Of a stretch of 64,000 bases of DNA, positions 1 to 64,000 are shown in pieces; position 1 is the first letter of the stretch, and every line of letters begins with the position of its first letter. The notes beneath the pieces were generated by a model. That model ran no database searches and was not told the origin of the DNA. It was given only the letters and a program-made list of their open reading frames with translations. The position numbers and the translations under genes were made by a program. Source of the stretch: an uncultured OCS116 cluster bacterium (GTDB taxonomy: Bacteria > Pseudomonadota > Alphaproteobacteria > Rhizobiales > TMED25); NCBI GenBank assembly GCA_902613795.1, contig CACMIP010000005.1:1-64000 (forward strand), read 5' to 3'.

Positions 1-2
1 GT

Positions 3-206
3 CAAAATATTGACATATCTGGGATTGAAGAGGCATATGAAGTACTTGGACTTACAATGGATGCGAGTGATGAAGAAATAGATCGTGCATATAAAGAGTT
101 AATCCGGAAAAATCACCCTGATATGGGTGGCAGTGAGTATATCGCAAAAAAAATCAACGCAGCGAGAGAATATATAATTAAAAATCAAAAAACTATGGGA
201 AGATAG
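3..206 (+). CDS. J-domain (DnaJ-like) protein, C-terminal part only
   Basis: An open frame enters from the left edge and stops at TAG 204-206. The visible 67 residues form a J domain: the AYEVLGL helix start, then YKELIRKNHPDMGG with the HPD tripeptide that stimulates Hsp70 ATPase, then a final helix KINAAREYII. A J domain at the very C-terminus is typical of alphaproteobacterial proteins related to mitochondrial Tim14/DnaJC19, often with an N-terminal membrane anchor. That anchor lies outside the window, so the exact class is an inference. Its 3' end overlaps the convergent carboxypeptidase gene by 14 bp. Confidence 0.8.
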   Translation, partial: QNIDISGIEEAYEVLGLTMDASDEEIDRAYKELIRKNHPDMGGSEYIAKKINAAREYIIKNQKTMGR

Positions 207-1149
207 TTAATATTTTATCGACTCGGTTGCTAAGTATTTCAAACCTAGATTGTCTCCTCTCTTCAGATTTTACTGAATTATATTTTACGTTTATTTTTTT
301 CTGTTTGATAAAAGGATTGGATTTTGGAAACGGTATTTCGTACTTCGCTAGTTTTATTGATTTATTCAGGACTTTTACCATGTTTGAATTCCTTGAGGTC
401 GAAGAACTACCGCCCATCACAACGGAGATAATTTCTTTATTTTCCCTCGTCACATAAGAAATTAAATTGAAACCAGACATATTTGTGAACCCAGTTTTCA
501 TTCCTTTAGTCCCCTGATATGAAAATAGTAATTTATTATGGCTACGATATGTTTTGCCTTTAAAAATAAATTCTTTCTGCGAGAATACCCTCGACTCGTC
601 AGGAAAATCTTTTAAGATCCTCAAGCCAAGAATGGCCATATCAAATGCGGTTGTCTTTTGATAATTATTGTGGAGCCCTGATGCATTTCTAAAACTTGTT
701 TGATACATCCCAAGTTCTCTTGCTTTATTAGTCATTCGTATTGCAAAGCTATCCTCCGTACCAGATAAATGCTCGGCTACAGCAGTTGCGACATCATTTG
801 CAGATTTTATTGCTAGGGCCTTGATGGCATTGCTAAGTGTTATTGTTTCACCAGGTGTAAGTCCTAGCTTTGATGCCGGCATACTCGAGGCATTTCGACT
901 GAATGAAACTAAATCTGATTTTTGAATTTTACCATCTTCAAGGTCCTCAAAAATCAAATAAAGCGTCATAACTTTTGTAAGAGACGCAGGATATCTTGTT
1001 TGAAAACCTCTATTATTATGTAATATCTCACCTGAGATAGCGTCAAGGCTAAAGGATGAATATTTTGGAGCAGCAATCGCATCCGTTGAAAAAAGATAAA
1101 TAATCAAAAAAAGAAAAACAGACAAAAAATTTCTTTTAGTAGTAAGCAT
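193..1149 (-). CDS. D-alanyl-D-alanine carboxypeptidase (PBP5/DacC-like, S11 family)
   Basis: A periplasmic serine carboxypeptidase that removes the terminal D-Ala of peptidoglycan stem peptides. The 318-residue product has a signal peptide (about residues 5-27, ending AIAA). The three penicillin-binding motifs are all present: SLTK (S56 nucleophile, K59), SAN (116-118) and KTG (218-220). After the catalytic domain only a short basic tail remains. The PBP5 C-terminal beta domain and clear amphipathic anchor are not obvious, so the protein may be soluble or loosely attached. ATG at 1147-1149 fits the signal peptide. It is divergent from clpS and convergent with the J-domain gene. Confidence 0.9.
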   Translation of the reverse strand: MLTTKRNFLSVFLFLIIYLFSTDAIAAPKYSSFSLDAISGEILHNNRGFQTRYPASLTKVMTLYLIFEDLEDGKIQKSDLVSFSRNASSMPASKLGLTPGETITLSNAIKALAIKSANDVATAVAEHLSGTEDSFAIRMTNKARELGMYQTSFRNASGLHNNYQKTTAFDMAILGLRILKDFPDESRVFSQKEFIFKGKTYRSHNKLLFSYQGTKGMKTGFTNMSGFNLISYVTRENKEIISVVMGGSSSTSRNSNMVKVLNKSIKLAKYEIPFPKSNPFIKQKKINVKYNSVKSEERRQSRFEILSNRVDKILTIFP

Positions 1150-1291
1150 TGTAAAAAAATACCATTTAATTCTTATATTTTACTTAATCAAGTTATATAT
1201 TTTTTAAAAAAAATGATTTTTAAAATTGATTTTTATTTTTTTTTCCCCAAATATTATAAGTAAGTATCTAAAAAATTGGAATATAATACGA

Positions 1292-1603
1292 ATGACCAAT
1301 AATGTCGCCTCAAACAAAACTCAGACGCTTATAAAAGATAAGTTAAAACGCCCTAGTATGTATGAGGTTATTCTTTTAAATGATGACTACACACCAATGG
1401 AATTTGTTGTAGATGTCCTTATGAAATATTTTGGGAAAGATATCAATCAAGCAAATGAGGTGATGATGCATGTTCACAGAAATGGTACAGGTTTGTGTGG
1501 CATCTATCCTTTTGATATTGCTGAGACTAAAGTGATGCAAGTTATGAATTATTCAATAAAAAATGGTCATCCATTACAGTGCAAGATGGAGAAAAATAAA
1601 TAA
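1292..1603 (+). CDS. clpS: ATP-dependent Clp protease adaptor ClpS
   Basis: An adaptor that delivers N-degron substrates to ClpA. The 103-residue product carries the ClpS core: [16 protein letters not shown] for docking and substrate recognition, then helix [20 protein letters not shown]. An in-frame start 22 codons upstream would add a hydrophobic, low-complexity stretch not seen in the family, so ATG 1292 (MTNNVASN) is chosen. The stop shares one base with the clpA start (TAATG), indicating translational coupling and one ClpS-ClpA unit. A TATAAT at 1282-1287 is very close to this start. Confidence 0.93.
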
Positions 1604-3906
1604 TGCCAACGTTTTCAAAAGGTCTAGAAGACTCACTACACAAAGCGCTCTCTATAGCAAGATCTAAGAACCATGAGTTTTCAACACTTGAACATTTGCT
1701 CATGGCTATAATTGATGATGATGACGCATCTCTTGTATTTAAGCACTGTTCTGTCGACTTGGAGACGTTAAAATATGAGCTTGAAGGCTACCTCGATAAT
1801 GAATTGAGACATATTGTACTTAAAGATAGTGTTGATGTTAAGCCAACAACGAGCTTCCAAAGGGTTGTGCAAAGAGCTGTAATACATGTCCAAACTTCTG
1901 GCAAAGAGGAGGTTACAAGTGCAAATATACTTGTTGCAATATTTTCAGAAAGGGAAAGTCACGCAGTGTATTTCCTTAATAAAGTAAATTTATCAAGATA
2001 TGATGTTGTAAATTACCTGAGTCATGGCAAGTCGACTAATTTATCAGATTTGGACGATCTTGAGGCACAGGAGACTGGTGAAGGAAAGCAAGAAAGTTTA
2101 ACTCCAAATATCGATAAATATTGTATAAACCTAAATAATAAAGCTAATAGTGGCAAGATTGATCCTGTAATTGCTCGAGATAATGAGATATTGAGGATTT
2201 GTCAGACACTGTGCAGGCGAAGAAAAAATAATCCAATTTTGGTCGGTGATCCGGGTGTCGGTAAGACTGCCATTGTAGAGGGTGTCGCACTGAATATAGT
2301 GAATGGGAAAGTACCCGATTTTTTAAAAAAGACACAGATTATCCAACTGGACATGGGGGCTTTGATTGCGGGGACAAGATACAGAGGGGATTTTGAAGAG
2401 AGGCTAAAGGATGTGCTGAAGGAAATTGAAAAAATCCCTCATGCAATATTATTTATTGATGAGATACATACAATCATAGGTTCAGGAGCGACTTCCGGTG
2501 GGGCAATGGATGCCGCTAATTTACTAAAACCAGCACTTCAGTCGGGTCAAATAAAATGCATCGGTTCGACTACTTATCGTGAATTTACAAGATATTTTGA
2601 GAAGGACAGGGCGCTTGTCAGAAGGTTCCAAAAAATAGATATAGCTGAACCAAGCATCGAAGATTCAATTAGTATAATCAGTGGTTTACGTCCTTACTTT
2701 GAAGAATTTTATCAAATTAAATTTGATGATCAAAGTCTTATTGCTGCAGTTGAGTTATCGTCACGCTATATGCAAGATAGAAAGCTACCGGATAAAGCAA
2801 TTGATCTAATTGATGAAACGGGCGCTGCTCAGGCAATACTACCTGTTGAAAAACGTAAGAAAAAAATAACTGAGAAAGAGATTGAAAAAACTCTGTCCAT
2901 TATCGCAAGAATACCTGAAAAGACCGTCTCAAAATCTGATAACTCAATATTAAAGAAACTAGATAAAAGCCTTAAGAATCAAGTTTTTGGTCAAAATCAT
3001 GCTGTTGAGTTATTATCATCATCAATAAAATCATCACGCGCAGGCTTAAGGGATATTGAAAAACCAATCGGATCATATTTATTTTCAGGTCCAACTGGTG
3101 TTGGTAAAACAGAGCTTGCGAAACAACTAGCTAATACACTATCAATTGAACTTGTTCGTTTTGACATGTCTGAATATATGGAAAGACATTCCATCTCAAA
3201 GTTAATTGGCGCACCACCTGGTTATGTTGGCTATGATCAGGGGGGGCTACTAACTGAGAAAATTGAAAAAACACCTCATTGTGTATTATTATTGGATGAA
3301 ATTGAGAAGGCACATTTCGATATATATAACATACTTTTACAAGTTATGGATTACGGATTCTTGAGCGATCACAACGGAAAAAAAATTGATTTTCGAAATG
3401 TCATTATAATCATGACAACAAATGCTGGCGCCCAGGATCTGACCAAAGAATCAATAGGTTTTTCTGAGTCAAAAATTGAGCAAAATTATAGTCAAGAGAT
3501 CAATAGATTATTTGCACCTGAATTTAGAAACAGACTTGATGCGATTATACCATTCAATTCGCTATCAAAAGCCATAATGAAGCAGATAGTTGATAAGTTT
3601 GTTATAAAACTCGAGTCACAGCTAGACGAAAAAAGCGTTCTTCTCACATTAACGGAACCAGCATATGAGTGGCTTACAGAAAATGGGGTCGATGAGAAAT
3701 ATGGTGCAAGACCTCTACAGAGATTTATTGATGAAAAGATAAAAAAACCACTCGCAGATGAGCTACTATTTGGTAAATTAAAAAATGGGGGAAGTGTCAA
3801 GGTTGACAGGGTAGACACTGATAGTGAACTTTCCATTTACGTTAATGGTAAAAAATTATCTAACAGCAAAAAAAAGAAAGAAACCGAAAGCCTTATGCTA
3901 CACTAG
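1603..3906 (+). CDS. clpA: ATP-dependent Clp protease ATP-binding subunit ClpA
   Basis: The AAA+ unfoldase that feeds ClpP. The 767 residues show the Clp N-domain repeats (about 1-140), a first AAA module with Walker A GDPGVGKT (215-222) and Walker B ILFIDEIH, and a second module with Walker A GPTGVGKT (496-503) and LLLDEIEKAH. The C-terminal ClpB-D2-small domain (GARPLQRFIDEKI) follows. There is no long coiled-coil middle domain, which separates it from ClpB/ClpC. Length is normal for ClpA. The last 9 bp overlap the convergent HIT gene, so there is no separate terminator. Confidence 0.96.
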   Translation: MPTFSKGLEDSLHKALSIARSKNHEFSTLEHLLMAIIDDDDASLVFKHCSVDLETLKYELEGYLDNELRHIVLKDSVDVKPTTSFQRVVQRAVIHVQTSGKEEVTSANILVAIFSERESHAVYFLNKVNLSRYDVVNYLSHGKSTNLSDLDDLEAQETGEGKQESLTPNIDKYCINLNNKANSGKIDPVIARDNEILRICQTLCRRRKNNPILVGDPGVGKTAIVEGVALNIVNGKVPDFLKKTQIIQLDMGALIAGTRYRGDFEERLKDVLKEIEKIPHAILFIDEIHTIIGSGATSGGAMDAANLLKPALQSGQIKCIGSTTYREFTRYFEKDRALVRRFQKIDIAEPSIEDSISIISGLRPYFEEFYQIKFDDQSLIAAVELSSRYMQDRKLPDKAIDLIDETGAAQAILPVEKRKKKITEKEIEKTLSIIARIPEKTVSKSDNSILKKLDKSLKNQVFGQNHAVELLSSSIKSSRAGLRDIEKPIGSYLFSGPTGVGKTELAKQLANTLSIELVRFDMSEYMERHSISKLIGAPPGYVGYDQGGLLTEKIEKTPHCVLLLDEIEKAHFDIYNILLQVMDYGFLSDHNGKKIDFRNVIIIMTTNAGAQDLTKESIGFSESKIEQNYSQEINRLFAPEFRNRLDAIIPFNSLSKAIMKQIVDKFVIKLESQLDEKSVLLTLTEPAYEWLTENGVDEKYGARPLQRFIDEKIKKPLADELLFGKLKNGGSVKVDRVDTDSELSIYVNGKKLSNSKKKKETESLMLH

Positions 3907-4305
3907 AAGCTTTCTTACTGCTTCCGCCTGCTTTTCTTTACTATTTAGACTGTCAGGCATAGTCTTATTTTCTGCAAAATATGGAATGATATGAAAGTGT
4001 GTGTGAAAAACAACTTGTCCTGCCTCAGACTCGCAATTATGTATAATTTTGGCACCAGCAGCCCCAAAAGCTAACTTTTGCATCGCAGCTATCTTCTTAA
4101 CAAGAATACACAGCCTTTCTAAATCTTCCTCATTTATATCATATATATTTCTAGATTTTGCTTTAGGGATTGCTAACATATGACCTGGTTTCTCGGGGTA
4201 GGCGTCCATTATTACCAAGTTATTTGAATCTTCAAATACCCGAATTGCAGGTATTTCACTCGCCAATATTTTTGAAAAAATGTTATCTTTATCATAATTA
4301 ATCAT
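3898..4305 (-). CDS. HIT family protein (histidine-triad nucleotide hydrolase)
   Basis: A small nucleotide-binding hydrolase of the HIT superfamily. The 135 residues include the early KILASEIPA segment common to HinT/HIT proteins, GHMLAIPK, and the triad HTHFHIIP at 101-108 (H101, H103, H105). The substrate cannot be told from the sequence; the family cleaves AMP-lysine or dinucleoside polyphosphates. A good GGAGG site lies inside the end of the upstream acyltransferase gene, whose stop overlaps this start by 8 bp. The two are therefore likely co-translated. Confidence 0.9.
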   Translation of the reverse strand: MINYDKDNIFSKILASEIPAIRVFEDSNNLVIMDAYPEKPGHMLAIPKAKSRNIYDINEEDLERLCILVKKIAAMQKLAFGAAGAKIIHNCESEAGQVVFHTHFHIIPYFAENKTMPDSLNSKEKQAEAVRKLLV

Positions 4306-5437
4306 TTAATCCTCCAGTTTTCTTGAATGGGTTAAAACTTGATAGGTAATCTATCTCTTTATTAATGTACTCACCCTCTTTTTCAATGAACTCTGATACT
4401 ATATTATGAATTTGCTGGTTTTGGAAAAAATGAGCAGAGTAGGTTAATGTAGGTTTATAGCCTCTGGATATCTTATGTGATCCGCCTGCGCCAGATTCTA
4501 TGGTTTTCATCTGGTTCTCAATCGCATACTCAATTGCTTGGTAATAGCATAACTCATAATGTAAAAATTTATAAAAGCCGCTTGCCCCCCAATATCTTCC
4601 ATACAGTGTATGATCATTATGGAGGTGCAGGCTACTAGCTATGGTATTCCCATTTTTCTTAGCTATAATCAGTAATAAATTATCAGGCATCTTATCCACT
4701 AGATTTTCAAAGAAAATCTTATTAAGGTAAGCATTACCCCATTTTCTATTACAAGTATCAAGGTAATGCTTGAAGAAGTTATCGAGTTGTTCACTTGTAA
4801 TATTTTGGCCTTCAACTCTATCAAAATTAATTCCGTCAGAATGTAGGCTCTTCCTCTCTTTGTTAATCATCTTCCTTTTTCTTGCATTTAAAGAATGTAG
4901 GAATTCATCAAAGTTTTTATAATTCTGGTTATCCCAAATGAACTGCTTACTATTTCTTTTTATAAAATTATTATCTTGTAAAATACCTATTTCCGGGTCT
5001 TCGATGAAATTGATATGCGCACTTGATATATCATACTTGTTCAGCAACGACTTTATAGCCTTTATTGATTTTTCTTTACCATTAGCGACATTTGATTTAG
5101 TAAGAAATTTGCATGATCTGATTGGGGTAAATGGAATAGCAACAAGTAATTTTGGAAAATACTTAACATTTACTTTATTGTAAAAGTCGACCCAGGCATG
5201 ATCAAAGATATATTCCCCAAAAGAATTATATTTCAAATATGCTGGTGTAAAACAGGTGATGTGGCCTTGTTCGTTTTTTTCTATTAGATGATTTGGGGCC
5301 CAGCCAAATGCATCACTTGCGCAACCTGAGCTTTCCAGTGACCATAGAAAGTCATATTTCATAAATGGGTTGTCATTATCCAAGCCTTGAAAATCATCTA
5401 CTGATATTTCACTCATCGACTTGCAGATTTCAATCAT
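4298..5437 (-). CDS. FemAB/GNAT-like acyltransferase (DUF482 / PF04339 type)
   Basis: A 379-residue protein of the peptidogalycan-biosynthesis/FemAB-related family. Recognisable segments are NPFMKYDFLWSLESSGCA near the N-terminus, FTPIRSCKFL, the NARKRKMINKERKSL basic helix, and GRYWGASGFYKFLHYELCYY plus ESGAGGSHKISRGYKP toward the C-terminus, all typical of this family. The acceptor substrate is unknown; a role in transferring an acyl or aminoacyl group is a fold-level inference. It sits directly upstream of the HIT gene with an 8-bp overlap, and ATG 5435-5437 begins after an AT-rich gap shared with divergent divK. Confidence 0.82.
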   Translation of the reverse strand: MIEICKSMSEISVDDFQGLDNDNPFMKYDFLWSLESSGCASDAFGWAPNHLIEKNEQGHITCFTPAYLKYNSFGEYIFDHAWVDFYNKVNVKYFPKLLVAIPFTPIRSCKFLTKSNVANGKEKSIKAIKSLLNKYDISSAHINFIEDPEIGILQDNNFIKRNSKQFIWDNQNYKNFDEFLHSLNARKRKMINKERKSLHSDGINFDRVEGQNITSEQLDNFFKHYLDTCNRKWGNAYLNKIFFENLVDKMPDNLLLIIAKKNGNTIASSLHLHNDHTLYGRYWGASGFYKFLHYELCYYQAIEYAIENQMKTIESGAGGSHKISRGYKPTLTYSAHFFQNQQIHNIVSEFIEKEGEYINKEIDYLSSFNPFKKTGGLND

Positions 5438-5548
5438 TTTTTGCCCGCTTTCAAAGTTTTTTTTGCATTACTCAATAAGTAACTATTAATATGTACCATT
5501 TATTATATTCTATTATATGTATATAAAAATTATTCATTCAATCTGCGT

Positions 5549-5923
5549 ATGGAAAAGAAAAATAGAAAGGTGCTAATTGTCGAAGATAACAAACTGAATA
5601 TGAAGCTATTCAGAGAAATTCTAATTGCAGAAAATTGCGAAGTTATCGAGTGTGCAGATCCTATGTTCGCAATGGATAGAATTTCAAATGAGTTACCAAA
5701 CCTCATTCTTATGGATATACAGTTGCCAAGAATTTCTGGCTATGATTTGATTACTTGGATAAAGGCAGATGCTAATATTTCACATATTCCAATAATTGCG
5801 ATCACGGCCTTTGCGATGGAGGATGATAAGGAAAAGATATTGGCGCTCGGGTGCGAGGAGTATATGTCAAAGCCAATCTCAATGGACCCATTTATAAGAA
5901 ATGTAAATAAATTTCTTGAGTAA
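5549..5923 (+). CDS. divK: Single-domain response regulator DivK
   Basis: A 124-residue stand-alone receiver domain. It has the acidic pair ED (12-13), phospho-acceptor D56 (LILMDIQLP), the conserved Thr of the ITAFAM segment, and the KPIS lysine. ITAFAM and SKPIS closely match DivK of Caulobacter and relatives, where it works with PleC/DivJ and DivL to gate CtrA and cell-cycle asymmetry. The pleD gene that often follows divK is absent; a candidate structured RNA follows instead. No output domain is present, as expected. Confidence 0.88.
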   Translation: MEKKNRKVLIVEDNKLNMKLFREILIAENCEVIECADPMFAMDRISNELPNLILMDIQLPRISGYDLITWIKADANISHIPIIAITAFAMEDDKEKILALGCEEYMSKPISMDPFIRNVNKFLE

Positions 5924-5940
5924 AAAATTTGAAAAATTTA

Positions 5941-5968
5941 TTTTCAATAAATTAAATTACTATATAAT
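5941..5968 (+). promoter_or_regulatory. Possible promoter of the structured RNA after divK
   Basis: A TATAAT hexamer at 5963-5968 is preceded at 16 bp by TTTTCA (5941-5946), a partial match to a -35 element. A start about 6-8 bp downstream would fall just before the first hairpin at 5982. In such AT-rich DNA TATAAT is common by chance. The support is mainly its position between the divK stop and the RNA. Confidence 0.4.
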
Positions 5969-5974
5969 ATTATG

Positions 5975-6090
5975 TGAGTTTCCCTGCGGAGTTGCTCAGG
6001 TCCGCCGCATCTCCTGGGTCCGTAGGGTTTAGGTCGTATTGTTAGTCACTAAATTTGGCCTCCTCCAAATCTAGAGACTGACATATGACC
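5975..6090 (+). ncRNA. Candidate structured small RNA with two hairpins and a CCUCCU loop
   Basis: A locally G+C-rich island in an AT-rich gap. Hairpin 1: 5982-5990 pairs with 6019-6027 (9 bp, one GU), continued inside by 5995-6000 with 6013-6018 (6 bp), leaving a 12-nt loop. Hairpin 2: 6032-6039 with 6083-6090 (8 bp), 6041-6047 with 6076-6082 (7 bp) and 6050-6058 with 6065-6073 (9 positions, one mismatch). Its loop at 6059-6064 is exactly CCTCCT, complementary to Shine-Dalgarno sequences. No protein frame explains it. It lacks the SRP RNA GGAAGCAGCC-type signature and a 6S-type closing stem. Strand is inferred from a TATAAT just upstream; no clear terminator follows. Confidence 0.6.
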
Positions 6091-6163
6091 AGATGAATTA
6101 TGAAAATATCAAGTAAAATATGATGAACTTATTTTAACCTTATTGGTTACATTAAGATTAGTA

Positions 6164-6331
6164 TTATTTGATTTTATTTTCTTTAAAATCTACATGTTTT
6201 CTGGCAACAGGATCGTATTTTTTTACGACCAACTTATCTGTCATTGTACGATTATTCTTTTTTGTAACATAAAAATATCCAGTACCAGCTGTGCTTTCTA
6301 ATCGTATCTTTATATTTCCAGATTTTGCCAT
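6164..6331 (-). CDS. rpmG: 50S ribosomal protein L33
   Basis: A 55-residue basic protein of the large ribosomal subunit, read from ATG 6329-6331 to TAA 6164-6166. It begins [20 protein letters not shown] and continues [14 protein letters not shown] and [14 protein letters not shown], the full L33 pattern. It is the non-zinc (Cys-free) form, with no CxxC pairs. It lies 55 bp downstream of topA on the same strand. Confidence 0.95.
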
Positions 6332-6386
6332 AATTTACCTTTTTTTATATAAATATATCAATATTAAAGTAAGTCAACGAATGATT

Positions 6387-8885
6387 TTAATTTTTTTTAT
6401 CTTTTAAATCTATAATTTTTATAGCCTCTTCGAGGTTTAATGTTTCAACCGAAATATTTTTCCCAACAGAGTAATTCTTTTTCTTATACTTTAGGTAAGG
6501 CCCATATCTGCCACTTGATAAAATTATATCATTCTTAGTTTTGGGGTATTGGCCCAATATTTGATTTGGGCTTGAAGGTGAAACTTTATTTTTTTCGTCA
6601 ATCAACGTCACTGCTCGGTTGAGTCCTATTGCAAAAAGATCCTCAAGCTTAATACTCACATACGTATTTTCATGTTTGATATAGGGTCCATACCTGCCAA
6701 TAGCGCCAGTAATCTCTTGATTTGTTTCAGGATGGTTACCAATTGATTTCGGCAGAGATATAAGCTGTAATGCTAGTTCATCTGACAAATCTTCCACCTT
6801 GATGTTTCTTGGTATTGAGACACGCTTTGGTTTGTCATTCTCCATGCTGGAGTTTTCCACTTCTAAATAAGGGCCATAACGACCACTTTGAAGTGTAATT
6901 TCATTGCCAGTCATTGGATCAATTGCAATTACTTGCTTCTGGGTTGCGATAGCATCATTTTTTCCTAAACCATGTTGAAAGTTACAATCAGGATAATTTG
7001 AACAACATAAAAATGAACCACTTTCAAATGACTTTAGGGTTATTTTCCCCCCGCTGCAGTCTGGGCATAGTCTTGGATTTTCTGAGTCTTGGCCAAATAT
7101 GTGAGGGGCAAGTGTGTCTACGAGGCTTTCCATGACTTCTATTCGTTCAATGTCCTTAACATTTTTAGTTTTCAAATCCAGATTTGAGTAAAAATCCTCT
7201 AGTAAAGATATTCTTGTAAAGTCGCCGTTTGATATTTGATCTAATTTTTGTTCTAAGTCAGCAGTAAAATCATATTTTACGTAGTCTGGATAGTAATTTT
7301 CTAAAAAGACAGTTAAAAGTCTGCCATTGCTGGTTGGGGTAAATCTTTTTTGTTCTAGTTTTGTATAATTTCTCTCTGTCAAAACACTAAGTATACTTGC
7401 ATAGGTTGACGGTCTTCCAATTCCTAAGTCTTCCAAGAGCTTGATTAGTGAGGCTGGATTGAATCGCGGTGGTGGCTCAGTATCGTGTGCATTATCTGTA
7501 AGTTTTTTACAGCTGATAGACTCATTTTCTTCTATTCCAAATACATTTTGATTACTTAATTTTTCTTCATTCAGATCTTTTTCCGCACCATCATTTGGTT
7601 TATCATCAAAAAGTACTTGATACCCAGCCTCCAATCGATGTTCGCCGGATGCTCGAAAAAGATTATTCTGACCTAAATTATCAATTGCTTTAATTGTAAT
7701 GCTGGTTCTTTGAAATTTTGCATTGGCCATTTGACTTGCCATTGTTCTTTTCCAAATAAGCTCGTAGAGTTTGAATTGCTCATCACTTAAATGGGCTTTA
7801 ATCTTTTCAGGCGCATTAGTTATTGATGTGGGTCTGATAGCCTCGTGTGACTCTTGTGCATTCTTGGATTTTGTCTGATAAATATTCTTATCCTGAGGTA
7901 CTTGCTTTGCCCCAAAAATAACTTCGATATTATTCCTTATCTCATTTATTACGTTATCTTCTATTTGGACTCCGTCAGTTCGCATATATGTAATTAGCCC
8001 ACCTTCAATTTTTTGACTATCTATTCCTTCATACAATTTTTGAGCTACTTGCATTGTTCGTGTTGGATTAAAGCCAAGTCTTTTTGATGCCTCCTGTTGT
8101 AATGTTGATGTTGTAAACGGTGGCTGGGGCTTTCTAAGTATACTTGTTTTTTTAACCTCAGATACAGTGAAAATGGAATTATTTAGATTATTGATTATTG
8201 CTTTTGCTTCTTTTTCAGACTTAATATCAAATTTGTTTAATTTATTCTCATTAATAGATACCAGAGATGCTGTAAAATTTTGACCATTTTTTGCTGACAT
8301 TGATGAAGTAATGGACCAATATCTCTGGCTTTTGAAATTCTCTATCTCAATTTCTCTCTCACAAATAATTTTTAGTGCAACTGATTGAACTCTACCTGCT
8401 GATTTTACGCCTGACAGTTTAGTCCATAAAATTGGAGAAATTTTAAAGCCAATAAGATAATCTAGGGACCTCCGAGCTTTATACGCCTCAACGAGGTCAC
8501 TATCAATACTCCTTGGATTATTTATTGCATCTAGAACTTTATCTTTTGTAACGGCATTAAAAACAACCCTTTCGAAATTCTTAGATTTTTTTTTATTTAA
8601 TAACTCAAAAAGGTGCCATGAAATAGCTTCACCCTCCCGATCGGGATCGGTGGCAAGTACTATTTTTTCAGATTTTTCAACTGCATGCTCAATCTCTCTC
8701 AAGGTCTTAGCCCTGCTAGTTGTTTTTTCCCATTTCATTTCAAAATTATTTTCAGGATCTATTGAACCACTTTTTGCAGGTAGGTCCCGCACATGCCCCA
8801 TAGAGGCAAGTACCTTATATTCTGATCCTAGATACTTATTAATTGTTTTCGCTTTAGCCGGCGATTCTACTATTACTAATATCAT
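6387..8885 (-). CDS. topA: DNA topoisomerase I (type IA)
   Basis: Relaxes negatively supercoiled DNA by single-strand passage. The 832 residues begin with the TOPRIM domain (VIVESPAKAKTINKYLG; acidic DPDREGEAISWHL). The catalytic tyrosine is Y300 in LITYMRTDG. One C4 zinc ribbon follows the core (CPDC ... CCSNYPDC). The C-terminus carries three GRYGPY repeats (GRYGPYLEVE, GRYGPYIKHE, GRYGPYLKYK), as in other alphaproteobacterial TopA proteins. The plsY stop lies 1 bp upstream of its start, implying co-transcription with plsY and pyrBC'. Confidence 0.97.
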   Translation of the reverse strand: MILVIVESPAKAKTINKYLGSEYKVLASMGHVRDLPAKSGSIDPENNFEMKWEKTTSRAKTLREIEHAVEKSEKIVLATDPDREGEAISWHLFELLNKKKSKNFERVVFNAVTKDKVLDAINNPRSIDSDLVEAYKARRSLDYLIGFKISPILWTKLSGVKSAGRVQSVALKIICEREIEIENFKSQRYWSITSSMSAKNGQNFTASLVSINENKLNKFDIKSEKEAKAIINNLNNSIFTVSEVKKTSILRKPQPPFTTSTLQQEASKRLGFNPTRTMQVAQKLYEGIDSQKIEGGLITYMRTDGVQIEDNVINEIRNNIEVIFGAKQVPQDKNIYQTKSKNAQESHEAIRPTSITNAPEKIKAHLSDEQFKLYELIWKRTMASQMANAKFQRTSITIKAIDNLGQNNLFRASGEHRLEAGYQVLFDDKPNDGAEKDLNEEKLSNQNVFGIEENESISCKKLTDNAHDTEPPPRFNPASLIKLLEDLGIGRPSTYASILSVLTERNYTKLEQKRFTPTSNGRLLTVFLENYYPDYVKYDFTADLEQKLDQISNGDFTRISLLEDFYSNLDLKTKNVKDIERIEVMESLVDTLAPHIFGQDSENPRLCPDCSGGKITLKSFESGSFLCCSNYPDCNFQHGLGKNDAIATQKQVIAIDPMTGNEITLQSGRYGPYLEVENSSMENDKPKRVSIPRNIKVEDLSDELALQLISLPKSIGNHPETNQEITGAIGRYGPYIKHENTYVSIKLEDLFAIGLNRAVTLIDEKNKVSPSSPNQILGQYPKTKNDIILSSGRYGPYLKYKKKNYSVGKNISVETLNLEEAIKIIDLKDKKN

Positions 8886-8886
8886 T

Positions 8887-9525
8887 TTATTTAAGCTTAG
8901 ACTCTTGCCCTTTGATCAATCTTTTTATATTTTCCATATGCCTATATATCAAAATAACGCTCATGAAAAGTATAATCGTAAAATTAATACGATAGTCAAT
9001 ATCCTTCGGGCTCAAAAAATCATAATAAATAAAGTCATTCAATTTCATCATATTTACCATAATATATACGACAGGTATTGAAATAATTGATGTTATGCTG
9101 GATAGGGAAGAGTATCGAGTGGTGACGAAAGTTGATACCCACATTAGTATAAACAGTAATGAAAACAATGGGCTCATTATGAGCAAGATACCAAAATAGG
9201 CCGCGACTCCCTTTCCCCCGCGAAAATTTAGCCAAATCGGAAACACATGACCAAGCAAAGAAAAGAAACCAATGATGATGATCATGTTTGCATTTATATC
9301 AAAATATTTTGCCATCATCATTGGTATTATGACTTTTGATATATCCAATAGCAGTGTTAAAGCACCAATTTTTCTATTACCTGCTCTGATAACATTAGTT
9401 GCCCCAATATTTTTTGAGCCGAGTTTACGAATATCAATGTTTAAAATCTTTTTCGATAGGATAAGCCCGAATGGAATACTACCTAACAAATATGCAAATA
9501 GTGATAATAATAAAATCAAAGTCAT
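8887..9525 (-). CDS. plsY: Acyl-phosphate:glycerol-3-phosphate acyltransferase PlsY
   Basis: A membrane enzyme that transfers acyl from acyl-phosphate (made by PlsX, encoded at 57 kb) to glycerol-3-phosphate, the first step of phospholipid synthesis. The 212 residues have several hydrophobic helices and the three PlsY motifs: GSIPFGLILSK, GSKNIGATNVIR and the HVFPIWLNFRGGKGVA segment. The gene sits between topA (1 bp) and the pyrC' gene (18 bp). The dprA gene that commonly follows plsY in related genomes is not here. Confidence 0.95.
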   Translation of the reverse strand: MTLILLLSLFAYLLGSIPFGLILSKKILNIDIRKLGSKNIGATNVIRAGNRKIGALTLLLDISKVIIPMMMAKYFDINANMIIIIGFFSLLGHVFPIWLNFRGGKGVAAYFGILLIMSPLFSLLFILMWVSTFVTTRYSSLSSITSIISIPVVYIMVNMMKLNDFIYYDFLSPKDIDYRINFTIILFMSVILIYRHMENIKRLIKGQESKLK

Positions 9526-9543
9526 ATCAAAATTATTTTTTTA

Positions 9544-10842
9544 CTAATCTATTAAATTATGAATAATCTTTCCATTAACAATTGTTAGCAATACTCTGCC
9601 TTGCATTTTTTGATTTTCAAAGGTTGTATTCTTGCATTTTGTTGTTAATTTATCAGCATCACACACCCATGGCTGATCCAAATCAACGAGAATTAAATCC
9701 GCCTTTTTACCAACTTCAAGACTTCCTGTATTCTCTAAGTTGAGAATCTTTGCAGGGTTATAGGACATTTTTTTCATAAGCTTTGAAAGTGAAATATAAC
9801 CTTCATGGTATAAAGATAATGATGCTGCCAGCAATGTCTCGATGCCCACAGCACCGTATGCCGCTTCTTCGAATGGTAGGCGTTTAGACTCTGTTCCTTG
9901 TGGTTCATGGTTTGATGTTATAATATCAATTGTATCATTGTTTAAATTTTCAAGTATATATGAACGGTCATTCTCTGATCGAAGCGGTGGCTTGACTTTA
10001 AAAAATGTCCTATATGCAGCAACATCATTTTCATTTAATTTTAGGTTATTAATTGATACACCGCATGTAATTTTATCACTCATATCTTTGAATTTATTAA
10101 CTACGTCATAAGACTCGCTTGTTGAAATACACATCGAATGATACTTTACTTTTGTATGATGTGCGATACGTAATTCCCTTTCTAGCGCAATTGTTTCAGA
10201 AATTTTTACAATCCCTGGTAGGCCAAGGCGCATTGAAATTTCACTCTCATTCATTACACCAAATTTATCAAGGTCCGATACAGGTAATTGCATAATTTGG
10301 GCATTAAAGTTTGAAGCGTAGGTGAATACATTTTTTAGTATATTTGTATTATTTATTTCATTATAAGCATCTGAGAAACCAACCGCCCCTGCTTCTTTTA
10401 GAAGGCCGATTTCAGTCATATTTTTTCCTTCATGTTTCTTTGTCAATGCCGCTATTGGTAAGATATTTATTTGTGATTTATCTTCGGATTTTCGAATTAT
10501 GTATTGAACTAATTCAGCTTCGTCAATGATAGGGTTAGTGTCTGGTCGACATGCAATGGATGTTATACCAGATGCTTTAGCTGCATTACTTATATCCTCA
10601 ATCGTTTCAATATGTTCATATCCAGGTTCACCAGCAAAAACCCACATATCAATAAGTCCGGGCGATAAAGCATTTTTTTTGCAATCGATTATTTTACAAT
10701 CTGAAATATCGTAATTCGGACTTGGTTTATTGAAGATTTCCTTAATAATTCCTTTTTCAACAAGCAGGGAGCCAATAAATTCCATCTCATTTTTTGGGTC
10801 TATAAGTAATGCATTTTTAATTAATAATTTCTTTTTGGTCAT
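9544..10842 (-). CDS. Dihydroorotase-like protein, probably non-catalytic PyrC' partner of PyrB
   Basis: An amidohydrolase-fold protein of about 432 residues next to pyrB, aligning along its length with class I dihydroorotases. The metal site is lost. The expected DMHVH motif reads PGLIDMWVF (HxH replaced); the later catalytic histidine region reads YHSMCISTSES where active enzymes have a His at the Cys position; and the DHAPH-type Asp is Asn (SNHEPQ). This matches known PyrC' subunits that support ATCase assembly without catalysis. ATG 10842 (MTKKKLL) is chosen. A GTG five codons upstream would overlap pyrB by 8 bp and remains possible. Confidence 0.85.
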   Translation of the reverse strand: MTKKKLLIKNALLIDPKNEMEFIGSLLVEKGIIKEIFNKPSPNYDISDCKIIDCKKNALSPGLIDMWVFAGEPGYEHIETIEDISNAAKASGITSIACRPDTNPIIDEAELVQYIIRKSEDKSQINILPIAALTKKHEGKNMTEIGLLKEAGAVGFSDAYNEINNTNILKNVFTYASNFNAQIMQLPVSDLDKFGVMNESEISMRLGLPGIVKISETIALERELRIAHHTKVKYHSMCISTSESYDVVNKFKDMSDKITCGVSINNLKLNENDVAAYRTFFKVKPPLRSENDRSYILENLNNDTIDIITSNHEPQGTESKRLPFEEAAYGAVGIETLLAASLSLYHEGYISLSKLMKKMSYNPAKILNLENTGSLEVGKKADLILVDLDQPWVCDADKLTTKCKNTTFENQKMQGRVLLTIVNGKIIHNLID

Positions 10843-10849
10843 TCTTTTT

Positions 10850-11794
10850 TTACCCACTAGCTAATGTTTCTAGAACTGCCATCCGGGCCGCTACTCCCAT
10901 TTCAACTTGATCCTTGATTACGCTTTGTACATTATCTGCTACTGATGTATCAATTTCTACTCCTCTGTTCATTGGGCCGGGATGCATCACAATCGCATTC
11001 TTACTCGCATAGGATAACTTATCCTCATCAAGCCCGTAGTATTGGAAATATTCTCTGGCTGAAGGAATATATGAGCTTAACATTCTCTCGTTTTGCAGTC
11101 TCAGCATCATAATTACGTCAACATCTCGAATACCTTCACGCATATCTAGGTGTGTTTTTACTTTGTATGCATCTATATTATTTGGAAGCAGCGTCTTGGG
11201 AGCAACAATATTGATATCTGCCCCTAGCATTGATAGTAGAATTATATTCGATCTTGCAACTCTGCTGTGTAATATATCGCCGCATATAGCTACCTTCAGT
11301 CCCTCTATCTTTTTCTTATGATAAATTATAGTTAGTGCATCAAGTATTGCTTGCGTCGGATGTTCATGCGAGCCATCTCCTGCATTGATAACAGAGCAGT
11401 CGACCTTTTGTGATAGCAGTTCAGATGCCCCAGCTGAATAATGGCGGACAATTAGGAGATCAGGCTTCATAGCATTCAATGTTACCGCTGTATCAATAAG
11501 GGTTTCACCTTTAGCAACTGCTGACTGTTTGAGTGACATATTGATAACGTCTGCACCCAATCTTTTACCAGCGAGTTCAAATGAACTTTGTGTACGTGTT
11601 GAGGGTTCAAAAAATAGATTTATTTGTGTTTTCCCTCTGAGAATATCAGTTTTCTGTGGTTTGTTTTTGTTCTTTTCAAACCACCCTTGCGATTTTTTTA
11701 TTATAAAGTTGACGTCTTGAGGGGAAAGTTTTTCAATACCCAGCAAATGTGTTAACTGAGGTAAATAAAGAGAGTCTTTATTTTTTTTATTCAT
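10850..11794 (-). CDS. pyrB: Aspartate carbamoyltransferase catalytic subunit
   Basis: Condenses carbamoyl phosphate with aspartate in pyrimidine synthesis. The 314 residues contain the carbamoyl-phosphate motif [20 protein letters not shown], the K of [19 protein letters not shown], and the C-terminal [12 protein letters not shown] loop. It is first in a leftward set pyrB-pyrC'-plsY-topA-rpmG. The pyrC' partner starts 7 bp after its stop. No regulatory pyrI gene is present, consistent with a PyrB/PyrC' type holoenzyme. Confidence 0.96.
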
Positions 11795-11902
11795 TAAAAT
11801 AATATTGTATATCGCTCTTTCATTATTTCTGCAAGATTATTTATTTATTTTTTTTTATATTAAAAGAATGTATCCTCAAATTAATAATCACAAAGAGGCA
11901 TT

Positions 11903-12853
11903 ATGACACTTAATGTAGCACTATTAGGGACAGGTAGAATAGCGGAGTATGGCTATATACCTGCAATAAATAAAATTGATGATGTGAATATAATATCAGT
12001 ATTATCTCGCAGTGATATAAGAGGATCTGAATTTGCCATCAAGCACTCAATACCAAAGGTTTATGTTGAAATTGATGACTTACTTGCAGATAACCATCTC
12101 GATGCAGTAATTATTTGTACCCCCGACAGCCTGCACGAGGAGCAGGTTATAAAGTCCTGCCGTGCCAAAAAACATATATTATGCGAGAAGCCAATGTCGA
12201 CGAGCGTTGAAAGCTGTGAGAATATGATCGCTGAAATTGAAAAATCCGGCATCATTTTTGGAATGGCTCATAATAATAGATTTAACGCAGGACTGCGTTA
12301 TATTAAGGATGTATTGGACTCAAGTTCAATTGGACAAGTTTATTATGCAAGATCAATACTAACTACACTTCAAAACGATCCATCAGGATGGAGAGCGCTT
12401 GGCAAGGAGTCAAAATTTTGGGCAATGAGTGCAACAGGAGCGCACATGATTGATATATTCAGGTGGTATTTTGGTGAGCCTACAAAAATGAAAAAAGTTT
12501 CCCTCTCTCCAAAATTTAGGAGTATAAATGATGAAATCACAACACTTTCCCTGAACTTTAATGACAGTATCATATGCGATATTACCGCATCTGCAATTCT
12601 TCCACCAGTAAATAGAATTGAAATCTACTCGACTGAAAATACCATTATTGGTGAGAATGTCTTCGGTATAAAAACCAATGAGAGGATCTATCACAACAAT
12701 GAGAAAGTAATGATTGAACCAATAAGCTCATTTTTTGGAGAAGTTGTAGATTTTACAAACGCAATAATTAAGAGCATTCAGCCAAGATCCACGCATAAGG
12801 ATGGTATTGAAAATATCAGAATAATGACAAACGCTTTATCTGACAGAAGTTAG
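11903..12853 (+). CDS. Gfo/Idh/MocA family NAD(P)-dependent oxidoreductase
   Basis: 316 residues with an N-terminal Rossmann fold (ALLGTGRIAEYGYIPAI) and the family EKP motif in HILCEKPMSTSVESC. The C-terminal substrate domain contains SATGAHMIDIFRWYFGEP. Such enzymes oxidise or reduce sugars, inositols or related polyols; the substrate is not evident here. The start is preceded by AGAGG. It stands alone between divergent pyrB and convergent ruvX and is only distantly similar to the second family member at 19577-20701. Confidence 0.85.
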   Translation: MTLNVALLGTGRIAEYGYIPAINKIDDVNIISVLSRSDIRGSEFAIKHSIPKVYVEIDDLLADNHLDAVIICTPDSLHEEQVIKSCRAKKHILCEKPMSTSVESCENMIAEIEKSGIIFGMAHNNRFNAGLRYIKDVLDSSSIGQVYYARSILTTLQNDPSGWRALGKESKFWAMSATGAHMIDIFRWYFGEPTKMKKVSLSPKFRSINDEITTLSLNFNDSIICDITASAILPPVNRIEIYSTENTIIGENVFGIKTNERIYHNNEKVMIEPISSFFGEVVDFTNAIIKSIQPRSTHKDGIENIRIMTNALSDRS

Positions 12854-12865
12854 TTTTGATTTGGC

Positions 12866-13336
12866 TTATTTTTTATGATTTCTAATTCTATCAAGAGCGC
12901 CTTGCAATATATATGTAGCTGCCATTTTATCAATCACCAACTTCCTCTTTTTTCTCGTTAAATCAGCATTAATTAAGACTTTTTCTGCAGCTGATGTGGA
13001 TAACCTCTCATCCCATAAGATTATTGGTGTATCGATAACTTTTTCGATTTCACGAGCGAAAGACATTGTTGATTGCGTACGAGGCCCTGTTGTATAATTC
13101 ATATTTATTGGATAACCAAGAATTATTCCATGGACATCAAATTCATTAATCAAATACTGTATCCGCTCTAGATCTATTTTTATTTTTTTTCTATTTATAG
13201 TTTCTAAGGGTGAAGCAATAGTCATGGATGGGTCGGATATTGCAAGTCCAATTGTCTTTGTGCCTAAATCAATTCCAATGAGCCTTTTTTTTGACTCCAA
13301 GATTTTTATCGCCTCGATCAATTCCTTATATATCAT
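12866..13336 (-). CDS. ruvX: Putative pre-16S rRNA nuclease / Holliday junction resolvase-like RuvX (YqgF)
   Basis: 156 residues with an RNase H-like fold. Visible motifs are LIGIDLGTKTIGLAISD (first catalytic Asp), GIILGYPINMNYTTGPR, and WDERLSTSAAEKVL with the conserved DER. The family member YqgF acts in 16S rRNA 5' maturation; Holliday junction cleavage has also been proposed. The gene is divergent from gatC, as in several alphaproteobacteria, and convergent with the Gfo/Idh gene with a 12-bp gap. Confidence 0.93.
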   Translation of the reverse strand: MIYKELIEAIKILESKKRLIGIDLGTKTIGLAISDPSMTIASPLETINRKKIKIDLERIQYLINEFDVHGIILGYPINMNYTTGPRTQSTMSFAREIEKVIDTPIILWDERLSTSAAEKVLINADLTRKKRKLVIDKMAATYILQGALDRIRNHKK

Positions 13337-13425
13337 GCGGTTAGTGTACTCGAAATTTTTGAAAAAAATGATATTAAATTTATAAATTTTTATATATAAA
13401 TCTTATGGTAAGTAAAGTAAATCAA

Positions 13426-13713
13426 ATGACAATAACAAAAGATACAATTCGGAAGATCTCAAATTTAGCTAAGATATCTATTGCAGATCAAGAAGTTGAA
13501 AAACTTGAAAGTGAAATATCATCAATAATCAGATGGGTTGAAGCACTGAACGAGGTTGATACTGAAAATGTTGACCCAATGTCTAACAGTCTTACAGGTG
13601 CACTCCGGATGAGGGAAGATTTAGTTACAGATGGAAACAAAGTGTCAGATATTCTATCAAACTCGCCCGTTGATGATGAAAATTTCTTTGTGGTGCCTAA
13701 GGTCATCGAGTAA
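13426..13713 (+). CDS. gatC: Asp/Glu-tRNA(Asn/Gln) amidotransferase subunit GatC
   Basis: The small subunit that stabilises GatA in the GatCAB amidotransferase. From ATG 13426 the product is 95 residues, the normal GatC length, starting MTITKDTIRKISNLAKI and ending in the MREDLVTDG and FFVVPKVIE motifs. An in-frame ATG at 13405 would add seven residues and is possible, since neither start has a strong ribosome binding site. gatA begins 2 bp after the stop. Confidence 0.9.
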   Translation: MTITKDTIRKISNLAKISIADQEVEKLESEISSIIRWVEALNEVDTENVDPMSNSLTGALRMREDLVTDGNKVSDILSNSPVDDENFFVVPKVIE

Positions 13714-13715
13714 TT

Positions 13716-15194
13716 ATGATTGATTTGGTTTCATCAGATTTGGTATCAATAAGAAATTCATTACAAAACAAAGAATTTACAGCTGTCGAGTTATTAAATG
13801 AATATATTGACCGCATAGCAAAATCATCAAAGCTTAATTTATTCAATACCACAAACTTTGAGAATGCACACAAGGCTGCACAGGAAAGTGATCAAAAAAT
13901 AATTAGGGGGGAGGCGAGATCACTAGAGGGTATACCTATCGGAGTAAAAGACTTATTCTGTACGGCGGGTATTAAAACAACGGCATCAAGTAAAATTTTA
14001 GAGAATTTCGTTCCTGCGTACGAATCAACAATTACCCAAAAGCTCAAAGACCAGGGAATGATACTTTTGGGCAAGCTTAGTAATGATGAATTTGCTATGG
14101 GCTCCTCAAATGAAACTAGCAGTTCCGGACCAGCCGTGAATCCATGGAAAGGTGATAGCTCTGATAAAGAGCTTGTACCTGGGGGATCTTCAGGTGGCTC
14201 ATCTGGAGCTGTTGCAGCATCGTTATGTCCACTCGCTACTGCTACTGATACTGGAGGATCGATACGTCAACCCGCTGCATTTACTGGAACCGTTGGCCTT
14301 AAGCCTACATATGGTCGGTGTTCACGTTGGGGTATTGTGGCATTTGCATCATCCCTAGATCAAGCAGGGCCGATAACAAAAACTATAGCAGATTCAGCGA
14401 TGGCGCTAAAATATATGGCTGGATATGATGAAAAAGATAGTACAAGTGCCGATGTTGATATTGAAGATTATGAGCAAGCAGTTGGCCAAAGCATAAAAGG
14501 GATGACTATAGGGGTGCCAAAAGAATATGAAGAATTAGACCTCGAAGATGACATAAAGCAAAATTGGTATGATGCGATCAATTGGTACAAGTCCGAAGGG
14601 GTGGAAATAGTATCTGTTGATCTGCCGCACTCTAAATATGCATTACCTGCATATTACATCATTGCACCGGCTGAAGCATCTTCAAATCTTGCACGTTATG
14701 ATGGTGTAAAATATGGAACTAGAATGACAGGAGATAGCCTAGATGATCTCTATAAAAATACACGTGGTCAGGGTTTTGGTGCTGAAGTTAAGAGGAGAAT
14801 CCTAATTGGTACTTATGTGCTCTCCGCCGGATATTATGATGCCTATTATTTAAAGGCTCAAAAAGTGAGAAGGTTGATACATAGTGACTTTGTTGAAGCA
14901 TTTAAAAAAGTAGACGTGATTATAACTCCAACAACGCCAACCACAGCATTTGGTATTGGAGAAAATTTATCAGATCCCCTAAAAATGTACTCAAATGATA
15001 TTTTGACTGTTCCTGTAAATCTTGCTGGGCTCCCAGCAATATCCATCCCGAGTGGACTTGACAGTCAAGGGCTTCCCATGGGTATACAACTAATTACAAA
15101 TCACTTCAATGAAGGAAAATTATTCCAGTTTGGATCGGTTGTTGAAAAATCAAGATCATCTATTACAAATCAATCAGAGTGGTGGCTCGAATAA
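13716..15194 (+). CDS. gatA: Asp/Glu-tRNA(Asn/Gln) amidotransferase subunit GatA
   Basis: The glutaminase subunit, which frees ammonia from glutamine for transamidation. The 492 residues belong to the amidase-signature family. The catalytic lysine is in PIGVKDLFCTAG, the serine-rich loop is GGSSGGSSGAVAAS, and the nucleophile region is DTGGSIRQPAAFTG. Length is normal. It is the middle gene of gatCAB, with 2 bp to gatC and 21 bp to gatB. Confidence 0.97.
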   Translation: MIDLVSSDLVSIRNSLQNKEFTAVELLNEYIDRIAKSSKLNLFNTTNFENAHKAAQESDQKIIRGEARSLEGIPIGVKDLFCTAGIKTTASSKILENFVPAYESTITQKLKDQGMILLGKLSNDEFAMGSSNETSSSGPAVNPWKGDSSDKELVPGGSSGGSSGAVAASLCPLATATDTGGSIRQPAAFTGTVGLKPTYGRCSRWGIVAFASSLDQAGPITKTIADSAMALKYMAGYDEKDSTSADVDIEDYEQAVGQSIKGMTIGVPKEYEELDLEDDIKQNWYDAINWYKSEGVEIVSVDLPHSKYALPAYYIIAPAEASSNLARYDGVKYGTRMTGDSLDDLYKNTRGQGFGAEVKRRILIGTYVLSAGYYDAYYLKAQKVRRLIHSDFVEAFKKVDVIITPTTPTTAFGIGENLSDPLKMYSNDILTVPVNLAGLPAISIPSGLDSQGLPMGIQLITNHFNEGKLFQFGSVVEKSRSSITNQSEWWLE

Positions 15195-15215
15195 GATTAG
15201 CTATATTTTAGAAAA

Positions 15216-16694
15216 ATGAATGACATAAATACTACAAGTGAAGTTAGGCATACCATTGAAGGTCAAAATGGTGAATGGGAAATAATAATTGGTCTAGAAA
15301 TTCACGCACAAGTGACGTCAGAGTCAAAATTATTTTCAGGATCATCAGCTTCCTTTGGTGGCGCTCCAATGTCGCATGTAAGTCTGGTAGATGCTGCAAT
15401 GCCGGGAATGCTTCCTGTAATTAATAAACATTGCGTCCGGCAGGCAGTAAAAACTGGTTTGGGGCTCAAAGCTAAAATAAATAGTTATTCTATTTTTGAT
15501 AGAAAGAATTATTTTTATCCAGATTTACCTCAAGGCTATCAGATCTCTCAATTCAAATTTCCAATAGTAGGGGAAGGGGAGGTAAAGGTTTCTCTGAAGG
15601 ATGGGGAAGATATAATTGTACGAATAGAACGGCTACATCTCGAACAAGATGCCGGTAAATCATTTCATGATATAGATCCTGAAAACTCATACATTGATTT
15701 GAATAGGTCCGGAGTTGCGCTTATGGAAATTGTTACAATGCCAGATCTTAGAAGCGCAGATGAGGCGAAGTCATTTGTTACAAAACTAAGGACAATACTC
15801 AGATATCTAGAAACGTGTGATGGTAATATGGAAGAGGGATCTCTTCGTGCAGACATAAATGTTTCCGTCAGGAAACCTGGCGATAACCTTGGGACAAGAT
15901 GTGAAATAAAGAATGTTAATTCTATTAGGTTTATTGGAATGGCAATCGAATATGAAGCTCGAAGGCAAGTAAATGAAATTGAAAGTGGTAGGGAGATAAT
16001 CCAAGAAACTAGACTCTTTGATGTATCTACTGGTGAAACTAGATCAATGAGAAGTAAAGAAGAGGCTCACGATTATAGATATTTCCCTGATCCAGATCTC
16101 CTTCCTTTAAACCTCGAGGATGATTTTATAAAGGAGATAATTAATGAATTACCTGAACTACCGGATTATAAAAAAGAGAGATTAATCAAAAGCTATGGAT
16201 TGAATTCCTATGACGCTGATATTCTTGTGTCAGATAAAAATTATGCTGAATATTTTGAGAGTGTGGCAAATGGTAGAGATCCTAAAATATCCGTCAATTG
16301 GATAACGGGGGAATTATTTAGCGCACTGAATAAGTTAAATCTTGATATTCACGATAGCCCAGTGTCCTCTGAACAACTTGGCGAGCTTATTGATTTAATT
16401 TCGGATGGAACTCTATCAGGAAGACTCGCAAAAGATGTTTTTGAAATTATGCTGGAAACAAAAAAAAATCCAAGAGTAATTGTAGAAGAGAAAAATCTGT
16501 CGCAGATAACAGACGAGTCATCTATCGAAAAGATTGTAGATAAAATTATGGAGTCTAATATTGATAAAGTTGCAGAGGCACGTGAAAAGCCTAAATTGAT
16601 CGGTTGGTTTGTTGGTCAAGTAATGAAGGAGAGTCAGGGTAAAGCAAACCCTGCAACAGTTAATAATCTTGTGAAGAAGAAGATTGGGATATAA
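15216..16694 (+). CDS. gatB: Asp/Glu-tRNA(Asn/Gln) amidotransferase subunit GatB
   Basis: The tRNA-binding and kinase-like subunit of GatCAB, which activates misacylated Glu-tRNA(Gln) or Asp-tRNA(Asn). The 492 residues contain [13 protein letters not shown], the [18 protein letters not shown] signature, HLEQDAGKS, and [12 protein letters not shown]. The C-terminal YqeY-like helical domain ends in [15 protein letters not shown]. The stop lies 3 bp from the convergent permease gene. Confidence 0.97.
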
Positions 16695-16697
16695 TTA

Positions 16698-17576
16698 TTA
16701 TCTAAATCTTTGCAAAATTCGTCCATCCACTAATATCAAACCAATTAGAATCAAAATGAGTCCGATGATATGTTGTGTAGCGATTGACTCACCTAAAAAA
16801 ATAATAGACATAAATATCGCACTTATTGGCATAAGCAATGTTACCAACATTACATTCGAGCCAATATTTTTTATTAACTTATAAAATATCAAATATGCTA
16901 CGGCTGTTGAAAATATGGATAGCCCAAGCAGTGGAATAATTGACTCTATTTTTGATACAGCAATGAAGTCAACACCCATATAAATTACAATTGGCATTAA
17001 TATTATCGACGAAATGCACAACATCATTGTAGCGGATATCGCTGGATGAATTGAACTATCAATTTGCTTACCAAATAGCACTGATATTGCATAAGAAACA
17101 GAAGCGAGGAGAATTGCAATTTGCCCGTCTATTGAATTATTTAGGTCATCAAAACTGAAGCCCATAAGAATTGAGACACCGCATATACCAACAACCACTC
17201 CAATAATGCGATTTAAGGTTGCTTTCTCACCTTTTGGCCAATAGTGTGCCAGTATTACTGTAAATAATGGTGTTGTTGCGTTAAGTATTGAGCTAACTGA
17301 GGCTGTTATCTGCGACTGTCCCCAAGCAATTAGATTGAATGGGATAACATTATTAAACAAGCTCATCATTAAAAAAATTATAAATAACCTCTTATTGATT
17401 ACAAAACTTAACTTTAATATCTTACACACACTCAGCAGAAATATTGATGCCATAAACACCCGAAAGAACACAATCATTAGAGGTGATATTGTTAGAAGCG
17501 CAATCTCGATCCAAATGTATGAACCGCCCCATAAAAGGGATAGTATGATTAATCTTATCCAGTCAAAAAGACCCAT
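16698..17576 (-). CDS. DMT superfamily permease (EamA-type)
   Basis: 292 residues made almost entirely of hydrophobic helices, consistent with ten transmembrane segments in two EamA repeats. The first repeat starts LIILSLLWGGSYIWIEIAL and includes the NVIPFNLIAWGQ segment; the second includes GLSIFSTAVAYLIFYKLIKN. Members export amino acids or other small metabolites; the substrate cannot be told. It is convergent with gatB and divergent from the GST gene. Confidence 0.87.
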   Translation of the reverse strand: MGLFDWIRLIILSLLWGGSYIWIEIALLTISPLMIVFFRVFMASIFLLSVCKILKLSFVINKRLFIIFLMMSLFNNVIPFNLIAWGQSQITASVSSILNATTPLFTVILAHYWPKGEKATLNRIIGVVVGICGVSILMGFSFDDLNNSIDGQIAILLASVSYAISVLFGKQIDSSIHPAISATMMLCISSIILMPIVIYMGVDFIAVSKIESIIPLLGLSIFSTAVAYLIFYKLIKNIGSNVMLVTLLMPISAIFMSIIFLGESIATQHIIGLILILIGLILVDGRILQRFR

Positions 17577-17647
17577 TCTGCTTCCAAATTTTTTGTAATA
17601 GTGATATTTATCTATATATCAATAATTATGGTAAAGCGAGTTATATA

Positions 17648-18361
17648 ATGAATGACTTTTCAAATAAGTTGCCAATTGAGCTGTACTATTGGCCGACTTC
17701 AAATGGTTTTAAAATATCTATTTTTTTGGAAGAGGCCAAATACCCATATAATTTAAATTATGTAAATATTTCAAAAGGGGAACAGTTTGAACCATCATTC
17801 TTAAAAATATCACCAAATAATCGTATGCCTGCTATCATTGACCCTGATGGTCCAGATGGGAAAGAAATTTCAATTTTTGAGTCTGGGGCCATTTTACAGT
17901 ATTTAGGTAGAAAGACTGAAATGTTTTATCCTTCCGATTATAGAAAACAGATTGAGGTTGACCAATGGCTGTTTTGGCAAGTTGGTAATTTAGGACCAAT
18001 GGGTGGCCAAGCCCATCATTTTCGTAACTATTCTCAGACAAAACTTCAGTATGCAATTGATCGATATACAAATGAGGTTAATCGTTTGTATGGTGTTTTA
18101 AATAAAAAATTATCAGATGGAAGAGAGTATATAGCCGAAGATTATACAATAGCTGATATGGCTTGTATTGGCTGGGTTAGGAATCCTGAGAGGAAGGGGC
18201 AGGATTTGGAAAATTTTCCATACTTAAAATTATGGTTTGAAAGAATGATGGCAAGGCCGGCTGTAATTAAAGGTGTTAGTATTGGCGCAGATATTAATCA
18301 TGATTTATCAAAAGATCTTGAAGCTCAAAAGATTTTATTTGGACAAAAGGCAAGGGATTGA
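17648..18361 (+). CDS. Glutathione S-transferase family protein (YfcG/Ure2-like)
   Basis: 237 residues with an N-terminal thioredoxin-like GST domain (ELYYWPTSNGFKISIFLEEA; cis-Pro region NNRMPAIIDPDG; glutathione-binding ESGAILQYLG). The all-helical C-terminal domain contains WLFWQVGNLGPMGGQAHHF and EDYTIADMACIGWV. The WPTSNG start and GPMGGQ segment match the YfcG/YghU group, which has disulfide-bond reductase activity. It is 9 bp upstream of the thiolase gene and may be co-transcribed. Confidence 0.88.
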   Translation: MNDFSNKLPIELYYWPTSNGFKISIFLEEAKYPYNLNYVNISKGEQFEPSFLKISPNNRMPAIIDPDGPDGKEISIFESGAILQYLGRKTEMFYPSDYRKQIEVDQWLFWQVGNLGPMGGQAHHFRNYSQTKLQYAIDRYTNEVNRLYGVLNKKLSDGREYIAEDYTIADMACIGWVRNPERKGQDLENFPYLKLWFERMMARPAVIKGVSIGADINHDLSKDLEAQKILFGQKARD

Positions 18362-18370
18362 TAGGGTAGA

Positions 18371-19576
18371 ATGATGGTAGATGTATTTTTATGCGATGGA
18401 GTTCGAACACCAATTGGTAGATACGCCGGAGCTCTCTCTTCCGTGAGAGCCGACGATCTTGCTGCAACTGTTTTAAGTGGCTTAATTAAAAAAAACCCAA
18501 ATATCGATCCACTTGAAATAGATGAAGTAATATTTGGATGTGCAAATCAGGCTGGCGAAGATAATAGGAATGTTGCTAGAATGGCAACTCTACTGTCGGG
18601 CTTACCCATCTCAGTTCCTGCCACTACAATTAACAGACTTTGTGGTTCAGGCCTAGACGCTGTGATTACTGCGTGCAGAGCCGTAACTACTGGGGAAATG
18701 AAATTAGTTATTGCGGGTGGTGTTGAGAATATGTCACGGGCGCCTTTTGTGATGCCAAAATCTGAGAGTGCATTTTCACGTTCCAATAAAGTTGAGGATA
18801 CTACAATTGGTTGGCGCTTTATAAATAAGAAGATGTTCTCAATTTATGGAACAGACTCTATGCCCGAAACGGCTGAAAATGTCGCGGAGCACTATAACAT
18901 AAATCGTGAAGACCAAGATCTATTTGCTTTTAATAGTCAAAAAAAGTATCAAGAGGCCAAGAAAAATGGTCGATTTAAATTGGAAATTATACCAGTTGAA
19001 GTGCCTCAAAAAAGGGGAGATCCACTAATTTTTGAGGAAGATGAGCATCCAAGAGAGGCGGATTTAGATAAGATGTCTAAATTACCAACACCATTTAAAG
19101 AGAATGGAACAGTGACCGCAGGAAATGCATCAGGTGTCAATGACGGAGCGGGATGCTTACTTATTGCCTCTGAGGATATGGTGAAGAAATATTCATTGCG
19201 ACCATTGGCAAGATATTGTGGGGGAGCGACTGCAGGAGTTGAACCAAAATACATGGGAATTGGACCAGTATTTTCAACCCAAAAGATACTAAAGTCACTC
19301 AATATCGAAATGGAGCAGATTGGTCTTATTGAATTAAATGAGGCTTTTGCATCTCAATCTTTGGCATGTATGAGAGGTTTAGGAGTTGCGGATGATAGTG
19401 AGATAGTAAATCCAAATGGTGGGGCAATAGCATTGGGGCATCCACTTGGGATGTCGGGTGCAAGACTTGCCCTAACTTCGTCTATTGAGATACATTCAAA
19501 AAAAATAGACTATGGTTTATGCACAATGTGCGTGGGCGTGGGACAAGGTATATCAATGATAATCGCAAGGGTGTGA
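18371..19576 (+). CDS. Acetyl-CoA acyltransferase (PcaF/FadA-type thiolase)
   Basis: 401 residues of the degradative thiolase family, which cleaves or condenses 3-oxoacyl-CoA. The catalytic cysteine is C91 in NRLCGSGLDAV, and the C-terminal motifs GGAIALGHPLGMSGAR (His) and CVGVGQG (Cys) are intact. The 3-oxoadipyl-CoA thiolase branch (PcaF) is the closest by eye, but no other ring-cleavage genes are near, so the substrate is open. Its TGA abuts the stop of the convergent Gfo/Idh gene with no gap. Confidence 0.92.
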   Translation: MMVDVFLCDGVRTPIGRYAGALSSVRADDLAATVLSGLIKKNPNIDPLEIDEVIFGCANQAGEDNRNVARMATLLSGLPISVPATTINRLCGSGLDAVITACRAVTTGEMKLVIAGGVENMSRAPFVMPKSESAFSRSNKVEDTTIGWRFINKKMFSIYGTDSMPETAENVAEHYNINREDQDLFAFNSQKKYQEAKKNGRFKLEIIPVEVPQKRGDPLIFEEDEHPREADLDKMSKLPTPFKENGTVTAGNASGVNDGAGCLLIASEDMVKKYSLRPLARYCGGATAGVEPKYMGIGPVFSTQKILKSLNIEMEQIGLIELNEAFASQSLACMRGLGVADDSEIVNPNGGAIALGHPLGMSGARLALTSSIEIHSKKIDYGLCTMCVGVGQGISMIIARV

Positions 19577-20701
19577 TTATTTATTCTCGAAATTTAATCG
19601 GTCCATAATTTCTTCTTCGGATAAATTGAGGTCAACTTCTTTCATCGTCTTTGCAGATAGATCCATCGCTAAGGTTAACATTAAATTTTGATGCGCTACT
19701 TCTGCTTGTGTGTGAGGGGTATTATGTTCCATACAAATTCTCTGAAGCCAAGAATAAGTCTCATCTTTTAGAGGCCCCCAGAGCTCATTATTGTATATGT
19801 CTCCGGGAGGAAAACTCGTTAGAAAGTCAACATGTCTATCAATTTCATCCTCTCTCCCCTTAGGTCTATAAATTTTTCCTTGATCAAAATCACTGACGAT
19901 GATTACATCTCTATGGGTATCCTCTATATCTAGAATGCCATGCGTACCAACGAAACCCATTTGTAATCCATAGCTTGCACCAGGCCAAATTTTTGGCAAA
20001 GACCAGCATATATTCATACTGAATATTTTATCATTAAAGGTAAATAATCCAAAGGTTGCATCCTTTGTGCCTATCTCACCAAGTATTTTGTCAGATGATC
20101 GTGCAAATACTGATTGTGGTTGATCATCAATAAGCCACAATGACATATCTAAACTATGTGTTCCAGATACGACCATGGGCGTGAGATATTTTCTATCCTG
20201 CGTTAATCTTAGCTCATTCATAGGCCCCATTTTATTCATAAATGTTCTCGTAACAGCGCATGTTATATGGCCAATTTGGTTACTTTCTATTTTCTCTTTA
20301 GCTGAGATAAATCTGCGGCGAAACCTTTGAGTATAGCCCACACAAACATCAATATTTTTTTCGATTATCTTGTCAATAAGGAATCTGGATTGTTTAGCGT
20401 CAAGAGTGAGGGGTTTTTCAATGAATATTTTTTTATTATTTTCGATTGCTATTAACGCCGGTTCAAAATGACTCCAAGTTGAAGTTGCTACAATTACACA
20501 ATCAACCTCTTCACGATTAATTAGTTCTTCGTAATTAGTCGTGAGATAATCTGCATTAATATCTTTTTTAAGTTCTTTTCCGACTTCTTCATTAATATCG
20601 CATAATCCAATCCAAGATATGCCAGGGAACTCTGAGGCAATCTTTCCCCTCATCCTCCCTACGCGCCCACATCCGATTATAGCTAAACCAATATTTCTCA
20701 T
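19577..20701 (-). CDS. Gfo/Idh/MocA family oxidoreductase (inositol/sugar dehydrogenase-like)
   Basis: A 374-residue NAD(P)-dependent oxidoreductase starting MRNIGLAIIGCGRVGRMRG (Rossmann fold), with the EKP motif (KIFIEKPLTLDAKQS). The substrate domain contains VVSGTHSLDMSLWLIDDQP. A longer in-frame start (20806) would read back through a strong terminator and the end of the binding-protein gene, so ATG 20701 is used. The terminator U-run ends only 6 bases before this ATG, leaving no good ribosome binding site. Expression therefore depends on read-through or an unusual start. The substrate is unknown. Confidence 0.85.
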   Translation of the reverse strand: MRNIGLAIIGCGRVGRMRGKIASEFPGISWIGLCDINEEVGKELKKDINADYLTTNYEELINREEVDCVIVATSTWSHFEPALIAIENNKKIFIEKPLTLDAKQSRFLIDKIIEKNIDVCVGYTQRFRRRFISAKEKIESNQIGHITCAVTRTFMNKMGPMNELRLTQDRKYLTPMVVSGTHSLDMSLWLIDDQPQSVFARSSDKILGEIGTKDATFGLFTFNDKIFSMNICWSLPKIWPGASYGLQMGFVGTHGILDIEDTHRDVIIVSDFDQGKIYRPKGREDEIDRHVDFLTSFPPGDIYNNELWGPLKDETYSWLQRICMEHNTPHTQAEVAHQNLMLTLAMDLSAKTMKEVDLNLSEEEIMDRLNFENK

Positions 20702-20707
20702 TTTTTC

Positions 20708-20740
20708 AAAAAAAAACCCGAAAGAGCGAACTCTTTCGGG
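20708..20740 (-). terminator. Strong intrinsic terminator after the binding-protein gene
   Basis: On the minus strand a perfect 10-bp stem (20731-20740 with 20717-20726, CCCGAAAGAG type) with a 4-nt loop is followed by nine consecutive U at 20716-20708. It begins about 25 bp after the stop of the substrate-binding protein. This is the clearest intrinsic terminator in the window. It lies immediately upstream of the Gfo/Idh start codon. Confidence 0.92.
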
Positions 20741-20765
20741 CTTTATTAGACAAGTTAAGTTTGAA

Positions 20766-21830
20766 TTATGGAACCATTTTGTCTGGGTTAGCAGCAGCCC
20801 ATGCATCCATTAATTCTACAACTTCATATGTGTCCCAGTCACTCGCACGATCGATAAATCTGTGATCTACGAATGTTGCTGGATCAATGAAACCATCGAT
20901 TTCACCGAGGCCAATGTATGGACCTTGGATTTGAGCCCAAATCCAGTTACGAGGCTCACCATATTTGTTTGTACGACGTAGTTGATAAATGTAAACTGAA
21001 CCGTTGATTAGGTTTGAACCAGTTTGCATGTTTTCAAATACTTCAGGTGTAGCAACAGCGCATACACTTATAACAAATTTAGTATCTAGAACACCCATGT
21101 GTTGTGCCATAGCCCAACCACGTAGGAATCCTGCAGTAGCTTCGTCTAGCTCATCCATACGTGAATCCCACATTGCGAATGAGTTACCAGGGTTAGCTGA
21201 CACAGCCATTGGTGTAATGTTTCTAATTGCAACACCACCAGCTTGGATGTTAGCACGGTCAGATGAACCGCCTGCAAAACCGTCAATTCTTCCTGATGTT
21301 AGAGCGTCAACCATAACTGGGCCAGCGTCACCAACAACAACTGTTTCGATTGAGTCACCTGGAAGACCAACTGAGTCAAGAGCGATTAGAGTTGTGATTT
21401 CATCACGGTCAGATGCAAGACCAATAACTGATCCTGGAAGATCGTTAAGACCTTTAATTGGGCTGTCAGCTGGAACAACAATACCTTCAGATGCGAAGTT
21501 ATATGCTTCGTATACAACTGAACCAGGTTGTCCTGCGTTAGCCATTTGTAGTACTTGTGCAGAGTCAAGCATCACATATTCAGCATCACCTGTATCTAGG
21601 AATGCAACGTATGGGATAGTTGTTTCTGAGTTAAGTAGGTTAACTTCAACGCCATTAGTTTCATAAGCACCTGTTAGACGACCAACGTGCTGCGCATAAA
21701 TTGAGCAAGAACCGTTGTTAGCTGTAATAACATTTAAGTCTGTTAGTGCAGAAGCTGGAGTTGTAGAAACCATTGATAGTGCTATACCACCGAAAGCAGC
21801 GCCTAGCACAAATTTAGTAGTGGATTTCAT
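20766..21830 (-). CDS. ABC transporter substrate-binding protein (NitT/TauT, SsuA-like)
   Basis: A 354-residue periplasmic binding protein with a signal peptide (about 1-28, ending ASA). After it come LNVITANNGSCSIYAQHVG, IPYVAFLDTGDAEYVMLDSA, and a hinge region GLNDLPGSVIGLASDRDE, consistent with the nitrate/sulfonate/taurine family; the ligand is not identifiable. No permease or ATPase gene is adjacent. The gene is visibly G+C richer than its surroundings, uses a small preferred-codon set, has a strong AAGGGAGGA ribosome site and its own terminator. These point to high expression. Confidence 0.88.
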   Translation of the reverse strand: MKSTTKFVLGAAFGGIALSMVSTTPASALTDLNVITANNGSCSIYAQHVGRLTGAYETNGVEVNLLNSETTIPYVAFLDTGDAEYVMLDSAQVLQMANAGQPGSVVYEAYNFASEGIVVPADSPIKGLNDLPGSVIGLASDRDEITTLIALDSVGLPGDSIETVVVGDAGPVMVDALTSGRIDGFAGGSSDRANIQAGGVAIRNITPMAVSANPGNSFAMWDSRMDELDEATAGFLRGWAMAQHMGVLDTKFVISVCAVATPEVFENMQTGSNLINGSVYIYQLRRTNKYGEPRNWIWAQIQGPYIGLGEIDGFIDPATFVDHRFIDRASDWDTYEVVELMDAWAAANPDKMVP

Positions 21831-21864
21831 ATCATATCCTCCCTTAAGGTTAATAATAAAACAC

Positions 21865-21897
21865 TTACACTAGTGTAAACAATTGTACCTAGTACAA
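21865..21897. promoter_or_regulatory. Two adjacent palindromes upstream of the binding-protein gene
   Basis: A perfect 14-bp palindrome TTACACTAGTGTAA (21865-21878) is followed after 4 bp by TTGTAC-CTA-GTACAA (21883-21897), a 6-3-6 inverted repeat of related sequence. The centres are about 18.5 bp apart. They lie 34-67 bp upstream of the start codon, in the expected promoter zone, with a TTGACG on the minus strand just beyond. Paired operators for a dimeric regulator are the natural reading; the regulator is not known. Confidence 0.55.
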
Positions 21898-22103
21898 ACG
21901 TCAAATAACTGTTATAGAACATCTGTAAAAATAATTCAAATTTTTTTTTAACTTTTTGTTAATTTTTTCTTTAACAAAAACTCATTCACTGTTGATAATG
22001 TTTGATTTTTTTACTATATATAACACAATTTAGACATATTTATGTTTAAAGTGATGGAAACTTTGAACATTGGCATTGTAAATACATATTTCAGGAGTGA
22101 AAA

Positions 22104-23297
22104 TTGAAGTCTGAACTACCATTATCCGATTACACAGTACTTGATCTTACCATTGCTAGGGCTGGGCCCACTGCCGCTAGGGTTCTTGCGGACTGGGGAG
22201 CAAATGTTATCCAGATCAATCCACCAAATAAACCTGGTCAGAAAGGTGGAAGCGTAACAGGTAAAAGAGATGGTTTTGACTTTCAAAATCTACAACGAAA
22301 CAAGCGATCATTATCAATAGATTTAAAAAGTGACGATGGGCATGAACTTTTTCTTAAGTTAGCAAAAAAAAGTGATGTTATACTTGAAAACTTTCGGGCT
22401 GATGTGAAGCACCGTTTGAAGATTGATTATGACGCAATTAAAAAGGTCAATAGCCAAATAGTTTATGGAAGCATTTCAGGATTTGGTCAGAATGGGCCAT
22501 ACAAAGAACGACCTGGTCTTGATCAAATCATACAAGGAATGTCAGGATTAATGTCAATCACTGGACTTCCGGGTAACGGACCCGTAAGAGTTGGCATACC
22601 AATAAATGATCTTTGTGCCGGGATGTTTCTAGCCCAAGGTGTGCTTTTAGCATTACTAAATCGTGAAAAAACAGGAAAGGGTCAGTGGGTGCATACATCA
22701 TTACTTGAAGCTGGTATTTTCATGCTCGACTTTCAGGCATCTCGATGGCTTCAAAACCAACAAATTGCGCAGCAGGCTGGGAATAATCACCCAACAGGGA
22801 TACCTCAGGGCTGTTTTCAAACTTCAGATAAGCTTATTAACCTAAGTGCTGTTGGGGATCGCCTGTTTGAGAGGTTTTGTAATGCTGTTGGAGCGGATAA
22901 CCTGTTGAGTGATAGCCGTTTTTGCGATGATGAATCCCGCCTGAAGAATAGAGATGAGTTAAACGAAATAATCTCAAAGATACTCATTGAAGAGACATCT
23001 GAATATTGGATTGCTAAATTAAACAAAGTTGGTGTTCCGTGTGGTCCTGTGAATAATATTGCCCAGATGTTTGATGATGAACAAGTGAAACACCTTGATA
23101 TGAAAAGAAAGGTAAAACATCACAGGTTAGGTGAATTAGATGTTGTAAGGCAGCCAGTTAATTTTTCTGAATATGAGCAACCGAAAGAATTGAAATATGC
23201 CGCACCCGACCTAGGTCAACACAATGAGGACATTCTCAGAGAATTTGGATTTGATGACGAATTTATTAAGGATTTGGTAGAAAAAAATGTGGTATAA
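22104..23297 (+). CDS. CaiB/BaiF family (family III) CoA-transferase
   Basis: 397 residues of the family III CoA-transferases, which move CoA between carboxylic acids. Motifs are VLDLTIARAGPTAARVLADWGA, NKRSLSIDLKS and the catalytic Asp D140 in RPGLDQIIQGMSG, then GVPCGPVNNIAQM. The start is TTG at 22104 with an AGGAG at 22093-22097; no ATG gives the conserved N-terminus. Followed after 34 bp by an enoyl-CoA hydratase, suggesting activation and hydration of a small organic acid; carnitine-like, racemase or dicarboxylate roles are possible. Confidence 0.92.
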   Translation: MKSELPLSDYTVLDLTIARAGPTAARVLADWGANVIQINPPNKPGQKGGSVTGKRDGFDFQNLQRNKRSLSIDLKSDDGHELFLKLAKKSDVILENFRADVKHRLKIDYDAIKKVNSQIVYGSISGFGQNGPYKERPGLDQIIQGMSGLMSITGLPGNGPVRVGIPINDLCAGMFLAQGVLLALLNREKTGKGQWVHTSLLEAGIFMLDFQASRWLQNQQIAQQAGNNHPTGIPQGCFQTSDKLINLSAVGDRLFERFCNAVGADNLLSDSRFCDDESRLKNRDELNEIISKILIEETSEYWIAKLNKVGVPCGPVNNIAQMFDDEQVKHLDMKRKVKHHRLGELDVVRQPVNFSEYEQPKELKYAAPDLGQHNEDILREFGFDDEFIKDLVEKNVV

Positions 23298-23331
23298 TAT
23301 TTACGTCAAGTTATTTTTAAAAAGTTAACGA

Positions 23332-24123
23332 ATGATATTAAATACAGAGAAAATCATTGCAAGAAAAGATGGCAAAATTGGATGGATGATCATCAATAAT
23401 CCAGAAAAGAGAAATGCTATATCTTTTTCTATGAGGGAGGCAATGACACAAGTATTTAATGAATATGATAAGGACCCTGAGGTCAGAGTTCTTATTTTAC
23501 GAGGCTCTGGTGGCAAAGCTTTTATATCTGGTGCAGACATCTCCGAATTTAAAGATATTAGAAGTAATTATGACGCAGAGGAAAAATATGCCAAGGCAAC
23601 AGAAATCATGACAAAAGCCATGAACGCTTTCAAGAAACCAATACTTGCTATGATAGAAGGCTATTGCGTTGGTGGTGGTGTAGCTACAGCTATTGCATGC
23701 GACATGCGGATCGCCACAAAAGACACAAAATATGGAATTCCTGCCGCAAAATTAGGTTTGGCTTACGGTTTTGATAATTTAAGGCAGTTGGTTGAACTTG
23801 TTGGCCCATCAAATGCAAAAAGAATATTATTTACAGGTGATTTGATTGATGCAGATGACGCGCACCGAATTGGGTTAGTTGATGAGTTATGTGCATTAGA
23901 TGAGCTTGAAGATAAGGTATTATCCATCGCCGATAAAATATCTGCAAACGCACCACTTACGGTTTTGGCATCAAAAGAAACAGTCAAGCATGTACTTAGG
24001 CCCGAAATAAGGGATCATGAAAAGTTAAAGGAAATGGCAAAAATCTGTTTCGATAGTGATGACTACAGAGAAGGCAGAGAAGCTTTCATGGAAAAGAGAA
24101 AACCAGAATTTAAAGGACGCTAA
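23332..24123 (+). CDS. Enoyl-CoA hydratase/isomerase family protein
   Basis: 263 residues of the crotonase family. Visible are MIINNPEKRNAISFSMREAM, the oxyanion-hole segments KAFISGADISEF and IEGYCVGGGVATAIACDMR, and AAKLGLAYGFDNLRQLVELVG. One catalytic Glu position of hydratases reads as Tyr/Gly here, so isomerase, hydrolase or decarboxylase activity cannot be excluded. It shares direction with the upstream CoA-transferase gene and lies 14 bp before the ABC gene. Confidence 0.87.
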   Translation: MILNTEKIIARKDGKIGWMIINNPEKRNAISFSMREAMTQVFNEYDKDPEVRVLILRGSGGKAFISGADISEFKDIRSNYDAEEKYAKATEIMTKAMNAFKKPILAMIEGYCVGGGVATAIACDMRIATKDTKYGIPAAKLGLAYGFDNLRQLVELVGPSNAKRILFTGDLIDADDAHRIGLVDELCALDELEDKVLSIADKISANAPLTVLASKETVKHVLRPEIRDHEKLKEMAKICFDSDDYREGREAFMEKRKPEFKGR

Positions 24124-24137
24124 AAGGCATTTGATTA

Positions 24138-25076
24138 ATGGAAAATCGCATCATTTTAGATAGTTTGTATAAAAGCTTTGGAGAGCTTCAGGCTGTGAAT
24201 AATGTTTCAATGACTGTTGAAGTTGGTGAAATATTGGGTTTCATTGGCCCAAACGGTTCTGGCAAGTCCACAACCATGAAAATGGCAACGGGTTATCTTA
24301 AGGCCGACTCAGGTACTTCTACCATTTGCGGTGTGAATATGGAAATTAATCCGAAAGAGGCAAAAAAACTCATTGGATATTTACCAGAGGGCGCGCCGGC
24401 TTACGGTGAGATGACAACAATAGGATTTTTAAATTTTATTGCAGATATTAGAGGATATTATGGTAAGAAGAGAGCGATCCAAATTGATAAAGCTGTTGAG
24501 AGGGCAAGAATAAAACACGTACTGCATCAACAAATTGATACTCTATCAAAAGGCTACAAACGGCGAGTAGGGCTGTCGCAAGCGATAATGCATGAGCCAA
24601 AAATTCTTATCCTGGATGAGCCAACAGATGGACTAGACCCCAATCAAAAGCATCATGTGCGTGAATTAATAACCGAAATATCAAAAACTACAGCAATTAT
24701 TGTATCAACTCATATTCTTGAGGAAGTGGATGCAGTATGCTCCAGTGTTTTGCTCATTAATAAGGGTAACGTAGTGTTAAATGGCTCTTCATCCGAACTC
24801 CGATCAAAGGTTGAGAGTAATAACTCAATTATGATTAAAATCGATCCAAAACATAGCGAGGATCTAAAAAGGCTTCTTTTAACAATCCCGAGCATAAGTA
24901 AGATTGATGTTTTAAATGAAACAGAGTCGAATGTTAACATAAATGTATACCCAAAAGAGAACAGGGTTATTTTAACAGATGTAGCAAAAATTATAGCTGA
25001 CCATAAGTTTCCGGTAAAAGACATATATCAAAATCACATAGCGCTAGACGAAGCTTTTCGAAAATTAACTGTGTAG
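24138..25076 (+). CDS. ABC transporter ATP-binding protein (GldA-like)
   Basis: 312 residues with a complete ABC domain: Walker A GPNGSGKST (37-45), signature LSKGYKRRVGLSQA, Walker B ILILDEPTDGLDP and the H-loop STHILEEVD. The C-terminal about 80 residues are the extension common to CcmA/GldA-type export ATPases. It is the first gene of a four-gene set with GldF-like permease, GldG-like protein and DUF4340 protein. The exported substrate is unknown. Confidence 0.92.
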   Translation: MENRIILDSLYKSFGELQAVNNVSMTVEVGEILGFIGPNGSGKSTTMKMATGYLKADSGTSTICGVNMEINPKEAKKLIGYLPEGAPAYGEMTTIGFLNFIADIRGYYGKKRAIQIDKAVERARIKHVLHQQIDTLSKGYKRRVGLSQAIMHEPKILILDEPTDGLDPNQKHHVRELITEISKTTAIIVSTHILEEVDAVCSSVLLINKGNVVLNGSSSELRSKVESNNSIMIKIDPKHSEDLKRLLLTIPSISKIDVLNETESNVNINVYPKENRVILTDVAKIIADHKFPVKDIYQNHIALDEAFRKLTV

Positions 25077-25082
25077 GAAAAA

Positions 25083-25820
25083 ATGTTAGGTAATATATAC
25101 ATAATCTTAAAAAGAGAGACGAAAGGGTATTTCTCAACCCCACTTGCTTATATATTTATATCGATCTTTTGTGGCTTAACAGCAGCCTTCACATTTTACC
25201 TTGGGGCTTTTCTTGAACGGGGTCAGGCTGATTTATTCCCCTTTTTTGAAAGTCACCCTTGGTTATTAGTACTACTCGTTCCATCTATTTCCATGAGGCT
25301 ATGGGCAGAAGAGAGGAAAACCGGATCAATTGAGTTATTGATGACTCTACCGATTACAACGTTTGAAGCTGTTATCGGAAAATATTTAGCTGCTTGGGTT
25401 ATGATCGCTATTGCACTGGCGTTAACATTTCCAATGTGGATAACAGTCAATATTCTTGGAAACCCTGATAATGGAGTTGTGATGTCCAGCTATCTCGGGA
25501 GCTGGCTATTGGCTGGGCAGTTTTTAGCAATCGGGTCCGCGCTGTCCGCTATGACTAAAAATCAAGTAATTGCTTTTGTAATTAGCACAGCCGCTTGTTT
25601 CTTATTTGTAATGAGTGGGGTTGAAGCAGTAACTGCCGCAATTGAGGGTTTAGTTCCCAATTACGTAATCTCTATATTTAGCTCAATGAGCTCCCTAGAC
25701 CACTTTTATGAGTTTGTGAAAGGGGTTATTGATCTCCGCAGTTTACTGTTCTACCTCACGTCAATAATTTTTTGGTTGTTGTTAAATATCATTATTATAA
25801 ATATTAAGAAAGCTGCATAG
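25083..25820 (+). CDS. ABC transporter permease (GldF-like, ABC-2 type)
   Basis: 245 residues with about six transmembrane helices. The N-terminal helix is preceded by LKRETKGYFSTPLAYIFISI, and SMRLWAEERKTGSIELLMTLP is the conserved cytosolic segment of GldF/ABC-2 permeases. The start lies 6 bp after the ATPase stop. With GldA- and GldG-like partners it forms an export-type complex in the inner membrane. In Bacteroidetes the homologous complex supports gliding; there is no other gliding gene here. Confidence 0.9.
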   Translation: MLGNIYIILKRETKGYFSTPLAYIFISIFCGLTAAFTFYLGAFLERGQADLFPFFESHPWLLVLLVPSISMRLWAEERKTGSIELLMTLPITTFEAVIGKYLAAWVMIAIALALTFPMWITVNILGNPDNGVVMSSYLGSWLLAGQFLAIGSALSAMTKNQVIAFVISTAACFLFVMSGVEAVTAAIEGLVPNYVISIFSSMSSLDHFYEFVKGVIDLRSLLFYLTSIIFWLLLNIIIINIKKAA

Positions 25821-25829
25821 GTTATTGTT

Positions 25830-27698
25830 ATGAATAGAAAAAATAGCATAATATATACTTGGATAGGCGTTCTGAGTGCTGTCATAATTCTGATATCTGT
25901 CAATACATTAGTCAATAGCTATTTAAATTCCCAAAGGCTCGATTTGACCGAAGAGCGGATGTATACAATATCTTCCGGTACAATTGAAACGCTTCAATCG
26001 ATACAAGAACCAATAAATATAAAATTTTATTTCACAAATCGACTAGGTGAGAACTATCCTCCTTTTAAACTATTTGCTGATCGAATAAAAACATTACTTA
26101 AGAGATATGAAGAAATATCTGATGGAAATCTCATAATATCTACATTCAATCCTGAGCCTTTCACGGAAATTGAGGAGCAGGCTCTTGCAGATAATATCCG
26201 AGGTATTCCACTTAATGAACAAGGGGAATATGGATATTTTGGTATTCGTGCCTACAATTCTGTTGATGGTGTAGAAGTGATCCCTTTCATGGATATCGAG
26301 AGAGAAGAATTTCTGGAGTATGATTTAACTTCAAGAATATTCTCATTATCGAAGGAAAGTAAACCTAAGATTGGTTTTATCGCAGGTCTTGGTATAGATG
26401 GTGTGCTTGATAATCAGGGGGGTGCTGTGCCGCCATGGAAGATAATGGGGCAGATAAATGAATTTTTTGACGTTACCACATTACTCGATTACAACATGGA
26501 CAGCAGAGAATTAAAATCCATACCAGATGACATTGATACACTTTTGGTGCTGCAGCCATTAAATCTCTCAGATCAAGCCCTCTATACAATAGACCAATTT
26601 GTTTTGGGAGGGGGGAATATTCTACTTGCACTTGACCCAAGCACTACTGTTGCGGCTGGCATTCAATACGATCAAAAAATGGACTACATATTAGAAAATT
26701 GGGGACTTAAAATCATGCCAGAGCTAGTCGCAGGCGATCTTAAACTCGCAAGACCAGCGCAAGTCGGTGATAGAGGCGAGCGGGTATACAATAATTATCT
26801 GGCATTAATTGGAGTCACGAGTGAATACATAAATCAAGACGATCCTATTGTGAGTGGACTTGATTTGATCAATATCACAACTGCTGGTGTGATTGAGAGA
26901 TTGCCAGATCATAAGACAGAAATTACAGATATTTTTACAACCAGCGAGCAATCTACTCTAATTGGGAAAGAAGAGGTAAGAGATAATCCTGATTTGAATA
27001 AATTATTGAGAGAGTTTGAGGCTTCAAATAATAAATATAGCTTATCAGTTAGGGTTAAAGGGAGTGCAGAGTCGGTAATTGAAAATCTTGAATTAGAAAA
27101 TATCCCAACATATTCAGAAGCTCAACACATTCAAAATGGATCTGTGAATGCTATTATAGTTACGGATGTTGATTTTTTAGAGGATCAATTTTGGGTTAAT
27201 ATAAAGGAATATTTTGGTGAAGATTTACTGACCCCGTTTGCAAACAATGCAACATTTATTGTGAATGCCCTAGAAAATTTAAGTGACTCATCAACTTTAG
27301 CTACCTTGCGTGCTCGAGGTGTAATGGATCGGCCATTTGTATTAATAAATGATCTGCAGCTGCAATCCGAGACCATTTTTCGGGACAAAGAACGATCGCT
27401 CGCGAACGAGATGGCGGCTCTTCAAAATCGTATGAGGGAGCTTGAGCAAAAAGCTGGTGGTTCTGTCATGTTGGGGCAATCCGACCTTGACGCTTTTAAT
27501 GAATTCCGTGAAAAAGCACAAAACGTTCAAAAAGAATTAAGGGCAATAAAATTAGAGCTTGCTCAAGAACTTGAAGCTTTAAATAATGCAATAAAAATAT
27601 CCAATATGGCAGGGATACCAATGTTATTTCTTGCATTCGGTATTTTATACTGGGCTATTCGTAAATATAAAATTTCTAGATCGGTACAAAAGGACTAA
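25830..27698 (+). CDS. GldG-like ABC-associated membrane protein
   Basis: 622 residues with an N-terminal transmembrane helix (about 9-30), a large periplasmic domain and a C-terminal helix just before the end (AGIPMLFLAFGILYWAI). The YTISSGTIETLQSIQEPINI and LTEERMY segments, and the FVLGGGNILLALDP segment, are typical of the GldG / PF09822 family. A coiled-coil region rich in Glu, Lys and Gln precedes the last helix (about 540-595). It is 9 bp after the permease gene. Confidence 0.88.
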   Translation: MNRKNSIIYTWIGVLSAVIILISVNTLVNSYLNSQRLDLTEERMYTISSGTIETLQSIQEPINIKFYFTNRLGENYPPFKLFADRIKTLLKRYEEISDGNLIISTFNPEPFTEIEEQALADNIRGIPLNEQGEYGYFGIRAYNSVDGVEVIPFMDIEREEFLEYDLTSRIFSLSKESKPKIGFIAGLGIDGVLDNQGGAVPPWKIMGQINEFFDVTTLLDYNMDSRELKSIPDDIDTLLVLQPLNLSDQALYTIDQFVLGGGNILLALDPSTTVAAGIQYDQKMDYILENWGLKIMPELVAGDLKLARPAQVGDRGERVYNNYLALIGVTSEYINQDDPIVSGLDLINITTAGVIERLPDHKTEITDIFTTSEQSTLIGKEEVRDNPDLNKLLREFEASNNKYSLSVRVKGSAESVIENLELENIPTYSEAQHIQNGSVNAIIVTDVDFLEDQFWVNIKEYFGEDLLTPFANNATFIVNALENLSDSSTLATLRARGVMDRPFVLINDLQLQSETIFRDKERSLANEMAALQNRMRELEQKAGGSVMLGQSDLDAFNEFREKAQNVQKELRAIKLELAQELEALNNAIKISNMAGIPMLFLAFGILYWAIRKYKISRSVQKD

Positions 27699-27703
27699 GT
27701 AAA

Positions 27704-28702
27704 ATGTCAAGAAAACAATCCCTAACTCTATTTATTATTGCGCTTATCAGTATGGGCCTTGTCATATTAACGGGTATCAACAACGCAAAGTGGGATAAAA
27801 GTGCCTCTTATGGTCAATATTATTTTGACAGCATGAAGGACGATTTAAATGAAATATCGCTCATAAGACTGAGTCAATCAGGAGAGGCATTTGAAATAAA
27901 GAAAGACAATGAAACATGGATGTTAGTCAACAAGGATAGCTACCCAGCAGATACAAATAAAGTTAATAGAAATCTTTTAGCTCTTGCAAATGCAATTAAA
28001 ATTGAGCCAAAAACAAGCAAGGCCGTCCTGCATGGCCGACTAAATCTAGAAGATCCGTCAGCGCCTGATGCTAAATCCTTCCTCATGGAACTATTTGATG
28101 ATAATGGTAGCGTATTAGCCTCAGCAATACTTGGAAAAAGAAAACCAAATCTTATGAAAAGAGGCGACTTCGGCGTATATTTGAGGAGCCCTGATGAAGA
28201 CCAGTCTTGGCTAGTAACTGGCAATCTTAATGCATCAGATGGCATCAAAAATTGGATTAATACACGATTACTTGACCTCGTACCTGACAACATACAGAGT
28301 ATGGTTGTAGAACGAGGCAATAGAACCCCACTTAAATTTGGTCGTGACTCGGAAGACTCAAATAAATTCATTATGATCGATTTTATTGAAGGTGTTGAGA
28401 CCAGGACGTCTATAGGCTTAAGAAGTGTGTTAAGGCGTTTTTTAAAGGTTGACTTCAGAGACATGCGAGAGGCAGAAACGTACGTTGTATCGCCCGATAT
28501 AGCAATAGAAATTATTACCACAAATAAACATTTTATTGACATTGAGATGTATAATGATAAGGACGCACCAGGGGCCTGGGTTTCAATCAAGGATACAGAT
28601 CATCCAGACCAAATTAAAAATATTGGATATGAATTTTATTTGGATGCAAACTACAAAGAAGAGTTTGTTATAACTTTAGAAGATGTCCTGAAAATAGAGT
28701 AG
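27704..28702 (+). CDS. DUF4340 domain-containing protein
   Basis: 332 residues with one N-terminal transmembrane helix (about 7-25) and an extracytoplasmic remainder. The pattern of LNEISLIRLSQSGEAFEIKKDNETWMLV, repeated beta-rich segments and YLRSPDEDQSWLVTG matches DUF4340 proteins, which regularly follow GldA-GldF-GldG genes in proteobacteria. The function is unknown. It starts 5 bp after the GldG gene, and its stop is 2 bp from the convergent MFS gene. Confidence 0.85.
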   Translation: MSRKQSLTLFIIALISMGLVILTGINNAKWDKSASYGQYYFDSMKDDLNEISLIRLSQSGEAFEIKKDNETWMLVNKDSYPADTNKVNRNLLALANAIKIEPKTSKAVLHGRLNLEDPSAPDAKSFLMELFDDNGSVLASAILGKRKPNLMKRGDFGVYLRSPDEDQSWLVTGNLNASDGIKNWINTRLLDLVPDNIQSMVVERGNRTPLKFGRDSEDSNKFIMIDFIEGVETRTSIGLRSVLRRFLKVDFRDMREAETYVVSPDIAIEIITTNKHFIDIEMYNDKDAPGAWVSIKDTDHPDQIKNIGYEFYLDANYKEEFVITLEDVLKIE

Positions 28703-28704
28703 AA

Positions 28705-29928
28705 TTATTTTTCAGTTTCTAAATTTTCCATTTTTTTTACTTTCCTAAGATCAGGGAATATTATCGACCATAGTAAACTAATCCCAATTGTCATGACTCC
28801 TCCAATAAATACAGAAGGAACAATCCCGATAAAGCTCGCAGTGACCCCAGCGCGAAGATCACCTATCTCATTAGAGCTATTAGTCGCGACAGAATGAACG
28901 GCTCCAACCCTACCTCTCATATCGTCTGGTGTGACTATTGGTATGATTGTCTGTCTAATATAGACGCTAACCATATCTGCGGCACCATATATAAATAGCA
29001 TCAAGAGAGAAAGCCAAAGTATCGATGATACAGCAAATATAGCTGTTGCTGAGCCAAATACTATCATTGAAATAATTAAATTTTTACCAGCATTATTTAT
29101 TGGGGGTAGCTGTGTTAGAATAAGTCCGGTTAAGACGCCTCCTACAGCTGGCATCGTTCTCAATAAACCCAAGCCTTCAGGCCCAATTTTTAAGATATCT
29201 ATGGCAAATATTGGAAGCATGCCCATAATGCCGCCGAATAAGACAGCAAATAAATCAAGAGACATTGTTCCAAGAATAAGCTTTGTTTTCCAGACATATA
29301 CAAAGCCACTAATAACAACTGATAAAGAAATAGATTTAAGGTTACTTGAATTCTTTGGATTTTTTAATAGGAGCGTTGATAAGGTTGAAATCCCTAAGCA
29401 AACAATTGCAAAAAAATAAACCTTGGTATCATAAAAAGCTATAATGATACCGCTTGCAAGAGGCCCAAGAAGATGCCCAAGTTTACCGACAGAAGAATTA
29501 TAAGCTGTAGCGTTTGGAAAAAGTTTTTTTTCTACTATATTAGGTAAAATAGCATTCAAGCTTGGCTGATACATCGCTCTTGCTGTGCCATGTACTAGCA
29601 AAGCTGCTAAAATTGGCCAAATACTCTCAGGATCCCCAAGTGAGTAATATAACAAATAAATTGCAACCAATAAGTGCACTATTGTACATAAAGTAATAAC
29701 CACTTTTCTATCAAACTTATCAGCAATTACCCCAGATGGTAGTATAAATAAAAATATTGGTAACACTTGTGCAAGCCCAATCAGTCCTAAGTCAAGCGGG
29801 TTACCAGTTAAGATATATACCTGCCAGCCTACGGTCAGTGTAATTGATTGGATCGCAAGTGAATAAAACCAGCGTATCGACAGGAATAGAACGAAGTTTT
29901 TATTTTTAAGCAAGCTATTTGAGGTCAT
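28705..29928 (-). CDS. MFS transporter (EntS/DHA3-like exporter)
   Basis: 407 residues with about 12 transmembrane helices. Between helices 2 and 3 lies the MFS motif-A segment GVIADKFDRKVV. GHLLGPLASGI and the later DDMRGRVGAVHSVA segment place it near the enterobactin-exporter/DHA3 group (PF05977-like). The substrate is unknown; no siderophore or drug genes are near. It is convergent with the DUF4340 gene and begins 63 bp downstream of tRNA-Ser on the same strand. Confidence 0.88.
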   Translation of the reverse strand: MTSNSLLKNKNFVLFLSIRWFYSLAIQSITLTVGWQVYILTGNPLDLGLIGLAQVLPIFLFILPSGVIADKFDRKVVITLCTIVHLLVAIYLLYYSLGDPESIWPILAALLVHGTARAMYQPSLNAILPNIVEKKLFPNATAYNSSVGKLGHLLGPLASGIIIAFYDTKVYFFAIVCLGISTLSTLLLKNPKNSSNLKSISLSVVISGFVYVWKTKLILGTMSLDLFAVLFGGIMGMLPIFAIDILKIGPEGLGLLRTMPAVGGVLTGLILTQLPPINNAGKNLIISMIVFGSATAIFAVSSILWLSLLMLFIYGAADMVSVYIRQTIIPIVTPDDMRGRVGAVHSVATNSSNEIGDLRAGVTASFIGIVPSVFIGGVMTIGISLLWSIIFPDLRKVKKMENLETEK

Positions 29929-29991
29929 ATAAAAGCTATTCTTTGGTTTCTTGAACGATCCTATTTTTTACGGGTAAATAATAGAAATAAG

Positions 29992-30081
29992 TGGCGGAGA
30001 GAGTGGGATTCGAACCCACGATACGATCTCTCGTATACTCCCTTAGCAGGGGAGCGCCTTCAGCCACTCGGCCACCTCTCC
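29992..30081 (-). tRNA. tRNA-Ser (anticodon GCU)
   Basis: A 90-nt class II tRNA with encoded CCA (29992-29994). On the minus strand it begins GGAGAGGTGGCCGAGTGG (acceptor and D arm). The anticodon stem-loop CTCCCCTGCTAAGGGAG has anticodon GCT. A long variable arm (TACGAGAGATCGTA) and the T arm GTGGGTTCGAATCCCAC follow. The acceptor stem pairs with TCTCTCC and a G discriminator, as in serine tRNAs. It decodes AGC/AGU. Confidence 0.97.
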
Positions 30082-30111
30082 ATAATGCGAGACCCAAAAA
30101 AAATCTACAAA

Positions 30112-32229
30112 TTAGATCAAGGAGAATTTAATATTATTCTTATCAGTGTACAACATAATTTTATAATAATATCTGTTTCTCAAAACACTTTTAACATAAT
30201 TTCTCGTTTCCCGATAAGGGATCAGCTCTATCCAGTCAATGATTTCTAAATCCGGATTCTTTCTTATCCATGATTTTACTCTGGTTGGTCCAGCATTATA
30301 AGAGCTAATCGCATATATGTCGGATCCTTCAAATGTATCAAGCAGATCAAGTAGATATCTCGTACCGAGTTGTATATTGTAATGAGTGTCCCCGAGTAAC
30401 CGTTCTTCGCTATAATCTAACTTTTCTAATCGGGAGAGCATCTTTGCAGTATTTGGCATAATTTGCATTAACCCAACAGCCCCGGAAAAACTAATTGCCT
30501 CTGACGAAAATTCGCTCTCCTGCCTGATAACCGAATGGAGCAAGTCTCTTATCTCATAGCCTTTATCATCAGGATAGATTTCTATTGGGAAGTCCGCCGT
30601 CGGATATAAGTCTTCAACCGCAAGATTACCTAAATTTTCTTTTCTAGCTATCCTTAATGATGTTTGCGGGAGATGCTTGCTATTTGCAATATCAATCAGA
30701 ATATTCGGATCAACAGAGCCATTTGATTTTTCATGCAAATTATTTATAAACTTTGCAGCAAAATATTTTTTATTTACCGCGCACAGGAATTCAATTGCTA
30801 ATAGCTGTTCATTATCAATATTATTTTCATAAATACTTGCCTCAGGTGATGTATTTTGAGGAACACTTTCTGGTTTTTCGATCAAAATTTCAGCTTTTGA
30901 CAAAAGACCATAGTATGTATTTTCAAATTTTGAGGCTTTCATTAAATATTTTATAGCCTCATTTTTTTCATCATTGGCCTGGTAACTTTTTGCTATCCAA
31001 TAAAGCGCTGAAGATCGGTCTTCATTATTATTGGTAAGCTGGCTAAAAGATTGAAAATGTTCAACAGCCCTTGGCCCATCCAGAAATATTCGTAGCGCAA
31101 TCCACCCTTTGAGAAACTCCAAGTTTGCAAATATTTGATTTTTCTGTTTTTGGTCGATTGTCATTACTTCGTATGCTTCTCGATATTTTTTTTGTGAAAT
31201 CAAACGGCGTCCCAATACCTCCGATTGTACTGCCCAAAGCACAGGGTTTGAGATGTTTATGGTATTTTTATATTTATTAAAGTACTCATAGGCATCTTTG
31301 GTAGATCCTTTTTCTACAAGCCATTTTATTTTTAGATAGTGAAAAGAGGAATTATTCCCAAGGTATGGCTCAATTTTATTGAAATCTAGACTCGAGACGC
31401 GTTTATTTTCGTCAAGTTTTTGAGCAATTTTTGCTAATAAAAGATACTCATCACTAATTTCTTTTGCAGTATTTTGAAGCTCCTTGATGTCATCCAAGTA
31501 CAACATCCTATTGAATCTAATTATTCGATCTTTTTTCGAAATACAGATTTCACAAAATTGTGTAAAAATATCTTTCGATTTCTGTGATAATTTCATTCTA
31601 TGCCATGCTTCATCATAATGAATTTTTGCAAGTTTATACTCACCAAGCTGAAATTTTAAGATAGAGAGTGCTAGAGTTCCATCTCCGCTGATTGGCGGAT
31701 ATTCGTCAAAATAATCGCGTATAAAAACCGTATCATGGGTTCTTTTGTAAAAACTTTCCTCTATTTTCTCTCTAATAATATCTAGATCAGGCCAATGAGG
31801 ATTATTTTGAATGAATTTATACATCTCGGTAACATTCGGGTTTGTATGAGGCGAACGCAGGTTATACCAGGTGATGATCTTATTTAATAATTCAGACTCG
31901 CTGCTTAGATGCAGCTTTTTGATTGTATCATAACCGTTCTCATCAACAACTGAAGCTATATTAGTTGTAAAGTATTCATAAAAATTCGCATATTCTTGAA
32001 GGTCAAAACCCATCAAAAGAAGATCTGATTTCTTTGCGGTTGGGATAGAGAAGCGTTCGCCTGTAAGGTCGAATATTGACGGTTTTGGTTCAGGTATGGC
32101 TGAATTAGCGTTGGCAAAGTCGTGATGAGCAAAAATAAATAGAAATATGAGCCATATGTATGTAAAATAGTAAAGGTTTAAAGATAATAAATCAAATCTT
32201 TTAATTTTATGCCCCATATTAGATATCAT
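30112..32229 (-). CDS. Soluble lytic murein transglycosylase (Slt70-like)
   Basis: 705 residues with an N-terminal hydrophobic export segment (about 18-40), a long alpha-helical superhelix region (about 60-520), and a C-terminal goose-lysozyme-like SLT domain. The catalytic Glu is in SVIRQESEFSSEA, followed by GAVGLMQIMPNTAKML and SSYNAGPTRVKSW. It cleaves peptidoglycan glycan strands to 1,6-anhydromuramoyl products in the periplasm. The gene is divergent from dapA and immediately upstream of tRNA-Ser. Confidence 0.93.
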   Translation of the reverse strand: MISNMGHKIKRFDLLSLNLYYFTYIWLIFLFIFAHHDFANANSAIPEPKPSIFDLTGERFSIPTAKKSDLLLMGFDLQEYANFYEYFTTNIASVVDENGYDTIKKLHLSSESELLNKIITWYNLRSPHTNPNVTEMYKFIQNNPHWPDLDIIREKIEESFYKRTHDTVFIRDYFDEYPPISGDGTLALSILKFQLGEYKLAKIHYDEAWHRMKLSQKSKDIFTQFCEICISKKDRIIRFNRMLYLDDIKELQNTAKEISDEYLLLAKIAQKLDENKRVSSLDFNKIEPYLGNNSSFHYLKIKWLVEKGSTKDAYEYFNKYKNTINISNPVLWAVQSEVLGRRLISQKKYREAYEVMTIDQKQKNQIFANLEFLKGWIALRIFLDGPRAVEHFQSFSQLTNNNEDRSSALYWIAKSYQANDEKNEAIKYLMKASKFENTYYGLLSKAEILIEKPESVPQNTSPEASIYENNIDNEQLLAIEFLCAVNKKYFAAKFINNLHEKSNGSVDPNILIDIANSKHLPQTSLRIARKENLGNLAVEDLYPTADFPIEIYPDDKGYEIRDLLHSVIRQESEFSSEAISFSGAVGLMQIMPNTAKMLSRLEKLDYSEERLLGDTHYNIQLGTRYLLDLLDTFEGSDIYAISSYNAGPTRVKSWIRKNPDLEIIDWIELIPYRETRNYVKSVLRNRYYYKIMLYTDKNNIKFSLI

Positions 32230-32298
32230 TGATTTAAATAATTAAAATTGTATATTGGGTTAATATTATACTATTAAAAAAATATAACGGAAAATATT

Positions 32299-33174
32299 AT
32301 GTTAAGTGGTTCAATAACAGCATTAGTTACACCCTTCAAAAAGGATGGAACATTTGATGAGGCTAATTTTACAAAACACATAAATTGGCAGTTACAAAAT
32401 GGAACAAATGGCTTTGTGCCTGTTGGAACAACAGGTGAGTCACCGACATTATCCCATGACGAGCATAAAAATGTTATAGAAACATGCGTCAACACTGTGA
32501 ATAAAAAGGTACCAGTAATTGCAGGTACGGGGTCTAATAATACAGATGAGGCAATCGACTTTATTGAGCACGCAACATCAGTTGGAGCTGATGCAGCTCT
32601 TGTTGTCACCCCATATTATAATAAGCCAACTCAAGAAGGAATGTACCAGCATTTCAAAAAACTCAATGATATATCTGGCATACCAATAATCATATATAAT
32701 ATACCGGGACGGTGTGTCGTGGATATGTCGGTTGAAACCATGGCACGACTATCAAGTCTTGATAAAATTATTGGCGTCAAAGACGCAACCGCTGATATCT
32801 CAAGGACAAGCTTGCAAAGGCATGTGATTGGTGAAAATTTTATTCAACTATCTGGAGAAGATATGACAGCCTTAGCTTTGATGGCCCATGGCGGTCGGGG
32901 GTGTATCTCAGTGACATCAAACGTTGCACCAAGACTTTGCGCCGACTTGCAGGATGCCTGTTTCTCTTTTAATTTCAAAAAAGCATTAGCGATACAGGAT
33001 AAATTGATACCTCTTCACAAAGCTTTATTCTTGGAAACCAGCCCAGCACCAGTAAAGTATGCATTAAGTCTCTTAGGTTATTGTGAAGATGTTGTCAGGC
33101 TACCGCTTGTAAGTGTCACTTCGGAAACGCAGGCCGCTGTTAGGGACGCCATGATCCACGCAGGTATTTTATAG
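32299..33174 (+). CDS. dapA: 4-hydroxy-tetrahydrodipicolinate synthase
   Basis: Condenses pyruvate and aspartate semialdehyde in lysine/diaminopimelate synthesis. The 291 residues include [32 protein letters not shown], the Tyr of [18 protein letters not shown], and the Schiff-base lysine in [13 protein letters not shown]. Length and motifs are normal. It is followed 11 bp later by smpB, a common alphaproteobacterial pairing. Confidence 0.97.
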
Positions 33175-33185
33175 AATTAGGTTCA

Positions 33186-33650
33186 ATGCCAGAGAAGAAT
33201 AATAGGATTATTGCTCAAAATAGAAAGGCAAGATTTAATTACGAAATCATCGATACCATGGAAGCTGGTATAGTTCTCACTGGTTCTGAAGTAAAATCTT
33301 TGCGAATGAGTAAGATTAATATAACGGATACCTACGCCTCACCGAACAATGGTGAAATTCAAATTCATAACCTTTATATAGACGAATATAAAAATGCATC
33401 TGACAAAGCGGTAAGTCCTAAAAGAATAAGAACGCTCCTGCTGCACAAAAGAGAAATAAAAAAAATACAAGGTTACATAGAACAAAAAGGGCTGACCATT
33501 GTACCTCTAAAAATATATTTTAATGATCAAGGGCGCGCCAAGCTGGAAATTGCAGTGGCAAGAGGTAAGAAGTTATACGACAAGAGAGAGGCGGAAAAAA
33601 AGAGAGACTGGGATAGAAATAAGCAAAGATTGCTAAAGAAAGAAGGATAA
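33186..33650 (+). CDS. smpB: SsrA-binding protein SmpB
   Basis: A tmRNA partner in rescue of stalled ribosomes. The 154 residues show [19 protein letters not shown], the GSEVKSLR motif, [22 protein letters not shown] and the basic tail [15 protein letters not shown]. Length is typical. The tmRNA gene itself is not in this window. The downstream gap (33651-33714) carries AAAGGAG for rpoZ. Confidence 0.97.
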
Positions 33651-33714
33651 ATCTTATTTTTAAATTGATATTTATAAAAAAAAAATATAAATCTTATGCA
33701 AAAGGAGTATCTAA

Positions 33715-34119
33715 ATGGCAAGAGTAACTGTTGAAGATTGTATTGAAAAGGTAGCTAACAGATTTGATCTTGTGCTAGTCGCAAGTCACAGGTCAAGAAT
33801 GATTGCTGGCGGGGCACAAATAACCGTTGCTAGAGATAATGATAAAAATCCAGTTGTTGCACTTAGAGAAATTGCAGATAGTCAGGTTACCCCTGAAGAC
33901 TTGAGGGAAGAACTGATTCACTCACTTCAAAAACATGTTGAAGTAGATGAGCCTGAGGAAGATGCAGCACCGTCTGTTGAACCGCTTGATACAAAAATAT
34001 TCGGTGATACGATAGAGCAAATCGAAGAAGACAATGAAAGAATGTCTGAAGAGGAGCTTTTACGTGGGATGGAAAAAGCCATAGCGGCGGATAGTGGATA
34101 TAAACCGCCTAGGATTTAA
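33715..34119 (+). CDS. rpoZ: DNA-directed RNA polymerase subunit omega
   Basis: 134 residues. The N-terminal omega domain begins [20 protein letters not shown] and continues [20 protein letters not shown] and [11 protein letters not shown] long acidic C-terminal tail (Glu/Asp rich, about 75-125) follows, as in many alphaproteobacteria. It helps RNA polymerase assembly and ppGpp response; the next operon encodes the ppGpp enzyme Rsh, a conserved arrangement. Confidence 0.96.
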
Positions 34120-34164
34120 TTCCAATAATATATAACATATTTAGAGAAGACCCAATCATGTTAA

Positions 34165-34194
34165 TTGACAATTGAGCATTGTATTAACTATTCT
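34165..34194 (+). promoter_or_regulatory. Predicted sigma-70-type promoter for the rsh operon
   Basis: A consensus TTGACA at 34165-34170 and TATTCT at 34189-34194 are separated by 18 bp. A start near 34201 would give a leader of about 24 nt before the rsh ATG. This is among the best -35 matches in the intergenic DNA of the window. Confidence 0.55.
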
Positions 34195-34224
34195 AGATTA
34201 ATATAATATACACAACGGTGAATT

Positions 34225-36351
34225 ATGCTTAATGAAAATCTTCTAATTGACTCTATTACAAAATACAATCCTGCAACTAATAAAGATCTTATTAACAGGG
34301 CATTTGTAATCGCCGAGATAGCGCATCAGAATCAAAAGCGAAGATCTGGAGATCCATACATTTCTCACCCACTTGAGGTTGCGAAAATACTCACAGAATA
34401 CAGATTAGATGACTCCACTATAATTACAGCGCTCTTGCACGATACAATAGAAGATACAAAACTAACTCTGAAAGAAGTAAGAGGTGAGTTTGGTGAAGAA
34501 ATTGCCAGCCTCGTTGATGGTCTAACAAAAATAGGTAAATTGGATTTATTCACAAAAGAAGCCGAACAAGCCGAAAATTTTAGAAAATTAATTTTAGCAA
34601 TGTCGAATGATGTGAGGGTATTAATTGTCAAATTGGCAGATAGGCTTCATAACATGCGTACAATAAATTTCCTGCCTGAAGAAAAGCAGCAAATAATAGC
34701 AAAAGAAACAATTGAGGTTTACGCGCCATTATCGGGGAGGCTGGGAATTCATTCACTTAAAGAAGAGCTTGAAGAGCTGGCATTCGATGTTATTAATCCA
34801 AAGGCTCGAAAAATTATTCTGGATAAGCTATTGTCAATTAGCTCAGATTCAGGCGAACTTATTAACAGCATAAAAGCTGATTTATCTAAAGAAATAAAAA
34901 AAAATAAAATCAACTTCACGATTGAAGGTAGGGAAAAGAAACCTTTTTCCATATGGAGGAAAATGAACAGAAAGTCTATATCTCTTGAGCAACTCTCTGA
35001 TATATATGGCTTTCGAATTATTGTTAACTCTATTGATGATTGCTATCGTATCATTGGGATTGTTCATCAAAAATGGAATGCGATACCTGGAAGATTCAAA
35101 GATTATATATCAACACCAAAGATAAATGATTATCAGTCAATTCACACTACAATATTGGGACCCGATAATAATAGAATAGAGTTGCAAATTAGAACTTCTT
35201 CAATGAACGATCTTGCTGAAAGAGGTGTCGCTGCTCATCGTAACTATAAAGATAAATCAATAGAAAATGAGAGACAGAATTATCCTTGGCTTGACGACCT
35301 ACTGGAGATGCTCGAGCAAGGAGAAAGCTCTCAGGATTTTTTTGAAAGCACTAAATTGGAGCTATTTCAAGATCAGGTATTTTGTTTCACACCAAAGGGT
35401 CGAATAATAGCTTTACCCATTGGGGCAACGCCAATTGATTTCGCTTTTGAGGTTCATACAGATGTTGGAATGAAATGTATAGGCTGCAGGGTTAATGGTC
35501 TAAATTCGCCTTTATATGCTGAGCTTGATAATGGTGATGAAATAGAAATTATTACGGATGATAAGTCCTTACCTCCGATGGCATGGGAAAAAATAGCACT
35601 CACTGGAAAAGCTAAAATAGCTATCCGACGAATTAATAAGGAAAAAATAAAAAACCAATATTCAGAATTAGGAAAACAAATTCTTGATAAGTTATTAAAG
35701 TCTTCAACGGATGCTAAGAAAATACCAAATATGAAGGATTTTTGCAAAAAATTCGGTCTTAAGTCTTCAGCCGATCTATACAGTAAGATCGGTAGGGGTG
35801 AAATTACGCCGGAATCTATACGTAAAGCTTTTTTAAAAATAAAGATAATTAAAGCAAATGATGATCCAAATTCTGCGTTTGATCCGACCATTAATGCAGT
35901 CAGTATACCTGTCCGTGGTTTTGATAAAAATATACCATTTAAATTTGCAGATAATAGTCGGGTGGTACCTGGAGACAAGATTTTTGGTGTTATAGATGGC
36001 GAAGAGGGCATAACTATCTACTCTAAGCAATCTAAAAATCTTGTTAAATATTCAGAAAATGCAGCGTCTTTTATTGATCTTACATGGGATATTGAGAATA
36101 ATTTAACAGAGAGATATATAGCAAGAGTGATGATTGATTGCAAAAATGAAGTCGGCGCATTAGCAAAAATCACACGGGCTATCGGTCTATCTAATGCAAA
36201 TATTGAAAATTTGAAGCTGGTTTCAAGATCCAGAGATTTTTATAAACTTGATATTGATATTGGTGTGTTTCATCTATCACATCTGAATTTGGTTATAAGT
36301 TCAATTAGGAAGATTGCTGTGGTACATCGAGTTATCAGAATTATGGAATAA
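34225..36351 (+). CDS. Bifunctional (p)ppGpp synthetase/hydrolase Rsh (RelA/SpoT family)
   Basis: Makes and degrades the stringent-response alarmone. The 708 residues carry an HD hydrolase domain with intact ligands (SHPLEVA, ALLHDTIEDT, KLADRLHNMRT), a synthetase domain (GRFKDYISTPKINDYQSIHT, ELQIRT), a TGS domain (FCFTPKGRIIALPIGATPIDFAF) and a C-terminal ACT domain (ARVMIDCKNEVGALAKITRA). Both activities therefore look intact, as expected for the single Rsh of alphaproteobacteria. It heads the run to parC. Confidence 0.96.
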   Translation: MLNENLLIDSITKYNPATNKDLINRAFVIAEIAHQNQKRRSGDPYISHPLEVAKILTEYRLDDSTIITALLHDTIEDTKLTLKEVRGEFGEEIASLVDGLTKIGKLDLFTKEAEQAENFRKLILAMSNDVRVLIVKLADRLHNMRTINFLPEEKQQIIAKETIEVYAPLSGRLGIHSLKEELEELAFDVINPKARKIILDKLLSISSDSGELINSIKADLSKEIKKNKINFTIEGREKKPFSIWRKMNRKSISLEQLSDIYGFRIIVNSIDDCYRIIGIVHQKWNAIPGRFKDYISTPKINDYQSIHTTILGPDNNRIELQIRTSSMNDLAERGVAAHRNYKDKSIENERQNYPWLDDLLEMLEQGESSQDFFESTKLELFQDQVFCFTPKGRIIALPIGATPIDFAFEVHTDVGMKCIGCRVNGLNSPLYAELDNGDEIEIITDDKSLPPMAWEKIALTGKAKIAIRRINKEKIKNQYSELGKQILDKLLKSSTDAKKIPNMKDFCKKFGLKSSADLYSKIGRGEITPESIRKAFLKIKIIKANDDPNSAFDPTINAVSIPVRGFDKNIPFKFADNSRVVPGDKIFGVIDGEEGITIYSKQSKNLVKYSENAASFIDLTWDIENNLTERYIARVMIDCKNEVGALAKITRAIGLSNANIENLKLVSRSRDFYKLDIDIGVFHLSHLNLVISSIRKIAVVHRVIRIME

Positions 36352-36359
36352 ACAGATAA

Positions 36360-36941
36360 ATGAGTCAGGACCAAATATTTAAAAAATTTATAGAAGCAGG
36401 TGCCCTATTGGAAGGGCATTTCGTTTTAAGCTCAGGGCTGCACTCAGCAAAGTATATTCAATGCGCAAGAGTAATGATGTTTCCAGAAATCTCCCAATTT
36501 CTCTGCAAAGAACTCGCAAAAAAAATATCAAAGACATTTGGGTCTATTGATCTGATTGTATCACCAGCGATGGGCGGGGTAATTGTAGGTTATGAAGTTG
36601 CGAAACAATTGGGTGTTCCAGCCATTTTCTTTGAGAGAGTTGAAGGGCAATTTCAGTTACGTCGTGGATTTGAAATTAAAGAGCAGACAAAATGTATTAT
36701 GGTTGAAGATATAGTAACTACAGGACTATCCTCTCGGGAGTGTATATCAGCAATAACCGAACATCATGGTAATGTGATAGGTGCGGCATGTTTGATAGAT
36801 AGATCATGTGGTACTGCAAATGTAGGAGTTGACCTTGTTTCACTTGCTGAGATGACAATTGAAACCTACGAGGAGTCAAATATACCATCATGGCTCAATG
36901 ATATTCCTATCTCAAAACCTGGTAGTAGAAATTTAAAATGA
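36360..36941 (+). CDS. pyrE: Orotate phosphoribosyltransferase
   Basis: Joins orotate and PRPP to give OMP in pyrimidine synthesis. The 193 residues contain GALLEGHFVLSSGLHSAKYI, PAMGGVIVGYEVA, FFERVEGQFQLRRGF and the PRPP-binding motif CIMVEDIVTTGLSS. Start is 8 bp after rsh. The stop overlaps the pdxJ start as ATGA. Confidence 0.96.
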   Translation: MSQDQIFKKFIEAGALLEGHFVLSSGLHSAKYIQCARVMMFPEISQFLCKELAKKISKTFGSIDLIVSPAMGGVIVGYEVAKQLGVPAIFFERVEGQFQLRRGFEIKEQTKCIMVEDIVTTGLSSRECISAITEHHGNVIGAACLIDRSCGTANVGVDLVSLAEMTIETYEESNIPSWLNDIPISKPGSRNLK

Positions 36942-37687
36942 TATCAAAAGATAATTATCTCAGACTTGGGGTAAACATAGATCATGTGGCAACAATACGT
37001 AATGCAAGGGGTGGATTTCATCCTGATCCGCTGAGAGCTGCAAATATTGCTTATCAAGCTGGAGCTGACGGAATTACAGCTCACTTAAGAGAAGACAGAC
37101 GACATATAAGTGATCGCGATATTGAAAGATTGATTAAAGAGATTGATTTACCTTTAAACTTAGAAATGGCTGCCACAAAAGAGATGCTGGATATTGCAAT
37201 CAAGCATAAACCAAATGCATGCTGTATTGTTCCTGAAAAAAGGCAAGAAGTTACAACTGAGGGTGGATTAAATTTGAGTGCAAATATAAACAAATTAAGT
37301 GATTGCATTGATAAACTTAGAGATAATGCAATTAGAGTTTCACTATTCATTGACCCTCAAAAGAAAGATATAGAAATAGCGAAAGAATTGGGCGCAGACA
37401 TAGTTGAAATTCATACAGGAAGTTTTGCAAATAATTTTAACAAGAATGGAGAAGTTCATAATGATGAATTTGATCATTTAAATAATGTCTCCATTTTTGC
37501 GCATGAAATTGGACTTGAGGTCCATGCAGGCCATGGTCTTACATTTGAAACAGCTAGGGTTATCTCAAGAATTAAAGTACTGAAAGAATTGAATATTGGA
37601 CACTTTATTATAGGCGAAGCTGTATTTGAAGGCTTAGATTGTGTGATAAAAAAATTTAGAGCTATACTAAACAATGAGAGGTCTTAA
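36938..37687 (+). CDS. pdxJ: Pyridoxine 5'-phosphate synthase
   Basis: The final ring-closing step of the DXP-dependent vitamin B6 route. The 249 residues begin LRLGVNIDHVATIRNARGG and show DPLRAANIAYQAGADGITAHLREDRRHI, LNLEMAAT, CIVPEKRQEVTTEGG, EIHTGSFAN and VHAGHGLTFET. All expected segments are present. Four-base overlap with pyrE; acpS begins 6 bp later. Confidence 0.97.
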   Translation: MISKDNYLRLGVNIDHVATIRNARGGFHPDPLRAANIAYQAGADGITAHLREDRRHISDRDIERLIKEIDLPLNLEMAATKEMLDIAIKHKPNACCIVPEKRQEVTTEGGLNLSANINKLSDCIDKLRDNAIRVSLFIDPQKKDIEIAKELGADIVEIHTGSFANNFNKNGEVHNDEFDHLNNVSIFAHEIGLEVHAGHGLTFETARVISRIKVLKELNIGHFIIGEAVFEGLDCVIKKFRAILNNERS

Positions 37688-37693
37688 TTTTTG

Positions 37694-38110
37694 ATGATAA
37701 TTGGAATAGGGACAGACATCATTGATATTACAAGGATCGAGAGGGTAATTAATAGATATGGCGATCGTTTTAAAAATAGAGTATTTACAAAAAAAGAAAT
37801 CCTTAAATGTGAAGCGCGAAAATTAAGCGCAAATTCTTATGCCAAGAGATATGCTGCAAAAGAGGCATGCTCCAAAGCTCTTGGTACAGGGTTCAGAAAG
37901 AGCGTATATTGGAGGGATATTGAAGTTATAAATAATAAATCTGGAAAGCCAGAATTATTTCTTCACAATGGCGCAAGATCCATGTTTGAAAAATTATTAC
38001 CACAAAATACCTCTGGCCAAATTGATTTAAGTATTACAGATGAGTATCCATATGCACAGGCGACCGTCATAATAACATCATTAGATTTAGCTTATGAAAT
38101 CAAAGAATAA
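37694..38110 (+). CDS. acpS: Holo-[acyl-carrier-protein] synthase
   Basis: Transfers phosphopantetheine from CoA to ACP. The 138 residues include MIIGIGTDIIDITRIERV (metal-binding Asp), FTKKEILKCE and the conserved YAKRYAAKEACSKALGTGF helix. ATG 37694 is preferred over a TTG one codon earlier. The gene overlaps lepB by 17 bp. Confidence 0.95.
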   Translation: MIIGIGTDIIDITRIERVINRYGDRFKNRVFTKKEILKCEARKLSANSYAKRYAAKEACSKALGTGFRKSVYWRDIEVINNKSGKPELFLHNGARSMFEKLLPQNTSGQIDLSITDEYPYAQATVIITSLDLAYEIKE

Positions 38111-38825
38111 AAATAATATATTGGATAATATCAAGACGCTAATTTATGCAATTCTGATTGCTTTTTTTATTAGAACTTTCATTCTCCAGCCATTCACAAT
38201 ACCGTCGGGATCAATGTTACCAAATCTGCTTGTTGGTGATTATTTATTTGTTTCAAAATATTCATATGGTTACTCCCGTTACTCACTTCCGTTTTCACCA
38301 AATATCTTTAAAGGTCGTATATTTAAAAAGCAACCAAAACGGGGGGACGTGGTTGTTTTTAGGCTTCCGAAAGATCCATCCATTGACTACATAAAACGCA
38401 TCATAGGTCTTCCAGGAGATGAAATAATCATTATGAACGGTACCATATATATCAATGATGGTGTTATCGAACAGGCTCAAAGCAAAAATAGAGGCAAATA
38501 TTTTTCTGATTATCCAAAAGGAAGCTTACTAATCGAAAAAATTCCACAAAAGTCATACAACATATTGAATTTGGAGGATAATGGTATTGGTGATAATGCA
38601 GGTGCATACATTGTTCCAAAGGACCACTATTTTTTTATGGGTGATAATAGAGATAACTCACTTGACTCGCGTTTCTTGGACCAAGTCGGATATGTTTCAT
38701 ATGATAATCTGATCGGTAGAGCTGAATTTTTATTTTTCTCTTCAGATAAGTCGATCCCCCTTTGGAAGTTTTGGCAATGGCATAAAAAATTCCGAGCGGA
38801 TAGAATTTTTAAAAAGATTAAATAG
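38094..38825 (+). CDS. lepB: Signal peptidase I
   Basis: An inner-membrane protease that removes signal peptides. The 243 residues have one N-terminal membrane helix (about 12-32), the nucleophile Ser40 in IPSGSMLPNLLVGD, and the general-base Lys101 in DYIKRIIGLPGDE. Further on come VPKDHYFFMGDNRDNSLDSR and VSYDNLIGRAEFLFFS. The start overlaps acpS, which suggests coupling. Length is typical. Confidence 0.96.
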   Translation: MKSKNKNNILDNIKTLIYAILIAFFIRTFILQPFTIPSGSMLPNLLVGDYLFVSKYSYGYSRYSLPFSPNIFKGRIFKKQPKRGDVVVFRLPKDPSIDYIKRIIGLPGDEIIIMNGTIYINDGVIEQAQSKNRGKYFSDYPKGSLLIEKIPQKSYNILNLEDNGIGDNAGAYIVPKDHYFFMGDNRDNSLDSRFLDQVGYVSYDNLIGRAEFLFFSSDKSIPLWKFWQWHKKFRADRIFKKIK

Positions 38826-38827
38826 TC

Positions 38828-39505
38828 ATGCAAGATATAAAAAAAATTTACGATAGTATATCTTATGAATTTAATGATGAGAAAATTCTTTTTGATGCAG
38901 TTACGCATACTACAAAAGCCAAAAGAAAGAATTTAAATTTTCAGAGGCTAGAATTTCTGGGAGACAGAATCCTTGGGCTAATTATTGCAGATATTTTATA
39001 TAAAAAATTTCCAAATGAACCTGAAGGTGACCTCACACGGAGAATGCATCATTTGGTAAATGAGGATACTCTTGCCAAGATAGCACGAGATATAGCACTA
39101 AATGAGCATATAAGGTTGAACAACAATGAAGAAAAAACAGGCGGAAGGGATAAAAGTGCAATCTTATCTGATGCGCTGGAGGCACTTATTGCTGCGATAT
39201 TTCTGGATAGCGATTACCAATGTGCATATAATTTTATTTCAATGCATTGGGCAAATTATTTGAACTATAATGAGCCACCGCCGATCGACCCGAAGACAGA
39301 ATTACAAGAATGGTGCCATTCGAGAGGTATTGGATTACCAGTATATGTCGAGGTTGAGAAGCGTGGGCCTGATCACAGTCCGGAATTTACGGTCAATGTC
39401 ATTTTGAATAATGAATTTGAGGTAAAAGCTGTGGGAAATACGAAAAAGCAGGCAGAGCGTAATGCTGCAATAAAAGCTCTTGGTAGTGAATATGTTAAAT
39501 CCTAA
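38828..39505 (+). CDS. rnc: Ribonuclease III
   Basis: A double-strand-specific RNase for rRNA and mRNA processing. The 225 residues include the signature RLEFLGDRILGLIIADILY (metal ligands E42, D46), ILSDALEALIAAIFLD, and a C-terminal dsRBD (PKTELQEWCHSRGIGLPVY ... AERNAAIKAL). It is 2 bp after lepB and overlaps era by 14 bp, matching the conserved lepB-rnc-era-recO order. Confidence 0.97.
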   Translation: MQDIKKIYDSISYEFNDEKILFDAVTHTTKAKRKNLNFQRLEFLGDRILGLIIADILYKKFPNEPEGDLTRRMHHLVNEDTLAKIARDIALNEHIRLNNNEEKTGGRDKSAILSDALEALIAAIFLDSDYQCAYNFISMHWANYLNYNEPPPIDPKTELQEWCHSRGIGLPVYVEVEKRGPDHSPEFTVNVILNNEFEVKAVGNTKKQAERNAAIKALGSEYVKS

Positions 39506-40370
39506 AGGCAAACAAAAATGTGGGTACATAACAATAGTAGGCCCAACAAATGCTGGAAAATCAACATTATTAAATTCAATACTTGGTAAAAAATTATCAA
39601 TAGTATCCCATAAGGTCCAGACGACAAGAACACGCATTCAGGCGATATTAACAAAGGAAACATCTCAGCTGATATTGATTGACACCCCTGGTCTTTTTAA
39701 TCCAAAAAGATTTAAGGATAGGTCCTTCATAAAAGAGGCAATTTCAAGCTTGGAACGCTCTGATGTCATTGTTTATATGGTAGAGGCCCACAAAGGGTTT
39801 GATAAGGATGCATATAAGAGCCTTGACAAAATGATTGTAAATCAAGACATCATAATCATTATCAACAAGATTGACCTTGTCAGAAAACCAGATTTATTAA
39901 AATTAATGGATGATATAAAAGGTTGCGTAAATAAAAATGACATCTATCTTTTGTCAGCATTGAAAAATGACGGAGTTAGAGTGTTTTTAGATGGTTTGAT
40001 TTCTAAAATTCCGATAAGAGAATGGGAGTTTCCGGCCGATCAAGCAACAAATATATCGGATAAATTCCTTGCTGAAGAATTTACGCGGGAGAGGATATTG
40101 TATCATGTGCACAAAGAGATACCATATTCTGTTATAATCGAAACTGAAAAATGGGATGAGAAAAAAAAGAACGAAGTTCAAATACACCAAAATATCTACG
40201 TAAATAATAGCAATCATAAAAAAATAATTCTTGGCAAGAATGGGGATAAAATAAAACAAATATCAATGCAGGCAAGGCAAGAAATAGAGAGGTATCTCGG
40301 CAAAAAAATACACCTTTATTTGTTTATAAAACAAAAAAAGAAAAATACAGCTATAGAACTCAATGAATAA
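39492..40370 (+). CDS. era: GTPase Era
   Basis: An essential GTPase in 16S rRNA maturation and 30S assembly. From ATG 39492 it is 292 residues. G1 is GPTNAGKSTLL, the switch region is TTRTRIQAIL, G3 is DTPG and G4 is NKID. The C-terminal KH domain includes YVNNSNHKKIILGKNGDKIK. A TTG four codons upstream is possible but less likely. The start lies inside rnc. Confidence 0.96.
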   Translation: MLNPKGKQKCGYITIVGPTNAGKSTLLNSILGKKLSIVSHKVQTTRTRIQAILTKETSQLILIDTPGLFNPKRFKDRSFIKEAISSLERSDVIVYMVEAHKGFDKDAYKSLDKMIVNQDIIIIINKIDLVRKPDLLKLMDDIKGCVNKNDIYLLSALKNDGVRVFLDGLISKIPIREWEFPADQATNISDKFLAEEFTRERILYHVHKEIPYSVIIETEKWDEKKKNEVQIHQNIYVNNSNHKKIILGKNGDKIKQISMQARQEIERYLGKKIHLYLFIKQKKKNTAIELNE

Positions 40371-40408
40371 GGTTGCGCATATGAGTGATAAATATCTAGG
40401 TAGCAATT

Positions 40409-41131
40409 GTGAATTTTGAGGACATAGGCATCGTTATGTCCGTGCGAAGACACGGCGAAAGTTCTGGTATACTTGAACTCATAACAAAGAGTCATGGACG
40501 TCACCTGGGGCTGGTCAGAGGATATCAATCTAAAAGTAATAAATCAATTTTACAGCCTGGTAGTACAATTAATTTTAACTGGAGGTCACGACTTTCAGAG
40601 CATCTAGGTGTTTTCACCTTCGAATTACATACCTCACGATCATTAAACCTAATGAAAAATAAATTTGCAATCCTTGTGCTTCAAAATTTGATTTCGCATT
40701 TAAGATTGCTACCGGAAAGAGAAAATATCACAGAAATTTATAGCCAAACTGAGTCAGTACTTGATCAGTCCCACGAAAATTTTGAGCTCGTTAAAAGTTT
40801 TATCTTGTGGGAATTAATGTATTTAAAGGAGATTGGCTACGGTATTGATATATCTGAATGTGCAGTAACAAAATCTAAGGATAATTTAAAATACGTCTCT
40901 CCAAAATCTGGTAGGGCTGTAACACAAGAAATTGGTTTGCCCTATAAAGATAAACTCTTAGAGATACCAGAATTTATGCGTGACGCAAAATATACGGACC
41001 GTGACGATCTTTTAAAAGGACTTTTATTAACAGAATTTTTTTTAAAAAGGGATGTATACAAGCCATTACAATTAAAAGTAACAAGTTTTCGTGCTAGTCT
41101 TTACAAACTTATAAATAGTTTTGAGACATAG
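40409..41131 (+). CDS. recO: DNA repair protein RecO
   Basis: Loads RecA on SSB-coated gaps together with RecR. The 240 residues begin with the OB-fold segment FEDIGIVMSVRRHGESSGI, then LGLVRGYQSKSNKSILQPGS. A helical domain follows, and the late cysteine zinc ligands are weak or missing. The start is GTG at 40409; the next ATG would delete the first beta strand. It ends 3 bp before parC. Confidence 0.9.
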   Translation: MNFEDIGIVMSVRRHGESSGILELITKSHGRHLGLVRGYQSKSNKSILQPGSTINFNWRSRLSEHLGVFTFELHTSRSLNLMKNKFAILVLQNLISHLRLLPERENITEIYSQTESVLDQSHENFELVKSFILWELMYLKEIGYGIDISECAVTKSKDNLKYVSPKSGRAVTQEIGLPYKDKLLEIPEFMRDAKYTDRDDLLKGLLLTEFFLKRDVYKPLQLKVTSFRASLYKLINSFET

Positions 41132-41134
41132 ATT

Positions 41135-43378
41135 GTGACTGATGATATTGACGAGATTAGTATTAAATCTGACTTTATTGACCTTCTAAAAGAAAAATAT
41201 TTATCCTACGCTCTGTCCACGATTACTGATAGAGCCCTTCCTGACGTAAGAGATGGGCTCAAACCCGTGCACAGAAGACTATTATATGCAATGTCTGAAC
41301 TCAAGCTTGGCTCTGAGGAGTCATTTAAAAAATGTGCCAGAGTTGTCGGTGACGTGATAGGTAAGTATCACCCACATGGAGAACAAGCTGTTTACGACTC
41401 TCTTGTTAAACTTGCACAAGATTTTTCACACAGATATCCGCTGATACAAGGTCAGGGGAATTTTGGTAACATCGATGGTGACAATGCCGCCGCGATGAGA
41501 TACACAGAGTCGAGATTAACCAGAGTTTCTGAATTAATTATGGATAAGATTAATGACGGTACCACAAAATTTATTAGGAATTATGATGAAACCGAGTATG
41601 AGCCTACCGTATTTCCATCCTACTTCCCAAATTTACTAGCAAATGGCTCTAGTGGCATTGCTGTGGGTATGGCTACAAATATCCCGCCGCATAATATAAT
41701 TGAGATACTAGAAATGGCTAAATTACTCATTGAGAACGAGGACATTGAGAGCGATGTTTTAATGAAGAATTTCAATGGCCCAGATCTGCCAACTGGTGGT
41801 CTGATTGTGTCAACTAAGGAGGAAATCCACGAGATCTATCAAAAAGGTAGGGGCTCCCTAAAGGTCAGATGCAAATGGGAAGAAGTGAAAATTAACAAAA
41901 GCTACGTAATAAAAATCACAGAAATTCCGTTTGGGATTCAAAAATCAAAGCTTATTGAGAAACTAGCTGATTGTATTCTGTCAAAAACAATAAAAAATAT
42001 TGCTGATGTGAGAGATGAGTCTGATGAAAATGTATGTATTATAATCAAACCAAAAAATGCAAGTATCCCACCCCTTCAGATCATGGGTAACCTATATAAA
42101 TTTACAGATCTTGAAGTAAATTTATCAATAAATATGAATGTTTTACAAGGTGGAGAAGGAAAAATACCAAGAGTCTTAAGCTTGAGAGAAATCATTATAC
42201 AATGGCTTGATCATCGACACCAAATTCTGATCAAAAGTAATGAGTTTTACTTGGAAAGGGCCGAGAAAAAGATACACAACCTCGAGGGCTACCTAATTGT
42301 TTACATGAATATCGACAAGGTAATTTCAATAATTAGAAATAGCGACACACCAAAAGCTGACTTAATTTCAGAATTTGATATATCAGAAACCCAAGCGGAG
42401 TCTATTTTGGAAATGAAACTGAGATCTCTCAGAAAACTCGAGGAAATATCGTTGAAAAATGACTTAAAAAAATTTAAGAAGCAGAGAAAAGAGATAAAAG
42501 AAATTCTTATTTCTCCTTCCATTCAAAAATTAAGGTTGCTTGAGGAGATTAATGTACTCAAGAATTTATTTACTGAAGACAAAAATTTATCAAGTATGTC
42601 GAGGCGGCTAACCCTAATTCAGGCTCCATCAGATATTGAGTTGGAAAACTGTGATGAAGAGTTCTCTGTAACGGTCTTCCTTACTGAAAAAGGTTGGATA
42701 AGAACTGTTGAGGGTCACAACGTAGATGAGAATGCCATCAAGTTAAAGGATCAAGATAAGCTACTGTGCGCTGCAAAAATTACGACGGAAAAAAAGCTAC
42801 TGATATTCACAAACATCGGAAAAGTATATTCCATTTATGCAAATAAATTAAAAATAAACAATAATGATTTTGAGCCAATTAGGAAGTATTTGAATTTGAC
42901 TCAGGACGAATACATATTGCATGTTAACAAATATTCATTAGATGGTCCCGATCTAATTTTGATATCAAAAGAAGGCAAAGGAATGATATCAAAACAAAAA
43001 GAAATGCTTACATCAACACGTAATGGTAAATTAGTCATGAATCTTGTGCGAGGTATTTCCCTTTGCGCCGTCAGACAAGTTTCAGGTAGCCATATTGCTG
43101 TGATCAGTGACTCAGGAAATCTACTCGTTTTCAGTCATAAAGATATAAAAAGATTAAGCCGTGGGTCTGGTATAATTTTTCAAAACCTTAAAAATGGTAC
43201 CATTATTGACATCACCTCAGCCAATCCGAATGAAGTAATCAATCTAGTAAATAAAAACACTAGCAGATCTATTATAAAAATAGATGCAAGTGATTATTTA
43301 GGTGAGAGGGGGAGAATTGGAAAAAGCTTAAAACTCAGAAATAGTTCAAACATTCCACTTCTTAGGTTTTTTAAATAA
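41135..43378 (+). CDS. parC: DNA topoisomerase IV subunit A
   Basis: The DNA-cleaving subunit of topoisomerase IV, for chromosome decatenation. The 747 residues contain [32 protein letters not shown], the active-site tyrosine Y123 in [11 protein letters not shown], and a shortened six-blade C-terminal domain. The ParC-like pattern ([20 protein letters not shown], total length near 750, position after recO) favours ParC over GyrA. Start is GTG 41135. It is convergent with the MscS gene, 14 bp apart. Confidence 0.93.
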
Positions 43379-43392
43379 AATATAACTTCAAA

Positions 43393-44439
43393 TTACTCTT
43401 TTGCGATGTGTAAAGTCTGAGTTGGGTATGCAAAATCAATTTTTTCATCTTCAAATTTTTTGAAAATTGCATAATTAATATTTTGTATGATGTTCATATA
43501 TTCTATGTAGTCATTTCCAGGGACGGATACATAAAAAACAACTTCAAACAGAAGTGACGAGTCCCCAAGGCTTTTGAAGTTTGCTCGCTCAAAGCGTGCA
43601 TTCTCCGTTTTCTTTATTATTTCTTCAATATAATTTGGAATTTTTGTAAGTGATTTATATGGTGTTTGATAAACCACACCTACATTGATTAGCGCTCTTC
43701 TCTCTTTCATTCTTCTGTAATTTCGGACTCTACTTGCCAGCAAGTCAGCATTTGAACAAACCAGCTCTTCGCCCGATAGTGCCCTTATTCTGGTTGTTTT
43801 TATTCCGATCTGTTCTACGGTCCCGGACATTTCACCCACTACAATGTAATCATCTATTTCAAAAGGTTTATCTAATACTATTGCAAGGGATGCAAATAAA
43901 TCACCGAGAATATTCTGAGCAGCCAGCGCTATTGCTATGCCCCCAATGCCTAATCCCGCAACTAGTGCTGTTATGTCAATACCAATATTTTCAATACACA
44001 ATAGAAGGGCAATTGACCAGATTGCTGATCTAGTAAAGAATTTGATGAGTGAAACCGCATTTTTTACGGCACTTTTCTTTGTTGATGTTTTTAATTTATT
44101 ACTTTTAGCGATGAAATGAACCAAAATACCGTCTACAATATACGCAAATTGTATGAAAAAGATGATGTATAGAAGGGTGCTTACGACGCTTGCAAATGGA
44201 TAGTTTTGAAATAAAGTTTTTGTTATAAATAAAAATAAAATTAAGAAAACTGCAATATTGTGAAGTCTGTCGAGTATTATGTTAAATACAACCAAAAAAT
44301 TATTTTTGTCTTTTATGTGGTTAATTGTTCTATTTTTTGTCCAAATGACAGACAGGTAGAGGATAATCGATAGGATCAAGGAAAATCCACCGAGCATCAA
44401 AATTTCAACATAATCATTTACAAGGTTACTGAGGTTCAT
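43393..44439 (-). CDS. Mechanosensitive ion channel family protein (MscS-like)
   Basis: About 348 residues. Three or four membrane helices precede the pore helix region VAGLGIGGIAIALAAQNILG, the classic Gly/Ala-rich TM3 of MscS. The beta domain follows (DKPFEIDDYIVVGEMSGTVEQ). A tail of about 100 residues is normal. ATG 44439 (MNLSNLVND), 4 bp after the hemB stop, is chosen over a start 10 codons upstream within hemB. It releases solutes on hypo-osmotic shock. Confidence 0.88.
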   Translation of the reverse strand: MNLSNLVNDYVEILMLGGFSLILSIILYLSVIWTKNRTINHIKDKNNFLVVFNIILDRLHNIAVFLILFLFITKTLFQNYPFASVVSTLLYIIFFIQFAYIVDGILVHFIAKSNKLKTSTKKSAVKNAVSLIKFFTRSAIWSIALLLCIENIGIDITALVAGLGIGGIAIALAAQNILGDLFASLAIVLDKPFEIDDYIVVGEMSGTVEQIGIKTTRIRALSGEELVCSNADLLASRVRNYRRMKERRALINVGVVYQTPYKSLTKIPNYIEEIIKKTENARFERANFKSLGDSSLLFEVVFYVSVPGNDYIEYMNIIQNINYAIFKKFEDEKIDFAYPTQTLHIAKE

Positions 44440-44443
44440 TTGG

Positions 44444-45430
44444 TCAACCTGATATTTTCTTAGCAACATCTAGTGCCGCATAGCTTAATATACCATCCGC
44501 ACCAGCCCTTTTAAAGCACAATAACGTTTCCATTATTATATCATCATATTCTATCCATCCATTCATTGAGGCTGCCATAAGAGATGCATATTCACCAGAT
44601 ACCTGGTATGCAAAAGTTGGAACTTTTAAGTATGTTTTTATTTTATGAATGATATCCAGATATGGCAGACCGGGCTTAACCATAACCATATCAGCACCTT
44701 CACTTATATCTAGCTCAGCTTCCCGAAGTGCTTCATCACTATTTGCGACATCCATTTGATATGTTTTTTTATCGCCAGTCAAATTTTTGTTAGACTTAAT
44801 TGCATCTCTGAACGGGCCATAGTAATTTGATGCATATTTTGCTGCATACGACATTATTATCTTATCCTGAAAATTATGACTCTCAAGGGCTTCTCTAATT
44901 TTTAAAACTCTGCCGTCCATCATATCGGATGGTGCAATAATATCTGTACCAGACTCACATTGATTAATCGCTTGTTTTATCAAGATTTCTATTGTTTCAT
45001 CATTTGCTATCACGTTATTTTTTAAGACTCCATCATGGCCATGAGAAGTATATGGATCTAATGCGACATCTGTCATTACACCTATATTTGATACTTTATT
45101 TTTAATTTCTGACACTGTCCTGCAAATAAGGTTATCAGCTCTGTATGACTCCTCGGCATGATCAGTTTTGAGATTGCTATCAATAACTGGAAAAATGGCG
45201 ATTAGAGGCATACCATTATCTTCGCACTCTTTTGCAACCTCGATAACGCGATCTATTGTGTATCTATTGACTCCTGGAAGCGAATTTATGGGCTCAATCT
45301 TATTATTACCTTCCATCACAAAGACTGGTAGAATGAGGTCGCTTGTTAATACATTATTCTCACAAACCAATCTTCTTGACCAGTCTGATTGTCTATTTCT
45401 CCTCATTCTATTTAATGGGTAACCATGCAT
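44444..45430 (-). CDS. hemB: Delta-aminolevulinic acid dehydratase (porphobilinogen synthase)
   Basis: Condenses two 5-aminolevulinate molecules to porphobilinogen. The 328 residues contain NRMRRNRQSDWSRRLVCEN, LILPVFVMEG, DVALDPYTSHGHDG, the SDMMDGRV segment, the Schiff-base lysine of MVMVKPGLPYLD and KYASNYYGPFRDA. The DxALDPYTSHGHDG stretch marks the Mg-dependent, Cys-poor metal-site class. hemA (ALAS), the preceding enzyme, lies 1.5 kb away on the other strand. Confidence 0.96.
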   Translation of the reverse strand: MHGYPLNRMRRNRQSDWSRRLVCENNVLTSDLILPVFVMEGNNKIEPINSLPGVNRYTIDRVIEVAKECEDNGMPLIAIFPVIDSNLKTDHAEESYRADNLICRTVSEIKNKVSNIGVMTDVALDPYTSHGHDGVLKNNVIANDETIEILIKQAINQCESGTDIIAPSDMMDGRVLKIREALESHNFQDKIIMSYAAKYASNYYGPFRDAIKSNKNLTGDKKTYQMDVANSDEALREAELDISEGADMVMVKPGLPYLDIIHKIKTYLKVPTFAYQVSGEYASLMAASMNGWIEYDDIIMETLLCFKRAGADGILSYAALDVAKKISG

Positions 45431-45533
45431 GCTATTTTTTTATCATTTTTCAGAATTTAACGTGATGTTTATGAATCATATATAATATTTAACATAAAAT
45501 ATAAGCTTTTCAAAATATAGTAAAATTTAAATA

Positions 45534-46814
45534 ATGAAAAAACCACAAAATCAATCAAGACAACTAATCAGAAGTTTTTTTTATTTCATACTCACTTACT
45601 TTTATTTTAATTCTATCACTCTTAATGCAAGTATTTATGATCAAATTGATAAGTTAGATAGAAGTGACCTTTTCTTCGTTGAAGATGTAATTTTTGAGTC
45701 TTCACCAGCTAGCCTTGCTGAAATTGGTGACCAATACATATTACCTGTAACTTCCGATGAAACCATGCTGACATATGAATCTTATCTTGAACTCATAGAT
45801 ACAATAACGAGATACCAAAAAATACATAAATCTGGTGGTTGGCAAGAAATTAAAATTGATAGAGAATTAGGTATTGGAGATGTGTCACCAGATATCATTG
45901 CATTACGAAACCGATTAAAGATAACCGAGGATATGGTTGAGGATAGAGGTATCGCCGATATTTTTGATATATTTGTTGAGAATGGTCTCAAAAAATTTCA
46001 ATTCAGACATGGTATTGCTCCAACTGGGGTGTTAGATGATGCCACAATAGATGCGTTAAATATACCAGTGGAGGATAAATTAAAAATATTGGGAGCCAAC
46101 AAAACCAGGCTATTAAATTATATGTCAGGTTTGGGATCCAAGCATATTTTTGTAAATATACCAGGTAACTATCTGCTCGCTGTGAATGATAATAAGATAG
46201 AATTTCAAACAAAAGTAGTCGTCGGGAGGGATGAGAGACAGACACCGACTATATCAAGTGATATATATGAAATAAATTTTTTTCCATTTTGGCATATTCC
46301 TGGAAGCATAGTTCAAAAAGACATAGCCAAGGCGATGCAAATTGATAGTGAGTATTTGAAAAAAAATAATATTTTAATTTATCAGGACTATTATTACAAA
46401 GACACAATTAATCCTGAATATGTTGATTGGTATTCAGATGAGCCAACACTTTTTAAGTTTCGACAAAACCCTGGCTATACGAATTCACTGGGGGTTGCAA
46501 AGATTAACTTTGCGAATAAGCACGCGGTATTTTTGCATGATACCCCAAATAAATCATTATTTAGCGACGGTCAAAGATTCTTTAGTTCCGGTTGCGTGAG
46601 AGTGCAAAATATAGACGATCTCATTCAATGGTTATTATCCCCAAACAAGGGATGGACGAGGAATAAATTAGAAAATATCTTAAACATTGCGCAAACAACG
46701 ACAGTCAGGTTGGATGAAGAAATACCAATTAAAATAGGTTATTTGACTGCTTGGTATGATAATGGGTTGGTGCATTTTAGAGAGGATATATATGGAAAGG
46801 ATCCTGTAAGATAA
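45534..46814 (+). CDS. L,D-transpeptidase (YcbB-like, YkuD domain)
   Basis: 426 residues with an N-terminal signal/anchor (about 10-30). A peptidoglycan-binding-like helix region includes FQFRHGIAPTGVLDDATIDALN, and a YkuD catalytic domain follows with HDTPNKSLF and SSGCVRVQNIDDL (C354 nucleophile). This order matches YcbB/LdtD enzymes that form 3-3 peptidoglycan cross-links or detach stem peptides. Length is shorter than E. coli LdtD, as in other alphaproteobacteria. The gene is divergent from hemB. Confidence 0.92.
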   Translation: MKKPQNQSRQLIRSFFYFILTYFYFNSITLNASIYDQIDKLDRSDLFFVEDVIFESSPASLAEIGDQYILPVTSDETMLTYESYLELIDTITRYQKIHKSGGWQEIKIDRELGIGDVSPDIIALRNRLKITEDMVEDRGIADIFDIFVENGLKKFQFRHGIAPTGVLDDATIDALNIPVEDKLKILGANKTRLLNYMSGLGSKHIFVNIPGNYLLAVNDNKIEFQTKVVVGRDERQTPTISSDIYEINFFPFWHIPGSIVQKDIAKAMQIDSEYLKKNNILIYQDYYYKDTINPEYVDWYSDEPTLFKFRQNPGYTNSLGVAKINFANKHAVFLHDTPNKSLFSDGQRFFSSGCVRVQNIDDLIQWLLSPNKGWTRNKLENILNIAQTTTVRLDEEIPIKIGYLTAWYDNGLVHFREDIYGKDPVR

Positions 46815-46880
46815 ATAAACTAATTGTAAAAAGTAATTTTATTAATTTGACCTATATGTAATGGAGAGAATCTGATAAAT

Positions 46881-46927
46881 TTTTATAGTATCGACCCTAT
46901 TAAACATTTGTAATTTATACTATAAAA
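46881..46927. repeat. Perfect 11-bp inverted repeat upstream of hemA
   Basis: TTTTATAGTAT (46881-46891) and ATACTATAAAA (46917-46927) are exact reverse complements separated by 25 bp. They occupy the 140-bp gap between the L,D-transpeptidase gene and hemA, ending 28 bp before the hemA start. This could be an operator pair, a leader hairpin or a weak terminator. AT-richness lowers its information content. Confidence 0.45.
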
Positions 46928-46954
46928 TATTATGTATTAGTTATGGAAAGGCGC

Positions 46955-48175
46955 ATGAAACATAAATATAATCAATATGTGGAAGAGTCCATAAATAGTA
47001 TTATAAGCGAAGGTCGTTACAGAACTTTCGCAAATATAACAAGGTCTTGCGGTAATTACCCACACGCAACACTTTATCATGATGATGGTTCGGAGCAGCA
47101 AATTACCGTCTGGTGTTCAAACGACTACCTTGGCATGGGGCAAAACAAAGATATTCTTAACTCTATCAAAACAACCCTAGACAGTGTTGGTGCTGGATCA
47201 GGTGGTACACGTAATATATCAGGTACAACAAGACAACACGTCTTACTAGAGAGCGAGATTGCAGCTTTGCACCAAAAGCAGGCAGCGCTTCTATTTACCT
47301 CTGGATACGTTGCTAATGATGCGACGTTATCAACCCTATCAAAAATAATTCCAGATTTAGTTATGTTGTCGGACGAGAATAATCATGCCTCAATGATAGA
47401 AGGTATACGTCACGGGGGTGCACCAAAAATGATATTCAAGCATAATGACATGGCCGATTTAGAGGATAAACTTAGGACACTTGGATCTGAAAAAAATACA
47501 ATAATTGTTTTTGAGTCGGTCTATTCGATGGATGGCTATACCGCAAAGATAAAAGAAATATGTGATCTCGCTGAAAAATATAACGCTTTAACATATATAG
47601 ATGAAGTCCATGCCGTCGGTATGTATGGCCAGAAAGGCGCAGGTCTTGCGGAACAGGCAGAGCAGATGGGCAGAATTGATATTATAGAAGGAACGCTCGC
47701 AAAAGCATACGGATTGATGGGCGGATACATTTCAGGTGACAAAATAATGATTGATGCTATAAGATCCTATGCGCCCGGTTTTATCTTCACAACATCATTA
47801 CCACCCTCTATAGCAGCCGGTGCAAGGACAAGTATTAATTACTTAAAAAATTCTTCGCTTGAGAGAGACAAAATGCATGAGAATGTATCTATAATAAAGG
47901 ACAAGCTGACACAAAAACAATTGCCTCTTATTCATAATGACAGTCATATAATTCCAATTATTGTTGGTGACCCAGTTCTGACAAAGAAAGTAACTGATCA
48001 GCTATTAAATGACTTCAGCATTTATGTGCAACCAATCAACTACCCAACAGTCTCGAAGGGTACTGAAAGGCTTAGAATAACTGCTAGCCCACTTCACACC
48101 CACTCAGATATTGATCATTTAGTTGAATCGCTCGATGCAATCTGGAAGGATATGAAGATAGCTCGTGCAGCTTAA
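46955..48175 (+). CDS. hemA: 5-aminolevulinate synthase (ALAS)
   Basis: The PLP enzyme of the C4 tetrapyrrole route: glycine plus succinyl-CoA to 5-aminolevulinate. The family motifs are [48 protein letters not shown] and the PLP lysine K250 in [16 protein letters not shown]. From ATG 46955 (406 residues) the lysine position and the distance to GRYRTFANI fit known ALAS proteins. An ATG four codons earlier is possible. A C4 route is a hallmark of Alphaproteobacteria. Confidence 0.95.
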
Positions 48176-48202
48176 AAAATAAATATTATAAATGGAGAAA
48201 TA

Positions 48203-48370
48203 ATGAGAAACGAATTTTTAAATACAACAATTGCCGATACTGATCCTGAAGTTTCTGAATCTATCAATAAAGAGGGCGATGAAAGAATGAGAAATGATTT
48301 CTTCAATGCATCAATTGCAGATGTTGATCCTGAAGTATCTGAGTCAATTAAAAGAGAAATAAAGAGACAA
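48203..48370 (+). repeat. Tandem in-frame duplication of about 84 bp in the 5' end of glyA
   Basis: Bases 48203-48286 and 48287-48370 encode parallel segments, each starting ATGAGAAA and sharing GATCCTGAAGT. The protein copies agree at about two thirds of positions over their first 21 residues, while the DNA differs at many synonymous sites. The duplication is therefore not a recent assembly artefact. Each copy begins with ATG. Confidence 0.88.
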
Positions 48371-49564
48371 AAATATGGTATTGAATTAATTGCATCAGAG
48401 AATATTGTCTCCAGAGCTGTATTAGAGGCGCAAGGTTCGATTCTAACAAATAAATATGCCGAAGGATACCCACAAAAAAGATATTATGGTGGGTGCATGT
48501 TCGTGGATGAAACAGAGCAGCTTGCAATAGACAGGGCAAAAGAGTTATTCAATTGCTCCTTTGCGAATGTCCAACCTCACTCTGGATCGCAGGCAAATCA
48601 AGCTGTAATGCTTGCTCTATTAAAGCCGGGTGATACTTTTATGGGAATGTCACTCGCTGCAGGTGGCCATCTAACACATGGAGCTGCCCCAAATTTATCA
48701 GGTAAATGGTTTGAGGCTATTCACTATGGTGTAAGAAAAGATGATGCACTTATTGATTTTGACGAAATCAGAAAACTTGCTCATGAAAAAAAACCAAAAT
48801 TAATTATAGCAGGAGGTTCGGCTTATCCAAGAATAATTGATTTTAGTAAGTTCAGGGAAATATGTGATGAGGTTGGTGCTTACCTTCTCGTAGACATGGC
48901 CCACTTTTCAGGCCTAGTCGCTGGGCATGCATACCCAAGCCCCTTTCCGTATGCTGACGTTGTCACAAGCACGACACATAAGGTTCTGAGGGGACCAAGA
49001 GGTGGCTTGATACTCACAAATAATGAGGAAATTTCAAAAAAACTTAATTCAGCCATATTCCCTGGTCTTCAAGGTGGACCAATGTGCCATATTATTGCTG
49101 CAAAGGCAGTTGCATTCCGAGAGGCGCTGACAAATGAATTTAAAGAGTATGCGAAGCAGGTCGTGAATAACTCAGTAGCTTTAGCAGAGTCCGTAAGATC
49201 AAGAGGATTTGATATTGTATCGGGTGGTACTGAAACACATTTATCTTTGATTGATTTGAGACCGAAAGGGCTAACTGGTAAGATTGCCGAAAAATCGCTC
49301 GAAAATGCTGGGATTACGTGTAATAAAAACGGCATTCCATTTGACCCTGAGTCGCCTTTTATTACATCAGGCATCCGCCTTGGAACTCCAGCTGCTACAT
49401 CTCGTGGATTTAAAGAGCAAGAATTCAAGATAGTTGGTAACCTCATAGGAGATGTTTTAGAAGAATTATCAAAAAATAAAGAAGATAATAGCTTGACCGA
49501 GAAAGAAGTACTCAAAAAAGTTGAGAAATTATGTCAAGAGTTTCCAATTTATCCGTCATTATAG
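48203..49564 (+). CDS. glyA: Serine hydroxymethyltransferase with duplicated N-terminus
   Basis: Interconverts serine and glycine with tetrahydrofolate. 453 residues, about 28 longer than usual because the first 28 residues are repeated: [20 protein letters not shown], then [20 protein letters not shown] from residue 29. The rest is normal: [32 protein letters not shown], the PLP lysine in [14 protein letters not shown], and GIRLGTPA. The first ATG has a good GGAG site; a second start at 48287 would give a standard-length protein. It heads the glyA-nrdR-rib-nusB-thiL run. Confidence 0.95.
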
Positions 49565-49576
49565 TAATTTTTTAGT

Positions 49577-50035
49577 ATGAGATGTCCGTTTTGCTCAAAT
49601 AAAGAAACTCAGGTAAGGGACTCTAGGCCTTCAGAAGATAATTCAACAATAAGACGACGAAGAGTTTGCCCAGGTTGTGGGGGAAGATTTACCACGTTCG
49701 AGCGTGTTCAGCTGCGTGAACTGTATGTTTTGAAGAGAACTGGTCAAAAAGTTGTTTTTGATAGAGATAAACTGATGCGTTCAGTTCAAGTTGCAACCAG
49801 AAAAAGACCTGTTGATATTGATAAATTAGAGCAAATGGTGTCAGGCATTGTGCGTCAACTTGAAAATCGCGGCGATACAATTATTAGTAGTGAACTTATT
49901 GGTACCCTGATCATGGAAGGGCTCCGACAAATTGATGACGTATCTTATGTCAGATTTGCGTCTGTTTATAAAGATTTTCGTGAAGCAAAGGACTTTGAAG
50001 AGTTTCTTGAAGAAATTTCAGATACCAATAAGTAA
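49577..50035 (+). CDS. nrdR: Transcriptional repressor NrdR
   Basis: An ATP/dATP-sensing repressor of ribonucleotide reductase genes. The 152 residues have the N-terminal zinc ribbon ([17 protein letters not shown] ... [16 protein letters not shown], four Cys) and the ATP-cone domain ([18 protein letters not shown]). NrdR boxes would be near nrd genes, which are not in this window. The glyA-nrdR-ribD neighbourhood is conserved in alphaproteobacteria; it is 12 bp after glyA. Confidence 0.97.
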
Positions 50036-50054
50036 GTTCGGGCAGCCTAAAATT

Positions 50055-51182
50055 ATGAATTTTAATTCTACAGATATACGCTATATGCAATATGCACTGC
50101 AGATTGCAAAAATGGGCCAAGGTGAAACCTGGCCAAACCCAGCGGTTGGCTGTGTCATTGTTTCTAACCTTGACAGCAAAAAGAAAAAACCTTCAATTAT
50201 CGGGACAGGTCATACAAGCAAGGGTGGGGTGCCACACGCAGAAGTCATGGCAATGAATTCCGCGAATAAAAATTTAGACGGGGCAACTATGTATGTTACA
50301 TTAGAGCCATGCTGCCATTTTGGTAAGAGTGAGCCTTGTACGCAATCAATAATTAAAAACAATCTTAAGCGTGTTGTTATCGCAATGGTAGATCCAAACC
50401 CCCTCGTGGCAGGAAAAGGCATTCAGGAATTAAAAAAAAATAGTATTGAGGTAGTTGTTGGTTGTTGCGAGAGTGATGCAAAAGAGCAGAATCATGGTTT
50501 TATACAAAGAATTACTCAGAATATGCCAAGGATCACAGCTAAACTTGCGGTCACAAAAGATAATTTCATATCTAGAAAAGATGATAAAAGAATAAAAATC
50601 ACGAATGAGTCTGTTAATAAGTATATACACCTAATGAGGGCTAAGCATGATGGAATCCTTATAGGCAATGGCACATACAAAAAAGACAATCCACGACTTA
50701 CAGTTCGTTTAGATGGGTATAACAAGCGTCTACATAAATTTCTGTTATCGTCAAATGGAGAGATTCAGACTGAGTCAAACTTATTTATCGAGAGACATAA
50801 TAATGACCTGACTGTAATTACCTGTGATGAAACTAAGCAATCAACAGTGAAAGGTTTGGAGGCGAATGGAATTCGAGTCTTAAGTGTGAAAAAAGACCTA
50901 AAATCAGGTCAGCTTGATCTTATTAATACTTTTAAAAATATTGCAAATATTGGAATAAATAATCTTTTAGTTGAGCCTGGTGTAATGCTTTTTGGAAGTC
51001 TTATAGACTGCTCTCTCCCTGATGATATCATAATATTTAAGAGTCATGAGGGACTGGGAGATTTTGGCCTCAAAGTCCCACAAATCAATCAACTTTTAAA
51101 TAATGAGAATAGTGAGTACCAAAAAAACTATGAAAAGATCATTTTTGACACTACTATGTTTCATTACAAGAAAATCAGATAG
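50055..51182 (+). CDS. ribD: Bifunctional riboflavin biosynthesis deaminase/reductase RibD
   Basis: Carries out the deamination and side-chain reduction steps of riboflavin synthesis. From ATG 50055 it is 375 residues. The N-terminal deaminase has the zinc motif HAEVMA and PCCHFGKSEPC. The C-terminal reductase domain starts near TAKLAVTKDNFIS, with HDGILIGNGTYKKDNPRLTVR and LLVEPGVMLFGSLI. A longer frame start inside nrdR lacks family support. Gap to nrdR is 19 bp; the next gene, ribE, starts 7 bp after its stop. Confidence 0.94.
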   Translation: MNFNSTDIRYMQYALQIAKMGQGETWPNPAVGCVIVSNLDSKKKKPSIIGTGHTSKGGVPHAEVMAMNSANKNLDGATMYVTLEPCCHFGKSEPCTQSIIKNNLKRVVIAMVDPNPLVAGKGIQELKKNSIEVVVGCCESDAKEQNHGFIQRITQNMPRITAKLAVTKDNFISRKDDKRIKITNESVNKYIHLMRAKHDGILIGNGTYKKDNPRLTVRLDGYNKRLHKFLLSSNGEIQTESNLFIERHNNDLTVITCDETKQSTVKGLEANGIRVLSVKKDLKSGQLDLINTFKNIANIGINNLLVEPGVMLFGSLIDCSLPDDIIIFKSHEGLGDFGLKVPQINQLLNNENSEYQKNYEKIIFDTTMFHYKKIR

Positions 51183-51189
51183 GGTCGAA

Positions 51190-51807
51190 ATGTTTACCGG
51201 TATTATTATAGACGTTGGTACAATAAAAAGTGTCAAAAAAGGAAAAAAAGAAATCGAGATGGCGATTTATACTGAGAAGATTACGTCGCTTAAAGAGGGC
51301 ATGTCAATTTCATGTGCTGGTATATGCTTAACTGTCGTCAATTATGAAAATTATGAGAATGGATACCTGTTTAATGTATATATTTCAAATGAGACATTAT
51401 CCAAAACTACTTTGGCGAACTATGAAGTCGGAGATCAAATAAATCTTGAAAAAAGTCTAGCATTGGGTGATGAGATGGATGGGCATATTGTGCAAGGTCA
51501 TGTTGATGGCGTTGCAGAGATTGTAAAAATTGAACAAGATGGTGAGTCTTCAAGATTTACTTTCAGGGTCAAATCAGACCTCATCAAGTACATTGCGCCA
51601 AAGGGTTCGGTGGCTATGGATGGAACATCGCTCACAGTAAATAATGTAGATGATAATAAGTTTGACGTAAACTTAATACCATACACATTAGATCACACAA
51701 CTTGGAAAAATAACCGTAAAGGTGATAGAGTAAACATCGAAGTTGATATACTCTCAAGATACGTATTGAACGACAAGGGTGAGACAAGAGAAATTTGGCA
51801 GAAATGA
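51190..51807 (+). CDS. ribE: Riboflavin synthase, alpha chain
   Basis: Dismutates two 6,7-dimethyl-8-ribityllumazine molecules to riboflavin. The 205 residues start MFTGIIIDVGTIKSV, the invariant MFTGII N-terminus that fixes the start at 51190. Two lumazine-binding repeats follow (SCAGICLTVVNYE and GTSLTVNNVDDNKF), with DGHIVQGHVDGVAEI between them. Its TGA overlaps the ribH start (ATGA). No ribBA gene lies between ribE and ribH, where many relatives have one. Confidence 0.95.
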   Translation: MFTGIIIDVGTIKSVKKGKKEIEMAIYTEKITSLKEGMSISCAGICLTVVNYENYENGYLFNVYISNETLSKTTLANYEVGDQINLEKSLALGDEMDGHIVQGHVDGVAEIVKIEQDGESSRFTFRVKSDLIKYIAPKGSVAMDGTSLTVNNVDDNKFDVNLIPYTLDHTTWKNNRKGDRVNIEVDILSRYVLNDKGETREIWQK

Positions 51808-52223
51808 CAACACAAAAAATACTAATTATTGATGCATATTATTATGACGAAGTTTCAACTAATTTATTGGATGGAATAAACTCTGCATTAAGCGGCGAAT
51901 TTAAAGATTTAAACTTAAATCCAGATTACATTGTTGTTGCAGGGGCATTGGAGATTCCTCAGGCAATTAATCTGGTGCTGAAAAAAGTGCACTACGACGG
52001 CATAATTGCTTTAGGCTGTGTGATAAGGGGGGAAACAAGTCATTATGATATTGTTGCTGATAATTCTGCCCGGGGAATAATGGAGCTGTCATTCAAATAT
52101 AATATTCCAATAACAAATGCCATACTCACCGTGGATAATTACGATCAAGCAATCGTAAGGTCAAAAGATCGAGGTCAGCATGCGCTTAAGGCGCTCATTG
52201 GTCTAATGAATATTGGCACATAA
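51804..52223 (+). CDS. ribH: 6,7-dimethyl-8-ribityllumazine synthase
   Basis: Makes lumazine from the RibD product and 3,4-dihydroxy-2-butanone-4-phosphate. 139 residues: ILIIDAYYYDEVSTNLL, VAGALEIPQAINLVL, ALGCVIRGETSHYDIVADNS (catalytic His) and PITNAILTVDNYDQAI. Four-base overlap with ribE; its stop touches nusB. Start ATG 51804 is preferred over an upstream TTG. Confidence 0.95.
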   Translation: MTTQKILIIDAYYYDEVSTNLLDGINSALSGEFKDLNLNPDYIVVAGALEIPQAINLVLKKVHYDGIIALGCVIRGETSHYDIVADNSARGIMELSFKYNIPITNAILTVDNYDQAIVRSKDRGQHALKALIGLMNIGT

Positions 52224-52673
52224 ATGTCTAAAAATTCTAAAAGTTTAACTCGATTGGTAATTGTCCAAGCGTTATATCAGATGGAGATGGCTGGTACTGA
52301 TGTATCGGATATTATAAATTCATTAGGGGATAGATTAATATTTGATAACAATTTTGATTATCTTATCAGTCACATAAGTAAGAAATTACTCAAAGACACA
52401 ATAAATGGAGTTGTTGATAATCAGAATCAAATAGACAGCGTAATCAAAAATAATCTAAGCAGTAACTGGAGATTCAATCGTTTAGATAAGATACTCAAAG
52501 CTATACTAAGAGCTGCTGTTTATGAGATATCCTATAAACTAAGCACCCCATCAAAAGTTATAATTAATGAATATATTGATATCACTCACTCATTTTATTC
52601 TCAAAAGGAGCCTGAATTTGTAAATGCAATATTGGATAAAATTGCAATAGTTGAGAGGGAATCAGATGGATGA
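52224..52673 (+). CDS. nusB: Transcription antitermination protein NusB
   Basis: Binds boxA RNA with S10 for rRNA antitermination. The 149 residues are helical, with RLVIVQALYQMEMAG near the N-terminus, the NWRFNRLDKILKAILRAAVYEI helix, VIINEYIDITHSF and the FVNAILDKIA end. ATG directly follows the ribH stop. The ribH-nusB-thiL order is widely conserved. The last 8 bp overlap thiL. Confidence 0.94.
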   Translation: MSKNSKSLTRLVIVQALYQMEMAGTDVSDIINSLGDRLIFDNNFDYLISHISKKLLKDTINGVVDNQNQIDSVIKNNLSSNWRFNRLDKILKAILRAAVYEISYKLSTPSKVIINEYIDITHSFYSQKEPEFVNAILDKIAIVERESDG

Positions 52674-53640
52674 AAAGCTTATCATAAAAAAATATTTAGA
52701 ACCTCTGGCGAATAGCAAAGACTCACTGCAGCTTAGAGATGATGTTGCAAGTATTAATGTTGCAGATGAAAAATATATCGTATCAAATCAAGATAGTTTA
52801 GTTATGGGTACACACTTTTTTGAAAGTGATGATCCTATATATATCGCAAAGAAATCATTGAGGGTCAACTTATCAGACTTGATCTCTAAAGGCGTGACAC
52901 CCTATGGATATTTCCTATCCCTCGCTATGGACGACACAATCGATGAGAATTGGGTTAAATTATTTTCCCAGGGATTGGCCGAAGATCAAAAGAAATATAA
53001 TATTGCTTTACTTGGCGGAGATACAGTTTCAGCACCACATGGTTTATTTATAACTATCAATATGCTCAGCAGAACTAATAATAGTATCATTAAAAGAAGT
53101 GGCGCATGTTATGAAGACAATATATATGTAACAGGTACGATTGGTGATAGCGCAATTGGCCTTCATTTGTTGAAAAATAAAAATGATAATCTGGGCTTAG
53201 GCCAGTTAGATATAAAGAAGTTGATCAGGAAATATCATTTGCCAGATCCAAAACTCAAGATAATCAACTTAATAAAAAAGTTTGCGAGCTCGTCTATGGA
53301 TACAACGGATGGTTTGATTAATGATCTTTTGGTATTGGCGGGTAGTTCAGGTAGAAAATTTATAATACAGAAAAACCTAATTCCATACACGGTAAGCGCT
53401 AAAAAATTTCTCAATAACTATGGTGATTTCGACATTGCGCTTTATGGCGGGGATGACTATGAGGTGATCTTTACTTCACCAATGAAGTTTGAGGATAATC
53501 TGAATGAGTATGCGAAAAAAATTAAATTAAAAATTACAAAAATTGGAAACGTTGGAAGCATATCAAAAAATCCAAGGCTTGTTGATGAGAAACACAAGGA
53601 ATTTAAGGCGAGTTATTATACTTTTAAACATTTTAAATAG
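52666..53640 (+). CDS. thiL: Thiamine-monophosphate kinase
   Basis: Phosphorylates thiamine phosphate to the diphosphate. From ATG 52666 it is 324 residues, with SLRVNLSDLISKGVTPYGYF, LLGGDTVSA, VTGTIGDSAIGLHLL, SSMDTTDGLINDL and YGGDDYEVIFTSP, all AIRS/ThiL-type motifs. It overlaps nusB by 8 bp and ends the glyA-thiL set. No other thiamine genes are nearby. Confidence 0.94.
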   Translation: MDEKLIIKKYLEPLANSKDSLQLRDDVASINVADEKYIVSNQDSLVMGTHFFESDDPIYIAKKSLRVNLSDLISKGVTPYGYFLSLAMDDTIDENWVKLFSQGLAEDQKKYNIALLGGDTVSAPHGLFITINMLSRTNNSIIKRSGACYEDNIYVTGTIGDSAIGLHLLKNKNDNLGLGQLDIKKLIRKYHLPDPKLKIINLIKKFASSSMDTTDGLINDLLVLAGSSGRKFIIQKNLIPYTVSAKKFLNNYGDFDIALYGGDDYEVIFTSPMKFEDNLNEYAKKIKLKITKIGNVGSISKNPRLVDEKHKEFKASYYTFKHFK

Positions 53641-53750
53641 TTAAAAGTCATTTAAGTAGCTTAATCTCTTGCCAATAATTAAAAACTGCTTTAATTAAGA
53701 AATAATTCTTATAACAACATTTTTTTGAAAAATAATCTATTGAGGAAACA

Positions 53751-55868
53751 ATGACGACATTAATTACGGTAATTATCTTTTGTGGCCTACTTGGAGTCAT
53801 ATATGGCGTATGGGCAAGTAAGTCGGTAATGGACGCTGATCCGGGTAATGAAAGAATGCGCGAGATTGCCAGTGCAATTCAAGAAGGTGCTGGGGCATAT
53901 CTTAAAAGACAATATGCTACTATTTCTGTTGTTGGTGTGATCATATTTTTATTGGTTGCTTACCTCTTGGATCCGATTGTAGCTGTTGGTTTTGCAATTG
54001 GTGCTATTTTATCTGGTATAGCAGGTTTCGTGGGAATGCTAATATCTGTGAGGGCGAATGTGAGAACCGCACAAGCTGCATCAGAGGATCTCTCAAAGGG
54101 TCTGTCGATAGCCTTTAAAGCTGGCTCTGTTACAGGTATGTTAGTAGCGGCGCTCGCGTTGCTCGCTGTTAGTGTATATTTCTTTATTTTAACAAACATG
54201 CTCAATCATTCCTACGATAGTAGAGTTATAATAGACGCCCTTGTCGCCCTGGGATTTGGTGCGTCTTTAATTTCAATTTTTGCAAGGCTTGGTGGAGGAA
54301 TTTTTACAAAAGGTGCAGATGTAGGTGGTGATTTAGTGGGCAAGGTCGAAGCAGGGATACCAGAGGATGACCCAAGAAATCCAGCTACCATAGCTGATAA
54401 CGTTGGTGATAATGTCGGCGATTGCGCTGGTATGGCTGCAGATCTATTTGAAACCTATGCTGTTACCATTGTCGCTACTATGGTTTTAGCTTCAATTTAC
54501 TTTTCAAGTTCAGTCTACTTTGAACAGATAATGCTGTACCCACTCGCAATAGGCGCTACATGTATTTTAACATCAATTGTGGGTACTTTTTTTGTAAAGC
54601 TTGGCAAAAATAGGTCAATAATGGGAGCGTTATACAAAGGTTTTTTTGTCACAGGCGCTCTATCATTGATCTTGTTGTGGCCACTCACAAATAATCTAAT
54701 TGGTATGGGTACTATTGTTGAGACGTCATTCATTCAGTTCACTGGTATGGACATGTTTCTGTGTGGAGTGTCAGGGCTTGCAGTCACAACACTGATTATT
54801 GTAATAACTGAGTACTATACAGGCACAAATTATCGACCTGTTAAATCAGTTGCCGCGGCATCTGTTACGGGGCACGGGACCAACGTCATTCAAGGACTGG
54901 CAATGTCACTCGAGGCAACAGCTCTACCCTCCATAGTAATCATTGCTGGAATAATAGTAACATACAGTTTGGCAGGGCTTTTCGGCATTGCAATTGCAGT
55001 AACCACAATGCTTGCTCTTGCAGGAGTTGTGGTGGCGCTTGACGCGTTTGGGCCTGTTACAGATAATGCAGGCGGAATCGCAGAAATGGCTGATCTTCCG
55101 GAGGAGGTCAGAAATACAACTGATGCACTCGATGCAGTAGGCAACACAACGAAAGCCGTGACAAAGGGTTATGCAATCGGCTCTGCTGGTTTAGGCGCAC
55201 TAGTTTTGTTTGCAGCATATACAGAAGATTTGAGTTATTTTGCTGCGAACTCTGATCAATATTCATATTTTGAAGGAATTAATTTAGATTTTGGTTTATC
55301 AAATCCATATGTTGTGGTTGGATTACTCCTTGGAGGTCTGATGCCATATCTTTTTGGTGCCATGGGTATGACGGCGGTTGGTCGAGCTGCCTCTTCAGTA
55401 GTCGAAGAAGTACGACGCCAATTCAAAGAAGATAAAGGGATTCTTAAAGGTACTTCAAAACCAAACTATGCAAGAGCAGTAGATATGCTAACAAAATCTG
55501 CAATCAAAGAAATGATCGTTCCTTCAATGCTGCCAGTATTAGCGCCCGTTATCTGTTTCTTTGTAATTAATTTTATTGATGGAAAGTCGTCTGCTTTTTC
55601 TGCCCTCGGCGCAATGCTGTTGGGTACAATTATTACTGGGCTTTTCTTGGCCATTTCAATGACTGCAGGTGGTGGAGCTTGGGATAATGCTAAGAAACTT
55701 ATCGAAGATGGACAATTTGGCGGCAAAGGATCCGAAGCGCATAAGGCATCGGTCACTGGGGATACAGTTGGCGACCCTTACAAGGATACAGCAGGTCCCG
55801 CAATTAATCCGATGATTAAAATTACTAACATAGTTGCTTTGCTACTTCTTGCCATATTAGCTCATTAG
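53751..55868 (+). CDS. hppA: Membrane-bound proton-translocating pyrophosphatase (K+-independent type)
   Basis: Couples pyrophosphate hydrolysis to proton pumping across the inner membrane. The 705 residues form about 16 helices. The substrate loop is [20 protein letters not shown], with [19 protein letters not shown]; the final loop is [20 protein letters not shown]468 in [10 protein letters not shown] marks the K+-independent class (K+-dependent enzymes have Ala there). It has a GAGGAAAC ribosome site and stands as its own unit after a 110-bp gap. Confidence 0.96.
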
Positions 55869-55881
55869 TTGATATGGTTAT

Positions 55882-56325
55882 CTAAAAAATAGAGCCGGCA
55901 ATAGCTTCAGAACTTGTATATCTTCCGCTAGTGTCAAATAAATCCTGAAGTAATGTGGCTTCCGTACCGCCTGGCACGGTTTTTTCAGATTTGTAGTTAA
56001 TAACTCTCCCATCCTTTAAGGCATATTCTTCGATGGTTGTGATCAACTCATTTTTGTCAAATCCGATCACTACTATAGTTCTTTCAATTTCTTTTGGTGT
56101 TAGGAATGCATATTTATAAAATTTATTTGAAATATAGTAAAATTTGTCACCATTATTCTCAGATGTTGTAGACGGGGAGCCCATTAATGAGAGAACATCA
56201 ATTTTCTTCATTCCTTTAGACAGCTTTTCTTGCGATACCTCATTAAAGATATAACCCCTTTTTTCAATTTGAGTCGAGCATGATGGTATATTTAACAAAA
56301 GTAATATTAGTAATATTTTTTTCAT
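55882..56325 (-). CDS. bamE: Outer membrane assembly lipoprotein BamE (SmpA/OmlA family)
   Basis: A 147-residue lipoprotein. The signal peptide ends in a lipobox LNIPSC with Cys16. The BamE/SmpA pattern follows: SQEKLSKGMKKIDVLSLMGSPSTT, then FYYIS and VVIGFDKNELI. It is part of the BAM complex that inserts beta-barrel proteins. It is convergent with hppA (13-bp gap) and divergent from the bc1 chaperone gene, as in many alphaproteobacteria. Confidence 0.9.
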   Translation of the reverse strand: MKKILLILLLLNIPSCSTQIEKRGYIFNEVSQEKLSKGMKKIDVLSLMGSPSTTSENNGDKFYYISNKFYKYAFLTPKEIERTIVVIGFDKNELITTIEEYALKDGRVINYKSEKTVPGGTEATLLQDLFDTSGRYTSSEAIAGSIF

Positions 56326-56393
56326 ATGTAGCGCTTTAAAAAAAAATAAAAGTAGTTATTAATTAATATATAGATTATGTGAGATATTAGAAG

Positions 56394-56915
56394 ATGATTC
56401 TTTTTAAAAAAAATAAAGATATACATTTTGATATTTACTATAAAATTGTAAATATTTCTCGTTATTCGGATTTTTACTCTAAATATAAAGTGCCAGACAC
56501 AACAGATGGAAGGTTTGAAATCCTATTATTACACCTTATCATTTTGATACGAAAATTGAAAAAGGATCGTAATGAATACGTCTCCCAATCTATCGTTGAT
56601 TTGATGTTCTCATCAATAGATCTCTCATTCAGGGAAGAGGGTGTTGGTGATTTATCAATCCCAAAGAAGATGAAAAAAGTTGGAATGGTATTTTATGGTA
56701 GATCATCATCATTAGAAGAAATTATGGATACGCAGGACATCTTAAAAAAGAAAAAATTGCTTGATGATTACTTTTTAAGAAATGCGTTTTCATCTGATGA
56801 TTCGTACAAAAAAAATGCTAATGAATTATCAAAGTACACGATTGCATTCGAAGGGCTTATTGAGAAGGTAAGCTTAAATGAAATAGCAAAGCTTGATATT
56901 AAAGCCATTAAGTGA
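56394..56915 (+). CDS. Ubiquinol-cytochrome c chaperone family protein (CBP3-like)
   Basis: 173 residues resembling the PF03981 family, related to yeast Cbp3, which helps assemble cytochrome b of complex III. Recognised by YYKIVNISRYSDFYSKYKVPDTTDGRFEILLLHLII, by position next to bamE and plsX, and by the VDLMFSSIDLSFREEGVGDLSIPKKMKK segment. In related genomes a DUF177 gene lies between this and plsX; it is absent here. Confidence 0.88.
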   Translation: MILFKKNKDIHFDIYYKIVNISRYSDFYSKYKVPDTTDGRFEILLLHLIILIRKLKKDRNEYVSQSIVDLMFSSIDLSFREEGVGDLSIPKKMKKVGMVFYGRSSSLEEIMDTQDILKKKKLLDDYFLRNAFSSDDSYKKNANELSKYTIAFEGLIEKVSLNEIAKLDIKAIK

Positions 56916-57000
56916 ACAACCAATATCTATTAATTAATTTTATTTTAAACAAATAATTGTTAAAACTGGTGTATGTTTATTAAATCATTTAAGGTTAATT

Positions 57001-58035
57001 ATGTCTTATCAGGTAAACATAGCTGTTGATTGCATGGGTGGTGATGATAATGCTACCTTCGTTATACCAGGTTTGTTACTCACTCTAAAAAAATATCCAA
57101 ACGTTAGATTTCAATTATTTGGGGATGAAAAGGTTATAAGATCAAGAATCTATCAATATAAGGCGCTTGAACCGGTGTCTCAGATCATTCATTGTGACTC
57201 ACACGTAAAAATGGATGAAAAACCATCAGTTGCAATAAAGAATGGTCGCGGAAAGTCAAGCATCTGGGTTGCTATTGAAGCTTTAAAGCAAGGCAATGCA
57301 GACTTCATGATTTCTGCCGGTAATACTGGGGCTCTCATGGCAATGGCAACACTTATCCTAAAGACAATCTCAAAAATCCAAAGGCCGGCCATTGCTGCGA
57401 TCTGGCCAACTATTGATGGGGAAACTATTGTTTTAGACATTGGTGCCACAATTGGATTTAATAAAAAACAGCTAATTGATTTTTCAATTTTGGGTGCATC
57501 AATGGCGCAAGTTATTTTAGATGTCAAGCAGCCAACGTTATCACTGCTAAACATAGGAGAAGAAGAGATTAAAGGTTTGGACGAAATTAAGTCATCGCAT
57601 GAAATGTTAAAATCAACAGAGCATTTTTTTAGATATAAAGGTTTTATTGAGGGGAATCAAATTGGCAGAGGTTTTTCAGATGTTGTTGTAACGGATGGCT
57701 TTACCGGTAATGTTGCATTAAAGACAGCAGAAGGAACCGCCAGTCAAATTTCACAATATTTCAAGGATTCAATAAGTAGATCAATAATGGCCAAGATTGG
57801 CTATATTTTTGCTGCAAATGCTTTCAAATCACTAAAAGAAAAAATGAATCCAAGTAGATTAAATGGCGGGGTTTTTCTTGGATTGAATGGTATTGTCATA
57901 AAAAGCCACGGAAAAACTGATCCGATTGGGTTTTCTTCAGCTGTTGATTTGGGTATTGATATGCACAAAGCAGCCCTCATAGATAAAATAAAGAGCAACA
58001 TAAACCTTACCGAAAAGGAAGTAAATATTGATTAA
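57001..58035 (+). CDS. plsX: Phosphate acyltransferase PlsX
   Basis: Makes acyl-phosphate from acyl-ACP for PlsY. The 344 residues include IAVDCMGGDDNATFVIPG, SAGNTGALMAMATLIL, RPAIAAIWPTIDGE, LNIGEEEIKG, VTDGFTGNVALKTAEG and GLNGIVIKSHGKTD. Length is normal. It overlaps fabH by 8 bp, the usual plsX-fabH pairing in fatty acid and phospholipid synthesis. Confidence 0.96.
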   Translation: MSYQVNIAVDCMGGDDNATFVIPGLLLTLKKYPNVRFQLFGDEKVIRSRIYQYKALEPVSQIIHCDSHVKMDEKPSVAIKNGRGKSSIWVAIEALKQGNADFMISAGNTGALMAMATLILKTISKIQRPAIAAIWPTIDGETIVLDIGATIGFNKKQLIDFSILGASMAQVILDVKQPTLSLLNIGEEEIKGLDEIKSSHEMLKSTEHFFRYKGFIEGNQIGRGFSDVVVTDGFTGNVALKTAEGTASQISQYFKDSISRSIMAKIGYIFAANAFKSLKEKMNPSRLNGGVFLGLNGIVIKSHGKTDPIGFSSAVDLGIDMHKAALIDKIKSNINLTEKEVNID

Positions 58036-58996
58036 TACAATAATTAAGGGTGTTGGTATGTATTTGCCAGAAAAGATTTTAACAAATGATGATATTTCAG
58101 AGTTTGTCGATACCAGCCATGAGTGGATTTTTGAAAGAACGGGTATAAGGCAAAGGCACATTGCATCAGAGGACCAAATGACATCAGACCTTGCGTATAT
58201 GTCAGCACTCAATGCCATCCAAGATGCTAACATTAACGCCGAAGACTTAGATCTTATAATACTTGCAACCTCAACCCCAGACCAGATCTTCCCATCCACT
58301 GCAGTAAAATTACAAGATATGCTCGGTATTAGAGATGGGGCAGCGTTTGATATTCACGCAGTTTGTAGTGGATTCATCTACGCATTGTCTGTGGCTGATA
58401 ATTTTATCAAAAGTGGTAAGCACAAGAGAATACTTGTAGTTGGCTCTGAAGTTTATTCCAGAATACTAAACTGGAAAGATAGGTCGACTTGTGTCCTTTT
58501 TGGCGATGCTTCAGGAGCTTTTGTTCTGGAAGGGCAGAATAACCATGATATCAGATCTGGTATAGTTGATTCTGTAATTAGGTCGGATGGTCAATATCGC
58601 GGCAAGTTGTATTGTGACGGAGGTCCGTCAATGTATCCAAAGACTGATAATTTTATAAATATGGATGGTAAAGAAGTATACAAGCATGCGGTGGAGAAGC
58701 AAACTATAATTGTTGAAGAGTTATTAGACTCGGCTGGAATCGGAATTGGGTCTATTGATTGGTTTGTTCCGCATCAAGCTAACCTCAGAATACTTCAGAC
58801 CACCGCAAAGAAACTAAAAATTAAAGAAGAGAAGATTATTGTAACAGTTGATAAACATGCCAATACTTCATCCGCATCAATACCAGTAGCAATGACGACT
58901 GCCATTAAAGAGAATAAAATAAAAAGGGGAGACATGTTGCTGCTTGAAGCTTTTGGAGCTGGGTTCACATGGGGCGCAGTACTACTCAGATACTAA
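58028..58996 (+). CDS. fabH: 3-oxoacyl-[ACP] synthase III (KAS III)
   Basis: Starts fatty acid synthesis by condensing acetyl-CoA with malonyl-ACP. The 322 residues have catalytic C113 (HAVCSGFIYAL), the His of VPHQANLRI and the Asn of KHANTSSAS. The start is TTG at 58028 within the end of plsX. It is preceded by AAGGAAG and gives the expected 9 residues before GVGMYLPE; no ATG fits. ihfA follows after 64 bp. Confidence 0.95.
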   Translation: MINTIIKGVGMYLPEKILTNDDISEFVDTSHEWIFERTGIRQRHIASEDQMTSDLAYMSALNAIQDANINAEDLDLIILATSTPDQIFPSTAVKLQDMLGIRDGAAFDIHAVCSGFIYALSVADNFIKSGKHKRILVVGSEVYSRILNWKDRSTCVLFGDASGAFVLEGQNNHDIRSGIVDSVIRSDGQYRGKLYCDGGPSMYPKTDNFINMDGKEVYKHAVEKQTIIVEELLDSAGIGIGSIDWFVPHQANLRILQTTAKKLKIKEEKIIVTVDKHANTSSASIPVAMTTAIKENKIKRGDMLLLEAFGAGFTWGAVLLRY

Positions 58997-59060
58997 AAAA
59001 AATGATTCTGATTGTTGACTGTGAGCTTTATCTAGCTTAAAAATACTACCTAGGGAAAAA

Positions 59061-59354
59061 ATGAAAGACAAAACATTAACGAGATTAGGGATTTGCGAAG
59101 CAATATATAGACAGATAGGTCTATCAAGAAAAGACTCTTTAGATATTGTTCAGAATATACTGGAAAAGAAAGCTAATTCTCTTTCTAACGGAGACGATAT
59201 AAAGTTATCCTCATTTGGTAGCTTCCTAATAAAAAGAAAAAAATCAAGAATCGGTAGGAATCCAAAAACAAAAATAGAAGCCGTTATAAGTGAGAGAAAT
59301 GTTGTTATTTTTAGGCCCAGTATGCAATTGAAAAATAAAATTAATACAGATTAA
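59061..59354 (+). CDS. ihfA: Integration host factor subunit alpha
   Basis: A DNA-bending HU/IHF-family protein, 97 residues: [40 protein letters not shown], the GRNPKTK arm and [11 protein letters not shown]. Position directly before a MerR gene and after fabH is the usual ihfA site in alphaproteobacteria and supports the alpha rather than HU assignment. The start is preceded by a weak AGGGA. Confidence 0.93.
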
Positions 59355-59367
59355 TAAAGTTAGAATA

Positions 59368-59823
59368 ATGAATGAGAAAGCAATAGACGCATTCAAAACA
59401 ATAAGTGAAGTTTCAAAGGAACTGAATATTCCGCAGCACGTATTAAGATTTTGGGAAAAAAAATTCAAATATATAAAACCTATGACGCGTGGGGGCGGCA
59501 GAAGACTATACCGTCCAGAAGACGTGGAGCTTTTAAAGGCAATTTATAATCTATTGTATACGGAGATGTATACCATAAGTGGCGTACAAAAGATTTTTAA
59601 AGATAAAGGAAAAAGCTATATTTTGGAAAGTGCCAGTTCCGCAGAGCATGAAAAAACTCTGGGCCAGAATGATCAGACTGAAACTGAAATTGATGATTAT
59701 TCGGATGATTTATTTAATAATAAGAATTTAGAGCAGCCAAGATCAGAATTCAAAACCTTTATAAACGACTCAATTTCTGAACTGGAGTCATTAAAAGAAA
59801 TATTGCAAAGAAGCTATAATTAA
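59368..59823 (+). CDS. MerR family transcriptional regulator
   Basis: 151 residues with an N-terminal MerR winged helix ([53 protein letters not shown]). The acidic, variable C-terminal half lacks the Cys metal-binding pattern of MerR/CueR. Such genes next to ihfA are a conserved pair of unknown regulon. It lies 13 bp after ihfA. The 3' end overlaps the convergent DUF2842 gene by 4 bp. Confidence 0.9.
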
Positions 59824-60011
59824 TTACCTCGCTTCAGTATTATCATAATCGGTGCAGTCCACAATACGCCTACCAGTATATAAAACAAGATTTCAATCAA
59901 TATATTATTTAGCTCTAAAACAAAAACACCAATACGCATTGAAATTAATATATATATAAATAAATATATTAAGAAAACTGTCGTAAAGATTATTTTTCGG
60001 AAGCTATTCAT
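59820..60011 (-). CDS. DUF2842 domain-containing small membrane protein
   Basis: 63 residues with two hydrophobic helices (about 9-27 and 34-57) and a short basic end. The pattern [20 protein letters not shown] followed by [18 protein letters not shown] matches DUF2842 proteins common in alphaproteobacteria, usually near COX15/ctaA. Function is unknown. It is divergent from ctaA with a 29-bp gap, and it is not a shadow of another frame because only 4 bp overlap merR. Confidence 0.75.
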
Positions 60012-60040
60012 ATCTTTTATCGATTAAAACTAAAAATACT

Positions 60041-61129
60041 ATGATAATCAATGGAAATAACAATATAAATCAAAATATCAAAAATATTGATGTGTCCTTG
60101 TGGTTGATATTTACAATAATTACGCTTATTTTTCTTATAATTATTGGGGGCATAACACGGCTTACAGAATCAGGGCTGTCAATTACAGAGTGGCAACCAA
60201 TTTCAGGAATTTTTTTCCCATTTTCAGAGGTATCCTGGCAAAAAGAGTTCGATAAATATAAACAGATACCAGAATTTCTTTTGGTAAACTCTTCAATGAC
60301 ACTTACCGAGTTTAAAATCATATATTTTTGGGAGTGGTTTCACAGATCATTGGCAAGATTCCTTGGTTTAGTTTTTCTTGTGCCTTACCTATACTTCATA
60401 TATAAAAAAAAATTTTCAAAAAAAGAGAAAACCTTTCTTCCATTTATCTTACTTATGGGAGTTTTACAAGCATTCGTTGGTTGGTATATGGTACAAAGTG
60501 GTCTTGTTGAAAATATTAATGTAAGCCAATATAGACTTGCAACACATCTATCAATTGCATTTTTGATTTTAGGATGTCTGTCTCTTTTGTATCTATCAAG
60601 ATCCGAAAATATAATTTACCTAGAAAATAGACCTACATTATTTCTGAAAGTATCATCCCTTGCATTACTAATCTTAACATTTATTCAGATTATTCTTGGT
60701 GCGTTTATGTCTGGAACTCGCTCGGGTTTAACATATAATACTTGGCCACTGATTGATGGTGAATTTATACCAGACGGTCTTTTTTCGCTATCAGTTTGGT
60801 ATCTAAATTTTTTTGAAAACCCACTCACAATTCATTTTGATCATAGGATGTTGGCATACGCTTTGTGTATTATTTTATTTACTCAAATTATTCACATTAA
60901 CAAGAGATTTTCAAGTTCGCCTTACAAAAGCTCCTCATTATATCTCTTGGCCATAATGCTCTATCAGGTTATTCTTGGTATAATTGCAGTCATCTATCAG
61001 GTTCCAATTATTATTGGAGTTTTGCATCAGTTTGGCGCAGTACTCTTATTTTTGGGAGCGCTGCGCCATTTCTATTTGATAAATTACTGCCGATTTAGAC
61101 TTTTGACAGGGCCTGCTCTAGATCACTGA
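60041..61129 (+). CDS. ctaA: Haem A synthase (COX15/CtaA)
   Basis: Oxidises haem O to haem A for cytochrome aa3 oxidase. 362 residues, about eight helices. Key segments are GGITRLTESGLSITEWQPI, FWEWFHRSLARFLGL (His), the HLSIAF histidine, SGTRSGLTYNTWPLIDGEF, HFDHRMLAY and LHQFGAV. It is the COX15 (type 2) form. The last 35 bp overlap the convergent metY gene, so both C-termini share DNA. Confidence 0.95.
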   Translation: MIINGNNNINQNIKNIDVSLWLIFTIITLIFLIIIGGITRLTESGLSITEWQPISGIFFPFSEVSWQKEFDKYKQIPEFLLVNSSMTLTEFKIIYFWEWFHRSLARFLGLVFLVPYLYFIYKKKFSKKEKTFLPFILLMGVLQAFVGWYMVQSGLVENINVSQYRLATHLSIAFLILGCLSLLYLSRSENIIYLENRPTLFLKVSSLALLILTFIQIILGAFMSGTRSGLTYNTWPLIDGEFIPDGLFSLSVWYLNFFENPLTIHFDHRMLAYALCIILFTQIIHINKRFSSSPYKSSSLYLLAIMLYQVILGIIAVIYQVPIIIGVLHQFGAVLLFLGALRHFYLINYCRFRLLTGPALDH

Positions 61130-62381
61130 TGATATCAGATATGTCTTCGATCCCAACAGATAATCTCACAACATCCTTAGAGGCCCCAGCAAGTTCTTGC
61201 TGTTCATTAGTAAGTTGGCTATGTGTTGTAGATGATGGGTGTATTATTAGACTTTTGGCATCGCCAATATTTGCTAAATGACTGAATAAGTTTACCTCAT
61301 TTACAAGCTTTACGCCTGCGTCATAGCCACCCTTCAATCCAAATGTAAATACTGCACCAGTTCCATTAGGACAATACTTATCAGCGTATTTACGATAATC
61401 ACTGCTTGGGAGTCCAGCATAGTTTACCCAAGCAACTTTATCATGCTTTTCAAGATATTTTGCAACTTCCAGTGCATTATTTGAATGCTGTTTCATGCGT
61501 AATGCAACTGTTTCAATACCGTTTAGGATAAGAAATGCATTAAATGGTGATATTGCGGGCCCTAGATCTCTTAATGAGAGGAATCTACACGCTATAGCAT
61601 AAGATAAACCCATTCCACCAAATGTCTCATGGAAATTAAGACCATGATAACTCGGATGTGGCTGACTTAAGTCCGGATACTTATCGTCTCTGGACCAGTC
61701 AAAGTCACCTCCATCTACAATTATGCCCCCAATAGAGTTGCCTTGTCCGCCTAGAAACTTTGTGAGTGAGTGAACAACAATATTTGCACCAAAATCTAGA
61801 GGTCTGCAAAGATATGGTGTTGCCATCGTATTGTCCACAATTAGAGGTAAGTGATGCTCCTCTGCAACTCTCGCAATTGCCTCGATATCTGTAATGATAC
61901 CTCCTGGGTTGGCGATGGACTCAATAAATATTGCTTTTGTTTTATCGTTTATCTTCGATCTGTAATCATCGACGTCATTAGCTTCAGCCCAAGACACATT
62001 CCAATCAAATTTTTTAAACGAATGGTTGAATTGGTTTATTGATCCACCGTATAATTTATTTGAAGCAATAAACTCATCACCGGCACTCATTAGGGGGTGC
62101 AATGCTATTAATTGCGCAGCGTGACCTGATGCAAGCGCTAGTGCGCCTTTACCACCTTCTAATTCAGCCACACGCTTTTCTAGTACATCTTGTGTAGGAT
62201 TCATGATCCTTGTGTATATATTTCCAAATGCACGTCCTGCGAATAAGTCTGCAGCGTGATCTGTATTCTCAAAAACATAAGAGCTTGTTTGATATATAGG
62301 TGTAGCTCTCGCACCGGTTGCGGGGTCTGGTTGAGCACCAGAATGAATTGCAACGGTATTAAATCCTACTTTTTCACTCAT
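61095..62381 (-). CDS. metY: O-acetylhomoserine aminocarboxypropyltransferase (MetY-type, Cys/Met PLP enzyme)
   Basis: A PLP enzyme that makes homocysteine from O-acetyl- or O-succinylhomoserine and sulfide. 428 residues: FNTVAIHSGAQPDPATGARA, PIYQTSSYVFENTDHAADLF, YTRIMNPTQDVLEKRVAELE, the PLP lysine in VVHSLTKFLGGQGNSIGG and GFNLHE-like GLNFHETFGGMG. The length above 420 points to MetY rather than MetZ. A GGGAG ribosome site lies upstream. No SAM riboswitch was found in its leader. Confidence 0.93.
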   Translation of the reverse strand: MSEKVGFNTVAIHSGAQPDPATGARATPIYQTSSYVFENTDHAADLFAGRAFGNIYTRIMNPTQDVLEKRVAELEGGKGALALASGHAAQLIALHPLMSAGDEFIASNKLYGGSINQFNHSFKKFDWNVSWAEANDVDDYRSKINDKTKAIFIESIANPGGIITDIEAIARVAEEHHLPLIVDNTMATPYLCRPLDFGANIVVHSLTKFLGGQGNSIGGIIVDGGDFDWSRDDKYPDLSQPHPSYHGLNFHETFGGMGLSYAIACRFLSLRDLGPAISPFNAFLILNGIETVALRMKQHSNNALEVAKYLEKHDKVAWVNYAGLPSSDYRKYADKYCPNGTGAVFTFGLKGGYDAGVKLVNEVNLFSHLANIGDAKSLIIHPSSTTHSQLTNEQQELAGASKDVVRLSVGIEDISDIISDLEQALSKV

Positions 62382-62563
62382 TTTTAATAATCTCCCTAAA
62401 ATTTTTTAAATTATATGACACAGCGTACAAATTAACACATATGGGGCAGTCTTTATTTTTATCTTTCTAAATTAAATTGTTAAAATATTCTAAATTAATG
62501 TTATTTGATAGAATTATTTGTTAAAAATAAAAAAATTTACCAACCCTCGATTAAGTTTAATAA

Positions 62564-62605
62564 ATGACACTAAGTAAAAGCAGGCTACTCTACTTTCGTT
62601 GTCAT
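62564..62605. repeat. Two-step imperfect inverted repeat upstream of rplM
   Basis: ATGACA (62564-62569) pairs with TGTCAT (62600-62605), and AAGTA (62572-62576) with TACTT (62591-62595), leaving a 2x4 internal loop and a 14-nt apical loop. The segment is less AT-rich than its surroundings. It may be a small RNA hairpin or a protein site; strand is undetermined. Confidence 0.4.
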
Positions 62606-62614
62606 GCAATTTTA

Positions 62615-62642
62615 ATATATGGTATTATAATACCACATATAT
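62615..62642. repeat. Palindrome GGTATTATAATACC with flanking ATATAT
   Basis: A perfect 14-bp palindrome at 62621-62634, flanked by ATATAT on both sides (right flank offset by two bases), gives about 20 bp of near-continuous dyad symmetry. It contains TATAAT on both strands. It lies 94 bp upstream of the rplM start. Confidence 0.5.
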
Positions 62643-62680
62643 AAAAGATTGATTTAAAATGAAAAAAATGTAAAAAAAAA

Positions 62681-62708
62681 TTGACTTTAGTTATAATTCC
62701 TATATTTA
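62681..62708 (+). promoter_or_regulatory. Possible rplM-rpsI promoter
   Basis: TTGACT at 62681-62686 and TATTTA at 62703-62708 are spaced 16 bp apart. A start near 62715 would leave a short leader of about 20 nt. An overlapping TATATT at 62701 has a poorer spacing of 14 bp. Confidence 0.4.
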
Positions 62709-62735
62709 TTCCATTATATTAAATTTAGTACGAAA

Positions 62736-63200
62736 ATGAATACATACAACATAAAACAAACTGATGTAAAAAAAAATTGGATCCTTATTAATGCTGATGG
62801 ATTGATCTTGGGTCGCTTGGCAACTCATATTGCAGCAATACTTCGAGGTAAAAACAAACCAATCTTCACCCCGCATGTAGACTGTGGTGACAACGTGATC
62901 GTTATAAATGCTGAGAAAGTTCACCTTACTGGGTTAAAAAGGGATAATAAAACCTACTATTGGCACACCGGATATCCTGGCGGTATAAAAAGTAAATCTG
63001 CATCTGATATCTTGGATGGTAAATTTCCAGAAAGGGTAATTATTAAGGCTGTTCAGAGGATGTTACCCGGCGGACCGCTCTCTAGAAGGCAGATGAAAAA
63101 CTTAAAAGTGTATTCAGGTAGCGAACATCCGCATCAGGCCCAACAGCCAGTTATTGATGATTTTGCTAAACAAAATCCAAAAAATACAAGGAGAGCTTGA
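62736..63200 (+). CDS. rplM: 50S ribosomal protein L13
   Basis: 154 residues: [48 protein letters not shown], the [10 protein letters not shown] segment, and [29 protein letters not shown]. Full bacterial L13 pattern and a slightly extended alphaproteobacterial C-terminus. An S9 gene follows 1 bp after the stop, the universal rplM-rpsI pair. Confidence 0.97.
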
Positions 63201-63201
63201 T

Positions 63202-63696
63202 ATGGTAGCTGAAAATAACCTTGAAGCATTAAATACCGAGAACCCGAAAACCACAAATGGCTATCCTGAGAATGAGCCAGTCGTTGTATATGAAAAGAAG
63301 GTCGACAATCTCGGTCGGGCTTATGCAACTGGTAAAAGAAAAAATGCTGTTGCAAGGGTGTGGATCAAGCCGGGTAGTGGCAAAGTTACAGTGAACGGTA
63401 AAGAATTTGAAATATTTTTTGCGAGACCTGTTCTAAGGATGATTGTACAACAACCTCTCAATGCTACCGATAATAATGAAAGTTTCGATATATTCTGTAC
63501 AGTTTCAGGGGGCGGTTTATCAGGTCAAGCTGGCGCAATACGGCATGGTATTTCAAAAGCGCTTTTAAATTTTGAGCCCCAGAATAGGGCTGTACTTAAA
63601 TCTGGTGGTTTTCTAACACGTGACTCAAGAGTAGTTGAACGAAAAAAATATGGAAGAGCAAAAGCGAGAAAAAGCTTCCAATTCTCAAAAAGATAA
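63202..63696 (+). CDS. rpsI: 30S ribosomal protein S9
   Basis: From ATG 63202 the product is 164 residues: an acidic N-terminal extension (about 1-38), then the S9 core [39 protein letters not shown] and the basic tail ending FSKR, where the last residues contact P-site tRNA. A longer frame start inside rplM is unlikely: AAGGAG lies just upstream of 63202. The N-terminal extension is common in alphaproteobacteria. Confidence 0.96.
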
Positions 63697-63786
63697 GTCA
63701 TCTACAATACTCTTCATCAAAAATATCATATGTGATATAATTTACATGTTAATTGTAAATCCAAGACAACTTAGTAAAGGTAAACA

Positions 63787-64000
63787 ATGGCAACAAAAGA
63801 CATTAATGTTGGAGTCATAGGGGCGTCTGGCTATACTGGGTCAGATCTAATAAGAATGCTTTCAGGCCATCCGAAGATTAATTTGAAATATGTTTCAGCT
63901 AATAATCATGCAGGGCAAAGAATTGGTGATATATATCCCTATTTAAATGGTAAAGTGGATTTATTCCTTGAAAAATGGGAAGATATAAATTGGTCTGCGG
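63787..64000 (+). CDS. argC: N-acetyl-gamma-glutamyl-phosphate reductase, N-terminal part
   Basis: The first 71 residues are visible before the right edge cuts the gene. NVGVIGASGYTGSDLIRML carries the Rossmann GxxGxxG of ArgC, followed by ISANN-like VSANNHAGQRIGDIYP. The protein reduces N-acetylglutamyl phosphate in arginine synthesis. A rpsI-argC neighbourhood is common in alphaproteobacteria. ATG 63787 is preceded by AAAGG. Confidence 0.93.
   Translation, partial: MATKDINVGVIGASGYTGSDLIRMLSGHPKINLKYVSANNHAGQRIGDIYPYLNGKVDLFLEKWEDINWSA

Follow-up and report, generated by a model that had tools for sequence, protein, structure and literature searches.

EcpR1 of S. meliloti is encoded between the divK-pleD operon and rpmG and folds into two stem-loops, SL1 with the strongly conserved loop UCCGCCGCAUCU and SL2 with the loop UCCUCG (PMC4414408). 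Induction occurs in stationary phase and by way of the stringent response. The GC-rich loop of SL1 pairs with the 5′ regions of gcrA and dnaA, a pairing that compensatory mutations confirmed, and lowers their expression; the process does not require Hfq, and in the case of dnaA decay by RNase E is promoted (PMC4414408). The family has been reported in the Rhizobiaceae, Phyllobacteriaceae, Xanthobacteriaceae, Beijerinckiaceae and Hyphomicrobiaceae, that is, in the Rhizobiales only (PMC3927594, PMC4414408), and Methylosinus also carries a putative EcpR1 (PMC12403871). A literature search on small RNAs of the OCS116 group found no published report of EcpR1 there. The 64,000-nucleotide stretch of OCS116 DNA analyzed here ("the window") contains, between a divK-like gene and rpmG, a two-hairpin element on the + strand which we identify, with a probability of roughly 0.93, as ecpR1. 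It thus belongs to the Hyphomicrobiales/Rhizobiales trans-acting small RNAs of the EcpR1 family (Atu_C6, RF02500), and it would be a stress-linked RNA that acts through SL1 to repress cell-cycle mRNAs.

The divK-rpmG interval and its two hairpins

The features of the locus are as follows.

5549-5923, + strand: divK-like single-domain response regulator, a 124-aa receiver domain; conserved upstream neighbor
5941-5968, + strand: candidate sigma-70 promoter TTTTCA-16-TATAAT, with 10/12 consensus matches
5979-6095, + strand: probable ecpR1, EcpR1/Atu_C6 trans-acting small RNA (Rfam RF02500, full model, 1-113)
5982-6027, + strand: SL1 (stem-loop 1) of the MFE fold; covarying helices 1 and 2 in 51 homologs
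6001-6012, + strand: SL1 apical loop UCCGCCGCAUCU, identical in sequence to the validated S. meliloti loop (PMC4414408)
6032-6090, + strand: SL2 (stem-loop 2) of the MFE fold; helix 3 covaries, with compensatory changes in the genus and sister genus
6057-6065, + strand: conserved SL2 motif GGCCUCCUC, which contains the loop CCUCCU, complementary to AGGAGG
6164-6331, − strand: rpmG, ribosomal protein L33 (TIGR01023, 80.3 bits, above cut-off); conserved convergent downstream neighbor

The geometry described in a first-pass annotation of this DNA holds in full: the gene coordinates give the 240 bp gap between divK and rpmG, the two hairpins have exactly the 39 base pairs counted there, and the MFE fold has SL2 spanning 6032-6090 with a six-base CCUCCU loop. 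The SL1 stem is formed by 5982-5989 and 5994-6000 paired with 6013-6027 (15 pairs) and carries a 12-nt loop, and SL2 has 24 pairs, with its 6-nt loop at 6059-6064. The + strand of 5960-6110 folds with an MFE of −52.3 kcal/mol against a mean of −33.9 for dinucleotide shuffles (z −5.35), and 0 of 200 shuffles did as well.

The divK-like protein is roughly 50% identical to Caulobacter and Bartonella proteins fetched as relatives, and the nearest named relatives of its gene are in OCS116-cluster and uncultured "Rhodobiaceae" marine genomes. It reaches no NCBIfam equivalog cut-off, so its name rests on similarity and synteny. Upstream of divK, a 379-aa FemAB-like protein is encoded on the − strand (window positions 4301-5437); its NCBIfam match is weak, well below the cut-off.

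Membership in the EcpR1 family

RF02500 (Atu_C6, described as EcpR1) matches over 113 of 113 model positions, with E 3.5e-6 over the whole window. Its 61.7 bits exceed the gathering score of 60 by only 1.7 bits. Against a model built from homologs that include this very sequence, the element scores 88 bits. In the cmscan search no other Rfam family reached its gathering score near 5979-6095; sub-threshold matches to MIR400, a snoRNA and others were put down to chance. The SL1 loop lies within the flanking stem CUCAGG/CCUGGG, as in EcpR1, and SL2 combines a variable stem with a UCCUC loop, in which the final G of UCCUCG is C here. The place downstream of divK and beside rpmG is likewise that of EcpR1, with pleD missing. 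Despite the near-cut-off score, membership is secure because the place, the two hairpins and the SL1 loop are the same and SL2 presents UCCUCC. The element had at first seemed undescribed, with an unrecognized fold, but Rfam and the literature describe fold, loop and genomic place alike, and the Rfam search proposed at that time returned an end-to-end match to a known regulatory RNA family.

The marginal Rfam score and the AT-rich, diverged SL2 stem could be taken to mean that this is a truly new RNA family, whose likeness to EcpR1 is confined to the SL1 motif. That is extremely unlikely given that all 113 model positions are matched, that the neighbors and the SL2 motif are shared, and that sister-genus sequences are intermediates at 72.6-73.5 bits; synteny and graded scores already contradict it.

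Covariation and the two conserved loops

Covariation in the homologs, which the first-pass annotation had asked for, is strong across 51 distinct sequences and far above shuffled and slid controls. In an alignment fitted to the structure by a covariance model built here, and thus biased in the structure's favor, 96.8% of pair cells are standard pairs (84.6% when shuffled), both partners change at 18 of 22 pairs (8.7 when shuffled), and sliding the pair partners by 1-3 columns collapses pairing to 28-50%. The three helices also come out of a plain MAFFT alignment, where compensation is seen at 12 of 22 pairs. When only the genus and sister genus are compared, SL1 is nearly constant and SL2 has five pairs with double changes. 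The number of double-change pairs is reached by 40 of 500 shuffles; taken alone, the signal at this level is modest.

The loop UCCGCCGCAUCU is exact in 42 of the 51 distinct homologs and GGCCUCCUC in 43, although both figures are overstated, as the models used to collect the members favor both motifs. The conservation of the SL2 motif about equals that of the SL1 loop, both within the order and in two families beyond it. This is in contrast to the published description of the SL2 motif as less conserved and points to an overlooked conserved loop.

Two readings of the SL2 loop go beyond a structural role. In the first, this would be an EcpR1 homolog whose main job in the clade has shifted to SL2, with broad anti-Shine-Dalgarno repression by the CCUCCU loop, as in the alpha-r14/NfeR1 small RNAs. 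The CCUCCU sequence is exact here and a tight stem closes the loop, neither GGCCUCCUC nor TGGCCTCCTCCA varies among the 11 sequences from the genus and sister genus while the stem around TGGCCTCCTCCA changes, GGCCUCCUC is kept in the family at large, and only 2 of 60 background gene starts match the score of this genome's gcrA with SL2. However, SL1 is at least as conserved and is experimentally validated, the predicted SL2-gcrA site falls within the coding sequence (+41 to +55), off the Shine-Dalgarno sequence, no other Rfam family reaches its gathering score, and alpha-r14 RNAs have three hairpins with anti-Shine-Dalgarno motifs in all loops (PMC7143759); we consider such a shift improbable. 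The second reading is that EcpR1 has two conserved targeting loops, GGCCUCCUC perhaps being an anti-Shine-Dalgarno seed, alone or with SL1, and the main one in AT-rich marine genomes, in which GC-rich targets for SL1 may be few. GspR of Sinorhizobium, in which two loop regions have separate targets, is a precedent for a role of SL2 (PMC5928217). We put this forward tentatively, as the less probable course.

For EcpR1 as identified here, the anti-Shine-Dalgarno loop is real but secondary, and a role for it is possible. The earlier suggestion of a translation-repressing regulatory RNA on the + strand gains from the family assignment, since the S. meliloti member represses gcrA and dnaA (PMC4414408), but its functional emphasis on CCUCCU was misplaced because targeting has been proven by experiment for the SL1 loop UCCGCCGCAUCU, not for that of SL2.

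Transcription and strand

A promoter of its own between divK and rpmG probably drives transcription of the RNA. On the + strand, the TATAAT box of the candidate promoter precedes the expected 5′ end by about 7 nt, which would put the transcript start near 5975 and the length at about 115 nt or more. This box is kept in most members of the genus, not in the sister genus, and promoter-like sites are common by chance in such an AT-rich stretch (five found, 3.2 expected). A terminator scan found no intrinsic terminator after SL2; its sole hit spans SL1 and SL2.

The first-pass annotation had left room for a functional transcript of the other strand, with the loop AGGAGG. The − strand does fold (z −2.64), but less well than the + strand (−39.4 kcal/mol), and 128 of the 1112 pair cells in the homologs are G-U, hence A-C mismatches on the − strand. 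The Rfam match and the promoter-like box are both on the + strand as well, and the orientation beside rpmG is experimentally supported in S. meliloti (PMC4414408) and M. sporium (PMC12403871). With G-U pairs, fold energy and TATAAT box all disfavoring it, transcription from the opposite strand as the functional form is scarcely credible.

Distribution and gene neighborhood

RF02500 is found in 11 of the 12 genus members examined (the window's genome included), in both sister-genus genomes and in 43 of 61 relatives overall; the sole genus member without a match has a genome only 73% complete. Among 385 genomes sampled across the class, with strict filters that make an undercount possible, eight matches above the gathering score fall in two families outside the GTDB order, families which may count as Rhizobiales in older taxonomies; in most of these, too, rpmG lies downstream on the opposite strand. 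At four Bartonella loci searched with the family model, the region up to about 3 kb from divK was free of EcpR1 matches, and the Bartonellaceae are not on the published family list either (PMC3927594).

In most homologous loci rpmG lies about 200-600 bases past the SL1 loop on the opposite strand (convergent), and about 1.4 kb upstream, on the strand of the small RNA, there is a receiver-domain match with 24-36% identity, which we read as PleD. The genus and sister genus have divK itself as the immediate upstream neighbor of ecpR1, and therefore the locus has lost pleD. A search of this genome (97% complete) turned up no GGDEF domain. The missing pleD and the lack of a GGDEF domain suggest that c-di-GMP synthesis was lost while ecpR1 was kept. 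The present member suggests that EcpR1 is old and retained even where pleD, and apparently c-di-GMP synthesis, has gone. A small RNA family that slows the cell cycle of rhizobia under stress is found here in a streamlined ocean relative; this extends a cell-cycle regulator of plant symbionts to a marine lineage with a 1.3 Mb genome and, by model matches, to two families outside the GTDB order.

Putative targets

The genome contains gcrA and dnaA, as well as OmpR-type regulators that include a CtrA-like one (so labeled by eye from its N-terminus). Some 29 kb from ecpR1, a 709-aa open frame contains a RelA/SpoT domain (PF04607, E 1.4e-41; window positions 34927-35256, + strand), and this protein is likely the genome's ppGpp synthetase/hydrolase. 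By homology with S. meliloti, SL1 would pair with the 5′ regions of gcrA and dnaA and lower their expression. SL2 would probably serve mainly to stabilize the 3′ part, and ribosome-binding regions may find a second place to pair in its conserved GGCCUCCUC loop.

A ranking by duplex and accessibility (a simple ViennaRNA scheme with ORF-derived starts, weak in both directions) gave no convincing target among gcrA, dnaA and three OmpR-type regulators. For the predicted SL1 site at the start of gcrA (−11 to +11, GAGGUGAUGC...), an equally good score is reached by 7 of the 60 other gene starts in the window. The site is not conserved throughout the genus and differs from the one mapped in S. meliloti gcrA (−109 to −95), and dnaA is unremarkable with SL1, in the bulk of the scores. 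The predicted gcrA and dnaA pairings are thus not beyond background, and the target mechanism is transferred by homology. A whole-genome scan for the SL1 complement AGATGCGGCGGA with up to two mismatches (53 sites, 33 in the reversed control) was uninformative; its only perfect site is the small RNA gene itself.

Comparison with known small RNAs

GspR (SmelC775), a cell-cycle small RNA of Sinorhizobium, likewise has a cell-cycle target (PMC5928217), but it belongs to a different family and is reported only in that genus. The alpha-r14 family (NfeR1/Smr14C2) also displays a CU-rich anti-Shine-Dalgarno loop; its members, however, have three hairpins with that motif in all loops (PMC7143759), whereas there are two here and the SL1 loop UCCGCCGCAUCU is GC-rich. 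An alpha-r14 or CcsR-type identity was rejected, as Rfam gave no match to either and an alpha-r14 RNA would have a different number of hairpins. The putative EcpR1 of Methylosinus sporium 5 resembles this element in lying beside rpmG, in having SL1 and SL2 and in having been found through Rfam, and differs from it in having RNA-seq support (PMC12403871).

The closest described system is EcpR1 of S. meliloti (also SmelC291, SmrC10 or Sra33; RF02500 Atu_C6). Relative to it, the SL2 stem here is AT-rich, the SL2 loop reads UCCUCC and not UCCUCG, pleD is absent from the locus, no U-tract follows directly after SL2, and the targets are putative. The two share the two-hairpin fold, an identical SL1 loop UCCGCCGCAUCU, a UCCUC loop in SL2, a place between divK(-pleD) and rpmG, and a covariance-model match over the full length.
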